Assembly (NCBI GenBank): GCA_003222675.1
Contig: QHWT01000045.1
Location: forward strand, 1 to 64,000
DNA from: Acidobacteriota bacterium
Lineage (GTDB): Bacteria; Acidobacteriota; Vicinamibacteria; Vicinamibacterales; 2-12-FULL-66-21
Direction of reading: 5' to 3'
DNA: 64,000 nt
This document shows positions 1 through 64,000 of the stretch, piece after piece (within the stretch, counting starts at the first letter, position 1; the number at the start of each line of letters is the position of its first letter). The translations under genes were made by a program, and so were the position numbers. The notes below the pieces were generated by a model that was given only the letters and a program-made list of their open reading frames with translations, had not been told where the DNA came from and did no database searches.

Positions 1-106
1 CGGATCGAATCGTCGCCCACTGCGACGGATGTTCATGGGCGTGATCAAAAACCATCCGGACTGCGCGCTCACGCAACTCCGGGGAGTACTTGCTGGGTCG
101 TGCCAT
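1..106 (-). CDS. IS3-type transposase OrfA, N-terminal part, runs off the window
   Basis: From the ATG at 106 the minus strand reads MARPSKYSPELRERAV and on through VRMVFDHAHEHPSQWATI to the window edge. This is the N-terminal helix-turn-helix segment of IS3-family OrfA proteins, which bind the element's ends. Only 35 residues are visible. Transposase remnants also lie at 0.9-1.6 kb and 2.2-3.1 kb, so this end of the window is a mobile-element hotspot. Whether this copy is intact cannot be seen. Confidence 0.75.
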   Translation of the reverse strand, partial: MARPSKYSPELRERAVRMVFDHAHEHPSQWATIRS

Positions 107-278
107 GGGCTCCATCCTCTCTCGGAATGGGCCCTCCGATAAACCCGGTACGATTCAGACTCTGGTGGAGTTCACTCCCGCCGCCAACTCACCCGGTACA
201 TATCGAGAAAAGGCGATTCGAAGGGTCGGCCGGGCGATCGCCGTGGCGCCGTTGAACCGAGCTTAGATAGCATGGACG

Positions 279-375
279 CTACTGAGGACAGTTGGCCGAG
301 GTCAAGACCGGACCTGCGGCGACGAGCGGATCGACCTTCATCGCCTGCCGGGCGGGAATGTAACTCGCCATCGCC
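279..375 (-). pseudogene. C-terminal scrap of an ADOP/MacB-type permease
   Basis: One minus-strand frame reads ASYIPARQAMKVDPLVAAG and stops at 279-281. The string (A)xxIPARxAxxVDPLVAL is the conserved C-terminal end of ADOP permeases, as in the intact copy at 47286-49946 (WVPARRAVRVQPMIAL). Nothing upstream in frame looks like the rest of the permease, so this is a 3' remnant. Confidence 0.65.
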
Positions 376-401
376 CTTCGCTGCGAGTAAGGGCGCGTGC
401 G

Positions 402-890
402 CTACCACCGCGGCTCACACCCCGCTGTGGGCGTGAGTCGGACCAGTTCCGCGCGGCCATCCATTACACGATCGGCGGCCTTCTCGAAGGTGAGCGGCCG
501 TAGCGCACCACACCCTTGGGAACGAGGCGATGCCGTTCGACACCACGTGCTGCGAGCCAGTCCACTACCAGCTCGGCACGCCGTGTCGAGAGAGCCACCG
601 CGTTGGGTTCAGTCGTATCGGCAAATGCCTTCACCGACAATCTTAATCCGCGATCGTGACAGAGTTCGCTGAGCACGGCCTGCAGGGGTTCGTCCGGGTC
701 GGTGAAGGCGTCGCGACTCTCCTCGAACCGAATCTTCGCTCCGCGAAACGGTAAGATCGCTTGATGAAGTGCTCGCCTTCGCGCAAGTTCACGCCCGTAG
801 GTCGAGGTCAGCGCTGGCGGCTCGTCCTGTCGAGGAGGCGCTGAACTCAATAGCAGAACGACATCAACGTCATCCTCGACGACGCCACGC
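402..890 (-). pseudogene. OmpA-like peptidoglycan-binding domain protein, frameshifted and cut at the 5' end
   Basis: Residues in the 757-510 stretch (ILPFRGAKIRFEES, LRLSVKAFADTTEP, LSTRRAELVVDWLAARGV) follow the OmpA C-terminal domain, which anchors outer-membrane proteins to peptidoglycan. The open frame ends at 464, but the expected ending (CGALRPLTFEKAADRV, then GRAELVRLTP) continues in another frame to a TAG at 402-404. A one-base indel near 505-512 explains this. Upstream of about 890 the frame runs antisense through the integrase gene, so the N-terminal half was lost at an insertion junction. The loss of the 5' half is strong evidence; the frameshift could be a sequencing error. Confidence 0.7.
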
Positions 891-898
891 GAGAACCC

Positions 899-1609
899 GA
901 ACCCTACCCACCCATTGTCGGTGAACTGAAAGGGCTGGGCATCGCCGTGTTCGCGACGACCGTCCGCACGTGGCTTCGGGCGGCGGGTTTCGGCCCGGCG
1001 GGTCAACGCCGGGAAACGACGTGGCGCGAATTCGTCCGGGTACACCGACACAGCCTGCTGGCCGTCGATTTCTTCAGGGTCGAGACGATCTGGCTGCAAC
1101 GGCTCTACGTCCTGTTCTTCTTCGAGTTGGGCAGCCGCCGCGTGCATCTCGCCGGGTGCACGCCGAATCCGAGCGCGCCATGGGTGCTCCAGCAGGCCCG
1201 CCAGCTGTCGTGGGCCGTGGCGGAGCGTTCGGAACCGATAAGATTTCTAATTCGCCATCGGGATCAGAAATTCACCGACGGTTTCGATGACGTATTCCGC
1301 GGCGAAGGGATTGGAGTCGTTCGAACGCCTTTTTTGTGCGCCGCAGGCAACGGGGTTGCCGAACGCTTCGTGCGCACGGCCCGCTCAGAGTGTTTCGACC
1401 GGCTGCTGATTCTGAACCAGCAGCACCTTGAGCGGATTCTTGATGTGCTCGTCGATAACTACAACGGTCACCGGCCACATCGAGCGCTGTCGCTCGCGCC
1501 ACCGCAGGCAAGACGGCCAGCTTCGCTGGTGTCGGCATGCGATGACGCTCGTATTCTGCGCCGTGATCGTCTCGGCGATGTCGTTCATGAGTACGAGCTG
1601 GCGGCGTGA
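899..1609 (+). mobile_element. IS481-like integrase, truncated at the N-terminus
   Basis: The product carries an rve integrase core: first Asp in LLAVDFF, second in FLIRHRDQKF, Glu in GNGVAERFVRTARSEC. Conserved flanks include YVLFFFELGSRRVHLAG and NYNGHRPHRALSL. The readable frame extends upstream of the GTG at 947 to about 899 (PPIVGELKGLGIAV), but the N-terminal helix-turn-helix domains of a full transposase are missing. The catalytic half ends normally at 1609. The element's terminal inverted repeats were not found. The truncation coincides with the broken OmpA gene on the other strand. Confidence 0.8.
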
Positions 1610-1653
1610 CAAGGTTTTCGCACCCTACACGGTCCTGACGTACACTCCCCTCA

Positions 1654-2055
1654 ATGGAAACTGAGATCGCGAACGGAGTGCGACGACCGGCGGGACTCTG
1701 GCTGCTGACCGTCGCGCTGCTGACCAGCCCGGCGTTTCATCTCTTGGCGTTGCTTGTCGACACGCATTGGCTCAACTTCGGCAGCCACCAGCCCTGGGAT
1801 GCGTTCGTCTACTTCGTCATTGCGCCGGTGGTCGGCGCGTTGATGCTACGCCGCCATGAGCGGGCGCGATTCTCGGTCTACGTCTTTCTGTCCTGCGAGA
1901 TCCTGCGTGCGATCCGAATCCACTCGGGGCTTCTGGGTCTCTTGGCGGCGGGCTCGATCCTGTACCTGCAGCTTCCGGCGGCGCGGCGGTTCCATCCGGC
2001 GGTGGACCCGCGCAAGGTGATGGCGCGACTGCGACTGGGGCCTCCCACATCCTGA
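1654..2055 (+). CDS. small polytopic membrane protein of unknown function
   Basis: The 133-residue product begins METEIANGVRRPAG and has about four hydrophobic segments (roughly residues 15-35, 48-65, 72-85 and 92-110), ending with a basic tail. I do not recognise a family. It is the only apparently complete gene between the two transposase remnants and reads in the same direction. The hydrophobic pattern and Arg/Lys-rich loops favour a real inner-membrane protein, but it could be cargo or a leftover from an insertion. Confidence 0.5.
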   Translation: METEIANGVRRPAGLWLLTVALLTSPAFHLLALLVDTHWLNFGSHQPWDAFVYFVIAPVVGALMLRRHERARFSVYVFLSCEILRAIRIHSGLLGLLAAGSILYLQLPAARRFHPAVDPRKVMARLRLGPPTS

Positions 2056-2245
2056 AGAGGGCTGTGCTCCGCAAAAACATCGTTCGGGCAAAACGGTTCG
2101 GTTGATAACGGCGAATCGCGCGGGCGGTAAATGGCGGGGGAGGCCGCCGCGCTGATCGGGTACGCTCCTGCGCGATGAGCCATCCGCGCTTCCGTGTGCC
2201 GTCTGCACAGTCCTCAATGTTCTTGCCGATGTTGGGCGCCTCGGA

Positions 2246-3090
2246 TTCCTGACACTCCACTCGCGGGCGCATCTGGCGGCAGAGAACTTGTTCCTGCGAC
2301 AGCAGTTGGCGCTGTACATGGAGCGCCAGGTGAAGCCACGGCGTGCGGACGACGCGACCCGGATCATCCTGGTCACGCTGTCGCGGCTGGTGAACTGGCG
2401 TCAGCTGTTGGTCATCGTCAAGGCGGACACATTGATCCGCTGGCATCGAAAGGGATTCCGGCTGTTCTGGAGGTGGAAATCGAATGCGCCAGGACGTCCG
2501 CGAATACCAGGAGATCTGCGCCAGCTGATCGTCGAGATGGCGATGGCCAATCGGACGTGGGGCGAGGAACGGATCGCCACGGAGCTCCTCGTGAAGCTTG
2601 GGATTCGCGTGTCGCCGCGCACCGTCAGGCGCCACATGCCTTCGAGGACGACGCCACGCCCGAGGAGCGGCTCGCAGGCGTGGAGCACGTTCGTGCGGAA
2701 TCATGCGCGGTCCGTGCTGGCCTGTGACTTCTTCGTCGCCGTCACCGCCACACTCCGCGTCGTCTACGTGTTCGTGGTCCTGAAGGTGGGCACGCGACGC
2801 ATCGTGCACTGGAACATGACGGCGCATCCCACGACTGGACGGCGCAACAGTTCCGAATATTTGTTTCGGGAGACAAGCCGCATCGCTTCCTGATCCACGA
2901 TCGCGACAGCATTTATTCGAAGGGCGTGGATCGAACGTTGGCGGCGATGGGTCTGACGGCGCTCCGAACGCCTGTTCGGTCGCCTCAGGCGAACGCCTTC
3001 TGCGAACGATTGGTGGGGATGATCCGCCGCGAATGCTTGGACTTCGTGATTCCGCTCAATGAGCGGCATCTCCGACGTCGGCGGCGGTAA
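2246..3090 (+). pseudogene. integrase-type transposase, frameshifted and cut short
   Basis: The frame around 2288 gives AENLFLRQQLALYMERQ, WGEERIATELL, GIRVSPRTVRRHM and the first catalytic Asp (LACDFFVAVTA). Near 2838 the similarity jumps one frame: TAQQFRIFVSGDKPHRFLI, HDRDSIYSKGVD (second Asp) and QANAFCERLVGMIRREC (Glu). It then runs through NERHLRRRRR into a stop at 3088-3090, well before the family's usual end. The 3' end abuts the outer-membrane gene at 3059-4129, whose own 5' end is missing, so this copy marks a rearrangement breakpoint. Confidence 0.8.
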
Positions 3091-4129
3091 TTCCTCACCG
3101 AAGCCCGCGCGCAAGCCGTGTAAACGCCGAAGGCCGCTGGGACCAGTGGATGATGAGATCGTTTTTGAGTTCGTGGGGCAGGTGACAAACTTTGCGGCCA
3201 CTCCCTCAGCTCCGTTGGGCACCTCGAAACAGTACGGCTATCTCACGACGGTACGAGGAATTGACAATGTGTTCAGCGGCAGTCCCCACAATGAAACGAC
3301 TGCGGTACTCACCTTCTTCAACTCGTTTGATATGCAGGCTACCTATGCATTCACAAGGCGGTATAGCGTCAGCGTGACCGCGCCGATCGTGCACGGAAGC
3401 GTTTCCAGTTTTCGTGACCACGAAAATGATGGCATTCATCGGCACACGATGACAGCCGCCGGAGTGGGCGACCTCCGGGTCGTTGGCAACGTGTGGTTGT
3501 TCGATCCGAAGCAACACCATGAGGGAAACATCTCCTTAAGCCTCGGAATCAAAACCCCCAGCGGAAACTCGGATGCTCGTGACACAGCCTATCGTCCTAC
3601 CGGTCCAGCTGTCATACCGGTGGACATCGCGATTCAGCCTGGCGACAGTGGGTGGGGAACGGTTTTGGAGGGCGTGGCCTTCCGCAAGGTTTCTTCAAGG
3701 ATGTACGGGTACGCGGCTGGTTTCTATCTGTTCAATCCTCGGGAGAAAAACACTCGCGCGGTGACCACCGTGCCGGTTTATGGACAGTATCGGCCGCTGT
3801 CTGTGCCCGATCAATACTTGCGTCGCGTGGGTCTCAACTACGCCGTCGCGCCCCGAAAGGGTCTGTCAGTCAGCCTCGGCGGTCGAGTGGATGGTATCCC
3901 TGTGCGCGACGTGTTTGGTGGCAGCGATGGCTTTCGCCGACCGGGCATGGCGGTGTACCTGGAGCCAGGTGTTACGCTGCTACATAAGGCGAACACGTTC
4001 AGCGTATTTGTGCCGGTGGCGACGTACCGCAACCGTGAGAGAAACACGTACGATTACGAGTTCGGTGGCCATGGGCCGGGAGCATTCGCCAACTTTGTGG
4101 TGATCGCCAGCGTGACTCGACGCTTCTAA
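3059..4129 (+). CDS. outer-membrane beta-barrel (transporter-like), native 5' end lost
   Basis: From about residue 30 the protein has barrel character: alternating aromatic and hydrophobic strands (YAFTRRYSVSVTAP, VGDLRVVGNVWLF, SLSLGIKTPSG), a calcium- or loop-like GIHRHTMTAAG segment, and a terminal Phe (IASVTRRF), the usual C-terminal signature of outer-membrane barrels. It resembles the phenol-degradation MetA-type barrel proteins, but I would not name a substrate. The first ~30 residues (MSGISDVGGG, PARKPCKRRR) are the out-of-frame tail of the upstream transposase, and there is no signal peptide. As it stands the product probably cannot be exported. Confidence 0.6.
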   Translation: MSGISDVGGGNSSPKPARKPCKRRRPLGPVDDEIVFEFVGQVTNFAATPSAPLGTSKQYGYLTTVRGIDNVFSGSPHNETTAVLTFFNSFDMQATYAFTRRYSVSVTAPIVHGSVSSFRDHENDGIHRHTMTAAGVGDLRVVGNVWLFDPKQHHEGNISLSLGIKTPSGNSDARDTAYRPTGPAVIPVDIAIQPGDSGWGTVLEGVAFRKVSSRMYGYAAGFYLFNPREKNTRAVTTVPVYGQYRPLSVPDQYLRRVGLNYAVAPRKGLSVSLGGRVDGIPVRDVFGGSDGFRRPGMAVYLEPGVTLLHKANTFSVFVPVATYRNRERNTYDYEFGGHGPGAFANFVVIASVTRRF

Positions 4130-4153
4130 GCGGTCCAGACTGACGGCAACGCC

Positions 4154-4687
4154 TCAGAACATCCAGGCGCATACGGCCACCGCCGCGACGGCCGCGACGA
4201 GATCCGCGATGAGCGCCGCGGGGACGGCGTGACGCGTCCGCCGAACGCCGACCGAGCCAAAGTAGACCGCGAGCACATAGAACGTCGTCTCCGACGATCC
4301 GTACATCGTCGCGGCGGTGCGCGCGATGACGGAATCGGGACCGTGCGTCTTGACGAGATCGGTCGTGAATGCCAGCGAGCCGCTTCCCGTCAGCGAGCGC
4401 AGCACGGCCAGCGGCACGAGCTCAGGCGGAAAGCCCAGCGGCGCGACGAGCGGCCGCATGGCAGCCATCAGCAGGTCCATCGCGCCGGATCCGCGAAACA
4501 TGCCGATCGCGACGAGGATGCCGACCAGGAACGGGATGATTTTCACCGCGACGTCGAACCCTTCCTTCGCGCCCTCGATAAAGACGTCATAGACCTTTAC
4601 CTTTCGGAGCATTCCCGCCAGCGGAATCGCGACCAAGAGAACGGGGATCGCCCACAGCGAGATGGCGTCGAGCGCGCTGCGAATCAC
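4154..4687 (-). CDS. spmB: SpmB-like nucleoside-recognition membrane protein
   Basis: The 177-residue product has five or six membrane segments and the Gate/nucleoside-recognition signatures IIPFLVGILVAIGMFRGSG, SLTGSGSLAFTTDL and MYGSSETTFYVLAVYFG, typical of SpmB. It starts at a GTG whose last bases are shared with the spmA stop (GTGA, 4-base overlap), so the pair is translationally coupled. In Bacillus SpmA/SpmB act in spore-core dehydration. In non-sporulating bacteria the pair occurs with an unknown transport role, which is the likelier setting here. Confidence 0.85.
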   Translation of the reverse strand: MIRSALDAISLWAIPVLLVAIPLAGMLRKVKVYDVFIEGAKEGFDVAVKIIPFLVGILVAIGMFRGSGAMDLLMAAMRPLVAPLGFPPELVPLAVLRSLTGSGSLAFTTDLVKTHGPDSVIARTAATMYGSSETTFYVLAVYFGSVGVRRTRHAVPAALIADLVAAVAAVAVCAWMF

Positions 4688-5295
4688 GAGCGCACCTCCT
4701 CCGCGGCCGGCGCGCTGACGGGATAGAACCGCTCGAGCGCCCTCGCGGCAATCACGGCCGCCATCGTGCCGGCTGCTGTCGCGAGAATCGTGGGTGCGAT
4801 GATCGCAGTCGGGTTCGTCGAACCGGCCGCGGCCAGCACGCCAATCATGGACGCCGGCACGAGCTGCACGCCGGCAGTGGTGATTGCCATCAGCGTCACC
4901 ATGGCATTGGTGGCCGTATCCTTGTCGGGATTGAGCGTGTTCAGCTCCTCCATCGCTTTGATGCCGAGCGGCGTGGCCGCATTGTTGAGGCCGAGCATGT
5001 TTGCCGCGAGCGCAACCACGATCGCGCCGCCCGCCGGATGCGCGGGCGGAACGTCAGGAAAGAGCCAGCGAAGGAGCGGGCGTAGCGCGCGTCCGACAAG
5101 GGATACCAGCCCCGCGGCTTCGGCGATGCGCATCATGCCCAGCCAGAGCGTCATGATGCCGACGAGTCCGATCGCTATCTGCACCGCGGACGAGGCCGAT
5201 TCGACCGCGCCACGCGTAACCGCCTCCGCCGTTCCATTGATCGCAGCGACGACCAGCGCGATCGCCATCAGGCCGAACCAGATGTAGTTGAGCAT
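4684..5295 (-). CDS. spmA: SpmA-like nucleoside-recognition membrane protein
   Basis: The 203-residue product begins MLNYIWFGLMAIALVVAAI at the ATG at 5295. The frame is open upstream to 5631, but that extension is Arg/Ser-rich and not membrane-like, so I chose the internal start. Signatures are WLGMMRIAEAAGLV, ALAANMLGLNNAATPLG and MVTLMAITTAGVQLVP. It overlaps spmB by four bases. Known family role: a paired half-protein of the spore-maturation transporter type; the substrate is unknown. Confidence 0.85.
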   Translation of the reverse strand: MLNYIWFGLMAIALVVAAINGTAEAVTRGAVESASSAVQIAIGLVGIMTLWLGMMRIAEAAGLVSLVGRALRPLLRWLFPDVPPAHPAGGAIVVALAANMLGLNNAATPLGIKAMEELNTLNPDKDTATNAMVTLMAITTAGVQLVPASMIGVLAAAGSTNPTAIIAPTILATAAGTMAAVIAARALERFYPVSAPAAEEVRS

Positions 5296-5542
5296 GTTCG
5301 TGATGGTAGCGCAGCCGATGTACATCTGAACTGCACCGCCGTAAGCACTCCGTCGTCCTGATCCGGCGAGGCCTCCGGCAGATCGCCGCAGGGCGTAACG
5401 CTCGGTCCGACGCGACGCGAATTCGTTAGCACAATGCGACTCTCGTTCGCGTCGAACGTGTCCGTATCGCTCAAAGCCAATTCCTTCTCGCACACCCGAA
5501 CGGTGCAGGGACATATGGCGGGGCAGCAGGCGGGCGGCGTCA

Positions 5543-6841
5543 TCAATGTTGACACGTGCAGTCTCTGCATTTGGCGACGATGAGCGTGAAGTCGTCACGT
5601 TGCTCGTGCGGACTGAACAGCCGCACTTCATCGAAGATTGCGGAGATTACGTCGTTCGGACTCAGCTTGCGATGTCGCTGCAAGGCGTCGATCAGGCGGT
5701 CTTCTCCGAATTCCTCCTCTTGATCATTGAACGACTCGGTAATGCCGTCCGTGTAGATCGCGAACATGTCGCCCGGAAGCAGCTGATGTTCCGCAGTTGG
5801 ACACTCCCAGTAACCGAAAAGTCCCACTGCCGGCGCCGTCGACGCGAGACGCTCCACGCTGCCGTCCGTGTGGAGAACTAAACCGGGAAGATGTCCACAG
5901 TTCGCGTACCGCAGGCGCGTCGTCTTGTCATCGAACTCTGAATAGAACAACGTGGCGTACGCGTTCTCGGCCGTATTCTCGTAAAACAGTCGGTTGACCG
6001 ATTGCAGCAGCTGTTCCGGCTTGTCGACAGCGATAGCGCATTGGCTGCGCAGATTGGCCTGAAGATTGGCCATCAAGAGTGCCGCGGCGATTCCCTTGCC
6101 CGCAATATCGCCAATGATGAGCCCGAGACGCTCCTGGCCCAGATCGAGAAAATCGTAGTAATCCCCACCCACCTGGCGCGTTTGCACACACGCGCCTGCA
6201 TACTCTAGCGACCGCAGCGGCGGCAGTGTCTGCGGGAAGAGCCGCGCCTGCACCTGTCTCGCAATTTCCAGTTCGTGGCGCGCACGACGTTCAGCGTCCC
6301 GCTTCTCAGCGGCGGCGCGGCGTTGTGCTTCGATCGAGCGGCTGACTTCATCAAGGCTCACCAACTCGAAGCAATTCCGGTCGATGTCCTCGAAGCGCGT
6401 GAACACGCCTCCCCAGACAGGCGCCTGGCCGTCGGACGTATCGGCCGGGTCGGTCGAATTCCACCGCGAGGGCGGAACCTGGTGATACACCACGCGTCGA
6501 AGGCGCGGCGTATTGCGGAAGCGCACTCCACGCCCAAGCCACTCGCGATATCGGCCCAGAACATCGTCCGTCACGAAGACGACGTGCATCGAGCGGCCGA
6601 TGAGCCGATACTGCCGAGAACTGGGGTCGGGCTGAATCAATGCGAGAACGGCGGTACCGTCGGGCGGAGCTACCGCTACTAGACGCTCGCCTGATTCCTG
6701 GTGTCCGTCGAACGCGATCTGGAAACCGAGTTTATCGATGTAGAACTTGAGACTTCGCTCCTGATCTCTGACGTAAACGTTTATCGCGTGAACGCCCAGG
6801 TACGCCGCATCTGGGTTTACGGAAGGAAGAAGGCTCGCCAT
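5543..6841 (-). CDS. VOC (glyoxalase-fold) - SpoIIE/RsbU phosphatase fusion
   Basis: The 432-residue product has a VOC domain at about 12-165 (AINVYVRDQERSLKFYIDKL, then VLALIQPDPSSRQYRL and NCFELVSLDE). A charged coiled-coil linker follows at about 166-205 (EAQRRAAAEKRDAERRARHE). A SpoIIE/PP2C phosphatase fills 205-430, with metal-site motifs VGGDYYDF, GLIIGDIAGKG, AIYTDGITE and RDDFTLIVAK. Such phosphatases act on anti-anti-sigma factors in partner-switching stress control. Here the usual GAF/PAS sensor is replaced by a VOC fold, which may bind a small ligand. No RsbV/RsbW partner lies nearby. A 317-bp piece of this gene (5821-6137) recurs, damaged, at 18754-19035. Confidence 0.88.
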   Translation of the reverse strand: MASLLPSVNPDAAYLGVHAINVYVRDQERSLKFYIDKLGFQIAFDGHQESGERLVAVAPPDGTAVLALIQPDPSSRQYRLIGRSMHVVFVTDDVLGRYREWLGRGVRFRNTPRLRRVVYHQVPPSRWNSTDPADTSDGQAPVWGGVFTRFEDIDRNCFELVSLDEVSRSIEAQRRAAAEKRDAERRARHELEIARQVQARLFPQTLPPLRSLEYAGACVQTRQVGGDYYDFLDLGQERLGLIIGDIAGKGIAAALLMANLQANLRSQCAIAVDKPEQLLQSVNRLFYENTAENAYATLFYSEFDDKTTRLRYANCGHLPGLVLHTDGSVERLASTAPAVGLFGYWECPTAEHQLLPGDMFAIYTDGITESFNDQEEEFGEDRLIDALQRHRKLSPNDVISAIFDEVRLFSPHEQRDDFTLIVAKCRDCTCQH

Positions 6842-7389
6842 GGTTGCGGATTATATGGAACCAGAGCGTGTTACCTCCGCCCCTCCGATGCTGCTGTCCG
6901 ACGATGTAGCTGTTGCGGGTCGCGGGCGGGCAACTCGGCTTCCGAAGACTCGCCGCTCGTTACGGCTACGAGGGCGCAGGCGATTTGGAAGGCACCGTGG
7001 CCCTCACTCCGACGTCGTGATGGCGGTCCGACTGTCCTGGCGACCGGCGCCGCAGCGTGGCACCTGGGCGTGGCACCCGCTGCAAGCCTCTGCAGCGGAG
7101 TCAGTTAGCTGCGCGAGCTCATGGCTGTCACGCGGGAGGTCGTCGTGGAGCTCTTCTGTTCGTGCCGTCATGCCCGCATCATTGAGAACCGGTCTCCGCG
7201 ATGAACGCCGCAGATGCAAAGCGGTTGTCGACGCGGCTGATTGGGAACATCGAGGCGCAAGCTACACGGGAAATGCTGAAAATCAGTGCCCGATTCCCCA
7301 CGACGTTGCATATTCGCAGTTGATTCGAGAAATTGTCCGGAACCGACCGAGACGACCACGCCGCGTTCTACCTGAAGTGCAACATCAAA
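6842..7389. other. 547-bp gap, no recognisable gene
   Basis: The divergent upstream region of the VOC-SpoIIE gene. Open frames exist on both strands, but none gives a recognisable protein. A 40-codon frame from the ATG at 7201 (MNAADAKRLSTRLIGNIEAQ) is the most protein-like, without a clear ribosome site. I see no tRNA, repeat or terminator. Confidence 0.5.
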
Positions 7390-8377
7390 TCATGGATGCT
7401 CGGGTCCAATTGTGACCACATAAGCACCGAACCGTCGCGAACGGCAGAGAAACCGGTCGCCGAAGAAACACGTAGCCGGGGATTGGACGAGAAGATCAGC
7501 TCCTTGCCGTTCGGCATCCAGGCGAGCCCGGGTATCTGACGCTTGCCGAAGGTGAGCCGACGGGCCTTCATCGTGTCGAGCGGTTGCAGGAAGATATCGC
7601 CGACGTCGTACGTCAGGTGACAGACGAATGCGAGCGTCCGTCCGTCTGGCGAGATCGCCGGTGATGAATCTCCAAATGGTTTTGGAGCGGCCGGGGACGT
7701 CACTTGCCGTTTCGCGCCGCCAGCCAGGCACGAGGGAAGACGCTGAGCGCGTCCTCGCCGGGTGCGCGATCGATGAAGGTGAGCGTCTGCGAATCGGGGC
7801 TCCACGCGACTGAGGTGCGCCCTCTGTCTCCACGACCTTCTGTTCGGATATCCCTGCCGGAGAAATCAGGAGGATCTCTCCCCTGGCTCCGTTGGTGCGA
7901 ATGATGGCGATCCGGCGACCGTCTGGCGACCAGGCCGGCGATTTGTCCAATGCCGGATCACTCGTGAGCCGCGTCGCGTGCAGCTCTCCGATCTTCAGCA
8001 CGTAAATATCAGCGTTGTCGCTGTCGGCCGAGGTCATAGCCGTCGGCGGCACGCGACTGCCGCGTGACTGGCGCGACGAATCGATAGCCGGATTTTCGGA
8101 TCGTCTCGATGTATCTGGGCTGCGACGGCGTGTCGCCCAGTTTCCGTCGCGCATCGAAATCGTGACCGTCAGGCTTCCTTCGTCGACATAGGTTTCTTTC
8201 CACACCGAATGCGTCAGATCCGCCCTCGTGACGAGATGGTCCGCTCCCCGGACCAACACGGTCAGTACCCGGAATTGAGTCGGTTCCAGCGGCAGGGTCG
8301 TGCCGTTCCGCGACAGCAGCTTCTCTCCGACGCCGGAACGGGCCGAATTCGTAGACGTCGTCTTCATGCGGCCCCAT
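7390..8377 (-). pseudogene. winged-helix (OmpR/CadC-type) regulator with TolB-like propeller, several frameshifts
   Basis: The gene can be followed through three frames. It starts MGPHEDDVYEFGPF at 8377. It switches to GEKLLSRNGTTLPLEPTQF and VTRADLTHSVWKETYVDEG (winged helix). It switches back to RKLGDTPSQPRYIETIRKSG with YRFVAPV. Then come WD40/TolB strands (LDKSPAWSPDGRRIAII, DSSPAISPDGRTLAFV, PGLAWMPNGKELIFSS). This is the CadC-like layout common in Acidobacteriota: a DNA-binding head joined to a sensor propeller. At least three indels are needed, and the 3' end near 7390 looks truncated, so this is a dead gene unless the assembly is poor. Confidence 0.75.
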
Positions 8378-8673
8378 GGCGTCCTCCGAGGCGAGCGCGC
8401 GGCGCAGATTGTAGCTGGAATCGTCGGCAACGGCGCATCCGTCTGGACGGAGTCATCGAACACCGACCGGCGGCGTTTAACCATTTCTTAACCTTTTCCC
8501 AAGGTTGCGCCGGTTCGTCCGTGGTAGTTGTCTCGGGCCTCGATTATTCCGGCACGCTCACGTGTGACCGACGGTACGAACGGATTTTTGCTCGCACCGG
8601 ATCCGAGAAGCGCCACATAGTCGGTCTGGTGCGCATTGTTCCATGGCTTCATTTCAGAAAGTGGGGGGCAGCC

Positions 8674-11600
8674 ATGTACGTGCGTCGCTGTTTCCAACTC
8701 ACCCTTGTGACCGCATGGACCATCCTGATTCCCTGTGTCTCACTCATCTTCGCTTCGGAGGGAACTGCAGCGTCGGCTCGGTCCTCAAAAACCTCCAGCG
8801 CGATGCGATCCCCTTTCAAAGTAGAACCGTTCCAGGAATCTTTCCCTGGAGCTGCAGCCGGGACGTCAGAAAATCGCGCCGCAGGGTCACGGACGCTCAT
8901 CAGTCTCCGACAGGCCCAGACCTTCACCGTCAATGACTTGAACAACGACGGGTTCCAGGACATCGTCGTTGCCGACTTCCTCTCGGATGCCTTGCTGGTA
9001 GTGCTGGGTGAGGGAGGCGGACGCTTCAGGCCAGCACTGGTCCTGCCGGCCGGGCGTGGCCCGCGATCTGTCCTGTCGCGTGACATTGACGGAGATGGCG
9101 TCACAGACCTCGTAGTGGCCAATTTCCTGTCAGGAGACGTCACGACTTTCCGGGGGAAGGGTGATGGCACCTTCCGCGACGCACACGCCATTGCCGTCGG
9201 AGCGGGTCTCACATCGCTTGCCATGGACGACCTCGATCGGGACGGCGTGGTCGATCTCGTGGCCGCGAATGTCCTTGCTGGCGACATCGTCCTCATGAAG
9301 GGGACTGGCCTCGGATCGTTCGAAGCGCCGGTGCGGGTCGCGCGTATCAAGGACGTCTCGGTCGTTGTCTCAGGCGACGTCGACGTGGACGGATATCCCG
9401 ACATCGTGGCCCTGAGCCTATCGGGCAAGCAAGCTCGCATCCTCTACTCGCTGTCGCCCGGTCAATTTTCCATCCCTATTAATAAGGAGGCGGCGGCTGT
9501 CGCCTCGTGGGCGCTCCGTAACGTCGACGCCGGTATTGCAGCCTCTGGCGGGGCTCCGGCGCGGCGCCTCAGAAAGATTGCAGGTGACGGCCAGACCGCA
9601 CATCTCACAGTTCCGTTCGAGCAACCGCTGAAAGTGGAAGTTATCGATGCGGATGGACGGCCGCGGCCCGGTGAAGAGGTTTCGTTCTCGCGCCTTCTCG
9701 GCGCTCGTCTGATGAATGATGGCGAACCGGCACGGTTGACCGACGACAGCGGGCGAGCGGCCGTTGAACTCGCGACGGGCACGCTGGCGGAAGGCCATCT
9801 CGTCGTGGGCGCCCTGAACAGTCAGGAGATCGCGGTGTTTGGCCTGACGTCGATTCTGGAGCCGGAGGAATTCGGCACGGCGATCGAGACCACCCTCCTG
9901 CGCGACGCGCGGAATCCGTTAGTGGCGATGCAGTCACGCGCCCTCATCGAGGAGGCCGTTCAGAAGCTGAAGGACGATGACGCGGCAGCGGCGCTCCGCA
10001 ATCTGTTCCGCGGGATGACGCTGCTCTCGTCGGCCATGAGTGAGGTCATTCCGAGAACAACCTCCGTCGACCTGATGCAGCGCTGGATCAATCAGGTCCT
10101 GACCGTTGGGTCGTCTCTGGTCGTGGAGAGCGACCCTCCCTTGCCGTGCGATGTGCCGGTCACGGGCACCCTTACGACCGCCACCGAGGTACAGACGTTT
10201 ACGTTTGACGTCACGATTGCACCTCAGAAGGTCCACATAAGTCTCGCGATCGAGAGTGCGAACAGCAGCTTGTTCACTCCCGGCTGGCGGCTGCTGAATC
10301 CCGCCGCAGACCCTGTTGTGTGCGATGGGATTTTTGGCTTTTTCCCGGGGGAGCTCGATTGCCGACTGGGCGCTCCGGGATCCTACACCGTGGAGGTGAT
10401 GGATATCGGAGTCAACGCTACGGGCACGTTCAGTCTGCACCTGCAGCGACTCAACGCCACTGCACCGCGTTGCGGCGGCACGACGACGTGCGACGTGGCG
10501 ATCGCAGGCCTGACTGTCGGGATTGATCGACGCGCGGACACCGACATCTACAGCGTCGCCGTGTCCACGGCGAATCAAAAGGTGCACATCAGTCTCGCGA
10601 TCGAGAGTGCGAACAGCGCCTTGTTTACGCCCGGGTGGCGGCTGCTGGATCCTGGCGGAGATCCCGTCACCTGCGAGGCGATCAGTGATTTCGCCGGCGG
10701 TGAACGCGACTGCGGACCGCTCGCGGTCGGATCGTACGCGGTAGAGGTGATGGACACCGGACTTAATGCGACCGGTACTTACAGTCTGCACCTCCAGCGG
10801 CTCAACGCGGCTGCGCCGCGCTGCGGTGGCGCGCTTCAGTGCGACGTGCCGATTAGCGGCGCGCCGGCGACGCTCGACCGACGCGCGGACACCGACATCT
10901 ACGGCGTCGCCGTGACCACGGCGAATCAGAAGGTGCACATCAGTCTCGCCATCGAGAGCGCGAGCAGCAGCTTGTTCACGCCCGGGTGGCGGCTGCTGGA
11001 TCCCGCCGGAGATCCCGTCACGTGCGAGAGGATCAGTGATTTCGCCGGCGGTGAACGGGACTGCGGACCGCTGGCAATCGGATCGTACGCGGTAGAGGTG
11101 ATGGACACCGGACTTAATGCGACCGGCACTTACAGTCTGCACCTGCAGCGGCTCAACGCCACTGCACCGCGCTGCGGTGGCACCCTTCAGTGCGACGTGC
11201 CGATTAGCGGCACGCCGGCGACGCTCGACCGACGCGCGGACACAGATATCTACAGCTTCGCCGTGTCCACGGCGAATCAGAAGGTGCACATCAGTCTCGC
11301 GATCGAGAGTGCGATCAGCGCCTTGTTTACGCCCGGGTGGCGGCTGCTGAATCCTGCCGGGGACCCCGTCACGTGCGAGAGGATCAGTGATTTCGCCCGC
11401 GGTGAACGCGACTGCGGGCCGCTCGCGGTCGGATCGTACGCGGTAGAGGTAATGGACACCGGGCTCGACAGCACGGGCACCTACAGTCTCCACCTGCAGC
11501 GGCTCAACGCCACTGCACCGCGCTGCGGTGGCACGCTTTCGTGCGACGTGCCGATTAGCGGCACGCTGGCGACACTCGACCGGCGCGCCGACACCGATAT

Positions 11601-12387
11601 CTACAGCTTCGCCGTGTCCATGGCCAATCAGAAGGTGCACATCAGTCTCGCGATCGAGAGTGCGATCAGCGCCTTGTTTACGCCCGGGTGGCGACTGCTG
11701 AATCCTGCCGGGGACCAAGTCACCTGCGAGAGGATTAGTGATTTCAGAGCCGGGGAGCGCGACTGCGGGCCGCTCGCGATTGGATCGTACGCCGTGGAGG
11801 TGATGGACACCGGGCTCGACAGCACGGGCACCTACAGTCTCCACATGCAGCCGCTCGATGCCGGTTCCCGTTGTGGCGGGGGGATTCCCTGCGGCGTCTC
11901 GACGCCAGGAACGATCGAGGCTCGTGCCGACACCGACCTGTATTCGTTCAACACCATTCAGGGCGGCACGCTCAGCGTGAGGGTCGTCGTTCTGACTTCG
12001 ACTGGTGGGCTTTTCAATCCGGCGTGGCGGGTGGTGAATCCCTTCGGAGATCCTATCGCCTGCGGACTGTCGAATGAGTTCGTCAGCGGCACTGCCACGT
12101 GCGTGAACCTCGTGGGCGGTTCCCACGCGGTGGAAGTGATGGACCTCGGACTCAACGGAACGGGTACCTACTCAGTCACCGTGAGCGGCGCGGGATGTGC
12201 GGCCGCCATAATTGTTAGCCGCTCCCCGGTGGGACTCGAGAAGGCAGCCTTTAGTCGACGCGCATTCGGTCCAATGCGATTCCGCCCAAGCCTGACGTCC
12301 GTTGAGCGCGCAGTTGCGAGGGCCGAGTTCCATGTCGATGCATGGCGAATACTGTCGCGAGCCCTGCGGGACGTGACGTCCCCCTGA
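8674..12387 (+). CDS. secreted FG-GAP/Ig-like protein with six tandem ~117-residue repeats
   Basis: The frame is open from 8209, but the ATG at 8674 is preceded by GGGGGG and followed by a signal peptide (basic VRR, then a hydrophobic stretch ending near SEGTAA). The mature 1237-residue protein has three or four FG-GAP/VCBS blades (NDLNNDGFQDIVVADF, DIDGDGVTDLVVANF, DLDRDGVVDLVAANV), then a Big-1/invasin-type Ig domain (KIAGDGQTAHLTVPFEQPL, DDSGRAAVEL). After a helical linker come six repeats of 351 bp. Each has a Cys-rich start (RCGGTLQCDVPISG), ADTDIYSFAV, KVHISLAIES, LFTPGWRLL and YAVEVMDTGL, and resembles a pre-peptidase C-terminal beta domain. No catalytic domain was seen; adhesion or surface binding is inference. 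Confidence 0.85.
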   Translation: MYVRRCFQLTLVTAWTILIPCVSLIFASEGTAASARSSKTSSAMRSPFKVEPFQESFPGAAAGTSENRAAGSRTLISLRQAQTFTVNDLNNDGFQDIVVADFLSDALLVVLGEGGGRFRPALVLPAGRGPRSVLSRDIDGDGVTDLVVANFLSGDVTTFRGKGDGTFRDAHAIAVGAGLTSLAMDDLDRDGVVDLVAANVLAGDIVLMKGTGLGSFEAPVRVARIKDVSVVVSGDVDVDGYPDIVALSLSGKQARILYSLSPGQFSIPINKEAAAVASWALRNVDAGIAASGGAPARRLRKIAGDGQTAHLTVPFEQPLKVEVIDADGRPRPGEEVSFSRLLGARLMNDGEPARLTDDSGRAAVELATGTLAEGHLVVGALNSQEIAVFGLTSILEPEEFGTAIETTLLRDARNPLVAMQSRALIEEAVQKLKDDDAAAALRNLFRGMTLLSSAMSEVIPRTTSVDLMQRWINQVLTVGSSLVVESDPPLPCDVPVTGTLTTATEVQTFTFDVTIAPQKVHISLAIESANSSLFTPGWRLLNPAADPVVCDGIFGFFPGELDCRLGAPGSYTVEVMDIGVNATGTFSLHLQRLNATAPRCGGTTTCDVAIAGLTVGIDRRADTDIYSVAVSTANQKVHISLAIESANSALFTPGWRLLDPGGDPVTCEAISDFAGGERDCGPLAVGSYAVEVMDTGLNATGTYSLHLQRLNAAAPRCGGALQCDVPISGAPATLDRRADTDIYGVAVTTANQKVHISLAIESASSSLFTPGWRLLDPAGDPVTCERISDFAGGERDCGPLAIGSYAVEVMDTGLNATGTYSLHLQRLNATAPRCGGTLQCDVPISGTPATLDRRADTDIYSFAVSTANQKVHISLAIESAISALFTPGWRLLNPAGDPVTCERISDFARGERDCGPLAVGSYAVEVMDTGLDSTGTYSLHLQRLNATAPRCGGTLSCDVPISGTLATLDRRADTDIYSFAVSMANQKVHISLAIESAISALFTPGWRLLNPAGDQVTCERISDFRAGERDCGPLAIGSYAVEVMDTGLDSTGTYSLHMQPLDAGSRCGGGIPCGVSTPGTIEARADTDLYSFNTIQGGTLSVRVVVLTSTGGLFNPAWRVVNPFGDPIACGLSNEFVSGTATCVNLVGGSHAVEVMDLGLNGTGTYSVTVSGAGCAAAIIVSRSPVGLEKAAFSRRAFGPMRFRPSLTSVERAVARAEFHVDAWRILSRALRDVTSP
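10141..12195 (+). repeat. six tandem ~351-bp coding repeats
   Basis: Units begin near 10141, 10483, 10834, 11185, 11536 and 11872. Units 2-5 are nearly identical at DNA level (for example the stretch around KVHISLAIES and FTPGWRLL), while the first and last have diverged. That is the pattern of recent unequal crossing-over or gene conversion inside the array. The repeat length is a multiple of three, so copy number can change without loss of frame. Confidence 0.85.
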
Positions 12388-12579
12388 GCCGCGGCGCATC
12401 ACGAATGACAAACGGTTGCGTTCATCACGCTCCTCTCAATTGAGGTGACGGCGAACACCGCGACCAATGAGAGCCGATCGGCGGCTCGCGTTGTTCGCCC
12501 TCATCACGCACTTCCCCGAATCAAACCGCAGTGATTCCGCGCCGACCAGCAATCATGGCACCGAGCGCCGGCCGCAATC

Positions 12580-12777
12580 GTGCAGCTGAGCGCATATTCG
12601 AGACGCTTGCGAAAGACGGGAACGGGCGACGAGCCGATGACGGCCGCGCAACGCTCCTACCTACAAACCCTCTGCCGTGACACCGGTGAGCAATTCGATG
12701 AGTCACTGTCGAAAGCAGAGGCGTCGAAGCGCATTGATGAATTGCGCGAGCGCTCCCCGCGTTTAAGCCAGGAATGA
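12580..12777 (+). CDS. DUF3072 small protein
   Basis: The 65-residue product contains GDEPMTAAQRSYLQTLCRDT followed by GEQFDESLSKAEASKRIDEL, the DUF3072 signature. The family is small, soluble and of unknown function. The similarity includes residues before Met20, so the GTG at 12580 (or a start nearby) is preferred over the internal ATG at 12637. It stands alone between the repeat protein and a stretch of gene debris. Confidence 0.75.
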   Translation: MQLSAYSRRLRKTGTGDEPMTAAQRSYLQTLCRDTGEQFDESLSKAEASKRIDELRERSPRLSQE

Positions 12778-12832
12778 AAAACGCGATTCCACGTTGTCGG
12801 AGGTGATGGCAAACGCGAAAGCTTATTAATGA

Positions 12833-13014
12833 TTAAGGAGCGTGCCCACTTGCCCTCGAATTGATCCGCGGCGCGATGGGAAACCGAGGCCGGCGCTGCA
12901 GACGCCTGGGATGCGGAAATTGTGCGTCGCGGGGCGGAGGTCCACGCCGGCATCGCGGACACGATGACGGTCGATGAATACAGAGCGCGCGTGCGAGCGT
13001 CGAGCCGCAGGTGC
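12833..13014 (+). pseudogene. addiction-module antitoxin remnant
   Basis: The frame from ATG 12833 reads MIKERAHLPSN, meets a TGA, then continues as ADAWDAEIVRRGAEVHAGIA and MTVDEYRARVRAS. The WDxEIxRRxxEVxxGxxxxxxxxE pattern is that of the 'putative addiction module component' antitoxins that pair with RelE/ParE toxins. The middle of the protein is missing and no toxin follows. Confidence 0.55.
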
Positions 13015-13369
13015 GCGTCAATGAATCTTCGAATTGACCGGCTCACGGTTGCCGACCGGCAGCGTCATGAGCCAAATCGGCAAGTGCTAGCACCACGTTG
13101 CCCCGACGACGGGATATTCAATCAGTCTTCCTTTGAATAGGTCTGGGCACTCGCGCCTGGCCCGGTCACTGGGAACGCCGTGGCTTTGCTAGACTCAAGC
13201 CGTACAAGGCGCCGTCAGTATCGAGTTGTACATCAAGCCGAGTTGGTGCAGCGATAACGATGAATCAAGTCCGCAAGCGGGCGGTCGACTTTCCCACACT
13301 CCAGTGACCGACGAGCGTCGCGCGAATTCGCGGCGATCCAGCGCAAATGCGCAGGCGGCCTTTCGTGAA

Positions 13370-13690
13370 TGCTTCGGTGCCCGGCCAGGATTGGTGAGCG
13401 TCGTCGGCGACGATTATCCGGCCACCTCGCGCCGATGCCCGTCGACGTGCAGCGCACACTCGTCACGTCGCTCCGTGGGCACCAACGGCGGTTTGTTTCC
13501 GTCGACCCTTACCTCGCCGTCACCGATGAAACGCTTCACGATTGGCAGGAAGTACTGGCGGATGTTGACGCGTTCTTTCCTGGTGAGGATGAACTCCTGC
13601 TCGAGGGAGTGCGGACGAATCCGGAACGGGCGCTGCCTCGCCTCGTCAGCGGTCGCCTTCGGTCCGTTGTCTTCAAACGCGGCGCACGGT
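13370..13690 (+). pseudogene. PfkB-type sugar kinase remnant (possible pseudouridine kinase)
   Basis: Two frames share one PfkB similarity: FGARPGLVSVVGDDYPAT at 13373-13430, then PMPVDVQRTLVTSLRG, FVSVDPYLAVTDETLHDWQ, DAFFPGEDELLL and GRLRSVVFKRG up to about 13690. These are central PfkB segments. The N-terminal substrate-binding part and the C-terminal GAGD anion-hole motif are absent. The next bases read as PsuG, so this could be psuK; that inference rests only on adjacency. Confidence 0.55.
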
Positions 13691-13797
13691 CTGCCGCACC
13701 AGGAAGGTGTGAGGACGGCGCGTTCGCTCGAGGAAGTGGTCCGCCGAGCTGGCGCGACGCTGGCGACCATCGGCATCATCGGAGAGAACGGACGAAA
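13679..13797 (+). pseudogene. pseudouridine-5'-phosphate glycosidase (PsuG) N-terminal remnant
   Basis: The reading AAHGLPHQEGVRTARSLEEV then VRRAGATLATIGIIGENG matches the PsuG N-terminal pattern (AHGLPxPxNLxxAxxLExxVRxxGAxPATI). In PsuG this region shapes the active site that splits pseudouridine-5'-phosphate into uracil and ribose 5-phosphate. Only about 40 residues remain, and they overlap the end of the kinase remnant in another frame, as if a deletion had joined the two genes. Confidence 0.5.
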
Positions 13798-13971
13798 TGA
13801 AACGATTGGGCAGCAAGCCGGCCGCCGCAGTGGTAGCTGATCGTCCTCCGAGCGGTTATTTCTTCAATAGAAAGTAGCTCGTTCGGGCTACTATTCGTTT
13901 CACTAAAACCTGTCGTTGTGCAACGGTCGGGCCCGAGACAGACCCAACCACGACTTCCAAAGGAGCCGCCG

Positions 13972-15429
13972 ATGACCAGAGATCTGCGGAGACCGTTCGC
14001 AATTACCATCTTCTTGGCCATTACCGGCTACGCGACCGCGCAGCTGCCAGCCCAGGCATCGGAGGACACTTCACCAGCAGCAACCGGCTGGAAGATCAAG
14101 TTCGATGAGAGTGGTTCGAATCCTGTGATTGTCGATGACGTAATGTACGTGGGATCGGCGGATGGCGCAGTCTATGCCCTGGATCCTAAGACTGCAGAAA
14201 CCAAGTGGCGCTTTCAGACGGGAGAGAGCCTCTCGCCCGCCACTTCCGGTCCCCAAGTTGTAACCGTGCCCCGTGGTACTAGTCTTTCCGACCAAATGAT
14301 TTCCGCGCTGGATGCCGTAGAAAAGCAGAGGAGAGAGGGAATACGAAGAGTGGACATGGCGCCCGCGGTTGAGAATGGAACGGTCTTCATCGGCGCGGGC
14401 GACAACTCGTTCTATGCCATCGACGCCGCAACTGGGAGGAAGAAATGGTCGTATGAGGCGGGCCCCGGGATGACCTCACGTAATCCAGTGCCGGCTGCGG
14501 TCCTCAAGGGCGGCACCGTGTACTTCGTAACCGAGGATGGCCTTCACGCCCTCGATGCGCTCACTGGCAAGAGGAAGTGGCTGTTTGAGACGTTGCAGGA
14601 GATACGTATCAAAGAGATGAACCTTGGAAGGAAGCGCGCTCCGGAAGGGCCGGTTCTGGGAGATGGCGTCATCTTCCTGACCGCCTGGCCCACCATCCTC
14701 TCGGAAGCGTCGCAGAAATGCTTCCTCTACGCGGTTGACCCGGCATCCGGAAAAGCAAAGTGGGTGACCAGCATGGCTGGCCGTGACATTACGGCGCCAG
14801 CGACCGCAAAGGGGCATGCGTTTTTCGCGGTCGCTGAACCCGCCCCGCTTACTTCCCCTTCCAATCGAGTAACGCTGTATGCGATCAATGTGGTCGACGG
14901 GCAGGTCAAGTGGAAGTTCGGCGCGGGCAAAGGGTACGGCACGCCCCATTTGCTCATCGCCGACAACATCATCTACTTCCGTACCGAGAAAAGCCTGTTT
15001 GCATTGGAACTGGAAACCGGACGCCAGCTTTGGAGTTTCAGCGCCGATGAAATCAGCACCGGTCTCTGGGCAGACGACCAGCACCTCTATGTGGTGACCC
15101 ACAAAGGTTCAATCATGCGGTCGAAAGACACGCTTCACGCGCTGACCCTCTCCACCGGACAGGAGAAATGGTCGCAAGGCGTGAGCGGGTCTGCGAGCGT
15201 TGCGATGATGCACGACGGAGTTGTCTATGCAGGCGGGGAGCGTCTCCACGCCTTTGATGCAGTCACGGGCAAGGAATTGTGGTCATTCAAGGGAACGGGG
15301 CGCGAGTCCGCACGGCTGATTTCTGGGGGCAGGATTTTCCTGACTTCGCCGACCATCAGCTACTTTGGCAAGAAACGGGTGGACCAGGGGTATCTCTACG
15401 CAATCGACGCAAAGACAGGCAAGCCTTAG
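13972..15429 (+). CDS. exported PQQ-type beta-propeller protein
   Basis: The ATG at 13972 has a strong AAAGGAG site, while the frame upstream to 13918 lacks one. The 485-residue product has a signal peptide (RRPFAITIFLAITGYATAQ) and about eight PQQ/quinoprotein blades, each ending in a Trp motif: GAVYALDPKTAETKWRF, SFYAIDAATGRKKWSY, LHALDALTGKRKWLFE, LFALELETGRQLWSFS, LHAFDAVTGKELWSF. There is no cytochrome c motif or kinase domain, so this is a free periplasmic propeller, comparable to BamB-like or orphan PQQ-fold proteins. Binding of PQQ itself is not shown. Confidence 0.85.
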   Translation: MTRDLRRPFAITIFLAITGYATAQLPAQASEDTSPAATGWKIKFDESGSNPVIVDDVMYVGSADGAVYALDPKTAETKWRFQTGESLSPATSGPQVVTVPRGTSLSDQMISALDAVEKQRREGIRRVDMAPAVENGTVFIGAGDNSFYAIDAATGRKKWSYEAGPGMTSRNPVPAAVLKGGTVYFVTEDGLHALDALTGKRKWLFETLQEIRIKEMNLGRKRAPEGPVLGDGVIFLTAWPTILSEASQKCFLYAVDPASGKAKWVTSMAGRDITAPATAKGHAFFAVAEPAPLTSPSNRVTLYAINVVDGQVKWKFGAGKGYGTPHLLIADNIIYFRTEKSLFALELETGRQLWSFSADEISTGLWADDQHLYVVTHKGSIMRSKDTLHALTLSTGQEKWSQGVSGSASVAMMHDGVVYAGGERLHAFDAVTGKELWSFKGTGRESARLISGGRIFLTSPTISYFGKKRVDQGYLYAIDAKTGKP

Positions 15430-15431
15430 CC

Positions 15432-15622
15432 CTCGCTGAGCTAGAGCCGGCAATTTCGTACGGATTGAACACATACCAGACCTCAGCCAAGAACTTCGGC
15501 AACTCCATTGCGAATGCCGGGTCCTTGCTCGCTGCGTCGGCAAACTTCAATAGCTTCTCGCCGATCAATGTGCCTACATCTCGTTGCGCCCATTCGTCAT
15601 GTCTCGCGCGTAATGCTGGCAA
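15432..15622 (-). pseudogene. unrecognised coding-like remnant
   Basis: The minus frame from 15622 reads ARHDEWAQRDVGTLIGEKLL, KFADAASKDPAFAMELPKF and LAEVWYVFNPYEIAG. This looks like genuine soluble-protein sequence rather than antisense noise. I do not recognise the family. It has no stop of its own; the frame runs into the 3' end of the PQQ-propeller gene, so the tail was lost. Its upstream edge meets the start of the dioxygenase-like gene. Confidence 0.35.
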
Positions 15623-16113
15623 TCGTCTTCTCGTTCACCAGCCTCCTGGCTGCAGCGCAAGCTGTCCACGAAGCACCCGCTGACGCACCATCGAGCGGAC
15701 GCGTTGCGCCACAAGGAGAGCCCGGGCAACCACTCACGGTCACCGGCACAGTGACCTCACCCGATGGTGCGCCGATCCCTGGAGCATCGCTCTACATCTA
15801 TCAGACCGACGACGAAGGCTATTACGGCGTCAAGCCGGTGAGCGACAACCGCCATCCGCGTCTCAAACTGTTTCTTCGCTCGGACCCGAGCGGGGCATGG
15901 TCGTTTACCACAATCAAGCCTGGCTCCTATCCGAAGAGCCGCGTGCCGCCGCACATTCATTTCGAAGTGTCGGCGCCAGGCCGGGAGCCAAGGATTTTCG
16001 AGATCGTGTTCGAGGGTGATTCGTTTGTCATGCCGGAGATGCGACAGAATCCGGCGTTCTCGGTCAGGCCGATTGAAGACGGCAAGGTGACGGAACGTAT
16101 TGTATTAAGGTGA
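15613..16113 (+). CDS. intradiol-dioxygenase-like secreted protein
   Basis: From the ATG at 15613 the product has a signal peptide (MLAIVFSFTSLLAAAQA) and a dioxygenase_C beta-sandwich: VTGTVTSPDGAPIPGASLYI, YQTDDEGYYGVKP, TTIKPGSYPKSRVPPHIHFE. The HIH pair and nearby Tyr residues are in the positions of the iron ligands of protocatechuate/catechol dioxygenases. A start at 15568 is also possible, but that stretch overlaps the minus-strand remnant. At about 165 residues it is shorter than full enzymes. Secreted members of this fold are often annotated as dioxygenases without proof of activity. Confidence 0.75.
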   Translation: MLAIVFSFTSLLAAAQAVHEAPADAPSSGRVAPQGEPGQPLTVTGTVTSPDGAPIPGASLYIYQTDDEGYYGVKPVSDNRHPRLKLFLRSDPSGAWSFTTIKPGSYPKSRVPPHIHFEVSAPGREPRIFEIVFEGDSFVMPEMRQNPAFSVRPIEDGKVTERIVLR

Positions 16114-16312
16114 CTGCCGCACTGCCGGTTCGGGGCCGCAGACGGAGCACCACGTCGCGGTCACGGCTGCGCGTTAGCGTCCTGCAGGATGTCTTTTTCA
16201 CGCGTCGCGAACCACGTCGCACGGAACGCGCGCAGACCCGCGCTCCGCCACAATCAGTTCATCGGGATTAGATTCTGGCACGACAGAGGTGAGATGATGG
16301 CGAAAACGCGCG

Positions 16313-17035
16313 ATGTCACTCACCATCCCATTGCCCGAGGCACGCCGTCTCGCGGTCGCGTCGCAGGGATTCGAGACGAGACCAGCGAGGCCAATGATCG
16401 CGCACCTGCGTAGACTCGCGAACCAGATCCACGCCTTCCAGATCGATTCGGTCAACGTGCTCGCACGCGCACAGTACGTGCCGGCATTTGCGCGGCTCGG
16501 CCCCTATCCAATGCACGCGCTCGATTCGCTGGCTTACCGCCGGCGCGAGCTCTTCGAATACTGGGGACATGCGGCGTGCCTGCTGCGCATCGCGTTGTAT
16601 CCGTTCGTGCGCTATCGAATGCAGAGACACAGCGAGCAGACCCAGAAGTACATGCGATCCAGGCGCGGCGCTTACACGGCGAAGGTCTACGACGAGGTCG
16701 GCGAGCGGGGTCCGCTCACCGCCGCCGAACTGTCGAATCCTGGCCAGCGCTCGGGCAGCTGCACTACGTCTGCCCGTTTTCTGCTCAGCGATACGCTGGT
16801 TGCCCGGTGCGATCTCAAGGCCGACCGCGCGAGACGCGTTCTCGTGGTGCAGGGTGCGTTTCTGGAACCACGACAGGTTGCGCGACGGGTGATTGCGGAT
16901 CTGACTGCCGAACTCCGGCAGATGCAGGCGTGGCTTGAACTCGATCGCATCGAGGTCGGCCAACGCGGGGACCTTGCGCCACTGCTGCGGCGCGCGGTGA
17001 GCACGTCCACTCGGCGCCGCGCATCGACGTTGTAG
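16313..17035 (+). pseudogene. YcaQ-type winged-helix DNA glycosylase, internally deleted
   Basis: The N-terminal part (LPEARRLAVASQGFETRP, IHAFQIDSVNVLARAQYVP, RRRELFEYWGHAACLL) and the C-terminal part (FLLSDTLVARCDLKADRARR, VIADLTAELRQMQAWLELD) both match the YcaQ/HTH_42 family, which unhooks interstrand DNA crosslinks and is usually about 400 residues. Here the two halves are joined at NPGQRSGSC after loss of roughly 150 central residues, giving 240. The frame stays open, but the active-site region is likely gone. Confidence 0.7.
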
Positions 17036-17187
17036 GTCGGAGCTTCCGGCATACGATTGCGCCGCCAGCCGGTAGCGGTATGGAACTCGCACATCGAATG
17101 TGTCTGCGTCAGGAGAGCGAAGTGCGTCTGAAACTGTCTGAACTGGCAGCGATCGGGTGCACCGCACATCGCACGCATTGTCCACTC

Positions 17188-18687
17188 ATGAATCGAAGGA
17201 CATTCCTCACAGCATCCGCCACCGTCGCGGCTGGCATCGTCGCCACCGGCGGAGCGTTTGCTGCCGGCCGCGCGCCGGTGAACGGCCAGAGGCAGGAGGG
17301 AAGAGCTATCGCGGTGGATCCGACGCCGCTATTCGAGTTGTCGCCCTACCTGTTCATGCAGTTCATGGAGCCGCTGGGCGCAACCGATGGTTCGGTCGAA
17401 GCGGCCTGGGATCATCTGCGCGACGATTGGCGCGAGGATGTCGTAGCGATCACACGCGAGCTCGGCCCGACGATGATGCGCTGGGGCGGAATCTTTGCGG
17501 ACTTCTATCGGTGGCGAGAGGGCGTCGGACCGCGAGACAGCCGACCGTCCATGCTCAATCTGCTCTGGGGCGGCATCGAGTCGAACCAGGTCGGCACATC
17601 CGAATTCGTGGACTTGTGCCGGCGAGTCGGTGCCGAGCCGCTCGTCTGCGTCAACTTCGAATCGGACGGCCGCAGGCAGTACATGAATGTCCGTGGTCAC
17701 GTGCGGACGGCCGACGCCAAAGAAGCATCGGCTTGGGTGGCGTACTGCAACGATCCGGACGATCGCGACCGGAGGGCTCACGGCCATCTTGCCCCGTTGA
17801 ACGTCCGGCACTGGCAGATCGGGAACGAGACGTCCTACGACAAGAACGGCTTCGATCTCGAAACTGCGGCACGCAAGACTGTCGAGTTCGCCAAATTGAT
17901 GCGTGCAGTGGATCCAGCCATCCAGTTGATCGCGTGGGGTGACAGCGGATGGGCAGCCCGCATGGCGGAGATGGCCGGCGAATACGTGCAATATCTTGCG
18001 TTCCACCAGATGTTCGATCCGGACGCTCCGCGCCAGCCGGTGCTGCGCGGCGAGGCGTATCGGCGCGATGCCGATGCGACGTGGGCGCAGTTGATGGCGG
18101 CGTGGCAGTTGGCCGACGCCAAGATTCGCTCCGTTCGCGACACTTTGGGCGCTCGGAAGATTCCGCTCGCGATGACGGAATGCCACTTCGTCATTCCGGG
18201 CCGCGATCGCGGCGACGTGCTCGCTTCATGGGCGGCCGGTGTCTCTTATGCGCGCATCCTCAATACGCATCAACGTCACGGCGACGTCCTGAGAATCGCG
18301 ACTGCCGCGGATTTTTGCGGGACGCGCTGGCAGAACAACGCCGTGATCATTCCGACGCCGAAGGGCAACAACCGCGCGTATCTTCAGCCCGTCGCCCGCG
18401 TGATGCAGTTGTATCGCCACCACATCGGCAGCCACGCGATCACAGTCGTTGGCGCGCCGGACGGTCTCGACGTCGTCGCGAGCCGCCGCGAGAATACCGC
18501 GTACCTCCACGTCGCGAACACGCAGCGCACCAGATCGGTCACCGCCTCGATCCAGATCGGAGGCGTTGCTTTGAGGAGCGGACGCGTATTCGAGATCGCC
18601 GCGGACCCTGCCGTGGAGGCGTCGTATCTGAACGCCGTCTGGGAGTTCCCGGCCGCGTCGGTGTCTGCCCTGGAACTGGCGACCTGA
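17188..18687 (+). CDS. alpha-L-arabinofuranosidase-like GH51 enzyme, Tat-exported
   Basis: The ATG at 17188 starts a Tat signal (NRRTFLTASATVAAGIVATG). The 499-residue product has GH51 features: MMRWGGIFADFYRWREGVGP, the acid/base Glu214 in HWQIGNET and the likely nucleophile Glu331 in AMTECHF, followed by a C-terminal beta domain. GH51 enzymes release arabinose from arabinan or arabinoxylan. No sugar transporter or other glycosidase is adjacent, so it appears to act alone in the periplasm or outside the cell. Substrate is inference from the family. Confidence 0.85.
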   Translation: MNRRTFLTASATVAAGIVATGGAFAAGRAPVNGQRQEGRAIAVDPTPLFELSPYLFMQFMEPLGATDGSVEAAWDHLRDDWREDVVAITRELGPTMMRWGGIFADFYRWREGVGPRDSRPSMLNLLWGGIESNQVGTSEFVDLCRRVGAEPLVCVNFESDGRRQYMNVRGHVRTADAKEASAWVAYCNDPDDRDRRAHGHLAPLNVRHWQIGNETSYDKNGFDLETAARKTVEFAKLMRAVDPAIQLIAWGDSGWAARMAEMAGEYVQYLAFHQMFDPDAPRQPVLRGEAYRRDADATWAQLMAAWQLADAKIRSVRDTLGARKIPLAMTECHFVIPGRDRGDVLASWAAGVSYARILNTHQRHGDVLRIATAADFCGTRWQNNAVIIPTPKGNNRAYLQPVARVMQLYRHHIGSHAITVVGAPDGLDVVASRRENTAYLHVANTQRTRSVTASIQIGGVALRSGRVFEIAADPAVEASYLNAVWEFPAASVSALELAT

Positions 18688-18753
18688 TACCAACAAAAGC
18701 AGTGTTGCAGGCTCTGGCACCGCCTCGGGCGCGACGCCACCATCCAGGCTGCC

Positions 18754-19035
18754 GTCCCACTGCCGGCGCCGTCGACGCGAGACGCTCCACGCGGCCGTCC
18801 GTGTGGAGAACTAAACCGGGAAGATGTCCACAGTTCGCGTACCGCAGGCGCGTCGTCTTGTCATCGAACTCTGAATAGAACAACGTGGCGTACGCGTTCT
18901 CGGCCGTATTCTCGTAAAACAGTCGGTTGACCGATTGCAGCAGCTGTTCCGGCTTGTCGACAGCGATAGCGCAAGAGTGCCGCGGCGATTCCCTTGCCCG
19001 CAATATCGCCAATGATGAGCCCGAGACGCTCCTGG
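18754..19035 (-). pseudogene. second, damaged copy of part of the SpoIIE phosphatase gene
   Basis: These 282 bases match 5821-6137 almost base for base. The differences I see are one substitution near 18795 (codon Ser to Arg in HTDGxVERL) and a clean 35-bp deletion after 18973, which removes bases corresponding to about 6034-6068. The deletion lies between short CA repeats and shifts the frame. The copied piece encodes IAVDKPEQLLQSVNRLFYEN and RLRYANCGHLPGLVL. It has no start, stop or VOC part. Confidence 0.92.
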
Positions 19036-20212
19036 TTCGCATCTCGGCGTAACCATGGAAGTGAACGCGGCATGAGGTCGAACAATCGGGTTATCTTCCG
19101 GATTCACCTTAGCCGCTTGCCGACGAGCTGATGATCAGAAAGGTTCGACCTATCTATCTGCCTCCGATCGCGCTTAGATCTCGATTTCCTCCGATGTAGT
19201 TCGAATGTGGACTACCTGACGAACGAAAAGGTTCCATTCGATGGCCAAGTACAGCGGAGCCGTGTTCGGCGCCTCCGTGCGGACAAACGCGTTGACCGAA
19301 CCCTAGAGTGGGGCTGACGCGGTTAAGTTCTGGACCACGTGTCGCACGGCCAGCAACACGAGTTCGGGAGCATCTGTCTGCACAGAATGACAAGCCTGTG
19401 GATGAGCGACGAAGGCGGCACCATACAATCTCCCTCCGAACTGCGTGAACGGCGTGACGGAGTGTGCCGTCTACTGCGGCGAAGCATTCCTGCTCGAGGG
19501 CGGCGGACGCGCTACCCGGACGACCGTAGCCGACCTGCAACCCCGCGAGTCGCGGGACCTCATCCCGAGCGTTGAGAAGTCGAATGCGCTCAACCGATCT
19601 CTTCATCAGCTGACGAGCAAACCACGCGACATCGCTTCACAATGAAAGCGGGAAAGAATTAACTGAAAGTCGCCCGAGTGCACTTTTCGGTCTTGACAAG
19701 CTGACGGCCGCGTTACATATTTCGTGCGCACCCCGCGACTGTCGGCGTTCGGACAGGCGCGGACCACGCGCGAAGGATGTGAAATATGTTGCGCCGGTCC
19801 GCTGGTCCTTTAGCTACGCTTGTCTCTACTCGGTTCCGCCGTCGGACTCACAGTCCACCAGGCTGACGATTCCCGAACATCGTCGTTTGTCGTATATCGC
19901 GGTTAGTCGGCGTAGCCAGTGAGCCGTGTCGCGGTGTATGTCGAAACACCGCACAAGCCTGATGGATGCTGCTGCGCCGGGTCCGTTTATCGACTGAGTT
20001 GGATGTGGCTGCGCATTGCGCCTGTCGACATCGGCTCGCGAGCGGCCTCACGTAAATACGCACAACGCGTAGTTTCAAGATGATGCCCATTCGTGTGCAC
20101 AGGCACGAGGAGCGTCGTATGTGGGTCATTGTCAAAATCTCGCGTGACATGGGAGCTCCGCGTTCCTCGTGCAGCACGGGAACGCACCGATTGCGAGAAC
20201 TTGGGGGAGAGA
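19036..20212. other. 1.2-kb region of gene debris without an intact gene
   Basis: On the minus strand, 19606-19440 reads MKRSVERIRLLNARDEVPRL and FAAVDGTLRHAVHAV. Another minus frame at 19400-19190 reads DAPELVLLAVRHVVQNLTA, then after a TAG continues as NAFVRTEAPNTAPLYLAIEW to a stop. These look like decayed coding sequence of an unknown protein. A TTGACA hexamer at about 19694 has no convincing -10 partner or nearby gene. The last 450 bases before the oxidase contain no clear feature. Confidence 0.4.
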
Positions 20213-22198
20213 ATGCTGACCAGACGCGACATGCTGAAGCTCGGGCTTGCTGGAACCGGTTATTTCATCCTTGGGCCGGATGGGAGTATTTCGTGGGCGG
20301 ATGATGACAGTCTGCCGTCCAGCCCGGCCACGACTCCTTTCCTGGATGAACTTCCACGACCTCCCGTTGTATTAGAGGTGACGGACCCTGTCGAATTGCA
20401 GAACTTTTATGACACGATGCCAGATGAATTCAGAAGGTATTGGGTCAATATCAACACGACGCTCTTTTTCAAGATCGCGGCGGAAGTGCGATATGTGAAG
20501 GTGCATACCATGCTGCCTCCGGTGGCTATCTGGGGCTACAGGGACCTCGTCGCCTTCCCGCCGGGTGTTGATCCCCCACCGTTCGCGCTCGGTCCCACTC
20601 AGGTGCAGGCTTTCGGGGAATCCAGAGGTCGCCGGGGCTTCGTCTGTCCATATACGGCCCCGCCCAATGCACCGACGCCTATTGGCGGAGGCGCAGTCGT
20701 CCGCCATATCAACTGCTTGCCAAAGGATCACCAGGGATTCGGGGTTCCTCGAGGGACCGTGCACCTTCATGGCGGCCATCACCTGGCGCGCGGAGATGGC
20801 TTCCCGGAGAACATTGAGAATCGGCCAGGAAACAAGGGAAATCATCCGATACCCGACGGATTTCCGTGTTTCGTGGTAACCGAACCGCCAGGATTCTATC
20901 CGCCGCCGGACGAACCGGTGTGCCCGACGCCCCCGACGCCGCTGACCGAGACGTGCCCGAACGGGCATTTGGTCGGCGACCGCCAAGTCTTGGACTATTT
21001 CTATCCGAGTCTCGATCCTGGCGAATTGGATTTCGCATGTGGCCGATCATTGACGCCAGGGGACCCGAGCGAAAGGCCCTCGACGCAGTGGTATCACGAC
21101 CACCTCCTGGACTTCACGGGTCCCAACGCGTACCGCGGCCTCGCGGGATTCGTTCTCTGTTTCGACGAAATCGACTCAGGCGACGAGCTCGATCCCGATC
21201 CGCGGAGCCTGAGATTGCCGAGCCCACCCTTCGATATTCCGCTCGCGATTCAGGACAAGCGCTTCGCGTTAAGCCCCGACGGCCAGACGACGTCGCTGAT
21301 CTTCAGCTCGTTCGACCACGACGGCTTTCTCGGCGACAAGTTCCTGGTGAACGGCGCGATCCAGCCGTTCCTTCGCGTCAAGCGGCGGAAGTACCGGTTC
21401 CGCTTCTTGAACGGCGGGAACGCACGAATCTATCAGCTCTTCCTGACCGACGCGATCGGCACGAAATATCCGATGGACATGATTGCCACCGAGGGTGGTC
21501 TGCTGTCAGCGCCATTCCGTGGAATCACGAGCTTCATGATAGCCATGGCGGAGCGCGTCGAAGTGGTCATCGACTTCACGAACTTCGCCGACCAGACGAA
21601 GCTGTTCATCGAAAACAGGCTTCAGCAGACCGACGGACGCAAACCGGACGGCCTGGCGAGTTCGGGGACGCAGATGCTCGAATTCATCGTCGAGGGGACC
21701 GAACCTTTTCCCGATCCGAGCCGAGTGCCGGACGTTTTACGGCCCTTCGCGGCGATCAGCCAAGCGGAAAGGGATGAAGCGTACCGTCACGTCAGGACGT
21801 TCAGGTTCGACAGAAGCCACGGCGGTTGGACCATCAATGGTGAGTTCGTGGACCTCGAGCGTCCCATCGCCCAGCCGAAACTGAATGTCCCCGAGATCTG
21901 GCGCCTCGTCAACGATTCTGGAGGATGGTGGCACCCTATCCACATCCACTCCGAATTCTTCCGGGTCCTGAGCCGGAACGGACGACAGCCGTCGATCCCG
22001 ACAGCTCCCGCGCGCGCATGGGTTCCCGGCTTCGAACGTGACGGTTATGCGAAGAAGGACACGATCCTGCTTAGAGACAACGAGAGTGTCGATGTGTTTC
22101 TCAAATTCAGGGACCACCTGGGCCCGTTCGTCTTCCATTGCCACAACATGGAGCACGAGGATATGGCTATGATGGGACGGTTCGATGTGATGCCCTGA
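20213..22198 (+). CDS. multicopper oxidase, Tat-exported (CotA/bilirubin-oxidase type), copy 1
   Basis: The ATG at 20213 follows GGGGGAGAG and opens a Tat signal (LTRRDMLKLGLAG). All four copper motifs are present in the 661 residues: HLHGGHH (184-190), WYHDH (His295/297), HPIHIH (574-579) and HCHNMEHEDMAMM, with Cys643, His648 and Met653 as type-1 ligands. The layout is that of three-domain laccase-like oxidases that couple one-electron substrate oxidation to reduction of O2 to water. The substrate is unknown; metal ions and phenols are both possible. An SCO1/SenC gene follows after 32 bases in the same direction, so the oxidase and its probable copper chaperone form an operon. Confidence 0.92.
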   Translation: MLTRRDMLKLGLAGTGYFILGPDGSISWADDDSLPSSPATTPFLDELPRPPVVLEVTDPVELQNFYDTMPDEFRRYWVNINTTLFFKIAAEVRYVKVHTMLPPVAIWGYRDLVAFPPGVDPPPFALGPTQVQAFGESRGRRGFVCPYTAPPNAPTPIGGGAVVRHINCLPKDHQGFGVPRGTVHLHGGHHLARGDGFPENIENRPGNKGNHPIPDGFPCFVVTEPPGFYPPPDEPVCPTPPTPLTETCPNGHLVGDRQVLDYFYPSLDPGELDFACGRSLTPGDPSERPSTQWYHDHLLDFTGPNAYRGLAGFVLCFDEIDSGDELDPDPRSLRLPSPPFDIPLAIQDKRFALSPDGQTTSLIFSSFDHDGFLGDKFLVNGAIQPFLRVKRRKYRFRFLNGGNARIYQLFLTDAIGTKYPMDMIATEGGLLSAPFRGITSFMIAMAERVEVVIDFTNFADQTKLFIENRLQQTDGRKPDGLASSGTQMLEFIVEGTEPFPDPSRVPDVLRPFAAISQAERDEAYRHVRTFRFDRSHGGWTINGEFVDLERPIAQPKLNVPEIWRLVNDSGGWWHPIHIHSEFFRVLSRNGRQPSIPTAPARAWVPGFERDGYAKKDTILLRDNESVDVFLKFRDHLGPFVFHCHNMEHEDMAMMGRFDVMP

Positions 22199-22230
22199 TT
22201 CGTCTCTCGCGGCGGAAATGGAGCGGGTCG

Positions 22231-22866
22231 ATGAGTAACAGGATAACGGCAGGTGCTGCGGTTGCGATCGTGATCGTGACGTTCGCTTCGGCGGCCGTTC
22301 ACGCTTCAGATGCTCGCGCAAGTACGTCAGCGCTCGATCGGTTCTCGGCGACTACGCAGTCATCCACCACGGCGGTGGACTCCCTTCCGAATGTCATCAT
22401 TCAGACTCAGGACGGAAGGCGAGTTCGGTTCTACGACGACTTGATCAAAGGAAAGGTGGTGCTGATCAACTTCATGTTCACGAGCTGCACGACTCAGTGC
22501 CCACTTACGACGGCGAATCTCGTGAAAGTTGAGGAGGCGCTCGGTGAACGACTCGGACGCGACGTTGTGATGATTTCAGTCACGGTCGATCCGGCCGTCG
22601 ACACACCTGACGTTCTCAAGAGATACTCGCGGCGTTACAATACGAAGCCTGGTTGGCACTTCGTCACCGGCAGCCGGAAAGACATCGACCTCATTCGCCG
22701 GCAGCTCGGCGCGTTGGACAAGACCGGCGACAAGACGCAGCACACCGGTATCGTCATTTACGGAAACGAAGCGACGGGCCAGTGGGCCGCGACTCCGGCG
22801 ATGGCGCCGCCGACGGCAATCGTCAGGAGCGTGATGAGGCTCGTTCGTCGGCAAAGCAGCAATTGA
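22231..22866 (+). CDS. SCO1/SenC copper chaperone, paired with MCO copy 1
   Basis: The 211-residue product has a signal peptide (ITAGAAVAIVIVTFASAAV) and a thioredoxin-like SCO fold. The CxxxC copper/redox pair is Cys86-Cys90 (TSCTTQCPLTT) and the distal ligand is His171 (KTQHTG). FYDDLIKGKVVLINFMF is the typical strand before the motif. There is no lipobox, so it is probably periplasmic or held by an uncleaved signal. SCO proteins deliver copper to cytochrome oxidase, but here the only neighbour is a multicopper oxidase. The gene ends just before a strong hairpin. Confidence 0.9.
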   Translation: MSNRITAGAAVAIVIVTFASAAVHASDARASTSALDRFSATTQSSTTAVDSLPNVIIQTQDGRRVRFYDDLIKGKVVLINFMFTSCTTQCPLTTANLVKVEEALGERLGRDVVMISVTVDPAVDTPDVLKRYSRRYNTKPGWHFVTGSRKDIDLIRRQLGALDKTGDKTQHTGIVIYGNEATGQWAATPAMAPPTAIVRSVMRLVRRQSSN

Positions 22867-22905
22867 CGATTCAGATCGGAGCGCTGGGCAGGACTAGACT
22901 TACAA

Positions 22906-22955
22906 CGGTAGGCCAGTGAACGAGGATTGGTTGATTGTTATTCACTGGCCTGCCG
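22906..22955. terminator. bidirectional hairpin terminator between convergent genes
   Basis: Arms at 22906-22920 and 22941-22955 pair 14 of 15 bases (core GGCCAGTGAA / TTCACTGGCC) around a 20-nt loop. It lies between the SCO1 stop (22866) and the lipoprotein stop (22970), so it can serve both strands. No long T-run follows on either side. Confidence 0.75.
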
Positions 22956-22969
22956 ATGCTCTGTAGGTT

Positions 22970-23377
22970 TTAGTTGACGGCGATCTGGCCTTCGAACACT
23001 CTGTCCGGCCAATTCCACACGAAGTAGTCGCATTTCTTTCCGGCGGGACTGAACGGCCACGTGTGCTTCGACGCTCCGGGGTTAAGCCACACGGCGCTGA
23101 ATTCAGAGCAGTTCGACGAGCGTATCCGCACAAACTGTGCGCTGTTGTTGATCATCAGCACGGGGTCTCCAGCCCGCACGGTGACCAGCGGTGGATCGGC
23201 GGTGAGGTCTGGTTGTAGCGTCACGATGGGATAGGAAGTCGTGGTCAGCTCTGACAAGGGCCCCTGGGCTGCACTCAGATTTAGATCACTCGGCGCTGCA
23301 GGATTGTCGCGCGCACACCCAACGGTCCACGTCAACAGCCCAAACGCGATCACGCCCAACCAGAACGTCTTCGTCAT
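22970..23377 (-). CDS. cupredoxin-like lipoprotein
   Basis: The 135-residue product has a lipoprotein signal (WLGVIAFGLLTWTVGC, lipobox Cys21) and a cupredoxin-like beta barrel: LVTVRAGDPVLMINN, NPGASKHTWPFSPAGK and YFVWNWPDRVFEGQIAV. In true plastocyanins the last segment carries the Cys-x-x-His type-1 ligands. Here the corresponding YFVWNW has Trp and Asn instead, although one His (KHTW) and a Cys remain. It may therefore be a cupredoxin fold without a blue copper site. It points at the MCO-SCO operon and shares its terminator. Confidence 0.7.
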   Translation of the reverse strand: MTKTFWLGVIAFGLLTWTVGCARDNPAAPSDLNLSAAQGPLSELTTTSYPIVTLQPDLTADPPLVTVRAGDPVLMINNSAQFVRIRSSNCSEFSAVWLNPGASKHTWPFSPAGKKCDYFVWNWPDRVFEGQIAVN

Positions 23378-23788
23378 CTTCTCTTTCTCCTTGCAATTGA
23401 TCGATTCACGCTCGGCACACGGAGTGCGTCGCGCCCGAAAGGCAGCACGCGTCGCTCGCTGCAGTCCTATCGAATTGGTCCTCGAGCTGGAATCTCAGAG
23501 GACAAAGGTGGCGCGGCAGCGATCGTGTGTTCCGCGCGAGCGTTCACACTCACGAAGGAACTCGCGGCGCTGTCAATTCGTTCCTGGATACCGCTCGTGT
23601 CGTCTCGTCTGGCCGCGTCACTGGCTCGCTGTCTCCGTCTTCGACCCAGCGACTGAATCGGTCGTGAGCGGCGACAAGGGACGAATCTGTCCGAGCGGGA
23701 TCGCAACGACCGTGCCTTCCGACATCTCGTTACGAATCTGTCGATTTCGCGGCTGGATCCGTAAGGGCCGCGACTTATCGTGACGATC
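23378..23788. other. upstream region of the lipoprotein, no recognisable gene
   Basis: The 180-residue plus-strand frame across this stretch is Arg/Ser-rich and starts inside the lipoprotein gene on the opposite strand. I do not treat it as a gene. The promoter of the lipoprotein must lie here, but I see no convincing hexamer pair. Confidence 0.4.
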
Positions 23789-23824
23789 TCGTAACGGCGA
23801 TTACAGTTTCGTAACGGCGATTAC
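23789..23824. repeat. two direct 16-bp repeats at 20-bp spacing
   Basis: TCGTAACGGCGATTAC occurs at 23789-23804 and again at 23809-23824, two helical turns apart. It lies just upstream of the PIN-domain remnant. Such spacing suits a regulator that binds one face of the DNA, for example a toxin-antitoxin operator, but a simple local duplication is equally possible. Confidence 0.6.
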
Positions 23825-23838
23825 GTTCGATATCGAGA

Positions 23839-24093
23839 TTGGCGACTGGTAATTTCGACATCGCTACAGAACTGCTCGATCCGATACCGCCGCGTTGTGC
23901 AATACCGATGGTGCGCGCCTTTGAGTTGATGGATGCCTATGCTGACCAGTCCATGGACCTCGCCGATGCGTCCCTGATCGTCGCCGCCGAGACGCTCGTG
24001 ACCCGCAGGGTCTTCACCATCGATTGCCAGGACTTCGTCGCCTATCGCGTCCGCCGCGGACACCGACACTACGCCGTCGAGACCGTGCCCTGA
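23839..24093 (+). pseudogene. VapC-type PIN-domain toxin, C-terminal half
   Basis: The 84-residue frame ends with MDAYADQSMDLADASLIVAA, ETLVTRRVFTIDCQDFVAYR and RRGHRHYAVE. These are the second half of a PIN ribonuclease: the ADAS acidic motif and the TIDxxDF motif. Full VapC proteins have about 130 residues and a first catalytic Asp near the N-terminus (LLDTG-type), which is missing. No antitoxin precedes it. Confidence 0.65.
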
Positions 24094-24135
24094 ACCCTGC
24101 GAGTACAACCATGCATGTCCTATTAGCGTGGCATT

Positions 24136-24180
24136 CAGGGTGCGATGCGACGGTAAAACTGAAGTCGGTTTCTGACCCTG
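24136..24180. repeat. REP-like palindromic unit
   Basis: CAGGGT at 24136-24141 pairs with ACCCTG at 24175-24180, enclosing AAAACTGAAGTCGGTTTC. The unit resembles REP-type intergenic elements, but only one copy is present and the stem is only 6 bp. Confidence 0.3.
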
Positions 24181-24377
24181 CCAGAAGTCTAAGAAAGATC
24201 GCTGATTCCGACAGCTTGTAGGAAGGTTCGGTAGACCGCGCGACACGGGGCAGTCTTTCGGAATTCAGAGTAGAAACAGAATAACAGCCACTCCGCTGAT
24301 GTCCGCGTGATTCTCATACCAGTTCTTCGTGGCCCAGCCGGAACGCGACGCGGAAGCGCAGATGACGCAGCGTCCAC

Positions 24378-25172
24378 TTAGCCTCGTCTGCTGTCGCAAC
24401 CGGGGCAGGCACCGTGGAACGTGTTGCCCTTGTAGTCGAGCTCTATCAGACCGGCTCGAGACGTGAAGTAGCCGCGAATGGCCTCACGCCGCAGGAACAG
24501 ATAGCAGCGACCGAGTGGTGATTCCGGCGGCGTGCGACTGATTTCCCGAACAAGGTCTGTCTGCGCTGTTCCGGCCAGCCCCAGAAACTCACGGCCGAAC
24601 CGCTCCCGCGATTGCTGCTCCATCAGTTTCAAACCGGTCCGCACGATGGCCTGCGAATCGACGGTTTCCAATTCCGTCACCCTGGCTTGTCCGTAGTAGG
24701 CGATGGCGAGCGCGCGATGCGACGGATTGAGAGTCCGGGCAGCACGGCGGATACCGACGTCGCTTTGCAAGCGCAAGTCGAGCCAGGCAATCGTCTCCGA
24801 CAGCGCGCGAGCGTCCACGCTTCCGAGTAGAACCCCGACCAGACGTGTGACGACATCGAGTTCGTGCTGAGAAAAGAACAAGGGCTGAAACGGACCTCGT
24901 CGAGGCACGGCGAAGTCGGTTTCGGCGTCGCGTGGAACGAGCGGCGCGTCGCGGGCCGCCAACACGTGTCCCAGATGCTCGGTTGAAGGCTCGTAAAGGC
25001 CAGGCGGTAACCCGGCCGCCGCCTCCCGAACGGTCAGAGTCATCGCACCTGCCAGGTCCGGCACCAGGCCAGCGACGCCTGCAAGCGCCGTGAGTTCTCC
25101 CAGGCGCAGGAGCCACGCGCGCCGCGTGAGATCGTCGTCAGAGTCGTCTGGCGTGCGCCTGATCTCGCTCAC
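24378..25172 (-). CDS. gluconate 2-dehydrogenase subunit 3 family protein
   Basis: The 264-residue product has a Tat motif (LTRRAWLLRLGELTALAG) and the subunit-3 features FFSQHELDVVTRLVGVL and FGREFLGLAGTAQTDLV. In gluconate/sorbitol/fructose dehydrogenases this small subunit carries the Tat signal for export of the flavoprotein subunit, which has none. The GMC gene is directly upstream with a 4-base overlap, so the two are translationally coupled and probably exported as a complex. A C-terminal CPGC pair could bind a metal or form a disulfide. Confidence 0.88.
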   Translation of the reverse strand: MSEIRRTPDDSDDDLTRRAWLLRLGELTALAGVAGLVPDLAGAMTLTVREAAAGLPPGLYEPSTEHLGHVLAARDAPLVPRDAETDFAVPRRGPFQPLFFSQHELDVVTRLVGVLLGSVDARALSETIAWLDLRLQSDVGIRRAARTLNPSHRALAIAYYGQARVTELETVDSQAIVRTGLKLMEQQSRERFGREFLGLAGTAQTDLVREISRTPPESPLGRCYLFLRREAIRGYFTSRAGLIELDYKGNTFHGACPGCDSRRG

Positions 25173-26854
25173 AGCTCACCTCGACGGAAAGACGCGGCGA
25201 TGTGTTCACCCGCCCGCGAGGAAATCGCCATGATCGTCAGCGTCGGCTCATAACAGCTTTGGGTTGGAAAGACGGCGCCGTCGGTGACAAAGAGGTTCGG
25301 GACGTGATGCACCTTGCAATTGCGATCTACGACGCTCGTCTTCGGATTGTCGCCCATGCGGGCGGTGCCGCATTCGTGAATGTTCTTGCCGAAGACGCTG
25401 ATCTCGTCGGCCGGCGGCGTCCTCTGCTCGAGCTTCAGTTCGTTCAGAATCGCGCCGATGTCCTGCCGCATCGCCTTTGCCATCGCCCTCTCGTTCTCGC
25501 CGTAGCTCGCGACGATGTGGAGAGCAGGAATGCCCCACTTGTCCTTTCTTTCCGCATCGAGAGTGACGTAGTTCTCCTTGCGCGGCAGGCACTCGCCCTG
25601 GGCTTCCAGCGCGAAGTAGTACGGAATGTCCTCTCGCACCTTCTGACGCCAGGCGTCGCCGAATTCCTGCGACAGGAACGCGTGACCGTAGAGCTCCTGA
25701 CTGCCATCGCCGTCAAAGCGGTAGCCTCGAACGAAGCTGGGATTTCTGCTGGCAGCCAGGTTCGTGTAGTTGGGAATGATGAAGCCGCAAGGGCGGCCAA
25801 CGAGTTCACGGGAGGACGAGCGCAGGCCCGGCATGAAACCTCCGCCGCCTTCGACGGTGAAATGGTCCATCAGGTAGTGGCCAAGGACGCCTTCCTCATT
25901 GCCCACGCCCTGCGAAAACAGCGGCGAGCGGGAATTGAGCAGGATGCGTGTGGACTCCAGGGCGCCAGCGGCCAGGATAACCACGCGCGCGGAGGCTTCG
26001 CGATGCCGATGCGACAGGCGGTCGATGTAGTGCACTCCTCCCGCATGGCCACGCGAATCGATGCGCACGTGGCTGACGACCGCGTCGCTGACCAGCGTGA
26101 ACCTGCCGGTCCGGGCGGCGGCAGGCAGCGTCACCGACGGGCTGTTGAAATACGAAGCTGTGTGACAACCGCGCTGACACTGGTCGCAGTAGTGGCACGC
26201 CGGCCGCCCTCGATAGGAGACGGTCAGGTTCGCCACTCGGTCGGGCATCACCCGCCAGCCGAATTTCTGGCCGATGATGTCGCGTGCCAGAAGTGCGCCG
26301 CAGGACAATGCCATCGGCGGAAGGAATTGCCCGTCAGGAAACTGCTCGAGACCTTCACGCGAGCCGCTAACGCCGATGAAACTCTCCACGCGATCGTAGT
26401 AGGGCGCGAGCTCTGCATAGCCGATGGGCCAGTCTTCGCCGTAGCCGTCGCGGCTGGCGGCCTTGAAATCGTAGTCACTGAACCGGTAGCTCTCGCGCGC
26501 CCAACAGAACGTCCGGCCGCCGACCTGCCGTCCGCGAATCCACATGAACGGCTTGCCGGTGGGAAAGGTGTAGGGATTCTCGTGATCGTTGACGAAAAAT
26601 TGATGACTGTAGTCATCGCAGGCATAGCAAAGCCGCTGCACCGGCTGGTTCTCGAGCAGGCGCTGCTGATCGCCGAACCCGCGAAATTTCAGCTGGTAGG
26701 GCCAGATGTGCTCGGTGAAATCGCGCGTCGGCACTCTGGGCGGTCCGGCTTCCAGCATGAGCACGCTGAGGCCACCCTCGGCGATCTCCTTGGCTACCCA
26801 GCCGCCGCTCGCACCCGACCCGACGATGAGCACGTCATACGGGATGGTCTGCAC
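25169..26854 (-). CDS. GMC-family flavin oxidoreductase
   Basis: The 561-residue product begins with an FAD-binding Rossmann motif (VLIVGSGASGGWVAKEIAEG, then LEAGPPR). The C-terminal GMC_oxred_C region includes HECGTARMGDN (catalytic His) and NLFVTDGAVFPTQSCYEPT. A CHYCDQCQRGC cluster lies near residue 220. Such proteins oxidise sugars, polyols or sugar acids in the periplasm and pass electrons to a cytochrome. The overlapping small subunit at 24378 supplies the Tat signal. No cytochrome c gene follows, so the electron acceptor is elsewhere. The exact sugar is not predictable. Confidence 0.9.
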   Translation of the reverse strand: MQTIPYDVLIVGSGASGGWVAKEIAEGGLSVLMLEAGPPRVPTRDFTEHIWPYQLKFRGFGDQQRLLENQPVQRLCYACDDYSHQFFVNDHENPYTFPTGKPFMWIRGRQVGGRTFCWARESYRFSDYDFKAASRDGYGEDWPIGYAELAPYYDRVESFIGVSGSREGLEQFPDGQFLPPMALSCGALLARDIIGQKFGWRVMPDRVANLTVSYRGRPACHYCDQCQRGCHTASYFNSPSVTLPAAARTGRFTLVSDAVVSHVRIDSRGHAGGVHYIDRLSHRHREASARVVILAAGALESTRILLNSRSPLFSQGVGNEEGVLGHYLMDHFTVEGGGGFMPGLRSSSRELVGRPCGFIIPNYTNLAASRNPSFVRGYRFDGDGSQELYGHAFLSQEFGDAWRQKVREDIPYYFALEAQGECLPRKENYVTLDAERKDKWGIPALHIVASYGENERAMAKAMRQDIGAILNELKLEQRTPPADEISVFGKNIHECGTARMGDNPKTSVVDRNCKVHHVPNLFVTDGAVFPTQSCYEPTLTIMAISSRAGEHIAASFRRGEL

Positions 26855-26905
26855 AAACCCACTCCGGGAGTCGATTCGGAAGAAACTCTGTCGCCTAGTA
26901 CAAGC

Positions 26906-27120
26906 CTAGCGCAACACCAGATCGGCGGCGACGGTGAGGCGGTACTGGTGCCCGTCGAGTATGTAGGTTTGCGGGCGTTCGAGACGGGGCCGATACGCGA
27001 GTGCCACAGCGGCTTGCCGATCGCCACCTCCAACGCCACGATGTTCCCGCCGGCGTCGCCACCAAAGAGCAGCCGGCCAGCCGCAATTATCGCCAAGTAG
27101 GCGGGAACACCAAAGGACAC
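26906..27120 (-). pseudogene. C-terminal fragment of a PQQ-dependent (methanol/ethanol-type) dehydrogenase
   Basis: The minus strand reads FGVPAYLAIIAAGRLLFGGD, AGGNIVALEVAIGKPLWHSR. After a one-base indel near 27030 it continues NAPQTYILDGHQYRLTVAAD to a stop at 26906-26908. This is the last propeller blade of a quinoprotein alcohol dehydrogenase (gxvFgGDxxGNxxALdaxtGkpLW, then YxxdGxQYxxv). The rest of the gene is absent. It lies about 50 bases upstream of the GMC operon on the same strand. Confidence 0.7.
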
Positions 27121-27248
27121 TTGCAGGAATGGCTGAGCAACGCCGATAAACAGCGAATCACGCAGCGGACGTGTTGTTGAATGCCGCGGCGTTGCACATT
27201 ACTTATCGACCTCCGATCCAGGTGACGCGTTACGATGGCATTCGTCCG

Positions 27249-27518
27249 ATGCAACCGCTGGACGATCTGCTTCATCGCATCCGATGGGATGCCGCGTTTG
27301 CTCGCGGGGACGTTTGCCCTCGGCTACCGCGACCGGATCGCCCACCAGGAGCGCGTCGTCCCGTTCACGTTGGTGCGGCTCGATCCGGAACGACCCGGAA
27401 TGTTTTCCTATGAGGATGACGACGGCATGATGCGGCACATTCCGCTGCATCGGTCCGCACGGTCGACGAGGATCGAGCCGTGATCTGGCAGCGGACCACT
27501 CGGGCGGAGTGCGGCTAA
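27249..27518 (+). pseudogene. DUF504 (MJ1316-type) protein, two frameshifts
   Basis: Three frames in succession give MQPLDDLLHRIRWDAAFARG, then FALGYRDRIAHQERVVPFTL, EDDDGMMRHIPLHR, then VRTVDEDRAVIWQR and a stop at 27516. This is the complete DUF504/MJ1316 fold (YxDRI, PLHRI, VxW motifs), a small domain often linked to RNA-end or nucleotide processing. Two single-base indels, near 27300 and 27450, break it. Length and order are otherwise normal, so a recent mutation or sequencing errors are both plausible. Confidence 0.65.
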
Positions 27519-27594
27519 TCGATCTGTATTCCCTAATCTTCCTGACGCCAGTCAGGGCTGGCCGCCAATTGACTAATGGGCGCGGAGATCCCGA

Positions 27595-27790
27595 ATGCCC
27601 AACCGATGCGCGAGCGCCTACCTGTCTCTGGATGTTGAGAGCGATGCCGAAGCCGAGCGCATCTTTTCGGCTCTCTCCGATGGCGGCGAGGTGTTCATCC
27701 CGATGCAGGAGACTCTCTTCGCCACCCGATTCGGCCACCTGCGGGATCGGTTGGGCATCAACCTGCCAGGCGATCTACTCCGCAGGAATG
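27595..27790 (+). pseudogene. PhnB-like VOC protein, C-terminal remnant
   Basis: The frame reads AYLSLDVESDAEAERIFSAL and GGEVFIPMQETLFATRFGHL with RDRLGIN, the second half of a PhnB/VOC metal-binding fold. The N-terminal half is missing, and the 3' end runs into the antisense alpha/beta-hydrolase gene. Confidence 0.6.
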
Positions 27791-28507
27791 TTGAGGAGCA
27801 ATTCGCAGAGCGCCTCTGGCATCTCGGCTTGGGCGTCGTGACCGGTCGGCAGATCGTAGAATGACCAGCCCTCACGTCGGGCACGCGCGGCGAACGGGTC
27901 GAAGACGGCCTTTGCTGGATAGCCCGGCTTCACGCTCGCGATGTACGAACGGGAAGCTTGTGAGCTGCGTGGCTGCGCGCCTCAACCGGCTGCGAGAAAC
28001 ATCGAATGGTGAAGTCCGCCAGTCGCTTCTGGATAAACGCGCGAGCCGAATCCTCCTCGAGACCCCATAGGTCGAGGAGATGGTCATTTGGCTGCATCCG
28101 CAAGCCGCCTCCTTCCTCGGCCAGTTTCCGGAACGCATTACGGGTTGACTCGGGCAAGATGTCCAGAGCCGACCGACCGTGTTCCAGTACGAATGCGTCG
28201 ACATACACGAGATGTGCGATGCGGTCGCGCGCGCGTTCGGCGACGCCGGTGATGATCATTCCCGCATAGCTGTGGCCGACGAGAATGACGCCTGAGAGAT
28301 CGTCTCGCTGCAGTAGCGCGATGATGTCGCGAATGTGTGTCTAGCGTCACGTTTTCCGTGAGCTCGCTGGCGTCATTCTCCAGACCGGTAAGCGCTGCGA
28401 CAATGACGCGCCGGCCGGCCCCCTTCAGTCGGGGTGGAACGAGATCCCATGTGGCGGCAGTTTGAAATGCTCCATGGATCAAACACGACCGGCGACTCGG
28501 CTGGCAT
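27775..28507 (-). pseudogene. alpha/beta-hydrolase, three frameshifts
   Basis: The start MPAESPVV at 28507 shifts after an extra T into LIHGAFQTAATWDLVPPRL. A second indel near 28345 leads to the nucleophile-elbow region and VYVDAFVLEHGRSALDILP. A third near 27950 leads to YIASVKPGYPAKAVFDPF, YDLPTGHDAQAEMPEAL (catalytic His) and a stop at 27775-27777. Full length is thus about 240 residues with normal domain order. It is convergent with the VOC remnant and two bases downstream of the NmrA gene, suggesting a former operon. Confidence 0.75.
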
Positions 28508-28509
28508 AG

Positions 28510-29403
28510 CTATACTCGGGCCGCTGCAAGCTGCGCAGTGATGAAATCGTGTACGGAGGTCATTTGGAAGGGGAAGAGTCGGCTGCTTGTTGTCGTGTCG
28601 ATCGCATCCCCGGCAGCGCACTGCAGCATCAAACCTGCGAATGACTTCTGGAGCGAATCGGTCGCCGCCTTGATCTGCGCTTCGAGGGCTGCCTCAGGGA
28701 CGCTTTCTGTCGCGATCTCTCTCGCGCCCGCCGCTTCGAACATCCGTACGACCTCGCGCGGACTGAGTGCCTGCGGTCCTCCGAGTTCCACGACCATGTT
28801 TCTGGCCGTCCCTTCGGTCACTGCGGCAGCCGCTGCTCGGGCCACGTCGCGATAGGAGATCCAGCTGATCGGGCGGCTTCCCTCGCCATACAGCCGCACC
28901 TTGCCGTTGGCGACATCGAACCCCAACGCCGGCGTGAGCCACACTTCCATGAAGTACGACGCCTGGAGGATGGTGTACGCCATGCCGGACGACTTCAGCG
29001 CTCGTTCGACGGCTCGCTTGGCGACCGTCAATGGAAATTGGATGTTCGGGTTTTCGCGAAACGAGACGAAGACGAAGTGATCGACGCCTGCCTGGCGCGC
29101 CGCCTCGACGAGCGCCAACTGGCCTTGTTGATCAACGGTTTCGATCGAATCACCTGCCTGACGCGAGAGCGTCGACGACGCAGTTGAAATGACGGCGTGA
29201 ACGCCGTCACACGCGCGCGCGAGGGAGGCGGCATCCTTGAGGTCACCCTCGACAAGTTCGACGCCCAGCCCGACTAGCGCAGCGCGCTTGGCCGCGTGCG
29301 CGGTCGGGCGAATCAGGGCTCGCACCTGATGTCTCGCCGCCGTAAGCCGCTGACAGATCTCCGGTCCGAGCAGTCCCGTTGCGCCAACAAGCAGTGTCTT
29401 CAT
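28510..29403 (-). CDS. NmrA-type NAD(P)-binding reductase/epimerase-like protein
   Basis: The 297-residue product starts with the dinucleotide motif LLVGATGLLGPEICQRL and continues with an atypical-SDR core (VELVEGDLKDAASL, ISTASSTLSR, YTILQASYFMEVWL, PISWISYRDVARAAA). The classical SDR YxxxK is not obvious, so it may be a redox sensor or a ubiquinone-biosynthesis-like reductase of the NmrA group. It is intact between two broken genes. Its ATG overlaps the stop of the upstream kinase/TPR remnant. Confidence 0.85.
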   Translation of the reverse strand: MKTLLVGATGLLGPEICQRLTAARHQVRALIRPTAHAAKRAALVGLGVELVEGDLKDAASLARACDGVHAVISTASSTLSRQAGDSIETVDQQGQLALVEAARQAGVDHFVFVSFRENPNIQFPLTVAKRAVERALKSSGMAYTILQASYFMEVWLTPALGFDVANGKVRLYGEGSRPISWISYRDVARAAAAAVTEGTARNMVVELGGPQALSPREVVRMFEAAGAREIATESVPEAALEAQIKAATDSLQKSFAGLMLQCAAGDAIDTTTSSRLFPFQMTSVHDFITAQLAAARV

Positions 29404-30162
29404 GACTTCCTCCGTGCGCCATCCAATCGGGGCGCGTGCGACAGAAGCAGATCGCAGTCGAAGCAGTTATGCACAGCGGCCAGCGACGCGTGTGTCTCGG
29501 CCAAGGCATCGTCGAGCTGTTAAGCCTGTCGCGCGGCTTCCGCCGCCTTCGGCATGCATCGATCAGGCGCCTCGGCGGCCGACATCCCCAACATCAGGCA
29601 ACACCTCCGGTGCCATATATGCAATGGTGCCGGCGATGACGTCCCGATGGGTCAGATGAATCGTGGCAGCGTATTCGGCACCCTCAGACCACGTGTGCGT
29701 TGCCAGGCCGAAGTCGAGTATTTTGACCCGGCCTCCCGCGGTGATGATGACATTCAGCCCCTTGAGGTCGCGATGGACGATCCCATGGTCGTGCGCGTGT
29801 GCGGCCGCGTCGGCGATCTGCACGGCATACCGCACCACACGCTCGAGCGGTACGCCGCCGCCCGACGCGATTCCTTCATCGGACGTCCGTCGACATGCTC
29901 CATGACGATAAACGGGTAGCCGTTTGCTTCCCCGATTTCCTAAATCGTGCAGATGTTCGTGATTCAGCGCGGCCGCATGCTGCGCTTCGCGCACGAGACG
30001 GGCTCGCGCGTGCGGATTGGCGGATAGGTCTTTCACCAGCTTGATCGCGACGGTCCGGCCAAGACGCGTATCGACGGCGCAGTAGACCGTGCCCATGCCG
30101 CCCGCACCAATCACGTTGACGAATTCGAAGAAACCGAGACGGTCGCCGGCGCTCAGGGTCAT
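29404..30162 (-). pseudogene. Ser/Thr protein kinase with TPR tail, degraded
   Basis: The N-terminal lobe is clear: IGAGGMGTVYCAVDTRLGR, VAIKLVKDLSANPHARARL. The catalytic loop HRDLKGLNVIIT and ILDFGLA are present. Between them two compensating indels and an in-frame TAG interrupt GYPFIVMEHVDGRPMKE. The frame ends in DVGDVGRRGA at 29563. Another frame at 29520-29404 reads ALAETHASLAAVHNC, a TPR-like piece of the long C-terminal region usual in these kinases. The segment between them is deleted. Catalytic function is very unlikely. Confidence 0.75.
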
Positions 30163-30580
30163 TTGGGCGTATCTGCGGCACGGTTATACCGCGATCTGTG
30201 AAGGACGACACGTCAAAGTTGTCTGCGGGTGGCAGGCTCCCCATCGGATCCGCGTCGAATGCGCTTACTTTCCACTCAATGACGACGGCGCCCACCGTTC
30301 CGGTGAAGTCAGACGAGGCCGCCTGCCAGCCGACCGCTGTCGTGCCCAACGCCGTCACGCCAGTGGCGTCGGCGATCGGCACGCTGTAGCGCAGCTTAGC
30401 TTCCTGGGGGCCGTCGCCGCTTTCCGCGAATGCGCCTCCTCCAATGACGCGGTCTCGCCTGTCTCTCAGAGCACGCGCGCGACGTCAACACCTAGTGTTT
30501 CGTCCTCGCGGTATTCAAGCTGCGGTACCATGCCGGCGCTGGCGTATGCGAATGGCTGGCCTGTGGGCTGCACTTGCTTC
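30163..30580 (-). pseudogene. unrecognised coding-like remnant upstream of the kinase
   Basis: The minus strand reads GMVPQLEYREDETLGVDVAR. After a one-base shift it continues GGGAFAESGDGPQEAKLRYS, VPIADATGVTALGTTAVGW, FTGTVGAVVIEWKVSAFDAD and runs into the kinase start. The composition is that of a real soluble protein, but I cannot name it. The remaining stretch to 30754 shows nothing. Confidence 0.35.
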
Positions 30581-30754
30581 CGTGTTTACTTTGATGGGTC
30601 TGCTGCCGCGGGGAGGCGGTTGATCAATTCATCACAGCCTCCGGCCTGAAACTGCACTACCGCCGTCGATGATGCGTCGTCGACGTGAAGCGCCTCGTTC
30701 GTCAGCGCCGTTCGACTGGTTGACCGATGCGGTGCCGATCGCTATGCGATTCAG

Positions 30755-31297
30755 CTATCGCCCGAGCGAAATCCAGATCCCGATTCGGGCGCGTCGGGCG
30801 TCCTCCTCCAGTCGTTTGAACTCCACCTCGTGCCCGAACTCGCGCGTGAGATCGACGCGCGCATGTCCCGTTCGCAGCATTTCAGCATTGACGAACCGGC
30901 CATCGTCGAGAAACAGGTACGCGCGTCGCTCGCCTCTGTTGGAGACCAGTGGATCGTACTCGACACGAACGGTTCTTCCGAGGATCAGTTTCTGAAGGAA
31001 GGCGCGAGAAGGCTGTTCTCGCTTGAAATTGTAGGCGCCGCTGATGAGCGGCGGCGCGGGGCGCTGTCCATCGGTGTTGGGTTGAGGAGCCGGGCTGCTG
31101 CCGTGGCCAAACCGCAGCGCCCGCACGTCCGCGCTCCGCACGCCCAGCAACCGCACCCTCCCCACGCCGGAGATCACGACCGTGTCTCCGCTCGGAACTT
31201 TCGTTACGGTCAGTGGCGTCGCGCCCCTCGCGGGCTGTTGGTTCGCCCGGGTTACGGGAATCACCGCGAGCGCGAGAAAAATCGCAACCGCCTTCAT
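30755..31297 (-). CDS. secreted thermonuclease-like (SNase) protein
   Basis: The 180-residue product has a signal peptide (AVAIFLALAVIPVTRA) and an SNase OB-fold: VTKVPSGDTVVISGVGRVRL, LLGVRSADV, LQKLILGRTVRVEYDP, GRFVNAEMLRTGHARV. Staphylococcal nuclease uses an Asp, Arg and Glu. The DTV and LLGV strands are present, but LLGVRSADV replaces the usual LxGIDxPE-type strand, so activity is uncertain. It stands alone. Confidence 0.8.
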   Translation of the reverse strand: MKAVAIFLALAVIPVTRANQQPARGATPLTVTKVPSGDTVVISGVGRVRLLGVRSADVRALRFGHGSSPAPQPNTDGQRPAPPLISGAYNFKREQPSRAFLQKLILGRTVRVEYDPLVSNRGERRAYLFLDDGRFVNAEMLRTGHARVDLTREFGHEVEFKRLEEDARRARIGIWISLGR

Positions 31298-31700
31298 AGG
31301 TCTCCTCGTGGGTTGCTCCGGTCAGATCTCATGCGGCCGGAATGGTGGACACGTGACGTTAGACGTCAGGCTGTCTCCGGCGGCCGTGCCCTGGCCCAAA
31401 CTCGCGCACCGCCGCAAGTGGCAACCCGAGGGCTTCCTCCCACCGTTGCACTCGAACGCCCTCGCTCCGCTCGACCTGGCCCCTGCGCGAAGCGATTGCG
31501 ATCGACGGGCGCATCGCCGCTGTCATCGCCGTCAGTGCTCTGCGCTGTGTGCTCGCTGTGGCGGTGCCCGCAGCATGGGCGGCACGGACACTGTTACGTC
31601 ACTTCTCGCCGGTAGGGCAGTCCGCGGCGGGGCGGCGGACAAGGACGCTGGCGGCGCGGCCAGGTCGTGGTGCAGATGGCGAATTCGATCCGGACTTTCG
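31298..31700. other. 400-bp stretch without a recognisable gene
   Basis: Between the SNase start and the readable part of the ADOP fragment. The open frames here are low-complexity Arg/Pro/Ala translations, and I see no motif, repeat or hairpin. Confidence 0.4.
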
Positions 31701-32090
31701 CGAGGAGTGAAGTCGATGAAGGTGGAGGAAGTCGGGAAGTTGTCTCCCTGCGTCGTCCGGCATCTAGCAGCCGATGCCAGACTTTCACCACGGCCTGCTT
31801 CGAGGAAGTTTGGATATGAAGAGGAGGCCCTCGGCTCGTCGGCTGTCCGCGAGTAGACAGCGACAAGCTGATTGGGGCGTGGATACGGCAGCGGATTCAG
31901 CACGACACCGTTGACGATCGAAAGGACGGCCGTGTTGACGCCAATACCCAGCGCGAGCATCAAGACTGCCGCGGCCGTGAACCCGGGAGTTCGGCGTAGC
32001 AACCGCAACGCGTCACGCGGTGTTCCTGTGCGATTTGCTCTCCACCGGCCATATAAGCCGCATCGCTCGAGCGTCCTCCCGCGACGGTCC
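31700..32090 (-). pseudogene. ADOP permease, N-terminal transmembrane fragment
   Basis: The minus frame from 32119 contains [39 protein letters not shown] and [17 protein letters not shown], the first membrane helix and entry to the MacB periplasmic domain of ADOP permeases. After YPNFLEA the sequence degenerates through frameshifts ([13 protein letters not shown]) and the remaining ~700 residues are absent. Confidence 0.75.
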
Positions 32091-32115
32091 ATGTTCCTCG
32101 ATCGTTGGCCGATCC

Positions 32116-32697
32116 TCATCTGAGAAGGGTGATGACGAACAACCCGGCGCCCAGCAAGCCCAGAAGCCCTGATCCGAACCAGACGAGGCGTTGCCTGGTC
32201 AAAGCCGCGACGGCCCCGAGTGCGATGGCTACCTGCAGGAGCGCAACACTATTCGCGAACCGATGGTGATGCGCGAGAAGCCGGTCGGCCTCCTCAGACT
32301 TCTCGTCGCGCGCATGCTCTTTTTCTCGAGCCGCCCGCTCGATGTCCTTTTGCTCCGCCGCGTACCGCTGGATCGACGACTCAATCGCCGGCGGCGGCGT
32401 CTTGCCGGCAGCGCTCCAGATGGCGCGGGTCTGTTCTTCGATGTTGGTCTTGATCCCTTTGGCCTGGTAATAGGCCCATTGATCGGACGCTTCCGCCTGA
32501 AGCCGCCCCGCCTCCGTCTTCAATACCAGGGCCTCGTTCACCGTCCCACCGGCTCGCAAGGCAGCGACGGCGCCGAACGCCGCGAGCAAAGCCGTCGACA
32601 GCGCAATATTGCGGAGCAGAGTGTCGAGCGGCGGCTCGTCAATGGTTTCCTGAAGGCGGTCGACGTCGACCTCCGGTTCCTCGGGCATGCCCGCCAT
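32116..32697 (-). CDS. DUF4337 membrane protein
   Basis: The 193-residue product has one N-terminal membrane segment ([17 protein letters not shown]), a long helical middle with [19 protein letters not shown], and two C-terminal membrane segments ([39 protein letters not shown]). This is the DUF4337 layout, of unknown function. The gene is intact and monocistronic. Confidence 0.85.
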
Positions 32698-32790
32698 GAT
32701 AGCCCGATCGCTTCACCCCGGCAGGTGAACAGCATCGAGCGCAGAGCGCGTCCGGCGCAGTCGTTCCGGAAATTCAACGGAGCAAAACGA

Positions 32791-33072
32791 TCACCGCCGC
32801 GGACGAATGACGAGAGTGGTGCGGGCGCTGCCGGAGCATGGGGGATTTGCCGCCGCCGCAACCGTGTACTTATCGGGCGCCGGATAGTTGTGCCGCACGT
32901 GGTCCGGAAACTGCCGGGACCGTGTATCGCGATTCCCGTCGCCGAAATCGAGCGTGTAGCTGCACGTGCCGCTCCCGATGGTTTCGATCGTCACGGGCTT
33001 CGCGACACGATTCTTGGGTAACGACTCGTCGCCTTGCGGCGACCTATCGAGCCGTCCCCGATCAGTAGACAT
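32791..33072 (-). CDS. small PKD-like fragment or secreted peptide
   Basis: The 93-residue frame contains TCSYTLDFGDGNRDTRSRQF, HVRHNYPAPDKYTVAAAANP and CSGSARTTLVIRP, a single PKD-type beta sandwich with its FGDG and HxYxxPGxY motifs. There is no signal peptide, and PKD domains normally sit inside larger proteins, so this is probably the C-terminal remnant of a surface protein. Confidence 0.5.
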   Translation of the reverse strand: MSTDRGRLDRSPQGDESLPKNRVAKPVTIETIGSGTCSYTLDFGDGNRDTRSRQFPDHVRHNYPAPDKYTVAAAANPPCSGSARTTLVIRPRR

Positions 33073-33090
33073 TACGGCGTCACGCAGGAG

Positions 33091-33560
33091 CTACTCGACA
33101 CCACGCCGCAGAAACCGCCTTTCGCCCAGTGCACGTGCGCTTTCCAACGGTGTCGCCGCGCGAACATGGTCCGATTGCCGGCGGTAGGTAAGCGTGCGCG
33201 TCTCCACCTCGGAGTCAGACCGTCGATTGACGACCGTGATGAGCAATCTGCCCTGCTCGTCGAGCCACCACACCTCGGTGTATTCCGTGTGTGGGCCCAA
33301 GTCCTGAGTCAGTCCCGAGTAGCGCACCCGGTCTCGATGCGGAGCCGATCGCCTTACCCACCGCACCGACACGCGACTCCATGCACGGTTGACGTACGGA
33401 TCCGACCGTCTCCGACGCTGCCGCTGACCGTGCGACCCTCCGTACCGATGTGATACGTCTCGGCACGCATTCCGCTTTCGAAGTGTCTCTCAACCGTGAG
33501 CTCAACGAAGGCTGGTCTGTCGACGAGTCACTGACCCGCGACACTGGCACAAAGGGCTGG
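33091..33560 (-). pseudogene. unrecognised frameshifted gene remnant
   Basis: The minus strand first reads PAFVELTVERHFESGMRAET and YHIGTEGRTVSGSVG. In another frame it then reads RYSGLTQDLGPHTEYTEVWW and LDEQGRLLITVVNRRSDSEV. Both look like exported beta-rich protein, but I do not recognise the family. Confidence 0.35.
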
Positions 33561-33588
33561 CATAATTGCCATCGCACAGGAGGGTCTT

Positions 33589-35007
33589 ATGCCGTTGCTC
33601 CTATTGGCCGCCGCGGGTCTGCTCGCCTCCGCCCTCGCGCTGGGCGCGCAGACATCGGCCTCGTCGACTTCCCTCGACTTCGAATTCTTCAGGGTGCGTG
33701 TTCAGTCTGTCTTCACCACGAAACGTCCCGGCAATGCGCGGTGCGTCACGTGCCACGCTCTGGGGACGACCATGCAGCTGCAACCGCTTTCGCCGGGAAG
33801 CGCGACGTGGAACGAAGAACAGTCGCGCAAGAACTTCGAGATCGTCCGATCGCGTGTCGTGCCGGGAAACCCGGCGGCGAGCCGGTTGTTGCAACATCCC
33901 CTTGCCGAAAGCGCCGGCGGCGATCCGCATCACGACGGGGGCAAACACTGGACGTCGAAGGACGATCCCGAATATCAGATGCTTGCCGCCTGGGTTCGCG
34001 GGGAGACGATGGGGAGCGTCGCAGCGGTGCACGGCAACGTCCGAATCATCCAGACGAACAGCGCCGGCGACAACGTGCATGTCATCGACCCGCTCACGAA
34101 CATGGTCGTTGGACAGATCAACGGGATCGAAGTCGGCCATGGGGCGGCTGCCGCGCCGGACGGCAGTCGGCTCTACTTCAGCAATGAAGCCGACACCACG
34201 CTCGATGTGGTCGACGGACGAACGCTGAGGGTCACGAACAAGATCCAGCTGAGTGGACATCCCAACAACATCGCGGCCAGCCGCGACGGCAAGCGAGTGT
34301 ACGTCGCGATCCGCGAAGAGCCCGGCGCCGTCGACGTCATTGATACGCTCGCACTGCAGCGGGTCAAGAGCATCCCCGTGAAGGGCGCCGTGCACAACAC
34401 GTACGTGACGCCGGACGGCCGATACGTAGTGGCCGGCAGCATCCAGGGCAAAAACGCGACGATCATCGACGCACAGACCGAACAGCCGCTGTGGGTGTTG
34501 GATTTCGAACTCGGCGTGCGTCCAATGGCGTTCGAGACGAACCCCGACGGCTCGACGAAGCGTATGTTCGTACAGCTCACCGAGTTCAATGGTTTTGCGG
34601 TCGTGGACTTCGCGACGCACAAGGAAGTGACGCGCATCGAGCTCCCGAAGCTTGGCCCCGGGAAGAAGCCGATCCTCGAAGGAGGCAACGCCTCCCACGG
34701 AATGGCAGTCAGCGCGGATGGACAGAGGCTCGTCGTCGACAGTCGTTTAAACAGCGCTGTCTACGTGTACTCGCTGCCCGAACTCACGCTTCTGGGCTCA
34801 GTCGACGTGGGCAGAGCGCCAGACTGGGTGACGCTGACGCCCGACGGCAAGACGGCCTACGTAGCGAATGCCGGGTCGAACTCCGTGTCGGTGGTCGATA
34901 TCGTCGCACTGAAAGAAGTCACGCGGATTCCGGTCGGACAGGTTCCGAAGCGGAACATCACCGTCATGCTGCCTTCACCTATGACTTCGCGCTCCGCTAT
35001 CAGATGA
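33589..35007 (+). CDS. secreted cytochrome c-like domain plus YVTN beta-propeller
   Basis: The 472-residue product has a signal peptide (LLLLAAAGLLASALALGAQ) and one haem-c site (RCVTCH, Cys52/Cys55/His56) in a domain reaching to about residue 140. A seven-bladed YVTN/Lvp-type propeller follows: HVIDPLTNMVVGQINGIEVG, YFSNEADTTLDVVDGRTL, YVAIREEPGAVDVIDTL, VYVYSLPELTLLGSVDVG, YVANAGSNSVSVVDIVAL. The haem suggests electron transfer; the propeller could bind a partner enzyme. The last ~10 residues after NITVMLP may be read-through of a small indel near the end. Confidence 0.85.
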   Translation: MPLLLLAAAGLLASALALGAQTSASSTSLDFEFFRVRVQSVFTTKRPGNARCVTCHALGTTMQLQPLSPGSATWNEEQSRKNFEIVRSRVVPGNPAASRLLQHPLAESAGGDPHHDGGKHWTSKDDPEYQMLAAWVRGETMGSVAAVHGNVRIIQTNSAGDNVHVIDPLTNMVVGQINGIEVGHGAAAAPDGSRLYFSNEADTTLDVVDGRTLRVTNKIQLSGHPNNIAASRDGKRVYVAIREEPGAVDVIDTLALQRVKSIPVKGAVHNTYVTPDGRYVVAGSIQGKNATIIDAQTEQPLWVLDFELGVRPMAFETNPDGSTKRMFVQLTEFNGFAVVDFATHKEVTRIELPKLGPGKKPILEGGNASHGMAVSADGQRLVVDSRLNSAVYVYSLPELTLLGSVDVGRAPDWVTLTPDGKTAYVANAGSNSVSVVDIVALKEVTRIPVGQVPKRNITVMLPSPMTSRSAIR

Positions 35008-35162
35008 GTCGGCGTTCTGAAAATGGCCGGGGTGCGTGCGCGACGCGATTTCGATTGCAGCCGTCGGCTCCCGCGCCCTCAACGACACGCGCGCGGTTGT
35101 GAATTCGCTGTGTCGCGGATCTTTATTCACGAAGCGCTGTGAGACCAACGTGGCGACCCAGT

Positions 35163-35396
35163 CTATCGCCTCCAGATCATCCAGACGAAACCGCCGACGA
35201 ACCCGAGCAACGCCGCCAAGAGGATCGACCCTGAGCCGATGATCGCGCCGGCACCCTCGCTGCCGGGTTGAGTTGCGCCAGTCCGAGAGAGAAAGATGGG
35301 CAGGGCAAGTGGGAGGACGAACCGGACGACCATCCATAGAATCGCCGTCGCGATCCCAGTCAGAACGCCGAAACCAGCCGCAGTCAAGTAGCGCAT
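35163..35396 (-). CDS. small membrane protein, unknown
   Basis: The 77-residue product has two or three hydrophobic helices (LTAAGFGVLTGIATAILWMV, IGSGSILLAALLGFVGGFVW) separated by a short polar loop, and a C-terminal WRR anchor. The upstream sequence has a small palindrome (GCCGATCACAATCGGC). I do not recognise the family. The helix pattern and correct topology signals favour a real gene. Confidence 0.6.
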   Translation of the reverse strand: MRYLTAAGFGVLTGIATAILWMVVRFVLPLALPIFLSRTGATQPGSEGAGAIIGSGSILLAALLGFVGGFVWMIWRR

Positions 35397-35488
35397 CGGC
35401 GCCGATTGTGATCGGCCGCAATTAAGATAACGTAGTCACAGGCTGGCGGAGAGAGTCGGATTCGAATGATCGGTTGGAGGGGCCTCTC

Positions 35489-36283
35489 ATGATCGGTGTG
35501 AAACAAGTTCAACGAAGTCTCCTCGTCATCACGTTCGCGCTCGCGGCTGCAAGCGCGTATGGCCAGGCGGCGCCGAGCAAGCAGAAACCGTTCGAACCAG
35601 TCAGCGGTCAGCCCGGGAAGGATGTGGTCTGGGTGCCGACGCCGCAGCCCACCGTGGACAAGATGCTCGAGCTGACGAAGGTCACGGCGAAGGACTACAT
35701 CGTCGACCTCGGGTCGGGCAACGGCATCACGGTGATTAGCGCCGCGAAAAAGGGGGCGACGGCACTCGGGGTGGAGTTCAACCCGGACATGGTGGCGCTG
35801 TCGCGGCGACTGGCAAAGGAAGCGGGCGTCTCAGACAGGGCGACGTTCGTCCAAGGCGATCTGTTCGAGGCGGACTTGTCGAAGGCGACGGTGATCACGC
35901 TGTTCCTCCTGCCGGACATCAACCTGCGCCTCAGGCCAAAACTGCTCGACCTCAAGCCTGGCACGCGGATCGCGTCGAACACGTTTGAGATGGGCGACTG
36001 GGAACCGGACGCACAGGCGGCCTCGTCACCTTGCACGACATACTGCACGGCGCTCGCGTGGGTGGTGCCAGCAAAAGTCGCCGGCAAGTGGCGGCTCGGT
36101 CACCAGACGCTGACGCTGACGCAGCAGTATCAGACGATTTCGGGCACGCTCGGATCGACTCCAATCAGTGAGGGCAAACTCAATGGCGAGGAGATTACGT
36201 TCGCGGCAGGGACGCAGAAATACACGGGCCGCGTGAACGGCACTACGATGAGCGGTTCGGGATGGTCAGCGACCAGAATGTAG
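35489..36283 (+). CDS. exported SAM-methyltransferase-like protein
   Basis: GGAGG at 35475-35479 fits the ATG at 35489 better than the upstream TTG. The 264-residue product has a signal peptide (LLVITFALAAASAYGQA) followed by a class I methyltransferase core: IVDLGSGNGITVISAAKKGA (SAM loop), LGVEFNPDMVALSRRLAKE, FVQGDLFEADLSKATVI. A C-terminal beta extension is rich in Thr/Gly. SAM is not expected in the periplasm, so export of an apparently intact SAM site is odd. The protein may be non-enzymatic or the signal may act as an anchor. This combination is seen in related proteins. Confidence 0.85.
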   Translation: MIGVKQVQRSLLVITFALAAASAYGQAAPSKQKPFEPVSGQPGKDVVWVPTPQPTVDKMLELTKVTAKDYIVDLGSGNGITVISAAKKGATALGVEFNPDMVALSRRLAKEAGVSDRATFVQGDLFEADLSKATVITLFLLPDINLRLRPKLLDLKPGTRIASNTFEMGDWEPDAQAASSPCTTYCTALAWVVPAKVAGKWRLGHQTLTLTQQYQTISGTLGSTPISEGKLNGEEITFAAGTQKYTGRVNGTTMSGSGWSATRM

Positions 36284-36429
36284 GGCGCTTCAGTTGATTC
36301 AAAAACGCTGGCGGGGAGAGTGGAATCGACCTTTGTCGCCAGCGACCCTGCCACCTGTCCAAAATCGTTGCCGCCCCTGGCGGCCGCGCCCGGCAGCGGT
36401 GGCAGGTCGAGATACCGTGCAGAAGTCGT

Positions 36430-36720
36430 CGATCGCCTGCCGCAAAGCCCGGACAGTGCGAAGTCCCAGCGCGGCGGCAGCAGATCGGATATTCCCGAAG
36501 TGTGAATGAGCGCCGAGGCCGTGCGGCCCAGGCAGTTCGCCGCCGCCCGGAGTCCCGGCAAATACGGGAGCCGAGAATCTCTGGATGACGCTCGAACACG
36601 CATCCGCAACGACCAGGTTGTCGGATTGGTCTATCGCCAGTCCGGTTGGGCAGCCAGCCGGCTCCGAGCAGCGAGACGATCCCGATTTCCTGAACCGTCG
36701 ATGAAAACCTTCAGGTGCGA
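36430..36720 (-). pseudogene. C-terminal remnant of an NHL/SBBP-type propeller, paralogue of the 45.9-kb gene
   Basis: The minus strand reads AGCPTGLAIDQSDNLVVADA and CSSVIQRFS, directly followed by APVFAGTPG and, across a frameshift, CLGRTASALIHT then FGNIRSAAAALGLRTVRALR and QAIDDFCT. The intact gene at 45899-47020 has the same blade and the same tail (APAFAGTPG, CHGRSISRLNHQFGNIRAAV, LPSVRALQQAIDVFC). The shared tail is a C-terminal domain found on various exported Acidobacteriota proteins. Confidence 0.7.
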
Positions 36721-36860
36721 CTGCGCGATTAGAGAATTGACACACTCGAGGAGGGCACGCACAAGATGTTGTGCCCTCCCACTCCTTCATTGACGGAACG
36801 AACATTGATCTGACCGACGACGGTAGCCATAGCCGTCCAACTGCTCGAGCACGGCGCCGA

Positions 36861-37925
36861 TCACCCTGCTGCCGCCGCGGCGGTTCCGCACTTCGGGCAG
36901 AAAGGAAAGAACACATTCCGCCGAATGTCGCAGCTCCTGCAACGGTCGAACAACTTCAATCCGCAGTGCACACAGTAGTCGGGTACCACGTCGCCGGTGG
37001 TCATGAGTGCGCGCTGGCAGGCGGGACAGACGTTGACTGTCATTTTCTTCAATGCTTCTTCAGGCGCAAGCGCCTGACGTCGCTCGGCCTCGTTCTGCTG
37101 TTCGACCTGACGGCGCCTGGCCAGATATGAGCGCATCGCTCGGATGATGTAGTGGCCGCCCACCGCCGTCATGGCGATGCCGACCGCATACCGCACGTAG
37201 CCGCCGTAACTCGGCAAGTACGGGACGAGCTCAACGAAAAACGTGAAGAGTGCAAAAATCACGAAGCCGCGCATCAGCAGCCAATACTCGCTGCGCCGCT
37301 TCTTCATCACGAACCACCACGCCACCACGAGCAGCGGCAGCGTCAACGCGAGACGCCAGGCGAAGACGCGAAATTCCTGGCGGAATACTGCTGACTCGTA
37401 CGCGTCCCTCGCGTCTTCCACCAACTGCCGCTCGGTCCTCTCGCTGGCCGCCAGCATCTGTCTCGTATCGAGGAGATCCTTCTCGATTCGTTCGAGGGCG
37501 ATCTGCGCCTCACGTTCGCTCGCCTTGAGCCGATCGAGCTCCCGCGTGCGCTGCAGGACCTCGGCATCCTGCCCCGGGTCCGTCGTGGCGGTGCGCGTCG
37601 CAATCCAGTTCGAGTAGGCGGAACGGGCCGATTGGTACGCATTGCTGACCGCCGTCAGATGCAGCGCCGCCTGAGCGCGCCGATCCCCCAGGTCACGCTC
37701 GAGATCCCGGAGGCGACGGATCTCGGCGCGTGCGCGCTCGAGCGGCCTCTCGTCGGCAAACTGCTCAAGGGTCAATGGCTGTTCGATCCGCGGCAAGTCG
37801 CCGATTATCGTGCTGCCCAACCCAATCAGGAACGAGGCGAACACCAACGAGACGATCCACATCGCGAGCCGGAACAGCCGCTCGGGAACGAAGAGACTCT
37901 TGAACATGCGTCTTCCTTCAGCCAT
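36861..37925 (-). CDS. membrane protein with coiled coil and double zinc ribbon
   Basis: The 354-residue product has one N-terminal membrane helix (LAMWIVSLVFASFLIGLGST), a long coiled coil (about 55-180, rich in ERARAEIRRLRDLERD), then three or four membrane helices (LALTLPLLVVAWWFV, GFVIFALFTFFVELV, YAVGIAMTAVGG). A cytoplasmic double zinc ribbon ends it (CPAC with DYCVHC, CRSC with PFCPKC). Zinc ribbons of this kind often mediate protein contacts. Function is unknown. The real start may be the Met six codons in (MFKSLFVPERLFR). Confidence 0.8.
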   Translation of the reverse strand: MAEGRRMFKSLFVPERLFRLAMWIVSLVFASFLIGLGSTIIGDLPRIEQPLTLEQFADERPLERARAEIRRLRDLERDLGDRRAQAALHLTAVSNAYQSARSAYSNWIATRTATTDPGQDAEVLQRTRELDRLKASEREAQIALERIEKDLLDTRQMLAASERTERQLVEDARDAYESAVFRQEFRVFAWRLALTLPLLVVAWWFVMKKRRSEYWLLMRGFVIFALFTFFVELVPYLPSYGGYVRYAVGIAMTAVGGHYIIRAMRSYLARRRQVEQQNEAERRQALAPEEALKKMTVNVCPACQRALMTTGDVVPDYCVHCGLKLFDRCRSCDIRRNVFFPFCPKCGTAAAAAG

Positions 37926-38298
37926 CGATCAGCGCGCAATGTGCGGCCGAAAGCCTTTCGAGGAGGGCCGCAAGTAAGATTGTGGGGAGACGATTAGAGT
38001 AGCACGTTCGGCGAGCCGTCGCTGGCGTGACGGATCCGGTCTCGGCCGGCTCGACTCCCAATGGAAATGTTGTAGAAACAACCCCGTTGTCACATTTGCG
38101 CGGGCTTGCATCACATTTCGCAAGTTCGCGTTTTGCTGTACGGCCGGGGAGCCTCCGCCTCCCGCTGACAGGCGAGCTGCCCTTCCTGAGACAAGGGTGA
38201 CACTGCCGCGGATCGTGCTGCCCCAAACCGAGCGGCAGAATCAGCAGATGAAGCAGAATGAGTAGAGTCGACTTCGATCGTCGACGGAGGACGCTCGC
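37926..38298. other. 373-bp divergent promoter region
   Basis: No gene-like frame. TCACATTTGCGC and TCACATTTCGCA occur in direct orientation about 25 bases apart at roughly 38090-38125 and could be operator half-sites for one of the flanking divergent genes. This is tentative. Confidence 0.35.
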
Positions 38299-39054
38299 AT
38301 GAGAACCAAGATGTTGGTTGTTGCAGCGATCGGTGTTTGCTTCATTCGGGGTGAAGTTCTCCGAGGACAGACGGCTCCTCGCGTCCGCCTGGTCTTCGAT
38401 CAAGCTCACGGCGAACAGCCACCGCCTGGGCAAATGGATCCGATCGCCAGGAAACTCGGCCTGGAGATTCAAACATCCGCCGAATCGATCAGCAGCCGAG
38501 CGCTAGAGGGCGCCCGCATTCTCTATCTCCGCGCTCCTTCGAAGGAGTTCACCGCCGTCGAGACAGAAGCGATTGTCGGCTTCGTGAAGAGTGGCGGATC
38601 TCTGCTGCTGGTACTCGACGAGGAGCGGCGGCAGTCCTTGGACAAGACGCGAGTGAATGACCTCATTAGCCCGTTCGGTATGAGGCTGACAGCCGACACT
38701 GAGTACCTGCCCAACGCTGGAGTGATCGCCAAGGCTGGGGAGATCAACAAGGCGGACCGAGAGGTGCCCTATGATGGCGGGCGCGCGGTCGAAGGAGGCA
38801 CGGCGTTCGCGTTTCAGCTCGACAAAGAGGGTCGCCCTGCGCAACCGTTTGCGGCCTACAAACGCCTCGACAACGGAGGGCGCATTGTGGTGCTCGGCGA
38901 GGGCATGGCGTCGCTGTTTCTGGGTGACCCCAACGGTGTGAGGCTCTCAGGCGGTCCGAATACTCCGACTACCTACTGGGGGAAGGACAGCGCCATCTTC
39001 ATGGAGGAAGTGCTGGTATGGCTCTCCGGGCAATTGGGCCGAGACAGGTTTTGA
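38299..39054 (+). CDS. exported GATase/DUF4350-like protein
   Basis: The 251-residue product has a signal peptide (KMLVVAAIGVCFIRGEVLRG) and a Rossmann-like core: RLVFDQAHGEQPPPGQMDP, ARILYLRAPSKEFTAVET, VKSGGSLLLVLDEERRQSL, NDLISPFGMRLTADTEYLPN, GGRIVVLGEGMASLFLGDP. This is the pattern of DUF4350/IFT52-type GATase folds, which lack a catalytic Cys and are thought to bind ligands or proteins. Intact, monocistronic. Confidence 0.7.
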   Translation: MRTKMLVVAAIGVCFIRGEVLRGQTAPRVRLVFDQAHGEQPPPGQMDPIARKLGLEIQTSAESISSRALEGARILYLRAPSKEFTAVETEAIVGFVKSGGSLLLVLDEERRQSLDKTRVNDLISPFGMRLTADTEYLPNAGVIAKAGEINKADREVPYDGGRAVEGGTAFAFQLDKEGRPAQPFAAYKRLDNGGRIVVLGEGMASLFLGDPNGVRLSGGPNTPTTYWGKDSAIFMEEVLVWLSGQLGRDRF

Positions 39055-39245
39055 CAATCACCATCGACGTTAATCGCGACTGTCCGTCGCAATCCCGGCC
39101 GGAACTAGTCGGCGGTAGCGGTGATCACCAACGGTATGTCCTGATCGAAGGCGTGGCAAACGCGCTCCGGTCGGCGCGAGCTGGACGTGGAGCGACTTGC
39201 GCCGCAACACGACGAGTGTAGGCCCTTCTTGTCGAAGCTGAAAGG

Positions 39246-39935
39246 CTACTGGCCTTGCAGATCATCGAGACGAAGAATATCGGTGGCAAATTCGCGCGCG
39301 AACTCTTCGTCGTGCGTCGACACGAGAATCGCGCGGTCTCCGGTCGCGAGGCGGCGCAGCAGTTCACCGAGTTCGGTCCGACGGGCGGGATCGAGCGACG
39401 CCGTCGGTTCATCCATCATCAAGATCGGCGGTTCCACCGCCAATGCGCGGGCGATCGCGACGCGTTGCGCCTCGCCACCTGACAGCTCCCGCGGCAGCGC
39501 GTGCGCGCGCTGCTCGATACCGAGCGAGCGCAGCAATTCGAGCGCCCGGGTTGCGGCGTCGTCCACTGCCGTGCCGTGTGCGTGGATCGGGGCCAGCGTG
39601 ATGTTCTTCAATGCGGACAGATGCTCAAACAAATGATGAAACTGGAACACGAGGCCCACGCGGCGCCGCAACTGGCGCAGCAACTCGCCGTGAATCGCGC
39701 GTCCTCCTTCCAGCATCAATCCGTCGACGATGATCAGGCCTTCGTCGAAGCGTTCAAGCGCGGCAATGGCGCGTAGCATCGTGGTCTTGCCGGATCCCGA
39801 TGGACCCATGAGCGCGACGAGCCCTCCTTTCGATACCACAAAGCTCACGCCGTTGAGGATCCGCCGCGCCCCCCGACAGACGTGCACATCACGGACCTCG
39901 AGGACCGGCGCGCTCACAGTGTCGGCGCCTTCCAT
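39246..39935 (-). CDS. amino-acid-type ABC transporter ATP-binding protein
   Basis: The 229-residue ATPase has Walker A GPSGSGKTT (44-52), Q-loop VGLVFQFHHLFEHL, signature LSGGEAQRVAIARAL, Walker B ILMMDEPTASLD and the H-loop His (LVSTHDEE). It belongs to the polar amino-acid uptake family. The ATG at 39935 overlaps the end of the permease gene by 22 bases; the GTG at 39917 would give a 4-base GTGA overlap. Either start makes the pair translationally coupled. Confidence 0.88.
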   Translation of the reverse strand: MEGADTVSAPVLEVRDVHVCRGARRILNGVSFVVSKGGLVALMGPSGSGKTTMLRAIAALERFDEGLIIVDGLMLEGGRAIHGELLRQLRRRVGLVFQFHHLFEHLSALKNITLAPIHAHGTAVDDAATRALELLRSLGIEQRAHALPRELSGGEAQRVAIARALAVEPPILMMDEPTASLDPARRTELGELLRRLATGDRAILVSTHDEEFAREFATDILRLDDLQGQ

Positions 39936-41416
39936 TGCCGCTCGAGCCGGCGCGCCGCACCGGCGAGCGGCAGTGACATGGCTAGGTAGATTGCCGCGCA
40001 CAACAAACCCGGGATCACCCAGCTGCCTAGGTTCGTCGCGAACACCTGCGTCTGCTTCGTGAGCTCCATCACCGTCAGCACAGAAACGAGCGACGAATCC
40101 TTCAGCAGCGCAACGAAATCATTCGTCATCGGCGCCAACGCCAGGCGGAATGCCTGCGGCCCCCGAACGAGCGTCAGCACCTGTCGCTCGCTGAGCCCGA
40201 GTGTGCGCGCTGCTTCCAGCTGGCCGACCGGGACGGCCTCCAGCGCGCTGCGATAGATTTCGCTCTCGTACGCTGCGTAGTTGAGTGCCAGCCCGGTGAG
40301 CGCCGCCGCGAAGGCCGGCAGTCGGATCGCCGCTGCCAGCCCGTAATAAATCACGAACAACTGCAGCAGGATTGGCGTGCCGCGCATCAGCTCGACATAG
40401 CCGGTCAGGGTCAACCGGACGAGAGCGGTCCCATACACGCGGCCGCTGGCGATCAGCACGCCAAGACAGACCGCGAGAGCCATCGACAGACACGACAGCA
40501 GCAGCGTGACGCCGGCGGCCCTGATCAGCGACGGCAGGTAACGCCGCGTCGCCTGCCAACGCGTCAGCGTCGCCACGCCGATGACTCCGTCGACCCCCGA
40601 AATCGGTGGCACCGGCTTTCCCGCGAGGAGCCGCGCATACAATCGAGGCTGATCGTCGTTCCACACGCCCCATTTCCGGAGGATGCGTTCCAGCGAGCCA
40701 TCACGCATCGCGGCGCGGAGGGATTCGTTCATCGCCTCGCGCAGCGCCCCGTTGCGCGACGCGAGGATACCGACGTAGTGTCCGACCGCAACGGTGCCTG
40801 GTTGCACCGTGATGCCGGACATTTCTCGGCGGCGCCGCTCAGCGAGCACGTTGTCCAGCAGCACGCCATCGACGCGCCCCAGCCGGAGGTCCTCGTAGGG
40901 ATGCACATCATCCTCGTACGACACTGCCTGAATGCCGTAGCGGCCCTCTGCGCGAAGTAGGATTTCATATGCGATCGTACCGGCCAATGTCGCAACACGG
41001 CGACCCGCGAAGTCCGCGAGCGTTCGGAGGCGTGCGACGTCGCTATCGCGCACCGTGAGCACTTCGCGGAATTCGTAGTAGGGAATGGTGGGGCACATCA
41101 CCGCCCGGCGGGTCGGGGTGTCTTCAATACCGCTCAAGCCGATATCGGCATCGTCGCGTTCGACCGATTGATCGATCGATGTGAACTGAACGAACACGAA
41201 CTGGGGTATCCGTCCCAGTCCGCGCGCGAGCAGCGACGCGATCTCGACGTCGAACCCGGTCAGCCGGGTCGGGTCGGCGGGGTTCGCCTGCACAAAGGGC
41301 GCGCCCCCTTCAGGATCGCCGGCCCACCGCAGCTCGCGCGGCGGAGCACTCGCGCTGCTCACGCTCGCAGCCGGGAAGCCAAGCAGCGTCAGCGCGGTAA
41401 TCACCTTCAAGTACAT
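39914..41416 (-). CDS. fused solute-binding protein and permease of an amino-acid ABC importer
   Basis: The 500-residue product has a signal sequence (VITALTLLGFPAASVSSA), a type-II periplasmic binding domain at about 28-265 (NPADPTRLTGFDVEIASLLA, ADIGLSGIEDTPTRR, YEDLRLGRVDGVLLDN), and a HisM/GlnP-type permease at about 290-495 (RAAGVTLLLSCLSMALAVCL, ELMRGTPILLQLFVIYYGLA, EAARTLGLSERQVLT as EAA loop). Fusions of this kind (GlnP-like) place the receptor on the translocator. With the overlapping ATPase they form a complete two-gene importer. The ligand is probably a polar amino acid. Confidence 0.9.
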   Translation of the reverse strand: MYLKVITALTLLGFPAASVSSASAPPRELRWAGDPEGGAPFVQANPADPTRLTGFDVEIASLLARGLGRIPQFVFVQFTSIDQSVERDDADIGLSGIEDTPTRRAVMCPTIPYYEFREVLTVRDSDVARLRTLADFAGRRVATLAGTIAYEILLRAEGRYGIQAVSYEDDVHPYEDLRLGRVDGVLLDNVLAERRRREMSGITVQPGTVAVGHYVGILASRNGALREAMNESLRAAMRDGSLERILRKWGVWNDDQPRLYARLLAGKPVPPISGVDGVIGVATLTRWQATRRYLPSLIRAAGVTLLLSCLSMALAVCLGVLIASGRVYGTALVRLTLTGYVELMRGTPILLQLFVIYYGLAAAIRLPAFAAALTGLALNYAAYESEIYRSALEAVPVGQLEAARTLGLSERQVLTLVRGPQAFRLALAPMTNDFVALLKDSSLVSVLTVMELTKQTQVFATNLGSWVIPGLLCAAIYLAMSLPLAGAARRLERQWKAPTL

Positions 41417-41518
41417 GTCGCGCGTTCAGTGAACCCTGATCGATTCGACACATTGCCGGTTTGTGTCGACTGCCACGGCACGCGTGTCATATACCATTAT
41501 TCCGCTCAGAAGTTAGCC

Positions 41519-41697
41519 TCACTCCGTCCGCAGTGCGACGATCGGGTCGACGCGGATTGCACGCCGGGCGGGCAGACAGCTGGCCAACAGCGCGGAGATC
41601 GCAAGCATCAGCAGGACCGCCATATACGTGAACGGGTCGCTGCTCAAGATTGAGTCGGGCTGCGTCGCACGCGCAATTCTGTTCGTCAGAACGGTTT
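41519..41697 (-). pseudogene. C-terminal scrap of an ADOP permease
   Basis: The minus strand reads SSDPFTYMAVLLMLAISALL, ASCLPARRAIRVDPIVALRT and stops at 41519. This is the last membrane helix and conserved tail of an ADOP permease. The sequence upstream of about 41697 is unrelated. Confidence 0.75.
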
Positions 41698-41849
41698 ACC
41701 GGGCATAGTGTCGGGTACTACACAAGAATGTTTGTGATGCTGGCTTGAGAACGGGCCGAAACATTCTTTCGCATCGGAGCGCCCACAGCGCAGCGCCGCA
41801 AATCAGCCGTTCCTCCGGAGATAGGGATCTGAGAATGCGACCAAGCAGC

Positions 41850-42163
41850 TCCTGCTCGCGTGGCCAATCGCACGGCGCAGAGTGGCTGCGGTTCGTCCAC
41901 GACTTTGAGCTGAGCCTCGAGCTCCTCTCGGCGCGTCACGTCCGAGACAAGTTCGTTCTTTGCCTCACTCGCGGGCAGCCGGTCGTCCAGAACGAGATCA
42001 GCAGCTTCTTCCTGCGCGCCTCGATCCGCGCGAACTCGCGCCTCGCAGCGTTGACGCTGGCGCCGCACTCCATGCTCACGCGGTTCATCTCCTTCGCGAA
42101 CTCCCCAGGAGGCGATGCTCGAACAGATTTTCGAACGTTCCGTCGTACTTCGACCGTTGCCAT
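41850..42163 (-). pseudogene. large serine recombinase, C-terminal remnant
   Basis: The minus strand reads GEFAKEMNRVSMECGASVNA, ARREFARIEARRKKLLI. After a frameshift it continues DRLPASEAKNELVSDVTRRE and ELEAQLKVVDEPQPL. This is the coiled-coil region C-terminal to the zinc ribbon of large serine recombinases (resolvase/integrase type). The catalytic N-terminal domain is absent. It lies about 0.9 kb from the tRNA-Asp 3' fragment, so the two may be relics of one integrated element. Confidence 0.6.
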
Positions 42164-42901
42164 TCATCATCTGATGACGGCGCGCAATGCGGCTTGACTG
42201 AGCGGCGAAATCCGCTTTCTGCTCCCGTTACTGCTGCGGCGACTGTGAAGCGTTGTTGTGGCAGCCAGATCGACGTCGCTCTCCGCACAGGCTGATCCAG
42301 ACGTCACGCATCGACGCGTTCGCCGCGGAAATTGAACCAGCTCAACCGCCGCGCTACGCTATGCTGCCTCCGTCACAGGCGATCCATAGAGTTCAAGCGA
42401 CTGATGGGTAGCGACGGAGTCCTGGAGCTCTGTTTTATGAACGTTCTGTGAATCGTCAGCAGCTCTAACTCCCACAGGAAGACTAAAGCAGATCACGAGC
42501 GCGAGGGTGCGGATGATGCCTAGAATGGTCGGCTACTGGGATGCACCCTGGTGCGCACGGCTCGTACTCCCGCGCCCGAATGGTCTGATTCGTGTCGGAT
42601 GGCGTCTCTCTGAACGAGACAAGATTACCAAGTATCTCCGAAGCGGCGTGCCCATCAACTCATTCGCGGGATTCGCAAGATGCCGTCTCTGCGATAGTGC
42701 TCGGGACCTGCAGTAACGCTAGGCCGGACCCCGGCTGCACGTCCGGGCTGGCGTGTCAAATGACGACAACGTGGAGTTCCGTCGGCATCGATGGTATCCG
42801 GCCCCGATTGAACCCGTGACGGCGGCGGCAATTTGCAAGAATCTGCAAGCCGTTCCGGAACACGCGTCTGCGACCGGCTGCAGACGGCCACGATGGTGAG
42901 A
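42164..42901. other. 740-bp stretch without a recognisable gene
   Basis: Lies between the recombinase remnant and the hairpin/tRNA scar. Open frames on both strands are short and unconvincing. The minus-strand 81-residue frame ending at 42756 is the antisense of the tRNA fragment. Confidence 0.45.
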
Positions 42902-42931
42902 CAGCCGACCCCGATTTTCCGGGGTCGGCTG
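42902..42931. other. perfect 12-bp hairpin
   Basis: CAGCCGACCCCG and CGGGGTCGGCTG form a perfect 12-bp stem around a 6-nt ATTTTC loop. It ends about 20 bases before the tRNA-Asp 3' half. It may be a terminator or a recombination structure; no T-run follows. Confidence 0.75.
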
Positions 42932-42950
42932 CGATGTGCTGTCGTTGGTT

Positions 42951-43000
42951 CCTGCCTGTCACGCCGGAGGTCGCGAGTTCGAATCTCGTCGGCCCCGCCA
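42951..43000 (+). tRNA. tRNA-Asp 3' half (integration scar, not a functional tRNA)
   Basis: From CTGTCAC (anticodon loop with GTC) the sequence continues through a variable loop, a T-arm with GTTCGAAT and the acceptor strand CGGCCCCGCCA ending at 43000. The 5' half (matching acceptor strand and D-arm) is absent, and the anticodon stem has one mismatch. Tyrosine or serine integrases that target tRNA genes leave exactly such 3' duplicates at one end of the element. The intact gene should be at the other end, outside this window. Confidence 0.7.
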
Positions 43001-43323
43001 AATACTTTCAGTTCAACGAGCTCTACACTCAGCTACACGCAATGACCTCCGGCGAGAAAGCCGGAGGTCGTGACGTATTTCCCGATTATGCGAAAAAATC
43101 TCCAACAAACGTCCGACTCGCGTTGTGATTCGTCGAGCAGGACTCGTGAAATTGCGGACGTTTCGGTGGGTCAGCGTGGCACCGAGCGTGGCACCCTTGA
43201 GGCTGATCGTCCAAGAACAACAGCGCCGGGCGTTTTCCCAGTTGGTCTGATAAACACTACGGCGCCTTTTGATTAATTTCGAATCGTCCTGTATCGGCCG
43301 ATGGCAAGGATCCAGGGACGCAG
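43001..43323. other. integration-scar flank with hairpin and short tandem repeat, no gene
   Basis: Apart from the hairpin at 43044-43069 it contains a short tandem repeat (AGCGTGGCACCG then AGCGTGGCACCC) near 43171-43194. The latter type of sequence is often seen near integrase attachment sites. No protein-like frame. Confidence 0.45.
43044..43069. other. perfect 10-bp hairpin
   Basis: GACCTCCGGC and GCCGGAGGTC pair perfectly around GAGAAA. The right arm repeats the GCCGGAGGTC found inside the tRNA-Asp fragment at 42963-42972, so the arm is a copy of att-like sequence. Confidence 0.75.
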
Positions 43324-43695
43324 CTATTCCGGATTCGCGCCGAAGGCAAGTAGGCGGCCATCACAATCCTTCACGACGAATTCGCGCGAGCGCCAGGACG
43401 TGTTGGCAAGCGCTCGCGTGAACTCGACACCTCGGCTGGCATACTCCGCGTACAGCGCGTCCGCGTCGTCAATGAACAGGTAGGCGTCGAGCAACTCGTC
43501 GTCGTATTTGTCGGGAGTCGGCGCGGGCGAGTCCGCGCAGCGGAAGTGGATTCTGTGCTGGTCTCGCGCGACGATGGCATAGACTGGTGGATCCTGCCAG
43601 GTGCCGATACAGTTGAATCCAAGTTTGTCCTTGTAATACGTGAGGGTCGCAGGCAGGTCCGTCGTGAAGAATTGGGGCGCAATCTGGCGGATCAT
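43324..43695 (-). CDS. VOC-family (glyoxalase/bleomycin-resistance-like) protein
   Basis: The ATG at 43695 opens IRQIAPQFFTTDLPATLTYY with KDKLGF, the usual VOC start; the upstream extension to 43722 does not fit. The 123-residue protein has the paired beta-alpha-beta units, with YAIVARDQHRIHFRCADSP and DAYLFIDDADALYAEYASRG and the metal-site Glu/Asp region near EFVVKDCDGRLLAFG. Substrate unknown. Intact, monocistronic. Confidence 0.85.
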   Translation of the reverse strand: MIRQIAPQFFTTDLPATLTYYKDKLGFNCIGTWQDPPVYAIVARDQHRIHFRCADSPAPTPDKYDDELLDAYLFIDDADALYAEYASRGVEFTRALANTSWRSREFVVKDCDGRLLAFGANPE

Positions 43696-43755
43696 GGCGC
43701 TCAACAGGTTCAGCCAGGTCAACGTTGGTTCAGCGTTGCCGTTTTTCAGCGGCGG

Positions 43756-43900
43756 CTATTCCCAGTCGTAGTTCAGCGCGAACGGATGCTCGTTGCCGTG
43801 CCCCACGGCCGACGTTCCCTCGCCGCGCAGGCCCCGAAGCTCTCCCGTTGCGGAGTCCGCGATGCTCGGCAACGCGAGATCAGCGGTCCACTTACCGCCG
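43756..43900 (-). pseudogene. DUF3224-like C-terminal remnant
   Basis: The frame ends DLALPSIADSATGELRGLRG, EGTSAVGHGNEHPFALNYDW, which matches the end of DUF3224 beta-barrel proteins (PDSxTGELxGLxG, HxYxFdY). Residues further upstream in the same frame do not fit the family, so the N-terminal two thirds are lost or frameshifted. Confidence 0.5.
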
Positions 43901-44154
43901 CTGGCCCGCTTTCTCGGTCCACCGGGCCCTCGATCCAGCCGCGCTTCTCGAGGCGATACTGCGGGTGAATGCCTGGGAGGCAAGCTCGGCGACACGGCGC
44001 CGCCGTACAGAATCGGAAGCGGCAGATCCAACACGATTAGACGAGGCAGGCGCCGCTCGACCAACATTCAATCCCGCAGATGAATTCGCGTCGGCTGTTT
44101 GCGTCATGGATCGCGTGACTCCGAGGCTGCCGGTCGCGCACCAGATCGCGTGTT

Positions 44155-44517
44155 TCAAGGAGCCCAGTTCACGGTCAATTTGAAAACGTCCTGCCCAGTG
44201 GTTGACGACCAGTTTGCCGACCCGCGGTCGTTGCGTCCGATCACCATAACGGGGTCCAAATGCCTCCCACTTACGTTAATGTCGAACGCAATCGAGACGC
44301 TATCTGCGTCTCGAAACGTCGGCGTGAACGCGATACGGCCGACGCCGGCAATTTCGAGACGTCCAGCCGTGCCAGCTCTGACGGACATCTCAGGATTCCC
44401 TACCAGCACTCCGTTTCGATAGACCTCGAAGTCAAGCCGAATCGTGGTCTGGGCGGCCACCAGTGACATCGTGTTGAAGAGGACAAGAGCCGGCAGCAAA
44501 CATCGGCCAATGGTCAT
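44155..44517 (-). CDS. secreted protein of unknown function
   Basis: GGAG precedes the ATG at 44517, and the 120-residue product has a signal peptide (CLLPALVLFNTMSLVAAQ). The mature part is a beta-rich sequence (IRLDFEVYRNGVLVGNPEMS, AGRLEIAGVGRIAFTPTFRD, VSIAFDINVSGRHLDPVMVI). It resembles small periplasmic beta-sandwich proteins, but I do not recognise the family. Single gene. Confidence 0.7.
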   Translation of the reverse strand: MTIGRCLLPALVLFNTMSLVAAQTTIRLDFEVYRNGVLVGNPEMSVRAGTAGRLEIAGVGRIAFTPTFRDADSVSIAFDINVSGRHLDPVMVIGRNDRGSANWSSTTGQDVFKLTVNWAP

Positions 44518-44667
44518 GAGAGCTCCTTCACGATCTTCAAACGCGTATGGTACTCGTCGACTGCTCAAATTACTAGGCGGGTGGACGCTCCTGTCGGTTG
44601 ATTCGGGACTGGCTGTAAGTCACTGCTCACGCAGATCCTTCAAGCTTACACATCAAGAACGAGCTCT

Positions 44668-44955
44668 CGATGCGACCAACATTGACATTGATGATCGGTT
44701 GATGCGGCAGGCGTTCGCGACGAGCCCCCAGCGAAAAACGTCGAGCGCCAGCTGCTGAAGCCTGACGTGTTGGACGCAGACGGCATCGATTTGGCGGGAG
44801 AGAAGCCGCACGGAACTATCGCATGCTGCGGAGTCGCGGATCCACCGCGCGAAAGACGATCGATTGTCTGATCGCCACGTTCTGCACACGCGAACACCAC
44901 TTCCTATTGCATCGCGATCGCGGTTTCGATCCGTTCGAAAATTTCTTGCGCTCTC
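44668..44955 (+). pseudogene. VapBC toxin-antitoxin scar
   Basis: At 44670 the first bases of a vapB-like gene read MR, then (after a missing base) TNIDIDDRLMRQAF, the N-terminal ribbon-helix-helix of VapB. After an interval of scrambled frames the sequence resumes as EAARNYRMLRSRGSTARKTI, DCLIATFC and HHFLLHRDRGFDPFENFL, the C-terminal part of a VapC PIN toxin. The antitoxin C-terminus and toxin N-terminus, with its first catalytic Asp, are deleted. Confidence 0.6.
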
Positions 44956-44959
44956 GGTC

Positions 44960-45898
44960 ATTCACGCCTGAACCTGTCGTGGACGGGTCTACGCGCCACA
45001 AGCACCTTGCATCAGTCCTCGCGCGACCGCCAACGCGGTGAACTCTTGGCCAAGCGGCGACGTTCGAACGTGAGCCCTGAACGCCAGTTGGGCGGACGAG
45101 GGGGGCACGGGTACTGCCATGGGTCCGTTCCTTTAGGTCGGCGGTCACGCGCAAACGCTGTCGTCTTTGCCACCTGCGCGTCTGCATCGTGCCCTGAAAA
45201 TCGCCCGAGGTTCGCCCTGTTGAACACAGTCCCGGCCGCCCCTCGCATCGCCGCCCGCCGATGGCGCACTCCCAATGTGCAATTGCGCACACAGCGCGAG
45301 CACGCGTGCGCGTATACTCCGCGAAATGTCCGATCCGGGCCAGCCATCGAATCGAGGGATCCCTCTTTTCAGCATCCGCGAGGGGCGCCCCACTCGGTCC
45401 TGTTCGAGGCCGGCTCGACTTGGGCCGCATTTAACGGGATAACGCGCTAGCCGCGGTGACGTCAGACTTCGCCAGTGAAGGCCCGCAGCCGCGATACTCG
45501 TGCGACCGACTGTCTGGGTGATCGACCGCAGTGTCGCCGAAGTCCTTCCGCGCGTCCAAGGACGACGCCGAGTCGACATGAGCACGAGGGACGTATCGCG
45601 CTTGACCGTGCAGTGATCCGCTTCGGCCTCAGATAACACGTCAGCCATCTCGGACAGGGGAGTCGTTGAGCGCCAAGTTGGCGCGTCGGCCGTTCTCGAC
45701 GTCTTCCGTAGCCAGCGGCTTCTCCGAGCATGCGCGCAAGCCCGCGTGCGCACAGTGCTCAGTGTATGCCGATATTGGCGTGATGTGTACCCCCGCGGAT
45801 GGCGCCGAGGTCCGCGACGCTCGCGATCGAGGAAGCGCGACACTGCAACGACGAGCGCTGGCGCTCAAATCTCCTGCGCGAACCATCGAGGTCTGAAC
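44960..45898. other. 940-bp stretch without a recognisable gene
   Basis: The largest frames (204, 232 and 241 residues, minus strand) are Arg-rich and carry no motif. They also overlap one another in different frames. I see no repeat, RNA or hairpin of note. It may be decayed coding DNA. Confidence 0.45.
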
Positions 45899-47020
45899 AT
45901 GCGTACTTTCATTCTTACACTGCCGCACACGTCTGATTCGCATCGCAAGCAGCACGTCACTTGGTCGTCGCAAACGCACACGCAACGCTACGTCTGTGTC
46001 GCAATCCGCGGAGCGGCGCTCGCGCTGCTCCTTCTTGCCCTCGCTGTCCCTAGCATCGCCCAGCCTGCCGCGCTGCTGATTTCGACCGCGCCAGTGGACG
46101 GCACCGTTCCGACCATTCGCAAGATTCCGCTGACAGGCGCGAATCTCGGTATCTTTGCGTCTGTCGGGCTGAACGGCGCCTTGGGGTTGGCCCTCGATCG
46201 AGCTGGCAACGTATATGCGGCCAACGTCGGCGACGGCACGATTCACAGGTTCTCCGCGACGGGCGCGGATCTCGGCGTCTTCGCCGCCGTGCAGGAACCG
46301 CTCGCTTTGACGTTTGACAGAGCCGGCAACCTGTTCGTGTCTGACATTTTCAACAATACGATTCACAAATTCTCGGAAACAGGCCAGGACCTCGGCGCGG
46401 TGACGTCGCTTCTGGGATTCGGCTGTCCGGCTGACCTCGTCGTCAATCGTTCTGGCAACCTGCTCGTGGTCGATCCCTGTGTGAGTGTGATCCGCGAGTT
46501 CTCACCGACGGGCGAGAGCCTCGGCGTCTTCGCCTCGGCGGGGCTGAGTGCTCCCTTGGGTATCGCACTCGACAACTCCGGAAACGTGTTCGTCTCCAAC
46601 ACCGCCGGGCTATTCAAAAACACCATTCACGAGTTTTCGGCGACGGGTCAGGATCTCGGTCTGTTCGCCTCGACAGGGTTGGCCTTTCCGGCCCGGCTCG
46701 CCATCGACCGGATCGGCAACGTATTCGCCGCCAACATGCAACAGCTGCCAGGCGCAGCTTCTGGCGAATTCTCGATCCGTAAATTTTCACCCGCTAAGGA
46801 CGATCTCGGCGATTTCGCGACGCTGACCGGCGTGCCTCTGGCGCTCGTAATTACCGCTCCGGCGTTTGCAGGAACGCCTGGGATGCCCAACTGTCACGGC
46901 AGGAGTATCTCCAGGTTAAACCATCAGTTCGGCAACATCCGCGCGGCGGTCTCAGCATTGGGATTGCCGAGCGTGCGTGCACTCCAGCAGGCGATTGATG
47001 TGTTTTGTGAAATTCGGTGA
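45899..47020 (+). CDS. exported NHL-type propeller with a CHG...FGNI...FC C-terminal domain
   Basis: The ATG at 45899 gives an unusually long N-region before a signal helix (GAALALLLLALAVPSIAQ). The mature protein has five or six NHL-like repeats with the pattern LALDRAGNVYAANVGDGTIH then RFSATGADLGVFA. It ends in a compact domain (CHGRSISRLNHQFGNIRAAV, LPSVRALQQAIDVFC) that recurs in the remnant at 36430. The domain's two Cys residues may form a disulfide. Role unknown; propellers of this kind are often surface exposed. Confidence 0.8.
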   Translation: MRTFILTLPHTSDSHRKQHVTWSSQTHTQRYVCVAIRGAALALLLLALAVPSIAQPAALLISTAPVDGTVPTIRKIPLTGANLGIFASVGLNGALGLALDRAGNVYAANVGDGTIHRFSATGADLGVFAAVQEPLALTFDRAGNLFVSDIFNNTIHKFSETGQDLGAVTSLLGFGCPADLVVNRSGNLLVVDPCVSVIREFSPTGESLGVFASAGLSAPLGIALDNSGNVFVSNTAGLFKNTIHEFSATGQDLGLFASTGLAFPARLAIDRIGNVFAANMQQLPGAASGEFSIRKFSPAKDDLGDFATLTGVPLALVITAPAFAGTPGMPNCHGRSISRLNHQFGNIRAAVSALGLPSVRALQQAIDVFCEIR

Positions 47021-47088
47021 ATACAACGGGAGGCTCTATGAAACGTGCCACACCAGGCTCTGGGTTGATGTTGGGAGCGGCGCTCCCT

Positions 47089-47240
47089 GTTCCTGGCGGC
47101 ACCGCACCGATCCTGCCGGTGAGGAGTTATCGGGCGATGCGCACGTGTTCGGCGATCCAATCGGCCGCCCGATTGTCACCTTCAAGCCCGCCTGGGAGGC
47201 GACCGAAGCGCCATTTCGCGCCACCCGCGACAACGCGTAG
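47089..47240 (+). pseudogene. tyrosine recombinase fragment
   Basis: The frame reads HRTDPAGEELSGDAHVFGD, PIGRPIVTFKPAWEA, a segment found between the catalytic motifs of phage-type integrases (DPxGxxLPxxAxVFGnxxGxxxxxFKxAWxxA). No Arg/His/Tyr catalytic residues are present. It lies next to the end of the ADOP permease gene. Confidence 0.45.
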
Positions 47241-47285
47241 CACGATCGATCGCTGCGGGCGCGAGATCCGTGGTGGGCGCTTTCG

Positions 47286-49946
47286 TTATTCGTGCCTCAG
47301 GGCAATCATGGGCTGAACGCGAACGGCGCGTCTCGCGGGAACCCAGCACGCGAGCACCCCGATGGTGGTGATCAGCAGAATCACGACCGCGAACGTCAGG
47401 GGATCGTTCGGCGATGTGTTCCAGAGCTGCGCCGTCAACAGACGATTCGTGGCGAAGCTGATGGCCAGCCCGATGAGCAGGCCAGCGGCAACCAGCTGCA
47501 GGCCGAACCGCACGATCATTCGAATCACGTGCCCGGACTCTCCGCCGAGCGCCATGCGGATCGCGATCTCGCGCGTTTGTTGCGACACGGTGTAGGCCAG
47601 CACACCGTAGATACCGAGCGCCACGAGGAAAGCGCCCGTCGCAGCAAAAATGCCCAGCACGAGCAGGATGAAGCCCGGACGCGCGTAGAAATTCATCTGA
47701 ATCAGTCGTTCGAGCGTGAGCGGATCCGCGAGCGCCACCTGCGCATCCACCACCTGGATCTCACGACGGAGAGTGTTCAACGCGCGCAGCGGATCATCGG
47801 TCGTGCGCACGAGCAGCCCGACAGCGCCGGGGAGCCGCAGACTGAATGGAACCATTACTTCCGGCGCCGGGTTCTCACGCGGTCCCACGGTCGCCACATC
47901 CCGCATGATCCCTATGATCTGGAATGTGGGATCGGTGATGGGCCGGGGCAGAGTTGTCAGCCGCGGAAGCCGGATGACGCGCGCGAGAGGGTCCTCGGAT
48001 CCGAAGTATCGCCGCGCCAGCGTTTCGTTGATGACGGCAACGCGGTGCGCCTGCTCAATGTCGATCGTCGAGAGTCCGCGCCCCTTCATGATCGGAATGC
48101 CGAGCGTATCGGGGAGGCGCTCGCTTCCGAACACGATCAGGGCCGGTGAGGATGGGTCCGTTGTCACCCCGGGGATCTCGAGCGCGCTCGGAAGGCCGCC
48201 GAAGGGAGGGAAGCCGAACCCACTCACCATGGCAACGGAGACGACACCGGGCACCGTCGCCGAGCGGTCGGCGATCTGTCGGTAGAGACTTCGCTGATCG
48301 TCGGCCGACGTGCTCCGCTGTGGAGGAAGCGCCACGAAGGCGACGAGCACGTTCTTCGGATCGAACCCGAGGTCGACGCCGACGAGCTTCACGAACGTCC
48401 GCATCAACAGCCCGGCGCCGAGGAGGAGCACAATCGAGAGCGCCACTTGAGCGATCACGAGGCTGCTGCGCATGCGCGTCTGCCGGCGGCCGGCCGTCGT
48501 TCTGCCTGCGACATTCGCGCCGGTGCCGATATCGCGTCGCACGCTCTGCAGCGCGGGAAACAAGCCGAACGCAAACGTCGAGGCCGCTGCGACGATGATG
48601 GCAAACACGAGCACCGGTCGATCAAGCCTGATCTGCGTTTCCCACGGCACGCCCTGACCCGGTGGCAACAGGCGAGCGAGCGCCTGGATGCCGCCGTATG
48701 CCATCAGCGACCCCGCGATCAGGCCGCCGGCTGCAAGCAGCGCGCTTTCGACGAGCAGCTGCCGGACGATGCGGCCGCGGCTCGCGCCGATGGCAGCGCG
48801 AATCGCCATCTCGCGCTCGCGGATGGTCGCGCGCGCCAGCAGCATGTTGGCGACGTTGCAGCACGCGATCATCAGCAGCAGGCTCACCGCACCGAACATC
48901 GTGTACAGCACCGCGCGGAAGCCTCGCACGACCCAGTCGACAACCTTGATGACCTGGAAGTGGTACTGCGGTGGGTACTCGTTCGGATGCTCCCGCGCGC
49001 GGCGGGCGCCGATGACGTTCAGCTGCGCTTCCGCCTCCTTCGGCGAAACGCCAGGCCGCAGATGCGCCTGGAACGCGCGGCTCCCGCGCTGTGTCCGCGG
49101 ATCGTCACCGCGGTTGATGGCCGCGGGAAGCCACAGATCGGCAATGTTCCACTCGAACCGTGGCGGCATCACGCCGATCACCGTCCACGCCGTGCCATCG
49201 AGCACCAGCGTGCGCCCGATCACGCCGAGGTCTGCACCGAACGATCGAATCCACGCCCGGTGGCACATGACCGCGACGGGTGGCGCGCCCGGCGCGGCGT
49301 CCGAGGCGTCGAACACTCGGCCGAATAATGGCTTGACGCCCAGGAAATCGAACCCGTTCGGCGTCATCCAGGCGACATCGAGGCGCTCGGGGCCGTTCGC
49401 GCCCTGCCAGAGCATCGAGTCGCGGCTGGTCCCCACCACGTCTTCGAACACAGTGGTTTGCTCCTGATAATCCAGGAACTCCGCAGCCGGGAAGTACGGG
49501 CCGCGAACCTGCCGATCCGAGGCGTCGCGCAGGACGACGTTCACGAGCCGATCGGATCGCGAGTACGGAAACGGATCCAGCACGACGTTCCGGACGACGC
49601 TGTAGATCACGGTAACGGCGCTGATGCCGAGCGCCAGGGTGAGCGTCGCCGCGATGGTGAATCCGCGTGTCCTCGACAGCGTGCGAACGCCGTACGCGAC
49701 ATCGCGCCGCAGATCCTCTAGCCAGCGGAACGATCGGGCATCGCGCTGCAGCTCTTTGACCTGTTCGATGCCCCCGAACGAGCGTCTCGCAGCGACGCGC
49801 GCATCTTCGGGCGGTAGACCGCGGCGCTCGAATTCGCGCTGCAGCTCCCCGAGGTGGGCGTCAACCTCGTGTGCGAGCTCGCGTTCGGAGCGCCCGCGGC
49901 GGAACAGGGTCAGGAGACGCAGCAGCGTACGACGCAGGCTTCCCAT
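47286..49946 (-). CDS. ADOP-type (MacB/FtsX) permease, intact
   Basis: The 886-residue product starts at the ATG 49946 after GAGGTGAG. It has the N-terminal ADOP cap (ELAHEVDAHLGELQREFERR), then two MacB_PCD/FtsX halves: first helix GFTIAATLTLALGISAVTVI, periplasmic domain with VRNVVLDPFPYSRSDRLVN, first FtsX block (LLMIACCNVANMLLARATIR), second block (GAFLVALGIYGVLAYTVSQQ) and tail WVPARRAVRVQPMIAL. These duplicated permeases are typical of Acidobacteriota and rarely have a linked ATPase, as here. Substrate unknown. The PadR gene lies 63 bases upstream in the same direction. Confidence 0.92.
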   Translation of the reverse strand: MGSLRRTLLRLLTLFRRGRSERELAHEVDAHLGELQREFERRGLPPEDARVAARRSFGGIEQVKELQRDARSFRWLEDLRRDVAYGVRTLSRTRGFTIAATLTLALGISAVTVIYSVVRNVVLDPFPYSRSDRLVNVVLRDASDRQVRGPYFPAAEFLDYQEQTTVFEDVVGTSRDSMLWQGANGPERLDVAWMTPNGFDFLGVKPLFGRVFDASDAAPGAPPVAVMCHRAWIRSFGADLGVIGRTLVLDGTAWTVIGVMPPRFEWNIADLWLPAAINRGDDPRTQRGSRAFQAHLRPGVSPKEAEAQLNVIGARRAREHPNEYPPQYHFQVIKVVDWVVRGFRAVLYTMFGAVSLLLMIACCNVANMLLARATIREREMAIRAAIGASRGRIVRQLLVESALLAAGGLIAGSLMAYGGIQALARLLPPGQGVPWETQIRLDRPVLVFAIIVAAASTFAFGLFPALQSVRRDIGTGANVAGRTTAGRRQTRMRSSLVIAQVALSIVLLLGAGLLMRTFVKLVGVDLGFDPKNVLVAFVALPPQRSTSADDQRSLYRQIADRSATVPGVVSVAMVSGFGFPPFGGLPSALEIPGVTTDPSSPALIVFGSERLPDTLGIPIMKGRGLSTIDIEQAHRVAVINETLARRYFGSEDPLARVIRLPRLTTLPRPITDPTFQIIGIMRDVATVGPRENPAPEVMVPFSLRLPGAVGLLVRTTDDPLRALNTLRREIQVVDAQVALADPLTLERLIQMNFYARPGFILLVLGIFAATGAFLVALGIYGVLAYTVSQQTREIAIRMALGGESGHVIRMIVRFGLQLVAAGLLIGLAISFATNRLLTAQLWNTSPNDPLTFAVVILLITTIGVLACWVPARRAVRVQPMIALRHE

Positions 49947-50009
49947 GATCTCACCTCGTGGACCGACGACCGGCGCGCGATTCGCGGCCGAGCGCCGCGT
50001 GCGGGACAC

Positions 50010-50357
50010 CTACGGCTCGTGGAGTAGCAGCTTGTTCACGAAGCCTGCAAGCCGTTGCCAGCGCTCGGTCTGCCGTTCCAGCGCTCGGGCGCCCGACCGC
50101 GTGATCGAGTAGAACTTCGCCTCGCGGCCGGCCTCCGTCGTCTGCCACGCGCCTTTGATCCATCCCTTTTGCTCGAGACGGACGAGCGCTACGTACAAGG
50201 TTCCCTGGTTCAGCGGAAACGGATGGTCGGCGAGCTGATCGAGCCGAGCGGCGAGGCCGTAGGCGTGCTGCGGCCCCATGGTCGAGAGCGCGCGGAGCAC
50301 GATTAGGTCGAGGCTCCCCTGCAGCAGCTCGACGCGCGAACGATCTTCACTGGCCAT
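50010..50357 (-). CDS. PadR-family transcriptional regulator of the ADOP locus
   Basis: The 115-residue product begins MASEDRSRVELLQGSLDLIV and has the PadR winged helix (VLRALSTMGPQHAYGLAARL, QGTLYVALVRLEQKGWI, YSITRSGARALERQTERW). An upstream extension to 50609 is not part of the family. PadR regulators repress their own operon and respond to small molecules. It is followed by the permease gene, so the two form the standard ADOP module. Confidence 0.92.
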   Translation of the reverse strand: MASEDRSRVELLQGSLDLIVLRALSTMGPQHAYGLAARLDQLADHPFPLNQGTLYVALVRLEQKGWIKGAWQTTEAGREAKFYSITRSGARALERQTERWQRLAGFVNKLLLHEP

Positions 50358-50365
50358 TGCAGTGA

Positions 50366-50395
50366 AGTAGAGCGCGCCTTGCACTGGGATGTCAA
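50366..50395 (-). promoter_or_regulatory. promoter of the padR-ADOP operon, near-leaderless
   Basis: On the minus strand TTGACA (50395-50390) and TCTACT (50371-50366) are spaced by 18 bases. Transcription would start about 50360, only a few bases before the ATG at 50357, so the mRNA is nearly leaderless. No Shine-Dalgarno sequence is visible. Confidence 0.7.
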
Positions 50396-50762
50396 GTGGG
50401 GCTACCGGCAAGGTGAGCGGCGGCGGAGCCGCCTCACGTCTGGCGTTTCGCCACGGCGCCGCATGATCGCACCAGGATTTCGAGGCCTGACGGATGCGCG
50501 CGAGGCGGCACGCTCTCGTCTGAAGAATCGCGTCTGGATCGCTTGGAGCGACGGCGACGCTCACTTGATTCAAACTCCCAAGTACTAAGGTGACTCCTCG
50601 GGGTGGCACTTTGGTGCCGATCGGGCTTCGACGGCCCCGTCACCTGCGTACCATATTCAACTCGATCAAGTTTGCGGACACTCATAAGCGCCCTGCGATG
50701 GCCGACCTTCGAAGACTCCCACCTTCCAGCCATTTACTTCCGTCGCACGCGGCAGGACCATC
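50396..50762. other. divergent spacer before MCO copy 2, no recognisable gene
   Basis: Short frames only. GGCAGGACC precedes the MCO ATG but is not a strong ribosome site. No clear sigma-70 pair for the oxidase operon. Confidence 0.4.
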
Positions 50763-52706
50763 ATGTATCCGCTCAAGTTCCGTCCCGCGCCGCTGGTCGA
50801 GATCGCCCGGAAGAACAGACAAGAAATCGTCAGAGCCGGACTGACGCGTCGTGAGTTGATCAAGCTTGGCCTGCTGACAAGCAGCGGCTACTTGATCCCG
50901 ACGCGTGGGTTGAGCGCTCAGACGAGCTGTCCTGCGGGCGTGTGTCAACTCGGATGCAGTCCACCGACCCTTCCGTTCGTCGATCCGCTCCCGATTCCCC
51001 CGGTGTTGCCGGCGCGTCCGCTCTCCGACCCGGGGTTTGCGATTCCGCCCAACGCACAGCCAAGCGGACAACCGCAGGACGCGCGCAACGAGGCACACCA
51101 GTTCCGCGATCGCTTTCCCCCGCAGCAGTTCTTCATCACCCGCATGCGGCCGAACGCGAACTTCCGGTTCAGCGAGAATGCCACGAATCTGGCGCGCATT
51201 CCTCCACAGCTGATCTGGGGGTTCAACTTGGGCGGACCAGCGGCCAGCGACGTCGCGATCACGCCCGGACCCACGATCGTGAGCCGCTACGGCACACCGA
51301 TCGTCATCCGTCGGTTCAACGAGCTGGCGCCGGACGACACCGGCTTCGGCGTGCCCGAAACCTCGACACACCTGCACAACTTCCACTCAGGTCCGGATAG
51401 CGACGGCGGCCCCTGCGATCCGGTGTTCAATCGGATCGTCCGGATCGGCCAGTTCTACGACCACTTCTACACGATGGCACGCGCCGGGTTCGACACGGAT
51501 GAATTCCGCGCCACCAACGGCGACGTCCGGGAAACGCTAGGGACTCTCTGGTATCACGACCACCGCGTAGATCACACCGCCGAGAACACCTATAAGGGCC
51601 TCGTCGGATTTCATTACATCTTCAACGAGTTCGACACCGGCGACGAGAACACGGGATTCCATCTTCCGAGCTTTCCGCAGTTCGATGTCCCGTTGTTCGT
51701 GGCCGACAAGCTGTTCACACCAGAAGGAGAGATCTGTTTCGATCCGTTCGGCTTCGACGGTCTCGTGGGAGACAAGTTCGTGGTGAACGGACGCATCCAG
51801 CCGTTCTTCGAGGTGCAAAAACGGCGCTACCGCTTCCGAATCCTCGACGGCGGGCCGTCGCGTTTCTATCAGTTCTTTCTCACGAACCCGGACAATCCGA
51901 GCCAGTCAATCCCGTTCTGGCAGATTGCCAACGACGGCAATCTGCTGCCGCGGCCGATCGAGATCACGAGCACGCGAATCAGCGTCGCGGAACGGATGGA
52001 CGTCATCATCGACTTCAACAAGATCTCGGCTCGGTTCGGGCACCCAAGCCGAATCTGGCTCGAGAATCGGCTCGAGCAGGTGAATGGACGAGCGCCCACG
52101 GACAAGATCTTGCCGGCCGGCAACCCCGCGAACGTCGTGCTGGAGTTCCAGCTGGTCGGACCGGATAACGTGCCGGACCCCAGCTTCGATCCCGAACCGG
52201 TCTCGTTCCCACGCGTGCCCTGCAGCCCCAACGACTGTGTGTTCGCGCCGATCTGCCTGCCGCGGCTGCCGAGCGACAACGCTGCCGCGCCGACCGATCG
52301 AATCCGATTGACGCGCTCATTCCGGTTCGAACGCGGCAACGGTCAGTGGCAGATCAACGGCCAGTTCATGGACTGCACGCGCTTCCGCTTCACCGTCCAA
52401 CGCAACACCGCGGAACGGTGGATCCTGCGGAACAATTCCGGCGGGTGGCAGCACCCGATCCACATCCACCTGGAGGAATTCCGGATCATCCGGCGGAACG
52501 GCCGGTTGATTCAATGCGGCGACGTGGAATTCTCCCGGAAGGACGTGGTGCGTCTTGGATTCAACGAGGAGATTGAGATCGTGATGCGGTTCCGGGACTT
52601 CCGCGGCGGCTACCCGATGCACTGCCACAACACCGTTCACGAAGATCATCAAATGATGCTGCTCTGGCAGGTGCAGGACATTGGCGACAACAACCCCGAG
52701 CCGTAG
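50763..52706 (+). CDS. multicopper oxidase, Tat-exported, copy 2
   Basis: The 647-residue product has a long N-region before the Tat motif (LTRRELIKLGLLTSSGYLI). Copper motifs are HLHNFH (203-208, with Asn where copy 1 has Gly), WYHDH (His265/267), HPIHIH (564-569) and HCHNTVHEDHQMM, giving Cys621, His626 and Met631 as type-1 ligands. It has several extra Cys residues (CPAGVCQLGC, CSPNDCVFAPIC) that may form disulfides. Copy 1 shares the fold and many segments (GDKFxVNGxIQPFxxVxxR) but they are clearly diverged paralogues. An SCO1 gene follows 17 bases downstream. Confidence 0.92.
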   Translation: MYPLKFRPAPLVEIARKNRQEIVRAGLTRRELIKLGLLTSSGYLIPTRGLSAQTSCPAGVCQLGCSPPTLPFVDPLPIPPVLPARPLSDPGFAIPPNAQPSGQPQDARNEAHQFRDRFPPQQFFITRMRPNANFRFSENATNLARIPPQLIWGFNLGGPAASDVAITPGPTIVSRYGTPIVIRRFNELAPDDTGFGVPETSTHLHNFHSGPDSDGGPCDPVFNRIVRIGQFYDHFYTMARAGFDTDEFRATNGDVRETLGTLWYHDHRVDHTAENTYKGLVGFHYIFNEFDTGDENTGFHLPSFPQFDVPLFVADKLFTPEGEICFDPFGFDGLVGDKFVVNGRIQPFFEVQKRRYRFRILDGGPSRFYQFFLTNPDNPSQSIPFWQIANDGNLLPRPIEITSTRISVAERMDVIIDFNKISARFGHPSRIWLENRLEQVNGRAPTDKILPAGNPANVVLEFQLVGPDNVPDPSFDPEPVSFPRVPCSPNDCVFAPICLPRLPSDNAAAPTDRIRLTRSFRFERGNGQWQINGQFMDCTRFRFTVQRNTAERWILRNNSGGWQHPIHIHLEEFRIIRRNGRLIQCGDVEFSRKDVVRLGFNEEIEIVMRFRDFRGGYPMHCHNTVHEDHQMMLLWQVQDIGDNNPEP

Positions 52707-52723
52707 CTAAAGGAGGAACGGAG

Positions 52724-53365
52724 ATGGCCGTCACAAGGCGACACTGGTTGGCCGCGGTGGGACTGGCGCCGATGATGGGAGCGCTGGTCGCGCGTGCCCA
52801 AACGCCGGGTGCGGAGATCGCAGTCCCTCGGCTCTCCGGACGCGAGCGGATCCGTCGGTATCACCTGCCCAACGTCGAGTTGATCGCGCACACGGGACAG
52901 CACGTGCGCTTCTACGATGATCTCATCAAAGACAAGAAGGTGATCATTAATTTCATGTACGCCAAGTGCGAGGGCATCTGCGTGCCCGTGACGACGAATC
53001 TCGTGCGCGTACAGAAACTCCTTGGCGATCGTGTGGGACGAGATATCTTCATGTACTCGATAACACTAAAGCCGGCGGACGACTCTGTGGAGAGTCTTCG
53101 CGAGTACGCCGAGCAGCACCACGTCGGTCCCGGTTGGCTGTTTCTAACCGGTGCGCCACCGGACATCGAGCAGCTACGCCGCGCGCTGGGCTTTACGTAT
53201 GCCGATCTGGCAGAAGACGCGGACACCTCGAACCACATCGGCATGCTGCGGTACGGCGTGGAGCCCCTGACACGGTGGGCTGCGTGTCCCGGCATGGCCA
53301 ACCCCGAACATATCGTGCGATCGATCCTGTGGGACCTGGGGATAGACGAAGGAGAACCGCAATGA
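52724..53365 (+). CDS. SCO1/SenC copper chaperone, paired with MCO copy 2
   Basis: AAAGGAGGAA precedes the ATG. The 213-residue product has a Tat-like start (TRRHWLAAVGLAPMMGALV) and the SCO fold with Cys82-Cys86 (KCEGICVP) and His171 (SNHIGM). The FYDDLIKDKKVIINFMY segment is shared with the copy at 22231. The copper-site residues occupy the same positions as in that copy, but the CxxxC interior differs (EGI against TTQ). Its stop overlaps the next ATG (ATGA), so the three genes form one operon. Likely role: copper delivery to the MCO. Confidence 0.92.
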   Translation: MAVTRRHWLAAVGLAPMMGALVARAQTPGAEIAVPRLSGRERIRRYHLPNVELIAHTGQHVRFYDDLIKDKKVIINFMYAKCEGICVPVTTNLVRVQKLLGDRVGRDIFMYSITLKPADDSVESLREYAEQHHVGPGWLFLTGAPPDIEQLRRALGFTYADLAEDADTSNHIGMLRYGVEPLTRWAACPGMANPEHIVRSILWDLGIDEGEPQ

Positions 53366-54312
53366 GGACCATGGCGGTGGTGAGAGTTGGATTCGCCACG
53401 TTCTGGTTGACCGCGCTCGCGCTTGCGCCGGTGGATGCGCAGCTGGGCAAGCTGACCGAGATTTCGCTCGCGGACAATCTGACGGCTTCCCAGGCCGGCG
53501 GCGGCGGCGGTCCAGAAGCCGTCGCGTCCGATGGCACCTACATCTGGGTCGCCGAGCAGTTCGCCGATAGTGTCACGCGCCTCGATCGCTTGACGGGCCT
53601 GCCGCTCGGCACCTTCGCTGTGGGGAAACGGCCGGTCGCCCTCCTCGCCGTCGGGTTGACGCTCTGGGTAGCGAACCTCGAGAGCGACACGCTGACGAAG
53701 CTGCGCACGAGTGACGGCGCCGTACTGGGAACGTTCCGCGTGGGCGATGGTTCCGGCGGGCTCGCGTTCGACGGCGTCAACCTGTGGGTCGCACAGCGGA
53801 CCGGCAACACCGTGAGCCAGGTGTCACTGGATGGCGCCGTGCTCGCGACATTCCGTACCGGCCGGCGTCCGCTGAACCTCACGTATGACGGCGTTAACAT
53901 CTGGGTTGTGAACAATCTCGAGAACACGGTCATCAAGCTCCGCCCGAGCGACGGCGCGATCGTTGGACGAATCCGCACCGGCAACGGGCCCTTCGGGATC
54001 CTGTATGACGGCGCGGCGATTTGGGTCACGAATTTCTTCAGCCGCACCGTTATGAAGGTGCGCCCGGGCGACGGCGCGCTGTTGGGGACGTTTTCAGTGG
54101 GAGACGGCGCGGCGGGGCTTGCAGCCGACGGCGGGAGCATCTGGGTCGCCAATAACGGCAGCAGCACGGTAACGCGGTTGGATCGGGCCACGGGTGCCGT
54201 CATTGGCACCTATGCGTCGGGGCCAGGTCCGTTCGGCATCGCGTTCGATGGCCAGAACATGTGGGTCGCTAACTTTGCTGGCAGCTCCATATCCACGACA
54301 TTGTCGCGGTAG
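53362..54312 (+). CDS. secreted YVTN/Vgb-like beta-propeller, third gene of the MCO operon
   Basis: GGAG lies eight bases before the ATG at 53362, which overlaps the SCO1 stop by four bases. The 316-residue product has a signal peptide (VGFATFWLTALALAPVDA) and six propeller repeats of about 42 residues with the core DGxxIWVAN and a TxLRxSDGAVLGTF strand (for example GVNLWVAQRTGNTVSQV, AAIWVTNFFSRTVMKVR). No haem or metal motif is visible. Its translational coupling to the SCO gene suggests that it works with the oxidase, perhaps as a docking or substrate protein. Confidence 0.88.
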   Translation: MRTMAVVRVGFATFWLTALALAPVDAQLGKLTEISLADNLTASQAGGGGGPEAVASDGTYIWVAEQFADSVTRLDRLTGLPLGTFAVGKRPVALLAVGLTLWVANLESDTLTKLRTSDGAVLGTFRVGDGSGGLAFDGVNLWVAQRTGNTVSQVSLDGAVLATFRTGRRPLNLTYDGVNIWVVNNLENTVIKLRPSDGAIVGRIRTGNGPFGILYDGAAIWVTNFFSRTVMKVRPGDGALLGTFSVGDGAAGLAADGGSIWVANNGSSTVTRLDRATGAVIGTYASGPGPFGIAFDGQNMWVANFAGSSISTTLSR

Positions 54313-54412
54313 CTGCGTCAACGGCTGGAGGATCGTCATCATGTGCCGCGGCACGACCACGACACCAAAGGGGTGTACGAAGGTCGAACCTTTACGAGTG
54401 CGGACGGCGTGA

Positions 54413-55084
54413 TCAGACGAGACCGTGGTGCTTCGCAAACAACGCGAGCTCGAGCCTCGTCGATGCGCCGACCTTGTCGTAGATCTTCGTGAGATGGTGC
54501 TTGACGGTTTCTTCAGAAATCCCGAGCTGCTGCGCGATCTCTTTATTAGAGAGCCCACCGGTAAGGGCTATCACGATGTCGAACTCGCGCTCGGTCAGCC
54601 CGAAAGGGCGCTGCGCGGCTGGCGCGTCGGGTAACGGAGACGCCTCGCGAAATGCCGCGATGAGATCACTGACCGCAGTGCGATCCACCCAGTACTCGCC
54701 GCGCATCGCAACGTGAATGCTCTTGAAAAGCAGCTCGGGGGCCGCGCCCTTCAGCACCACGCCATGAGCCCCAAGCTGCAGCGCGTTCAACACCTCCGTG
54801 CGGTCGATCGATCCGGTCACGAGAATCGTCTTGACGTGGAGGCGATTCCCTTTCAGGGCGCGAAGGGTGTCGAGTCCACCCATCCGCGGCATCGCGACAT
54901 CGAGCAGCAGAACATCTGGATTCAACTGCTTCGCCAGATCGATCGTTTGGGCTCCGTCTGCCGCGTAGCCAACAACTTCGAAGCCCGGCTCTGTCTCGAG
55001 AAGTACTCGCAATCCCTCTCGGAACAGTCGCTCGTCATCGGCAATCAGCAGTCGGATGCGTTCGCGAGTCTTAGGTCTGGACAC
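54413..55084 (-). CDS. NarL/FixJ-type response regulator
   Basis: The 223-residue product has a receiver domain (Asp16/Asp17, phosphoacceptor Asp62 in LLLDVAMPRMGG, Lys112) and a LuxR-type helix-turn-helix at about 163-220 (LTEREFDIVIALTGGLSNKE, IAQQLGISEETVKHHLTKIY). No histidine kinase is adjacent; the region upstream is debris. It is convergent with the MCO operon, so a link to that operon is possible but not shown. Confidence 0.9.
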   Translation of the reverse strand: MSRPKTRERIRLLIADDERLFREGLRVLLETEPGFEVVGYAADGAQTIDLAKQLNPDVLLLDVAMPRMGGLDTLRALKGNRLHVKTILVTGSIDRTEVLNALQLGAHGVVLKGAAPELLFKSIHVAMRGEYWVDRTAVSDLIAAFREASPLPDAPAAQRPFGLTEREFDIVIALTGGLSNKEIAQQLGISEETVKHHLTKIYDKVGASTRLELALFAKHHGLV

Positions 55085-56044
55085 GGGTCACCACAACCTG
55101 TGAAATACCGGATTGAAGCTGGATTCGCGGAACAGCCAGCCGCACGCATTACGGGATATGTCAACGCCGACACACGCTGTCTTGGCCAAGATCGTCAATC
55201 GCATAGGGACCTTGAAGATAACTGCCGCACACGAAATTCCTTCGTGGCGCGGCTGCTGTTCACGTCGTCAGCGCATGCGATCGAAACCGGGCCGTGCGGG
55301 CGCGCAGGCAGAACCATGATCGCGCGACTAGCGCGACTGCCAGCACACGACTGAGAACGGGCGCGCTTGGCCCGCCCGGCCGCCGTACTCCGCTCTCGCG
55401 GGCGTCCATCTCCACGATGTCGGTCATGGCACACGTGTGTGCAGGGACTCCGTGCCAGATCAATGTCTCTGGACGAAGAGCTCAGCGTGCGCCACGCGAT
55501 GGTCGGTCGGCGTGTCTTGCCGCAGCACGGCCGACGCAATGTGACGAAGAGGTTCGACGCGGCCCGCCTCCTGTCGGACGCATCGAACTGGAAGAAGTCA
55601 CGGTGAAGGTGACTTCTGGACAGAGCAGAATCAGCCCCGATCACCCGATCGTTGGTGCGCCATGGCGACCAGGCGATCGGTGCTGCGCTCGCAACGCGCC
55701 GGAAATGGTGGCAACAACAATGCCGAATCCATGTTCTTCGTAATGCAGGCGGCCTCCCGGTATGAAGGATTGCGGAGGCGTCATATCGACCCGCGGATTG
55801 GTGGCGCGCCGCCCGTCAAACACGTGCATGCGATTGCGGGGACGACCATTAGAAGGTCGTCGGGAGGCGCGTTGGGGAGGTCAAGTGCTAACCGGCTTCA
55901 GGTTTTTGGACGCTCGGCGAGAACCTCGCGCAACGGCCTGCAAAGGAGGCCGACCTTCTTTCGGCCTGCGATAATCTTCGCTGTTGCCACTCGAGCTAGC
56001 GTCGAATAGGCCTAGTGTCCGACAGATGACATAGTTACGGTGTG
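55085..56044. other. 960-bp region of possible gene debris
   Basis: One minus frame (55463-55260) reads DIVEMDARESGVRRPGGPSA and could be the start of a sensor protein. Another (55829-55641) reads MTPPQSFIPGGRLHYEEHGF, reminiscent of an alpha/beta-hydrolase start. A third near 55990-55900 reads VATAKIIAGRKKVGLLCRPL. None is continuous or convincing. The upstream kinase expected for the response regulator is not present. Confidence 0.35.
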
Positions 56045-56368
56045 TCAGGTTGCAGACAGAGCATCCCGGTGCCACTCAGCCAATGAGCCGACGGTCACCT
56101 GCTTCGAAGGCCAAGGGGGCGCGATCGACGCATCCAGTGTCGTGAGGTGCACGCTCTCAGCCCAGGGGATCGGGACGTCACGCTCTGCGCCTTTGAAATT
56201 TGGATCACTGCTGGCGACGTAACCGGCGAGTTGGATGTCAACCACTGGAACCTGTCGATCGGTGTTGATCGCGCGTATTGGTTCAAGACGAGTGAGGGAA
56301 GTAGTGACGATCCGACGCTGACGGCCGTCACAGATGAGTTGCTCGTAGGTCGGCGGTGATGCGTCCAC
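56045..56368 (-). CDS. hypothetical protein, possibly a gene end
   Basis: The 107-residue frame contains IRAINTDRQVPVVDIQLAGY, VASSDPNFKGAERDVPIPWA and SIAPPWPSKQVTVGSLAEWH. It looks like a folded soluble domain, but I do not recognise it. There is no signal peptide and the ribosome site is weak. Confidence 0.35.
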   Translation of the reverse strand: MDASPPTYEQLICDGRQRRIVTTSLTRLEPIRAINTDRQVPVVDIQLAGYVASSDPNFKGAERDVPIPWAESVHLTTLDASIAPPWPSKQVTVGSLAEWHRDALSAT

Positions 56369-56547
56369 GGCCCTACAACAGCGGTGGGCACGACACGTCT
56401 GCGCCGATTTGACCTATCAGGCCGTCAGGAGACACACCAAACAGGGGTGATCTTAATGATTGCGGCCGGACATCGACCCCTAGGGATTCATGGTAGTCGT
56501 TGAATGGGTGGCCGTGCGGTCATTCTGAAAACCCTGTCAGCTAAGGC

Positions 56548-56805
56548 CTAGTCCGTTCGTTCTCCTACCTCACGTTCCGCCTGAAGCCAATCGTCCATGT
56601 CGTGACCGTCCTCGCATCCTCGGTCGCAATAGATTTCGAAGGCGCGACGCGCGACACCATCACTCGCGGTCTTTTGACCTGGCCCGCCCGCCGCCCCGCG
56701 ATCATCTTGCGCCGTGTCGTCTGGGGCCATCGCTTCCTCTCGTGATTGATTCTCCGGCATCGCTGCGTCTCCGCTTGGACTGGGTGCGGATGGTGTTCTC
56801 GCCAT
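56548..56805 (-). CDS. DUF2934 small protein
   Basis: GAGAGGGAG precedes the ATG at 56805, and the longer frame to 56931 is not conserved-looking. The 85-residue product has a disordered, acidic N-terminal half and ends in RRAFEIYCDRGCEDGHDMDD with WLQAERE, the DUF2934 signature. The family is of unknown function and common in Acidobacteriota and Proteobacteria. It is divergent from the Crp/Fnr gene, sharing a 138-bp promoter region. Confidence 0.8.
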   Translation of the reverse strand: MARTPSAPSPSGDAAMPENQSREEAMAPDDTAQDDRGAAGGPGQKTASDGVARRAFEIYCDRGCEDGHDMDDWLQAEREVGERTD

Positions 56806-56943
56806 TTTCTCCCTCTCTTGGTGTGCGCCTGAACGACGCGGCGCTTGACGGCCGCGCGTGCGCCGCGGCCCGACAGCCCGGCAGCGGTCGATGTGTCCGC
56901 AATCTAACACAGCCGACCTTAAGTCATCCACCTGACAGAAGCA

Positions 56944-57699
56944 ATGAACAAGAATAGGCCGATGTCACCCAGCGCCGAACGAAACAGCCGCAATCAAATC
57001 CTGATGCGGCTCAACCGAGACGACTACGACCGATTGCGACCACACCTCGACGAGGTGTCGCTCAGCTTCAAACAGGCGATCTACGAACCACGCCGACGGA
57101 TCAATTACGTGTACTTTCCAGAGAATGGGGTTATTTCGGTCCTCACCCAGCTGGAGGACGGCAGCGCCATTGAAACGGGGACGGTTGGCAATGAAGGGAT
57201 GGTCGGCCTTTCGGCGGTGTTTGGCATCAACACAACGTCTTGCCGGGCCTTCTGCCAGGTGCCCGGCCAAGCGATTCGGCTCAAAGCAGAGATCGTGCTG
57301 GCCGAGAGGCAGCGCGGGGGCCCATTTGCCGAACTGCTCATGCGATTCGCCAATGCGACGATCGCCATGCTCGCGCAGAGCGTGGCCTGCAATCGCGCAC
57401 ACGCGCTCGAGGAGCGCATGTGCCGCTGGCTCTTGATGACCCACGACCGTGTCGGCGCTGACAGCTTCCCGTTGACGCAAGAATTTCTGGCGAAGATGCT
57501 CGGCGTTCGACGTCCGACAGCGAACCTCGCCGGCACGTCCCTGCAACGGGCGGGTCTCATTCGTAACACGCGCGGAAGGATCACGATCATCAATCGCAAA
57601 GGTTTGGAAGAAGCGTCATGCGAATGCTACTTTCAGATTCGAGATGAGTTTGCCCGGTCGCTCGGCACAGGCAGCAAGGAGCGCAGGAACAAACGCTGA
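56944..57699 (+). CDS. Crp/Fnr-family transcriptional regulator
   Basis: The 251-residue product has a cyclic-nucleotide-binding-type beta barrel (LSFKQAIYEPRRRINYVYFP, ENGVISVLTQLEDGSAIETG, TVGNEGMVGLSAVFG) and a C-terminal winged helix (FPLTQEFLAKMLGVRRPTAN, LQRAGLIRNTRGRITIINRK). There are no clustered Cys for an iron-sulfur cluster, so it is not an Fnr-type oxygen sensor. The ligand is unknown. Confidence 0.9.
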   Translation: MNKNRPMSPSAERNSRNQILMRLNRDDYDRLRPHLDEVSLSFKQAIYEPRRRINYVYFPENGVISVLTQLEDGSAIETGTVGNEGMVGLSAVFGINTTSCRAFCQVPGQAIRLKAEIVLAERQRGGPFAELLMRFANATIAMLAQSVACNRAHALEERMCRWLLMTHDRVGADSFPLTQEFLAKMLGVRRPTANLAGTSLQRAGLIRNTRGRITIINRKGLEEASCECYFQIRDEFARSLGTGSKERRNKR

Positions 57700-57850
57700 C
57701 GGCAGCGTGAAACGTCGTGACACACAGGCCGGTCTGACCGTGGTCGTGCCACAGCCGCGCGCGGCCCTGCTGCTTTCTCGCTTCGAATGTAAACACCACG
57801 GCGTGTATCGCGCGTAATGACCCAGACAAGGAAGCCACATCCGCTCGCGG

Positions 57851-58462
57851 TCATTCGGCTTTGAGCGTCTCCGCTGGATCGATAGCGACCGCGCGCCGCG
57901 CCGCGATCAAGCAGGCGAAAGAAGCTACGACAAAAAGTACAAATGGAGCCGTTGAAAATGCGACGATGTCGAGAGGCGTCACGCCGAACAATGCGCTGGC
58001 CATCGCGCGAGTGATAAATGCCGCCAGCGTTACACCAACGGCCAACCCAATCCCCGTCGTCCCCAGACCCTCGCGCATCACCATCTTCACGAGGTCGCCA
58101 CGCGTGGCTCCAACCGCACCGCGGACGGCCAACTCCCGTCTGCGTTGAGCGATATTGTAGGAAAGGACGCCGTACAGCCCCGTCGTCGCGAGGACGAGAG
58201 CCAGCGCAGCAAACGCGATCAGTACGAGTGCGGCGAACCGTGGCGCGGCGATCGAGGCGGAGATCTTCGCTTCGAGCGGTCCCATGCGTTCGATCGTCGC
58301 GCCGGGTCGCATCTGCTGAACGACGTCTTTCACCAACGGCGCCGTTGCCGTTGGTTCGCCGGTCGTCTTTACGACCAGCGTCACGGAGCCGATGTGCGAG
58401 CCGTCTCCGCGCGTGATGAAGACCTGGGACTGCGGCCGCGCATCGAGGTCCGCTGGCAGCAC
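57851..58462 (-). pseudogene. ADOP permease, C-terminal quarter
   Basis: The 203-residue frame covers the last periplasmic part (DARPQSQVFITRGDGSHIGS, VVQQMRPGATIERMGPLEAK) and the final FtsX block (LVLATTGLYGVLSYNIAQRR, AVRGAVGATRGDLVKMVMRE) to the tail ARRAVAIDPAETLKAE. The N-terminal 600 or more residues are missing, so the product could not form a permease. Confidence 0.85.
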
Positions 58463-58518
58463 GTCTTCGACCTCCGACCGGTGCGTAACGCGGTATCACG
58501 CAAGGCGAGTGGTATCCT

Positions 58519-58815
58519 ATGGACGATTCGGAACAACGAGGCGGTCATGGCGCCACAGACGTTCGGCAGCCGATTCCTCACAGAGTTCCGGCGTCCCGGT
58601 GGTCAACGCGAAACTGGCCCGCGCGCGCCGTCACGCTCCTCGACCAAGCCGATCGCCGGCAATTTATCGATGCGCTGACAAAGGTGTCGTCAGCAGCGGC
58701 GAAGCAGCTGATGACTGCAGCGCACACCGCTGAACCTGAGAACCTCGCGAAGCGGGCCGTGGCACTGATGAACTCACAAGACGCCGGCGGTGACGTCACA
58801 TTGCTCAGACTGTGA
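58519..58815 (+). CDS. hypothetical, coding-like helical segment
   Basis: The second half of the 98-residue frame (ARAVTLLDQADRRQFIDALT, AAAKQLMTAAHTAEPENLAK, RAVALMNSQDAGGDV) looks like a real helical protein. The first half (GGHGATDVRQPIPHRV) does not. Probably the remnant of a larger gene joined to unrelated DNA. Not recognised. Confidence 0.3.
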   Translation: MDDSEQRGGHGATDVRQPIPHRVPASRWSTRNWPARAVTLLDQADRRQFIDALTKVSSAAAKQLMTAAHTAEPENLAKRAVALMNSQDAGGDVTLLRL

Positions 58816-59289
58816 CCTGGATGTGATCGCTGACACGGGCGACAGTCTCAGCGAACCGCTCTGGCGAACGCGATTCTTTCGACAACGATCCACGTCACGC
58901 AAACCACGATCATACTGGCCGAACCTGCAGGCGACATCGCAAGATTCGAACGCGATGCCGATGCCGAGTCGTCACATCGGAGCGGCTCCGCGTCGCAGAT
59001 CCAGGCAATACTCCGCTAACGCAGAACGCCAAGGTTGTTTTCGCCTGAAGCAGCTGCTCACGCCCGGTGCAGCGAAACGGAAGGGCAGAACATCTGGATC
59101 ACTCAGATCGTCAACTGTAAGACCACGCTCGAGCCGGCCGAACCCGACCAGTGAGGGGAATGGAGGAAGGCGAACGCGTCTCATGAACGTTACTCCTTCG
59201 TCATGCCGTGATGTGACGACAGCAGACTCACTACTGTACGCCCGGCCCTGCAGTAGAATGCGCCGGATCTTGAACGCTTCTGTTTTTTT
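58816..59289. other. 474-bp upstream region of the aminotransferase, no gene seen
   Basis: Frames on both strands are low in motif content. The sequence from about 59240 to 59290 holds the likely promoter of the aminotransferase operon, with a T-run (TTTTTTT) at about 59283-59289, but no hexamer pair is convincing. Confidence 0.4.
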
Positions 59290-60444
59290 GTGCAGGTGAT
59301 GGCGATGACGCAAGTGATCATGCAGGTCGGGTTTTACGGTCATATCCGGCAGTACCACAACATTCAATCGGAGATCGACGCCAACATCCGGCGGGTGCTC
59401 GAGAGCGGAGAGTACGTGCAGGGACCGATGCTGAAGCAGTTCGAACAGGAGCTGGCGGCCTTCCACGGGATGGCGCATGCCGCCGGAACGGGAAACGGGA
59501 CGGACGCGATCTGGCTGGCGTTGATGGCGATGGGCATCGGGGCCGGAGACGAGGTCATCACCCACCCGAACACGTTCTTCGCGACGGCTGAAGCCATCTG
59601 GATCGCCGGCGCAACGGCCGTGTTCGTCGACTGCGATCCGCGGACGAAATGCATTGACCCACAGAAGATCGAGGCCGCAATTACATCGAAGACCAAGGCC
59701 ATCATTCCGGTGCATCTCTACGGACAGTGCGCCGACATGCCGGCAATCAGGAAGACTGCCGATGCGCATAGACTGCGCGTCATCGAAGACAACGCCCAGG
59801 CCATCGACGCCGCCGGCGATGGCTTCCGGATCGGCCAGCTGAGCGACGCGACCTCCGTCAGCTTCATCGCGCAGAAGAACCTCGGCACGTTTGGCGATGG
59901 GGGAGCGCTCCTGACGAACGACGCGAACATCGACGCGAGAGTGCGCAAGCTGCGTAACCACGGGTCGAACCAGCGCAACGTTCACAGCTTCGGCTTCAAC
60001 AGCCGGCTGGACGATCTGCACGCGGGCGTCCTCAGCGCCAAGCTGAAGCACATTCATGCGTGGAACGATCAACGTATCAAGTGGGCCGCGACGTACACCG
60101 AGGGACTGAAGGGCGCGACACATGTCGCGCTGCCGCACGTGAGGCCCGGTTATCGGCACGTATTCCATCTCTACGTCATCGAGACGAAAAATACGGCTCA
60201 CCGCGACCCATTGCTGGATTTCCTCGTCAAGAACGGCATCGACGCGAAGACCCACTACTCGATCCCGATCCACAAACAGGACGGCTATCCCTGGGGCAAA
60301 GGTGCGCGCACCGTCGGCGCGATGCCCAATGCCGAGCGCAACGCTGCCAGCTGCATCAGCCTCCCGATGTATCCCGAACTGACGACGGCCGAAGTGGACT
60401 ATGTGGTCGCGAAAGTTCTCGAATGGGACAAGGGAGCGAGGTGA
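59290..60444 (+). CDS. DegT/DnrJ/EryC1-type sugar aminotransferase
   Basis: The 384-residue product has the fold-type I pattern of nucleotide-sugar aminotransferases: GTGNGTDAIWLALMAMGIGA, TFFATAEAIWIAGATAVFVD, VIEDNAQAIDA and the PLP lysine in FIAQKNLGTFGDGGA, with HVFHLYVI near the end. GTG 59290, ATG 59299 and ATG 59305 are alternative starts. It makes 3- or 4-amino sugars on a nucleotide carrier. The next gene overlaps by four bases and encodes a dehydrogenase of the kind that makes the keto-sugar, so the pair forms a two-step route. Confidence 0.9.
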   Translation: MQVMAMTQVIMQVGFYGHIRQYHNIQSEIDANIRRVLESGEYVQGPMLKQFEQELAAFHGMAHAAGTGNGTDAIWLALMAMGIGAGDEVITHPNTFFATAEAIWIAGATAVFVDCDPRTKCIDPQKIEAAITSKTKAIIPVHLYGQCADMPAIRKTADAHRLRVIEDNAQAIDAAGDGFRIGQLSDATSVSFIAQKNLGTFGDGGALLTNDANIDARVRKLRNHGSNQRNVHSFGFNSRLDDLHAGVLSAKLKHIHAWNDQRIKWAATYTEGLKGATHVALPHVRPGYRHVFHLYVIETKNTAHRDPLLDFLVKNGIDAKTHYSIPIHKQDGYPWGKGARTVGAMPNAERNAASCISLPMYPELTTAEVDYVVAKVLEWDKGAR

Positions 60445-61511
60445 CGTCGCGATATCGCGTCGTCGTCGTCGGTATGGGCAAGCGCGGGATGCACCACGCG
60501 ACGGCATTCGCAGGCAACCCACGTTTCGACCTCGTCGGCATCTGCAGCAGGGATCAGAAGCGGCTGGATGGCGCCACCGCGAAGCTTGCGAATGTAAGGA
60601 CGAGCACCGACGCCGGGGCGCTGGCGCGCCAGACGAAACCGGATGTGTTCTGCTTTTGCACGCCGCCGGGCGTGCGGCTGCCGCTGGTCGTCATGGCCAT
60701 CGACATCGGCGCAAAGTTGATCGCGTTCGAGAAGCCGGTCGCGATTACGAGCGTGGAAGGGATGGCGATCAAGCGGGCGATCGACTCGGCGGGTGTGAAG
60801 GCGGTCGTCAGCCATCAACATCGTTACGGCGAGCACTATAAGAAGGTGAAGGACATCATCGCGAGCGGCGCGATTGGCAAGGTGCATCTCGTCTACGGCA
60901 CGGCGACCGGGTGGGCGGCGCACATGCTCAGCCATCTCGTGGACTACACGATGTGGTTCAACGACTACGAGCCCGCTGAATGGGTCATGGGGCAAGCCGC
61001 TGGTCGCGGCAAGCTGTCGGACGTACATGCTGCGCCGGACTACGTTGCCGGTGTCGCGCACTTCAGAAACGGTGTGCGGGGTATCTACGACTGCGGGGCT
61101 GGCGCGCCTGATGTCCCGGAGGTCCAGTACTGGTGGCGCAAGTGCCGCATTGGCGCGCAGGGGACCGAAGGGTACGCCGAAGTGCACACAGGTGGCGGCT
61201 GGCGGGCCGTGACCCGTCAGGGCGTGCAGTGCGGCCCTGGCGGCATGGACTACGAACACGACATGGCGCCTTACGTCGATCAGATGGCTGACTGGCTCGA
61301 TGACGACGCGAAGCCGCATCCGGCCAGGTTCGCGCGCGCCTACCAGGGCCTGGAGATCATGTCGGCACTCTACCGCTCGGCAATCGAAGGTGGGCAGATT
61401 GGGTTGCCCCTCACGACCGGCGTGGACGAGATCGACGGACTGCGAGCAAGAGTCCCCGACAGGAAAGTCCTCATGACGCTGACTGAAAGCGGCAGGGAAT
61501 ACCAGGAGTAG
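60441..61511 (+). CDS. Gfo/Idh/MocA-family oxidoreductase
   Basis: GTG 60441 overlaps the aminotransferase stop (GTGA). The 356-residue product starts with a nucleotide motif (RYRVVVVGMGKRGMHHATAF). Next come the EKP loop (LIAFEKPVAITSVEGM) and the catalytic His region (SHQHRYGEHYKKVKDII, LSHLVDYTMWFNDYEP). Such enzymes oxidise or reduce sugars with NAD(P). With the aminotransferase it resembles the WbpB/WbpE steps of amino-sugar synthesis, but other genes of such pathways are not present here. Confidence 0.88.
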   Translation: MTSRYRVVVVGMGKRGMHHATAFAGNPRFDLVGICSRDQKRLDGATAKLANVRTSTDAGALARQTKPDVFCFCTPPGVRLPLVVMAIDIGAKLIAFEKPVAITSVEGMAIKRAIDSAGVKAVVSHQHRYGEHYKKVKDIIASGAIGKVHLVYGTATGWAAHMLSHLVDYTMWFNDYEPAEWVMGQAAGRGKLSDVHAAPDYVAGVAHFRNGVRGIYDCGAGAPDVPEVQYWWRKCRIGAQGTEGYAEVHTGGGWRAVTRQGVQCGPGGMDYEHDMAPYVDQMADWLDDDAKPHPARFARAYQGLEIMSALYRSAIEGGQIGLPLTTGVDEIDGLRARVPDRKVLMTLTESGREYQE

Positions 61512-61526
61512 CGAGGTTAACACTAA

Positions 61527-61787
61527 TCAGGATTTTCGCTTGCGGCGCGCGGCGACGAGGAGCGGGTGCGCGGACGCGAGGGGCAACCCGATGGCTAATA
61601 GGCCGAACTCGATGAAGGGCGGACGCCGCGCGCGTGGAAGAGAAGTTGCCGCTCGGATCGACGCGACTCCCGCGACGAACAGTCTGATGCTCACGATGCA
61701 GAAAACCATTGCTGCTCGAGGCCGCACAAACTGCAGAAGAATGCACGCGACTGTACTCACGCCGCCAACGAGGCCGGCAATAACCGG
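61527..61787 (-). CDS. small membrane protein, unknown
   Basis: The frame contains three hydrophobic segments (FIAPVIAGLVGGVSTVACIL, MVFCIVSIRLFVAGVASI, FIEFGLLAIGLPLASAHPLL) and ends ARRKRKS. Its start is uncertain: a GTG gives 77 residues, while in-frame sequence upstream (SRNAFPDIF) belongs to the same helix. Upstream sequence in another frame (NPQYRLTDPEAFVARHLV) hints at a frameshift. Family not recognised. Confidence 0.45.
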   Translation of the reverse strand, partial: PVIAGLVGGVSTVACILLQFVRPRAAMVFCIVSIRLFVAGVASIRAATSLPRARRPPFIEFGLLAIGLPLASAHPLLVAARRKRKS

Positions 61788-61901
61788 CGCGATGAAGATG
61801 TCCGGGAAAGCATTTCGTGACGAGATGCCGCGCTACAAAGGCCTCAGGGTCGGTCAACCGATATTGGGGATTGATTCCAGCAGAAAGAATCACTGGCCAG
61901 C

Positions 61902-62183
61902 ATGACATCAGACGCATTGGCCAACTACGAACGGCTGCGAAGGGCGCTCGACAATCGCGACGCGGTTTATATCGAGCGGGGCGCGCTTCGGGTCAGAGTC
62001 ACAACCTTCGGGCGAACGTTGTGGCGCAAGCGATTAGCGCAGACAACCGAGTCGCTCTCGGTCAACTCACAAAGCGACCATCGCATCTCAGCGAATATTC
62101 GACGCAGGCGTTCGCCAAAACCCGCCGCAACCCGCGCTCATGCGACAGCAAGAATACAAGCGTTCGTGTGTTCGTCACTGTGA
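61902..62183 (+). CDS. hypothetical short protein, uncertain
   Basis: The first half of the 93-residue frame (MTSDALANYERLRRALDNRD, AVYIERGALRVRVTTFGRTL) looks like a folded small domain. The second half is Arg/Ser-rich and unlikely. It may be a truncated gene. No family recognised. Confidence 0.3.
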   Translation: MTSDALANYERLRRALDNRDAVYIERGALRVRVTTFGRTLWRKRLAQTTESLSVNSQSDHRISANIRRRRSPKPAATRAHATARIQAFVCSSL

Positions 62184-62600
62184 TAAATCGAGACGCGCGG
62201 CTCGTCACGATGCTAAGGCGGGACACGTTCGAAATCCGTAACGAGGGAAACCGGCAGCCGACTACCGCGATGCCGCCGTCCCGACGAGCTGCACAGTCAG
62301 TATCTCCTCGGCTTCGCGCCGCCAGAACGCGACGGCAAGACACATGATATCGACGTCCGAATCACTCGCGGAGGACTGAAGCCGCGCGCGCGAAAGAGTT
62401 ACGTCGCGCCGAAAGAGTAACGTCGTTCGAGCCGTAGCGCGCAGCGCTGGGCGGCATCGACATCGTCGATGCCGCTTGCTCACTGCGGACGCGACATCGA
62501 CAGGTAAACCCTGCGGCGTTAACGCAAGCGATCCGTTTTCACAAAATCTCGGTCATCAGAAGTGATAGTAGAAATACGATGTCCTTGCCCTGCGAGGTGT
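62184..62600. other. gap with a short repeat, no gene seen
   Basis: CGAAAGAGTTACGTCG at 62391-62406 and CGAAAGAGTAACGTCG at 62410-62425 form a near-perfect direct repeat at 19-bp period. Otherwise nothing recognisable on either strand. Confidence 0.4.
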
Positions 62601-62632
62601 TGCTGGACCTCGTCCTCCCGTGAGGTCCAGCA
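62601..62632 (-). terminator. hairpin downstream of the ferritin-like gene
   Basis: TGCTGGACCTC and GAGGTCCAGCA form a perfect 11-bp stem with a 10-nt loop, 30 bases after the stop at 62662. No T-run. Confidence 0.7.
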
Positions 62633-62661
62633 CGCCGCGTGTCGGCTCAGCGCCGGCGCGA

Positions 62662-63774
62662 TCAGGACTTCTTGCGCCGCGCGTTATCGGCATCCGCGGC
62701 GAGATCGCGGAGTGCCTCGAAGAACTCCTTCGACTGGCCGATGAACAGACCGTCAGCGGCCAGGGCCGCCGCTGCCTTCATCGCCGCACCTGCCGTTGCC
62801 GTGGGCCGAACGATCGAGCACGGCGGAAAGGACTTCCGGAGGAAGGTGCACGGCTCCGGCATGATCAGGCTCTTCTCGAAGAGCTCGTTGGTCGCGAACT
62901 GGCCCCCGCCGAGATCCGGGAACACCAGCGACCCGTCCTTCACCGCCGGCGCGTTGCCCGCTTTGTCGTGCCACGTCTGAAAGTGCATCGACTCTGTGGG
63001 TCCGATGCTGAGGAGCACGCGCAGGACCTCGATGTTCGTCACGCGCTGCGCCAGCGCCGGATACAGGCTCGTGCCCCCCTGTTCGATGAACGCGAAGTGA
63101 AAGCCGGCGGTGTTGGCAACCGCCTGGATGTGATTGCTGATGTTGCCCGGAGTGCCCGACTCTGCATCGTTTTTCGGGATGGCCGGATGCTGGCCGGCCG
63201 CGAGCGATGGGATGGCCTGCGGAAACGTCGCGCCAAAATCCGGATTCTGGGTGCTGCGGTATCGCGTCCACCAGCTGGTATCCACCGTCAGACGGAAAAG
63301 GTTCGTGAGACGTCCGACCTGCTGCGCGCCGGTGGCCCTGCTGCCCTGGAGCGTGCGGAACTGATCGAGATCCACGGGTTCGGCGCCTTTCGACTTCAGG
63401 AACGCATTGATGAACGCCCCGTGACTGATCTCGTCATCGGTGTTGTCCGAAATGTACTGGGGCATGTCTTCATCGAGCACCTCGATGGCCGAGCGGTAAC
63501 CCGATTCCGGCGCGTCCTCGCCCGCCAACTCCGCGTACTGCTGCCACAAGTCGGTTTCGATGATCTCGGCCGCGGCGAGGAACCGAAGAATCGCAATGTC
63601 GCCTCTCGTGATTCCGTGGTCATCGTCATCGCGATCGCGGTCACGATCGGCGGCGAAGACATCGGTGCTCCACAGCCCCGGGCTTACTGAAGCGATGCCG
63701 GCCACCAGCACGCCCCCTTCGAGAAATCGACGACGGTTCACCAGATGTCCAGTACCGCTTATTGATCGTTTCAT
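62662..63774 (-). CDS. Tat-exported ferritin-like domain protein
   Basis: GGAG precedes the ATG at 63774; the open frame upstream to 63930 is Cys/Pro-rich and unlikely. The 370-residue product has a Tat motif (NRRRFLEGGVLVAGIASVSP) and then a ferritin-like four-helix bundle: LRFLAAAEIIETDLWQQYAE, EDMPQYISDNTDDEISHGAF, FHFAFIEQGGTSLYPALAQR, ESMHFQTWHDK. The Glu and His residues fit a diiron site, but the exact ligands cannot be assigned by eye. A His/Asp-rich stretch (DRDRDRDDDDHG) follows the signal. Function unknown; the family is common in Acidobacteriota. Confidence 0.85.
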   Translation of the reverse strand: MKRSISGTGHLVNRRRFLEGGVLVAGIASVSPGLWSTDVFAADRDRDRDDDDHGITRGDIAILRFLAAAEIIETDLWQQYAELAGEDAPESGYRSAIEVLDEDMPQYISDNTDDEISHGAFINAFLKSKGAEPVDLDQFRTLQGSRATGAQQVGRLTNLFRLTVDTSWWTRYRSTQNPDFGATFPQAIPSLAAGQHPAIPKNDAESGTPGNISNHIQAVANTAGFHFAFIEQGGTSLYPALAQRVTNIEVLRVLLSIGPTESMHFQTWHDKAGNAPAVKDGSLVFPDLGGGQFATNELFEKSLIMPEPCTFLRKSFPPCSIVRPTATAGAAMKAAAALAADGLFIGQSKEFFEALRDLAADADNARRKKS

Positions 63775-63797
63775 GGAGCTCTCCTGTTCTTGCTTGT

Positions 63798-64000
63798 CTA
63801 TCCCGCCGGATGGGAGAGGCGTCGTCCGCTCAGTGCAATTCGCGTTCCCGCAGACGAAACCGCTGCGAGGTGTTCGGGGCTGGAAGGGAGCTGGAAAAAT
63901 CGAGCACGACATGCGCATCGGTGCGCACAAGTGCCTGCGTGTGTTACGTCTTCCACAAACATCGCACCGGTGAAGACGTCCAGCACAATCATGTTCCCGC
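63798..64000 (-). CDS. possible gene end running in from the window edge
   Basis: The minus strand reads GNMIVLDVFTGAMFVEDVTH and AGTCAHRCACRARFFQ to a stop at 63798. It could be the last part of a protein that begins beyond the window, or the leader region of the ferritin-like gene. Too short to name. Confidence 0.25.
   Translation of the reverse strand, partial: GNMIVLDVFTGAMFVEDVTHAGTCAHRCACRARFFQLPSSPEHLAAVSSAGTRIALSGRRLSHPAG

Follow-up and report, generated by a model that had tools for sequence, protein, structure and literature searches.

A multicopper oxidase, an SCO1/SenC protein and a secreted YVTN-type beta-propeller encoded in one cassette of Acidobacteriota

What is the role of a secreted beta-propeller encoded directly behind the genes of a multicopper oxidase (MCO) and an SCO1/SenC protein? 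The question is raised by the window analysed here, a whole 64-kb stretch of DNA from a soil bacterium of the Acidobacteriota, in which an earlier note had described this arrangement as a second MCO-SCO cassette extended by an unexplained third component.

The cassette and its three products

The three genes occupy positions 50763-54312 of the plus strand and are isolated, with minus-strand genes on both flanks. Upstream these encode a PadR-like regulator (50010-50609) and an ABC-permease-like protein (47286-50009), both named from their own sequences alone, and downstream a LuxR-type response regulator (54413-55084). A sigma-70 promoter scan for the cassette, which was uninformative, found none. 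The gene order given in the earlier note, an MCO paralogue, an SCO gene and a secreted propeller with its start codon overlapping the stop codon of SCO, can be read directly from the sequence and its open reading frames. The oxidase MCO2 (50763..52706, 647 aa) is followed by an AGGAGG ribosome-binding site (52711..52716) and by SCO2 (52724..53365, 213 aa). The propeller gene (53362..54312, 316 aa) shares the ATGA at 53362..53365 with SCO2, its ATG being 53362-53364 and the SCO2 TGA 53363-53365, and AGGAGA at 53350..53355, within the 3' end of SCO2, is a possible ribosome-binding site for it. The overlap likely reflects translational coupling of the two genes. Two other propeller proteins of the window, one NHL/ScyF-like (45746-47020) and one PQQ-type (13918-15429), are apparently unrelated to the cassette.

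MCO2 matches the Cu-oxidase_2 profile of Pfam above the cut-off (1.1e-17) and is a multicopper oxidase with the type 1 Cys/His and type 2/3 His motifs. All 12 copper ligands are in place and the four copper motifs are intact (H203xH205, H265xH267, H564xxH567xH569 and H620-C621-H622-xxx-H626-xxxx-M631). Its leader is twin-arginine-like (LTRRELIKLGLL), and bilirubin oxidase and CotA are the nearest solved structures. An assignment as CueO copper-efflux oxidase was rejected, the NCBIfam CueO profile giving 122.7 bits versus the required 525. A search for plasmid-borne copies retrieved only MCO relatives of 39% identity or less, some of them with an SCO gene, and no close propeller.

SCO2 is an SCO1/SenC protein with a thioredoxin-type domain (SCO1-SenC, 1e-14, Pfam), in which the metal-site residues C82-xxx-C86 and the distal H171 are present behind the leader MAVTRRHWLAAVGL. 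The first MCO-SCO copy of the window, also on the plus strand, consists of a long-branch paralogue from the family of MCO2 (20213..22198) and an SCO gene (22231..22866), with no propeller after it. If the ATG at 22231 is taken as the start, the His of this SCO protein likewise falls at residue 171, as the earlier note had pointed out. The equal numbering is a coincidence, because the CxxxC motif lies at 82-86 in SCO2 and at 86-90 in copy 1.

The third product is a YVTN/NHL-type propeller with repeats of about 40 residues (YVTN repeat TIGR02276, 8.4e-13, NCBIfam). Its AlphaFold2 model (pLDDT 89.8) has seven four-stranded blades, and the first strand closes the ring. A Sec-type leader is followed by a low-confidence linker and one propeller of about 290 residues; an anchor, a sorting signal or a PKD-type extra domain were not seen in the protein. 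Among solved structures the propeller is closest to the YVTN surface-layer protein 1l0q, to virginiamycin B (Vgb) lyase and to hydrazine synthase beta. As the window propeller contains neither His nor Cys, a role as copper enzyme or as Vgb lyase is improbable. Both assignments were rejected, as was membership in the SBP56 methanethiol oxidases, which have conserved copper-binding His residues.

Pairing of MCO and SCO genes and recurrence of the propeller

MCO loci were drawn from 60 related genomes and from one genome per species. In 95 of the 103 family members examined an SCO gene follows the MCO gene, compared to two of 40 control loci of other or distant MCOs, one of the two being a family member; the flanks of the controls extended to no more than about 1.5 kb. 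The adjacency was not selected for, since nearly all loci had been chosen by MCO similarity. The earlier note had argued for a functional pairing from two independent MCO-SCO pairs. This argument is weak, since all the pairs belong to a single gene family, and the count was too low as well: the home genome, with five MCO and six SCO genes, holds four pairs, which take up four genes of each kind. The functional pairing itself is supported by gene order, and better than by two copies, because SCO adjoins MCO in so large a part of the family. Against a dedicated chaperone counts that, to our knowledge, CueO-type oxidases do not require an SCO protein.

Two of the pairs in the home genome stand in tandem on contig 135 (L031, 4903-12707), and in both the SCO protein is fused to cytochrome c and carries a DUF3347-like tail that stays under the Pfam cut-off. 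An MCO followed by an SCO-cytochrome c fusion is also present in L033 and L035-L038, and the tail (YCPM...YWLQ...NPYYGK) occurs on some of the fusions after MCO genes.

Counting the window, nine instances of the propeller were found, eight as full MCO-SCO-propeller cassettes and one as an SCO-propeller pair at a contig end. A repeat-profile search placed propellers directly after SCO genes in L045, L049, L050 and L054, and the genome harbouring L045 and L050 has a third one after an SCO gene at a contig end. The hosts are Acidobacteriota and one member of the Planctomycetota (L054). If full-length matches are defined by E<1e-100, all nine lie directly after an SCO gene; weaker matches (E 1e-82 to 1e-36) occur in other contexts and were excluded from the count. 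Of 396 genomes sampled across the phylum, four (home genome, G083, G296 and G322) gave a full-length match to the profile, each within an MCO-SCO-propeller cassette, and these four all belong to the nine which encode an MCO2-type oxidase (P=1.2e-7). The 4-nt overlap of SCO and propeller genes is found in six of nine instances (window, L049, L050, L054 with GTGA, L143 and L192), while the three remaining junctions have gaps of 3, 21 and 46 nt. The MCO copper ligands and the SCO Cys pair and His are kept in the window and the seven other full trios, the SCO protein of L145 having CxxxxC and not CxxxC. At L192 (2926-5517, G437 contig 202) the SCO-propeller pair at the contig start is closely followed, on its downstream side, by another MCO-SCO pair, a more distant one.

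The claim of a third component is supported by a gene order conserved in eight further instances, and the comparison across Acidobacteriota did not turn up the situation that would have spoken against it, a propeller absent from all related cassettes. Close MCO-SCO cassettes without a propeller are numerous (e.g. L040, L043, L044), so the MCO family does not generally need one. In twelve genomes with such close cassettes no close propeller was found elsewhere, and the closest cassette of the same order (L003) has no propeller frame within the 500 nt from the SCO gene to the contig end. Because orthologous cassettes occur elsewhere, the arrangement, as judged from gene order, is far beyond chance, and because the trio recurs in other Acidobacteriota and in one member of the Planctomycetota, a genuine partnership of propeller and oxidase is probable. 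A limited literature search found no published account of the MCO-SCO-propeller arrangement in Acidobacteriota.

Related oxidase clusters and possible exchange of the third gene

The MCO family search also retrieved a locus of Iodidimonas sp. Q-1 (L114) with about 35% identity, which places the iodide oxidase IoxA, by sequence, in the family of MCO2. In the iox cluster (ioxABCDEF) of Iodidimonas sp. Q-1 and Roseovarius the published order is ioxA-ioxB(SCO)-ioxC, and both IoxA and IoxC are present in the purified enzyme (PMC9415286). The window cassette shares with it a same-family MCO beside an SCO gene and a secreted third protein. However, this third protein is a propeller rather than a homologue of IoxC, the additional SCO and cytochrome genes that follow in iox are missing, SCO2 has the Cys pair which the first SCO (IoxB position) lacks, and MCO2 falls outside the IoxC-bearing clade in a tree of 97 MCOs. 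The idea that IoxC is a hidden propeller was dismissed, its model being mixed alpha/beta (low confidence, pLDDT 65.6); because this model is not a propeller, the slot seems analogous and not homologous. SCO proteins without CxxxC at the IoxB position were found in seven loci (L114, L079, L093, L089, L102, L110, L117), and the next SCO in iox-type clusters, at the IoxD position, retains the motif. The IoxB-position SCO of these clusters may have a structural role.

In Pseudomonas putida GB-1 the mnxG operon comprises genes for an MCO, a YVTN propeller, two SCO proteins, a cytochrome-c protein and SurA, and mcoA is followed by an SCO gene (PMC11409713). Compared by this published description, the mnxG operon and the window cassette both combine an MCO, SCO1/SenC and a 40-residue-repeat YVTN propeller in one operon, but in mnxG the propeller precedes the two SCO genes, followed by cytochrome and SurA genes, whereas in the window it comes after the SCO gene. 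A YVTN propeller and SCO genes beside an MCO are therefore already known, which gives the third component, called "unexplained" in the earlier note, a precedent. What the Acidobacteriota and one member of the Planctomycetota add is a variant of the oxidase clusters known from iodide and manganese oxidisers.

Other operons are more remote. The mtoX-SCO1/senC-mauG operon of the SBP56 methanethiol oxidase also couples a copper enzyme with an SCO gene, but MtoX itself binds copper, probably by four conserved His residues (PMC5739008), while in the window the propeller has no His, the copper enzyme is a separate MCO and mauG is absent. MCO and SCO genes are found together also in clusters of Fe(II) oxidisers and Geobacter (PMC5566968). 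The cutFOG operon of Rhodobacter capsulatus resembles the cassette in that an MCO operon includes a protein needed by that MCO, namely CutF, which is required for MCO activity; it differs in that no propeller is described (PMC8456105). As far as we know, CutF is not an SCO protein.

In the quick unrooted tree of the 97 MCOs the eight propeller cassettes require five changes. Seven of the eight fall into one supported group of 22 MCOs, which also takes in propeller-free and "T41" cassettes, and the cassette of the Planctomycetota lies outside. This fits a third gene that was repeatedly lost or exchanged; gain and loss are not separable because the tree is unrooted. MCO and propeller divergence are modestly correlated (Mantel r=0.44, p=0.025), MCO and SCO divergence more clearly (r=0.75, p=0.0007), and the pairs closest by MCO (window/L145, L045/L144, L050/L143) are also closest or near-closest by propeller.

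Other proteins occupy the third slot in related loci. A secreted family, "T41", whose tested members have no Pfam match, is found there in Acidobacteriota MCO-SCO cassettes (L041, 8552-9355; L046, L047, L186 and L187), and a protein of this type is encoded upstream of the MCO gene in Planctomycetota (L072, L075, L084). The third proteins of G407 and of the Blastocatellia locus L041 are identical. In L082 a PF10282 lactonase-type propeller (8571-9749) follows the MCO-SCO pair after 173 nt, possibly an independent recruitment of a propeller. One could imagine that the IoxA-like family is modular, with a fixed MCO-SCO core and a third secreted subunit swapped between lineages (propeller, IoxC, "T41" and others), the YVTN propeller being obligate and setting substrate or location, but we regard this as tentative and rather doubtful.

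Possible role of the propeller

Because IoxA and IoxC are purified together and the mnxG operon provides a precedent, we favour the reading that the three genes form one extracytoplasmic oxidase system in which an exported MCO is served by a dedicated SCO protein as its copper chaperone and by the propeller as a subunit without catalytic function, and we give it about an even chance. MCO2 would leave the cytoplasm by the Tat route and oxidise a small external substrate with O2. SCO2 would supply or reduce copper, or keep the Cys ligand reduced, while MCO2 matures. The propeller would be synthesised in step with SCO2 by means of the ATGA overlap and bind mature MCO2, which it could position or stabilise, or to which it could present the substrate. 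It would thereby take the slot held by IoxC in the iodide oxidase, in analogy to the YVTN propeller of the mnxG operon.

Instead of a subunit, the propeller might be a cell-surface or matrix protein which displays the oxidase as a docking scaffold and is not stoichiometric, or which is itself oxidised or cross-linked as a substrate. The archaeal surface-layer protein 1l0q is its best match in both sequence and fold, and the Sec-type leader with the linker behind it would suit such a location, but the single propeller of some 290 residues shows none of the anchoring or sorting features noted above, and we consider a surface protein rather unlikely. That the cassette encodes a manganese(II) oxidase, with propeller and SCO in the same role as in Pseudomonas, is suggested by the mnxG and mcoA loci of GB-1 and by relatives in Leptothrix (L044) and Sphaerotilus (L043). 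The differing gene order and the absence of cytochrome and SurA genes argue against it, and MnxG is a much larger protein than MCO2, which makes this function unlikely.

Still less probable is a separate enzyme, a lactonase or lyase, which would use the oxidase's substrate or product. The propeller of L082 would be in line with this, as would a weak match to Vgb lyase (PF24684), but the latter reaches 28.3 bits against a curated cut-off of 50. Vgb lyase uses a catalytic His (2z2p is the inactive H270A mutant), which the window copy lacks along with Cys, and the invariant positions among the propellers are mostly residues of the repeat structure. A chance neighbour, for which one could invoke the other YVTN/NHL propellers of the genome (six matches) and of the window, is refuted by the recurrence of the propeller in nine instances from two phyla, always in one slot and mostly with the ATGA overlap, and deserves hardly any credence.

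The preferred reading, an exported oxidase with its chaperone and a propeller subunit, ties a dedicated SCO protein to a family of exported copper oxidases that is widespread but for the most part uncharacterised, and points to SCO proteins as maturation factors for multicopper oxidases, beyond cytochrome oxidase. With only three genes, the cassette offers a small, testable system in which to study the function of YVTN propellers that accompany copper oxidases, a question the mnxG operon had already raised.
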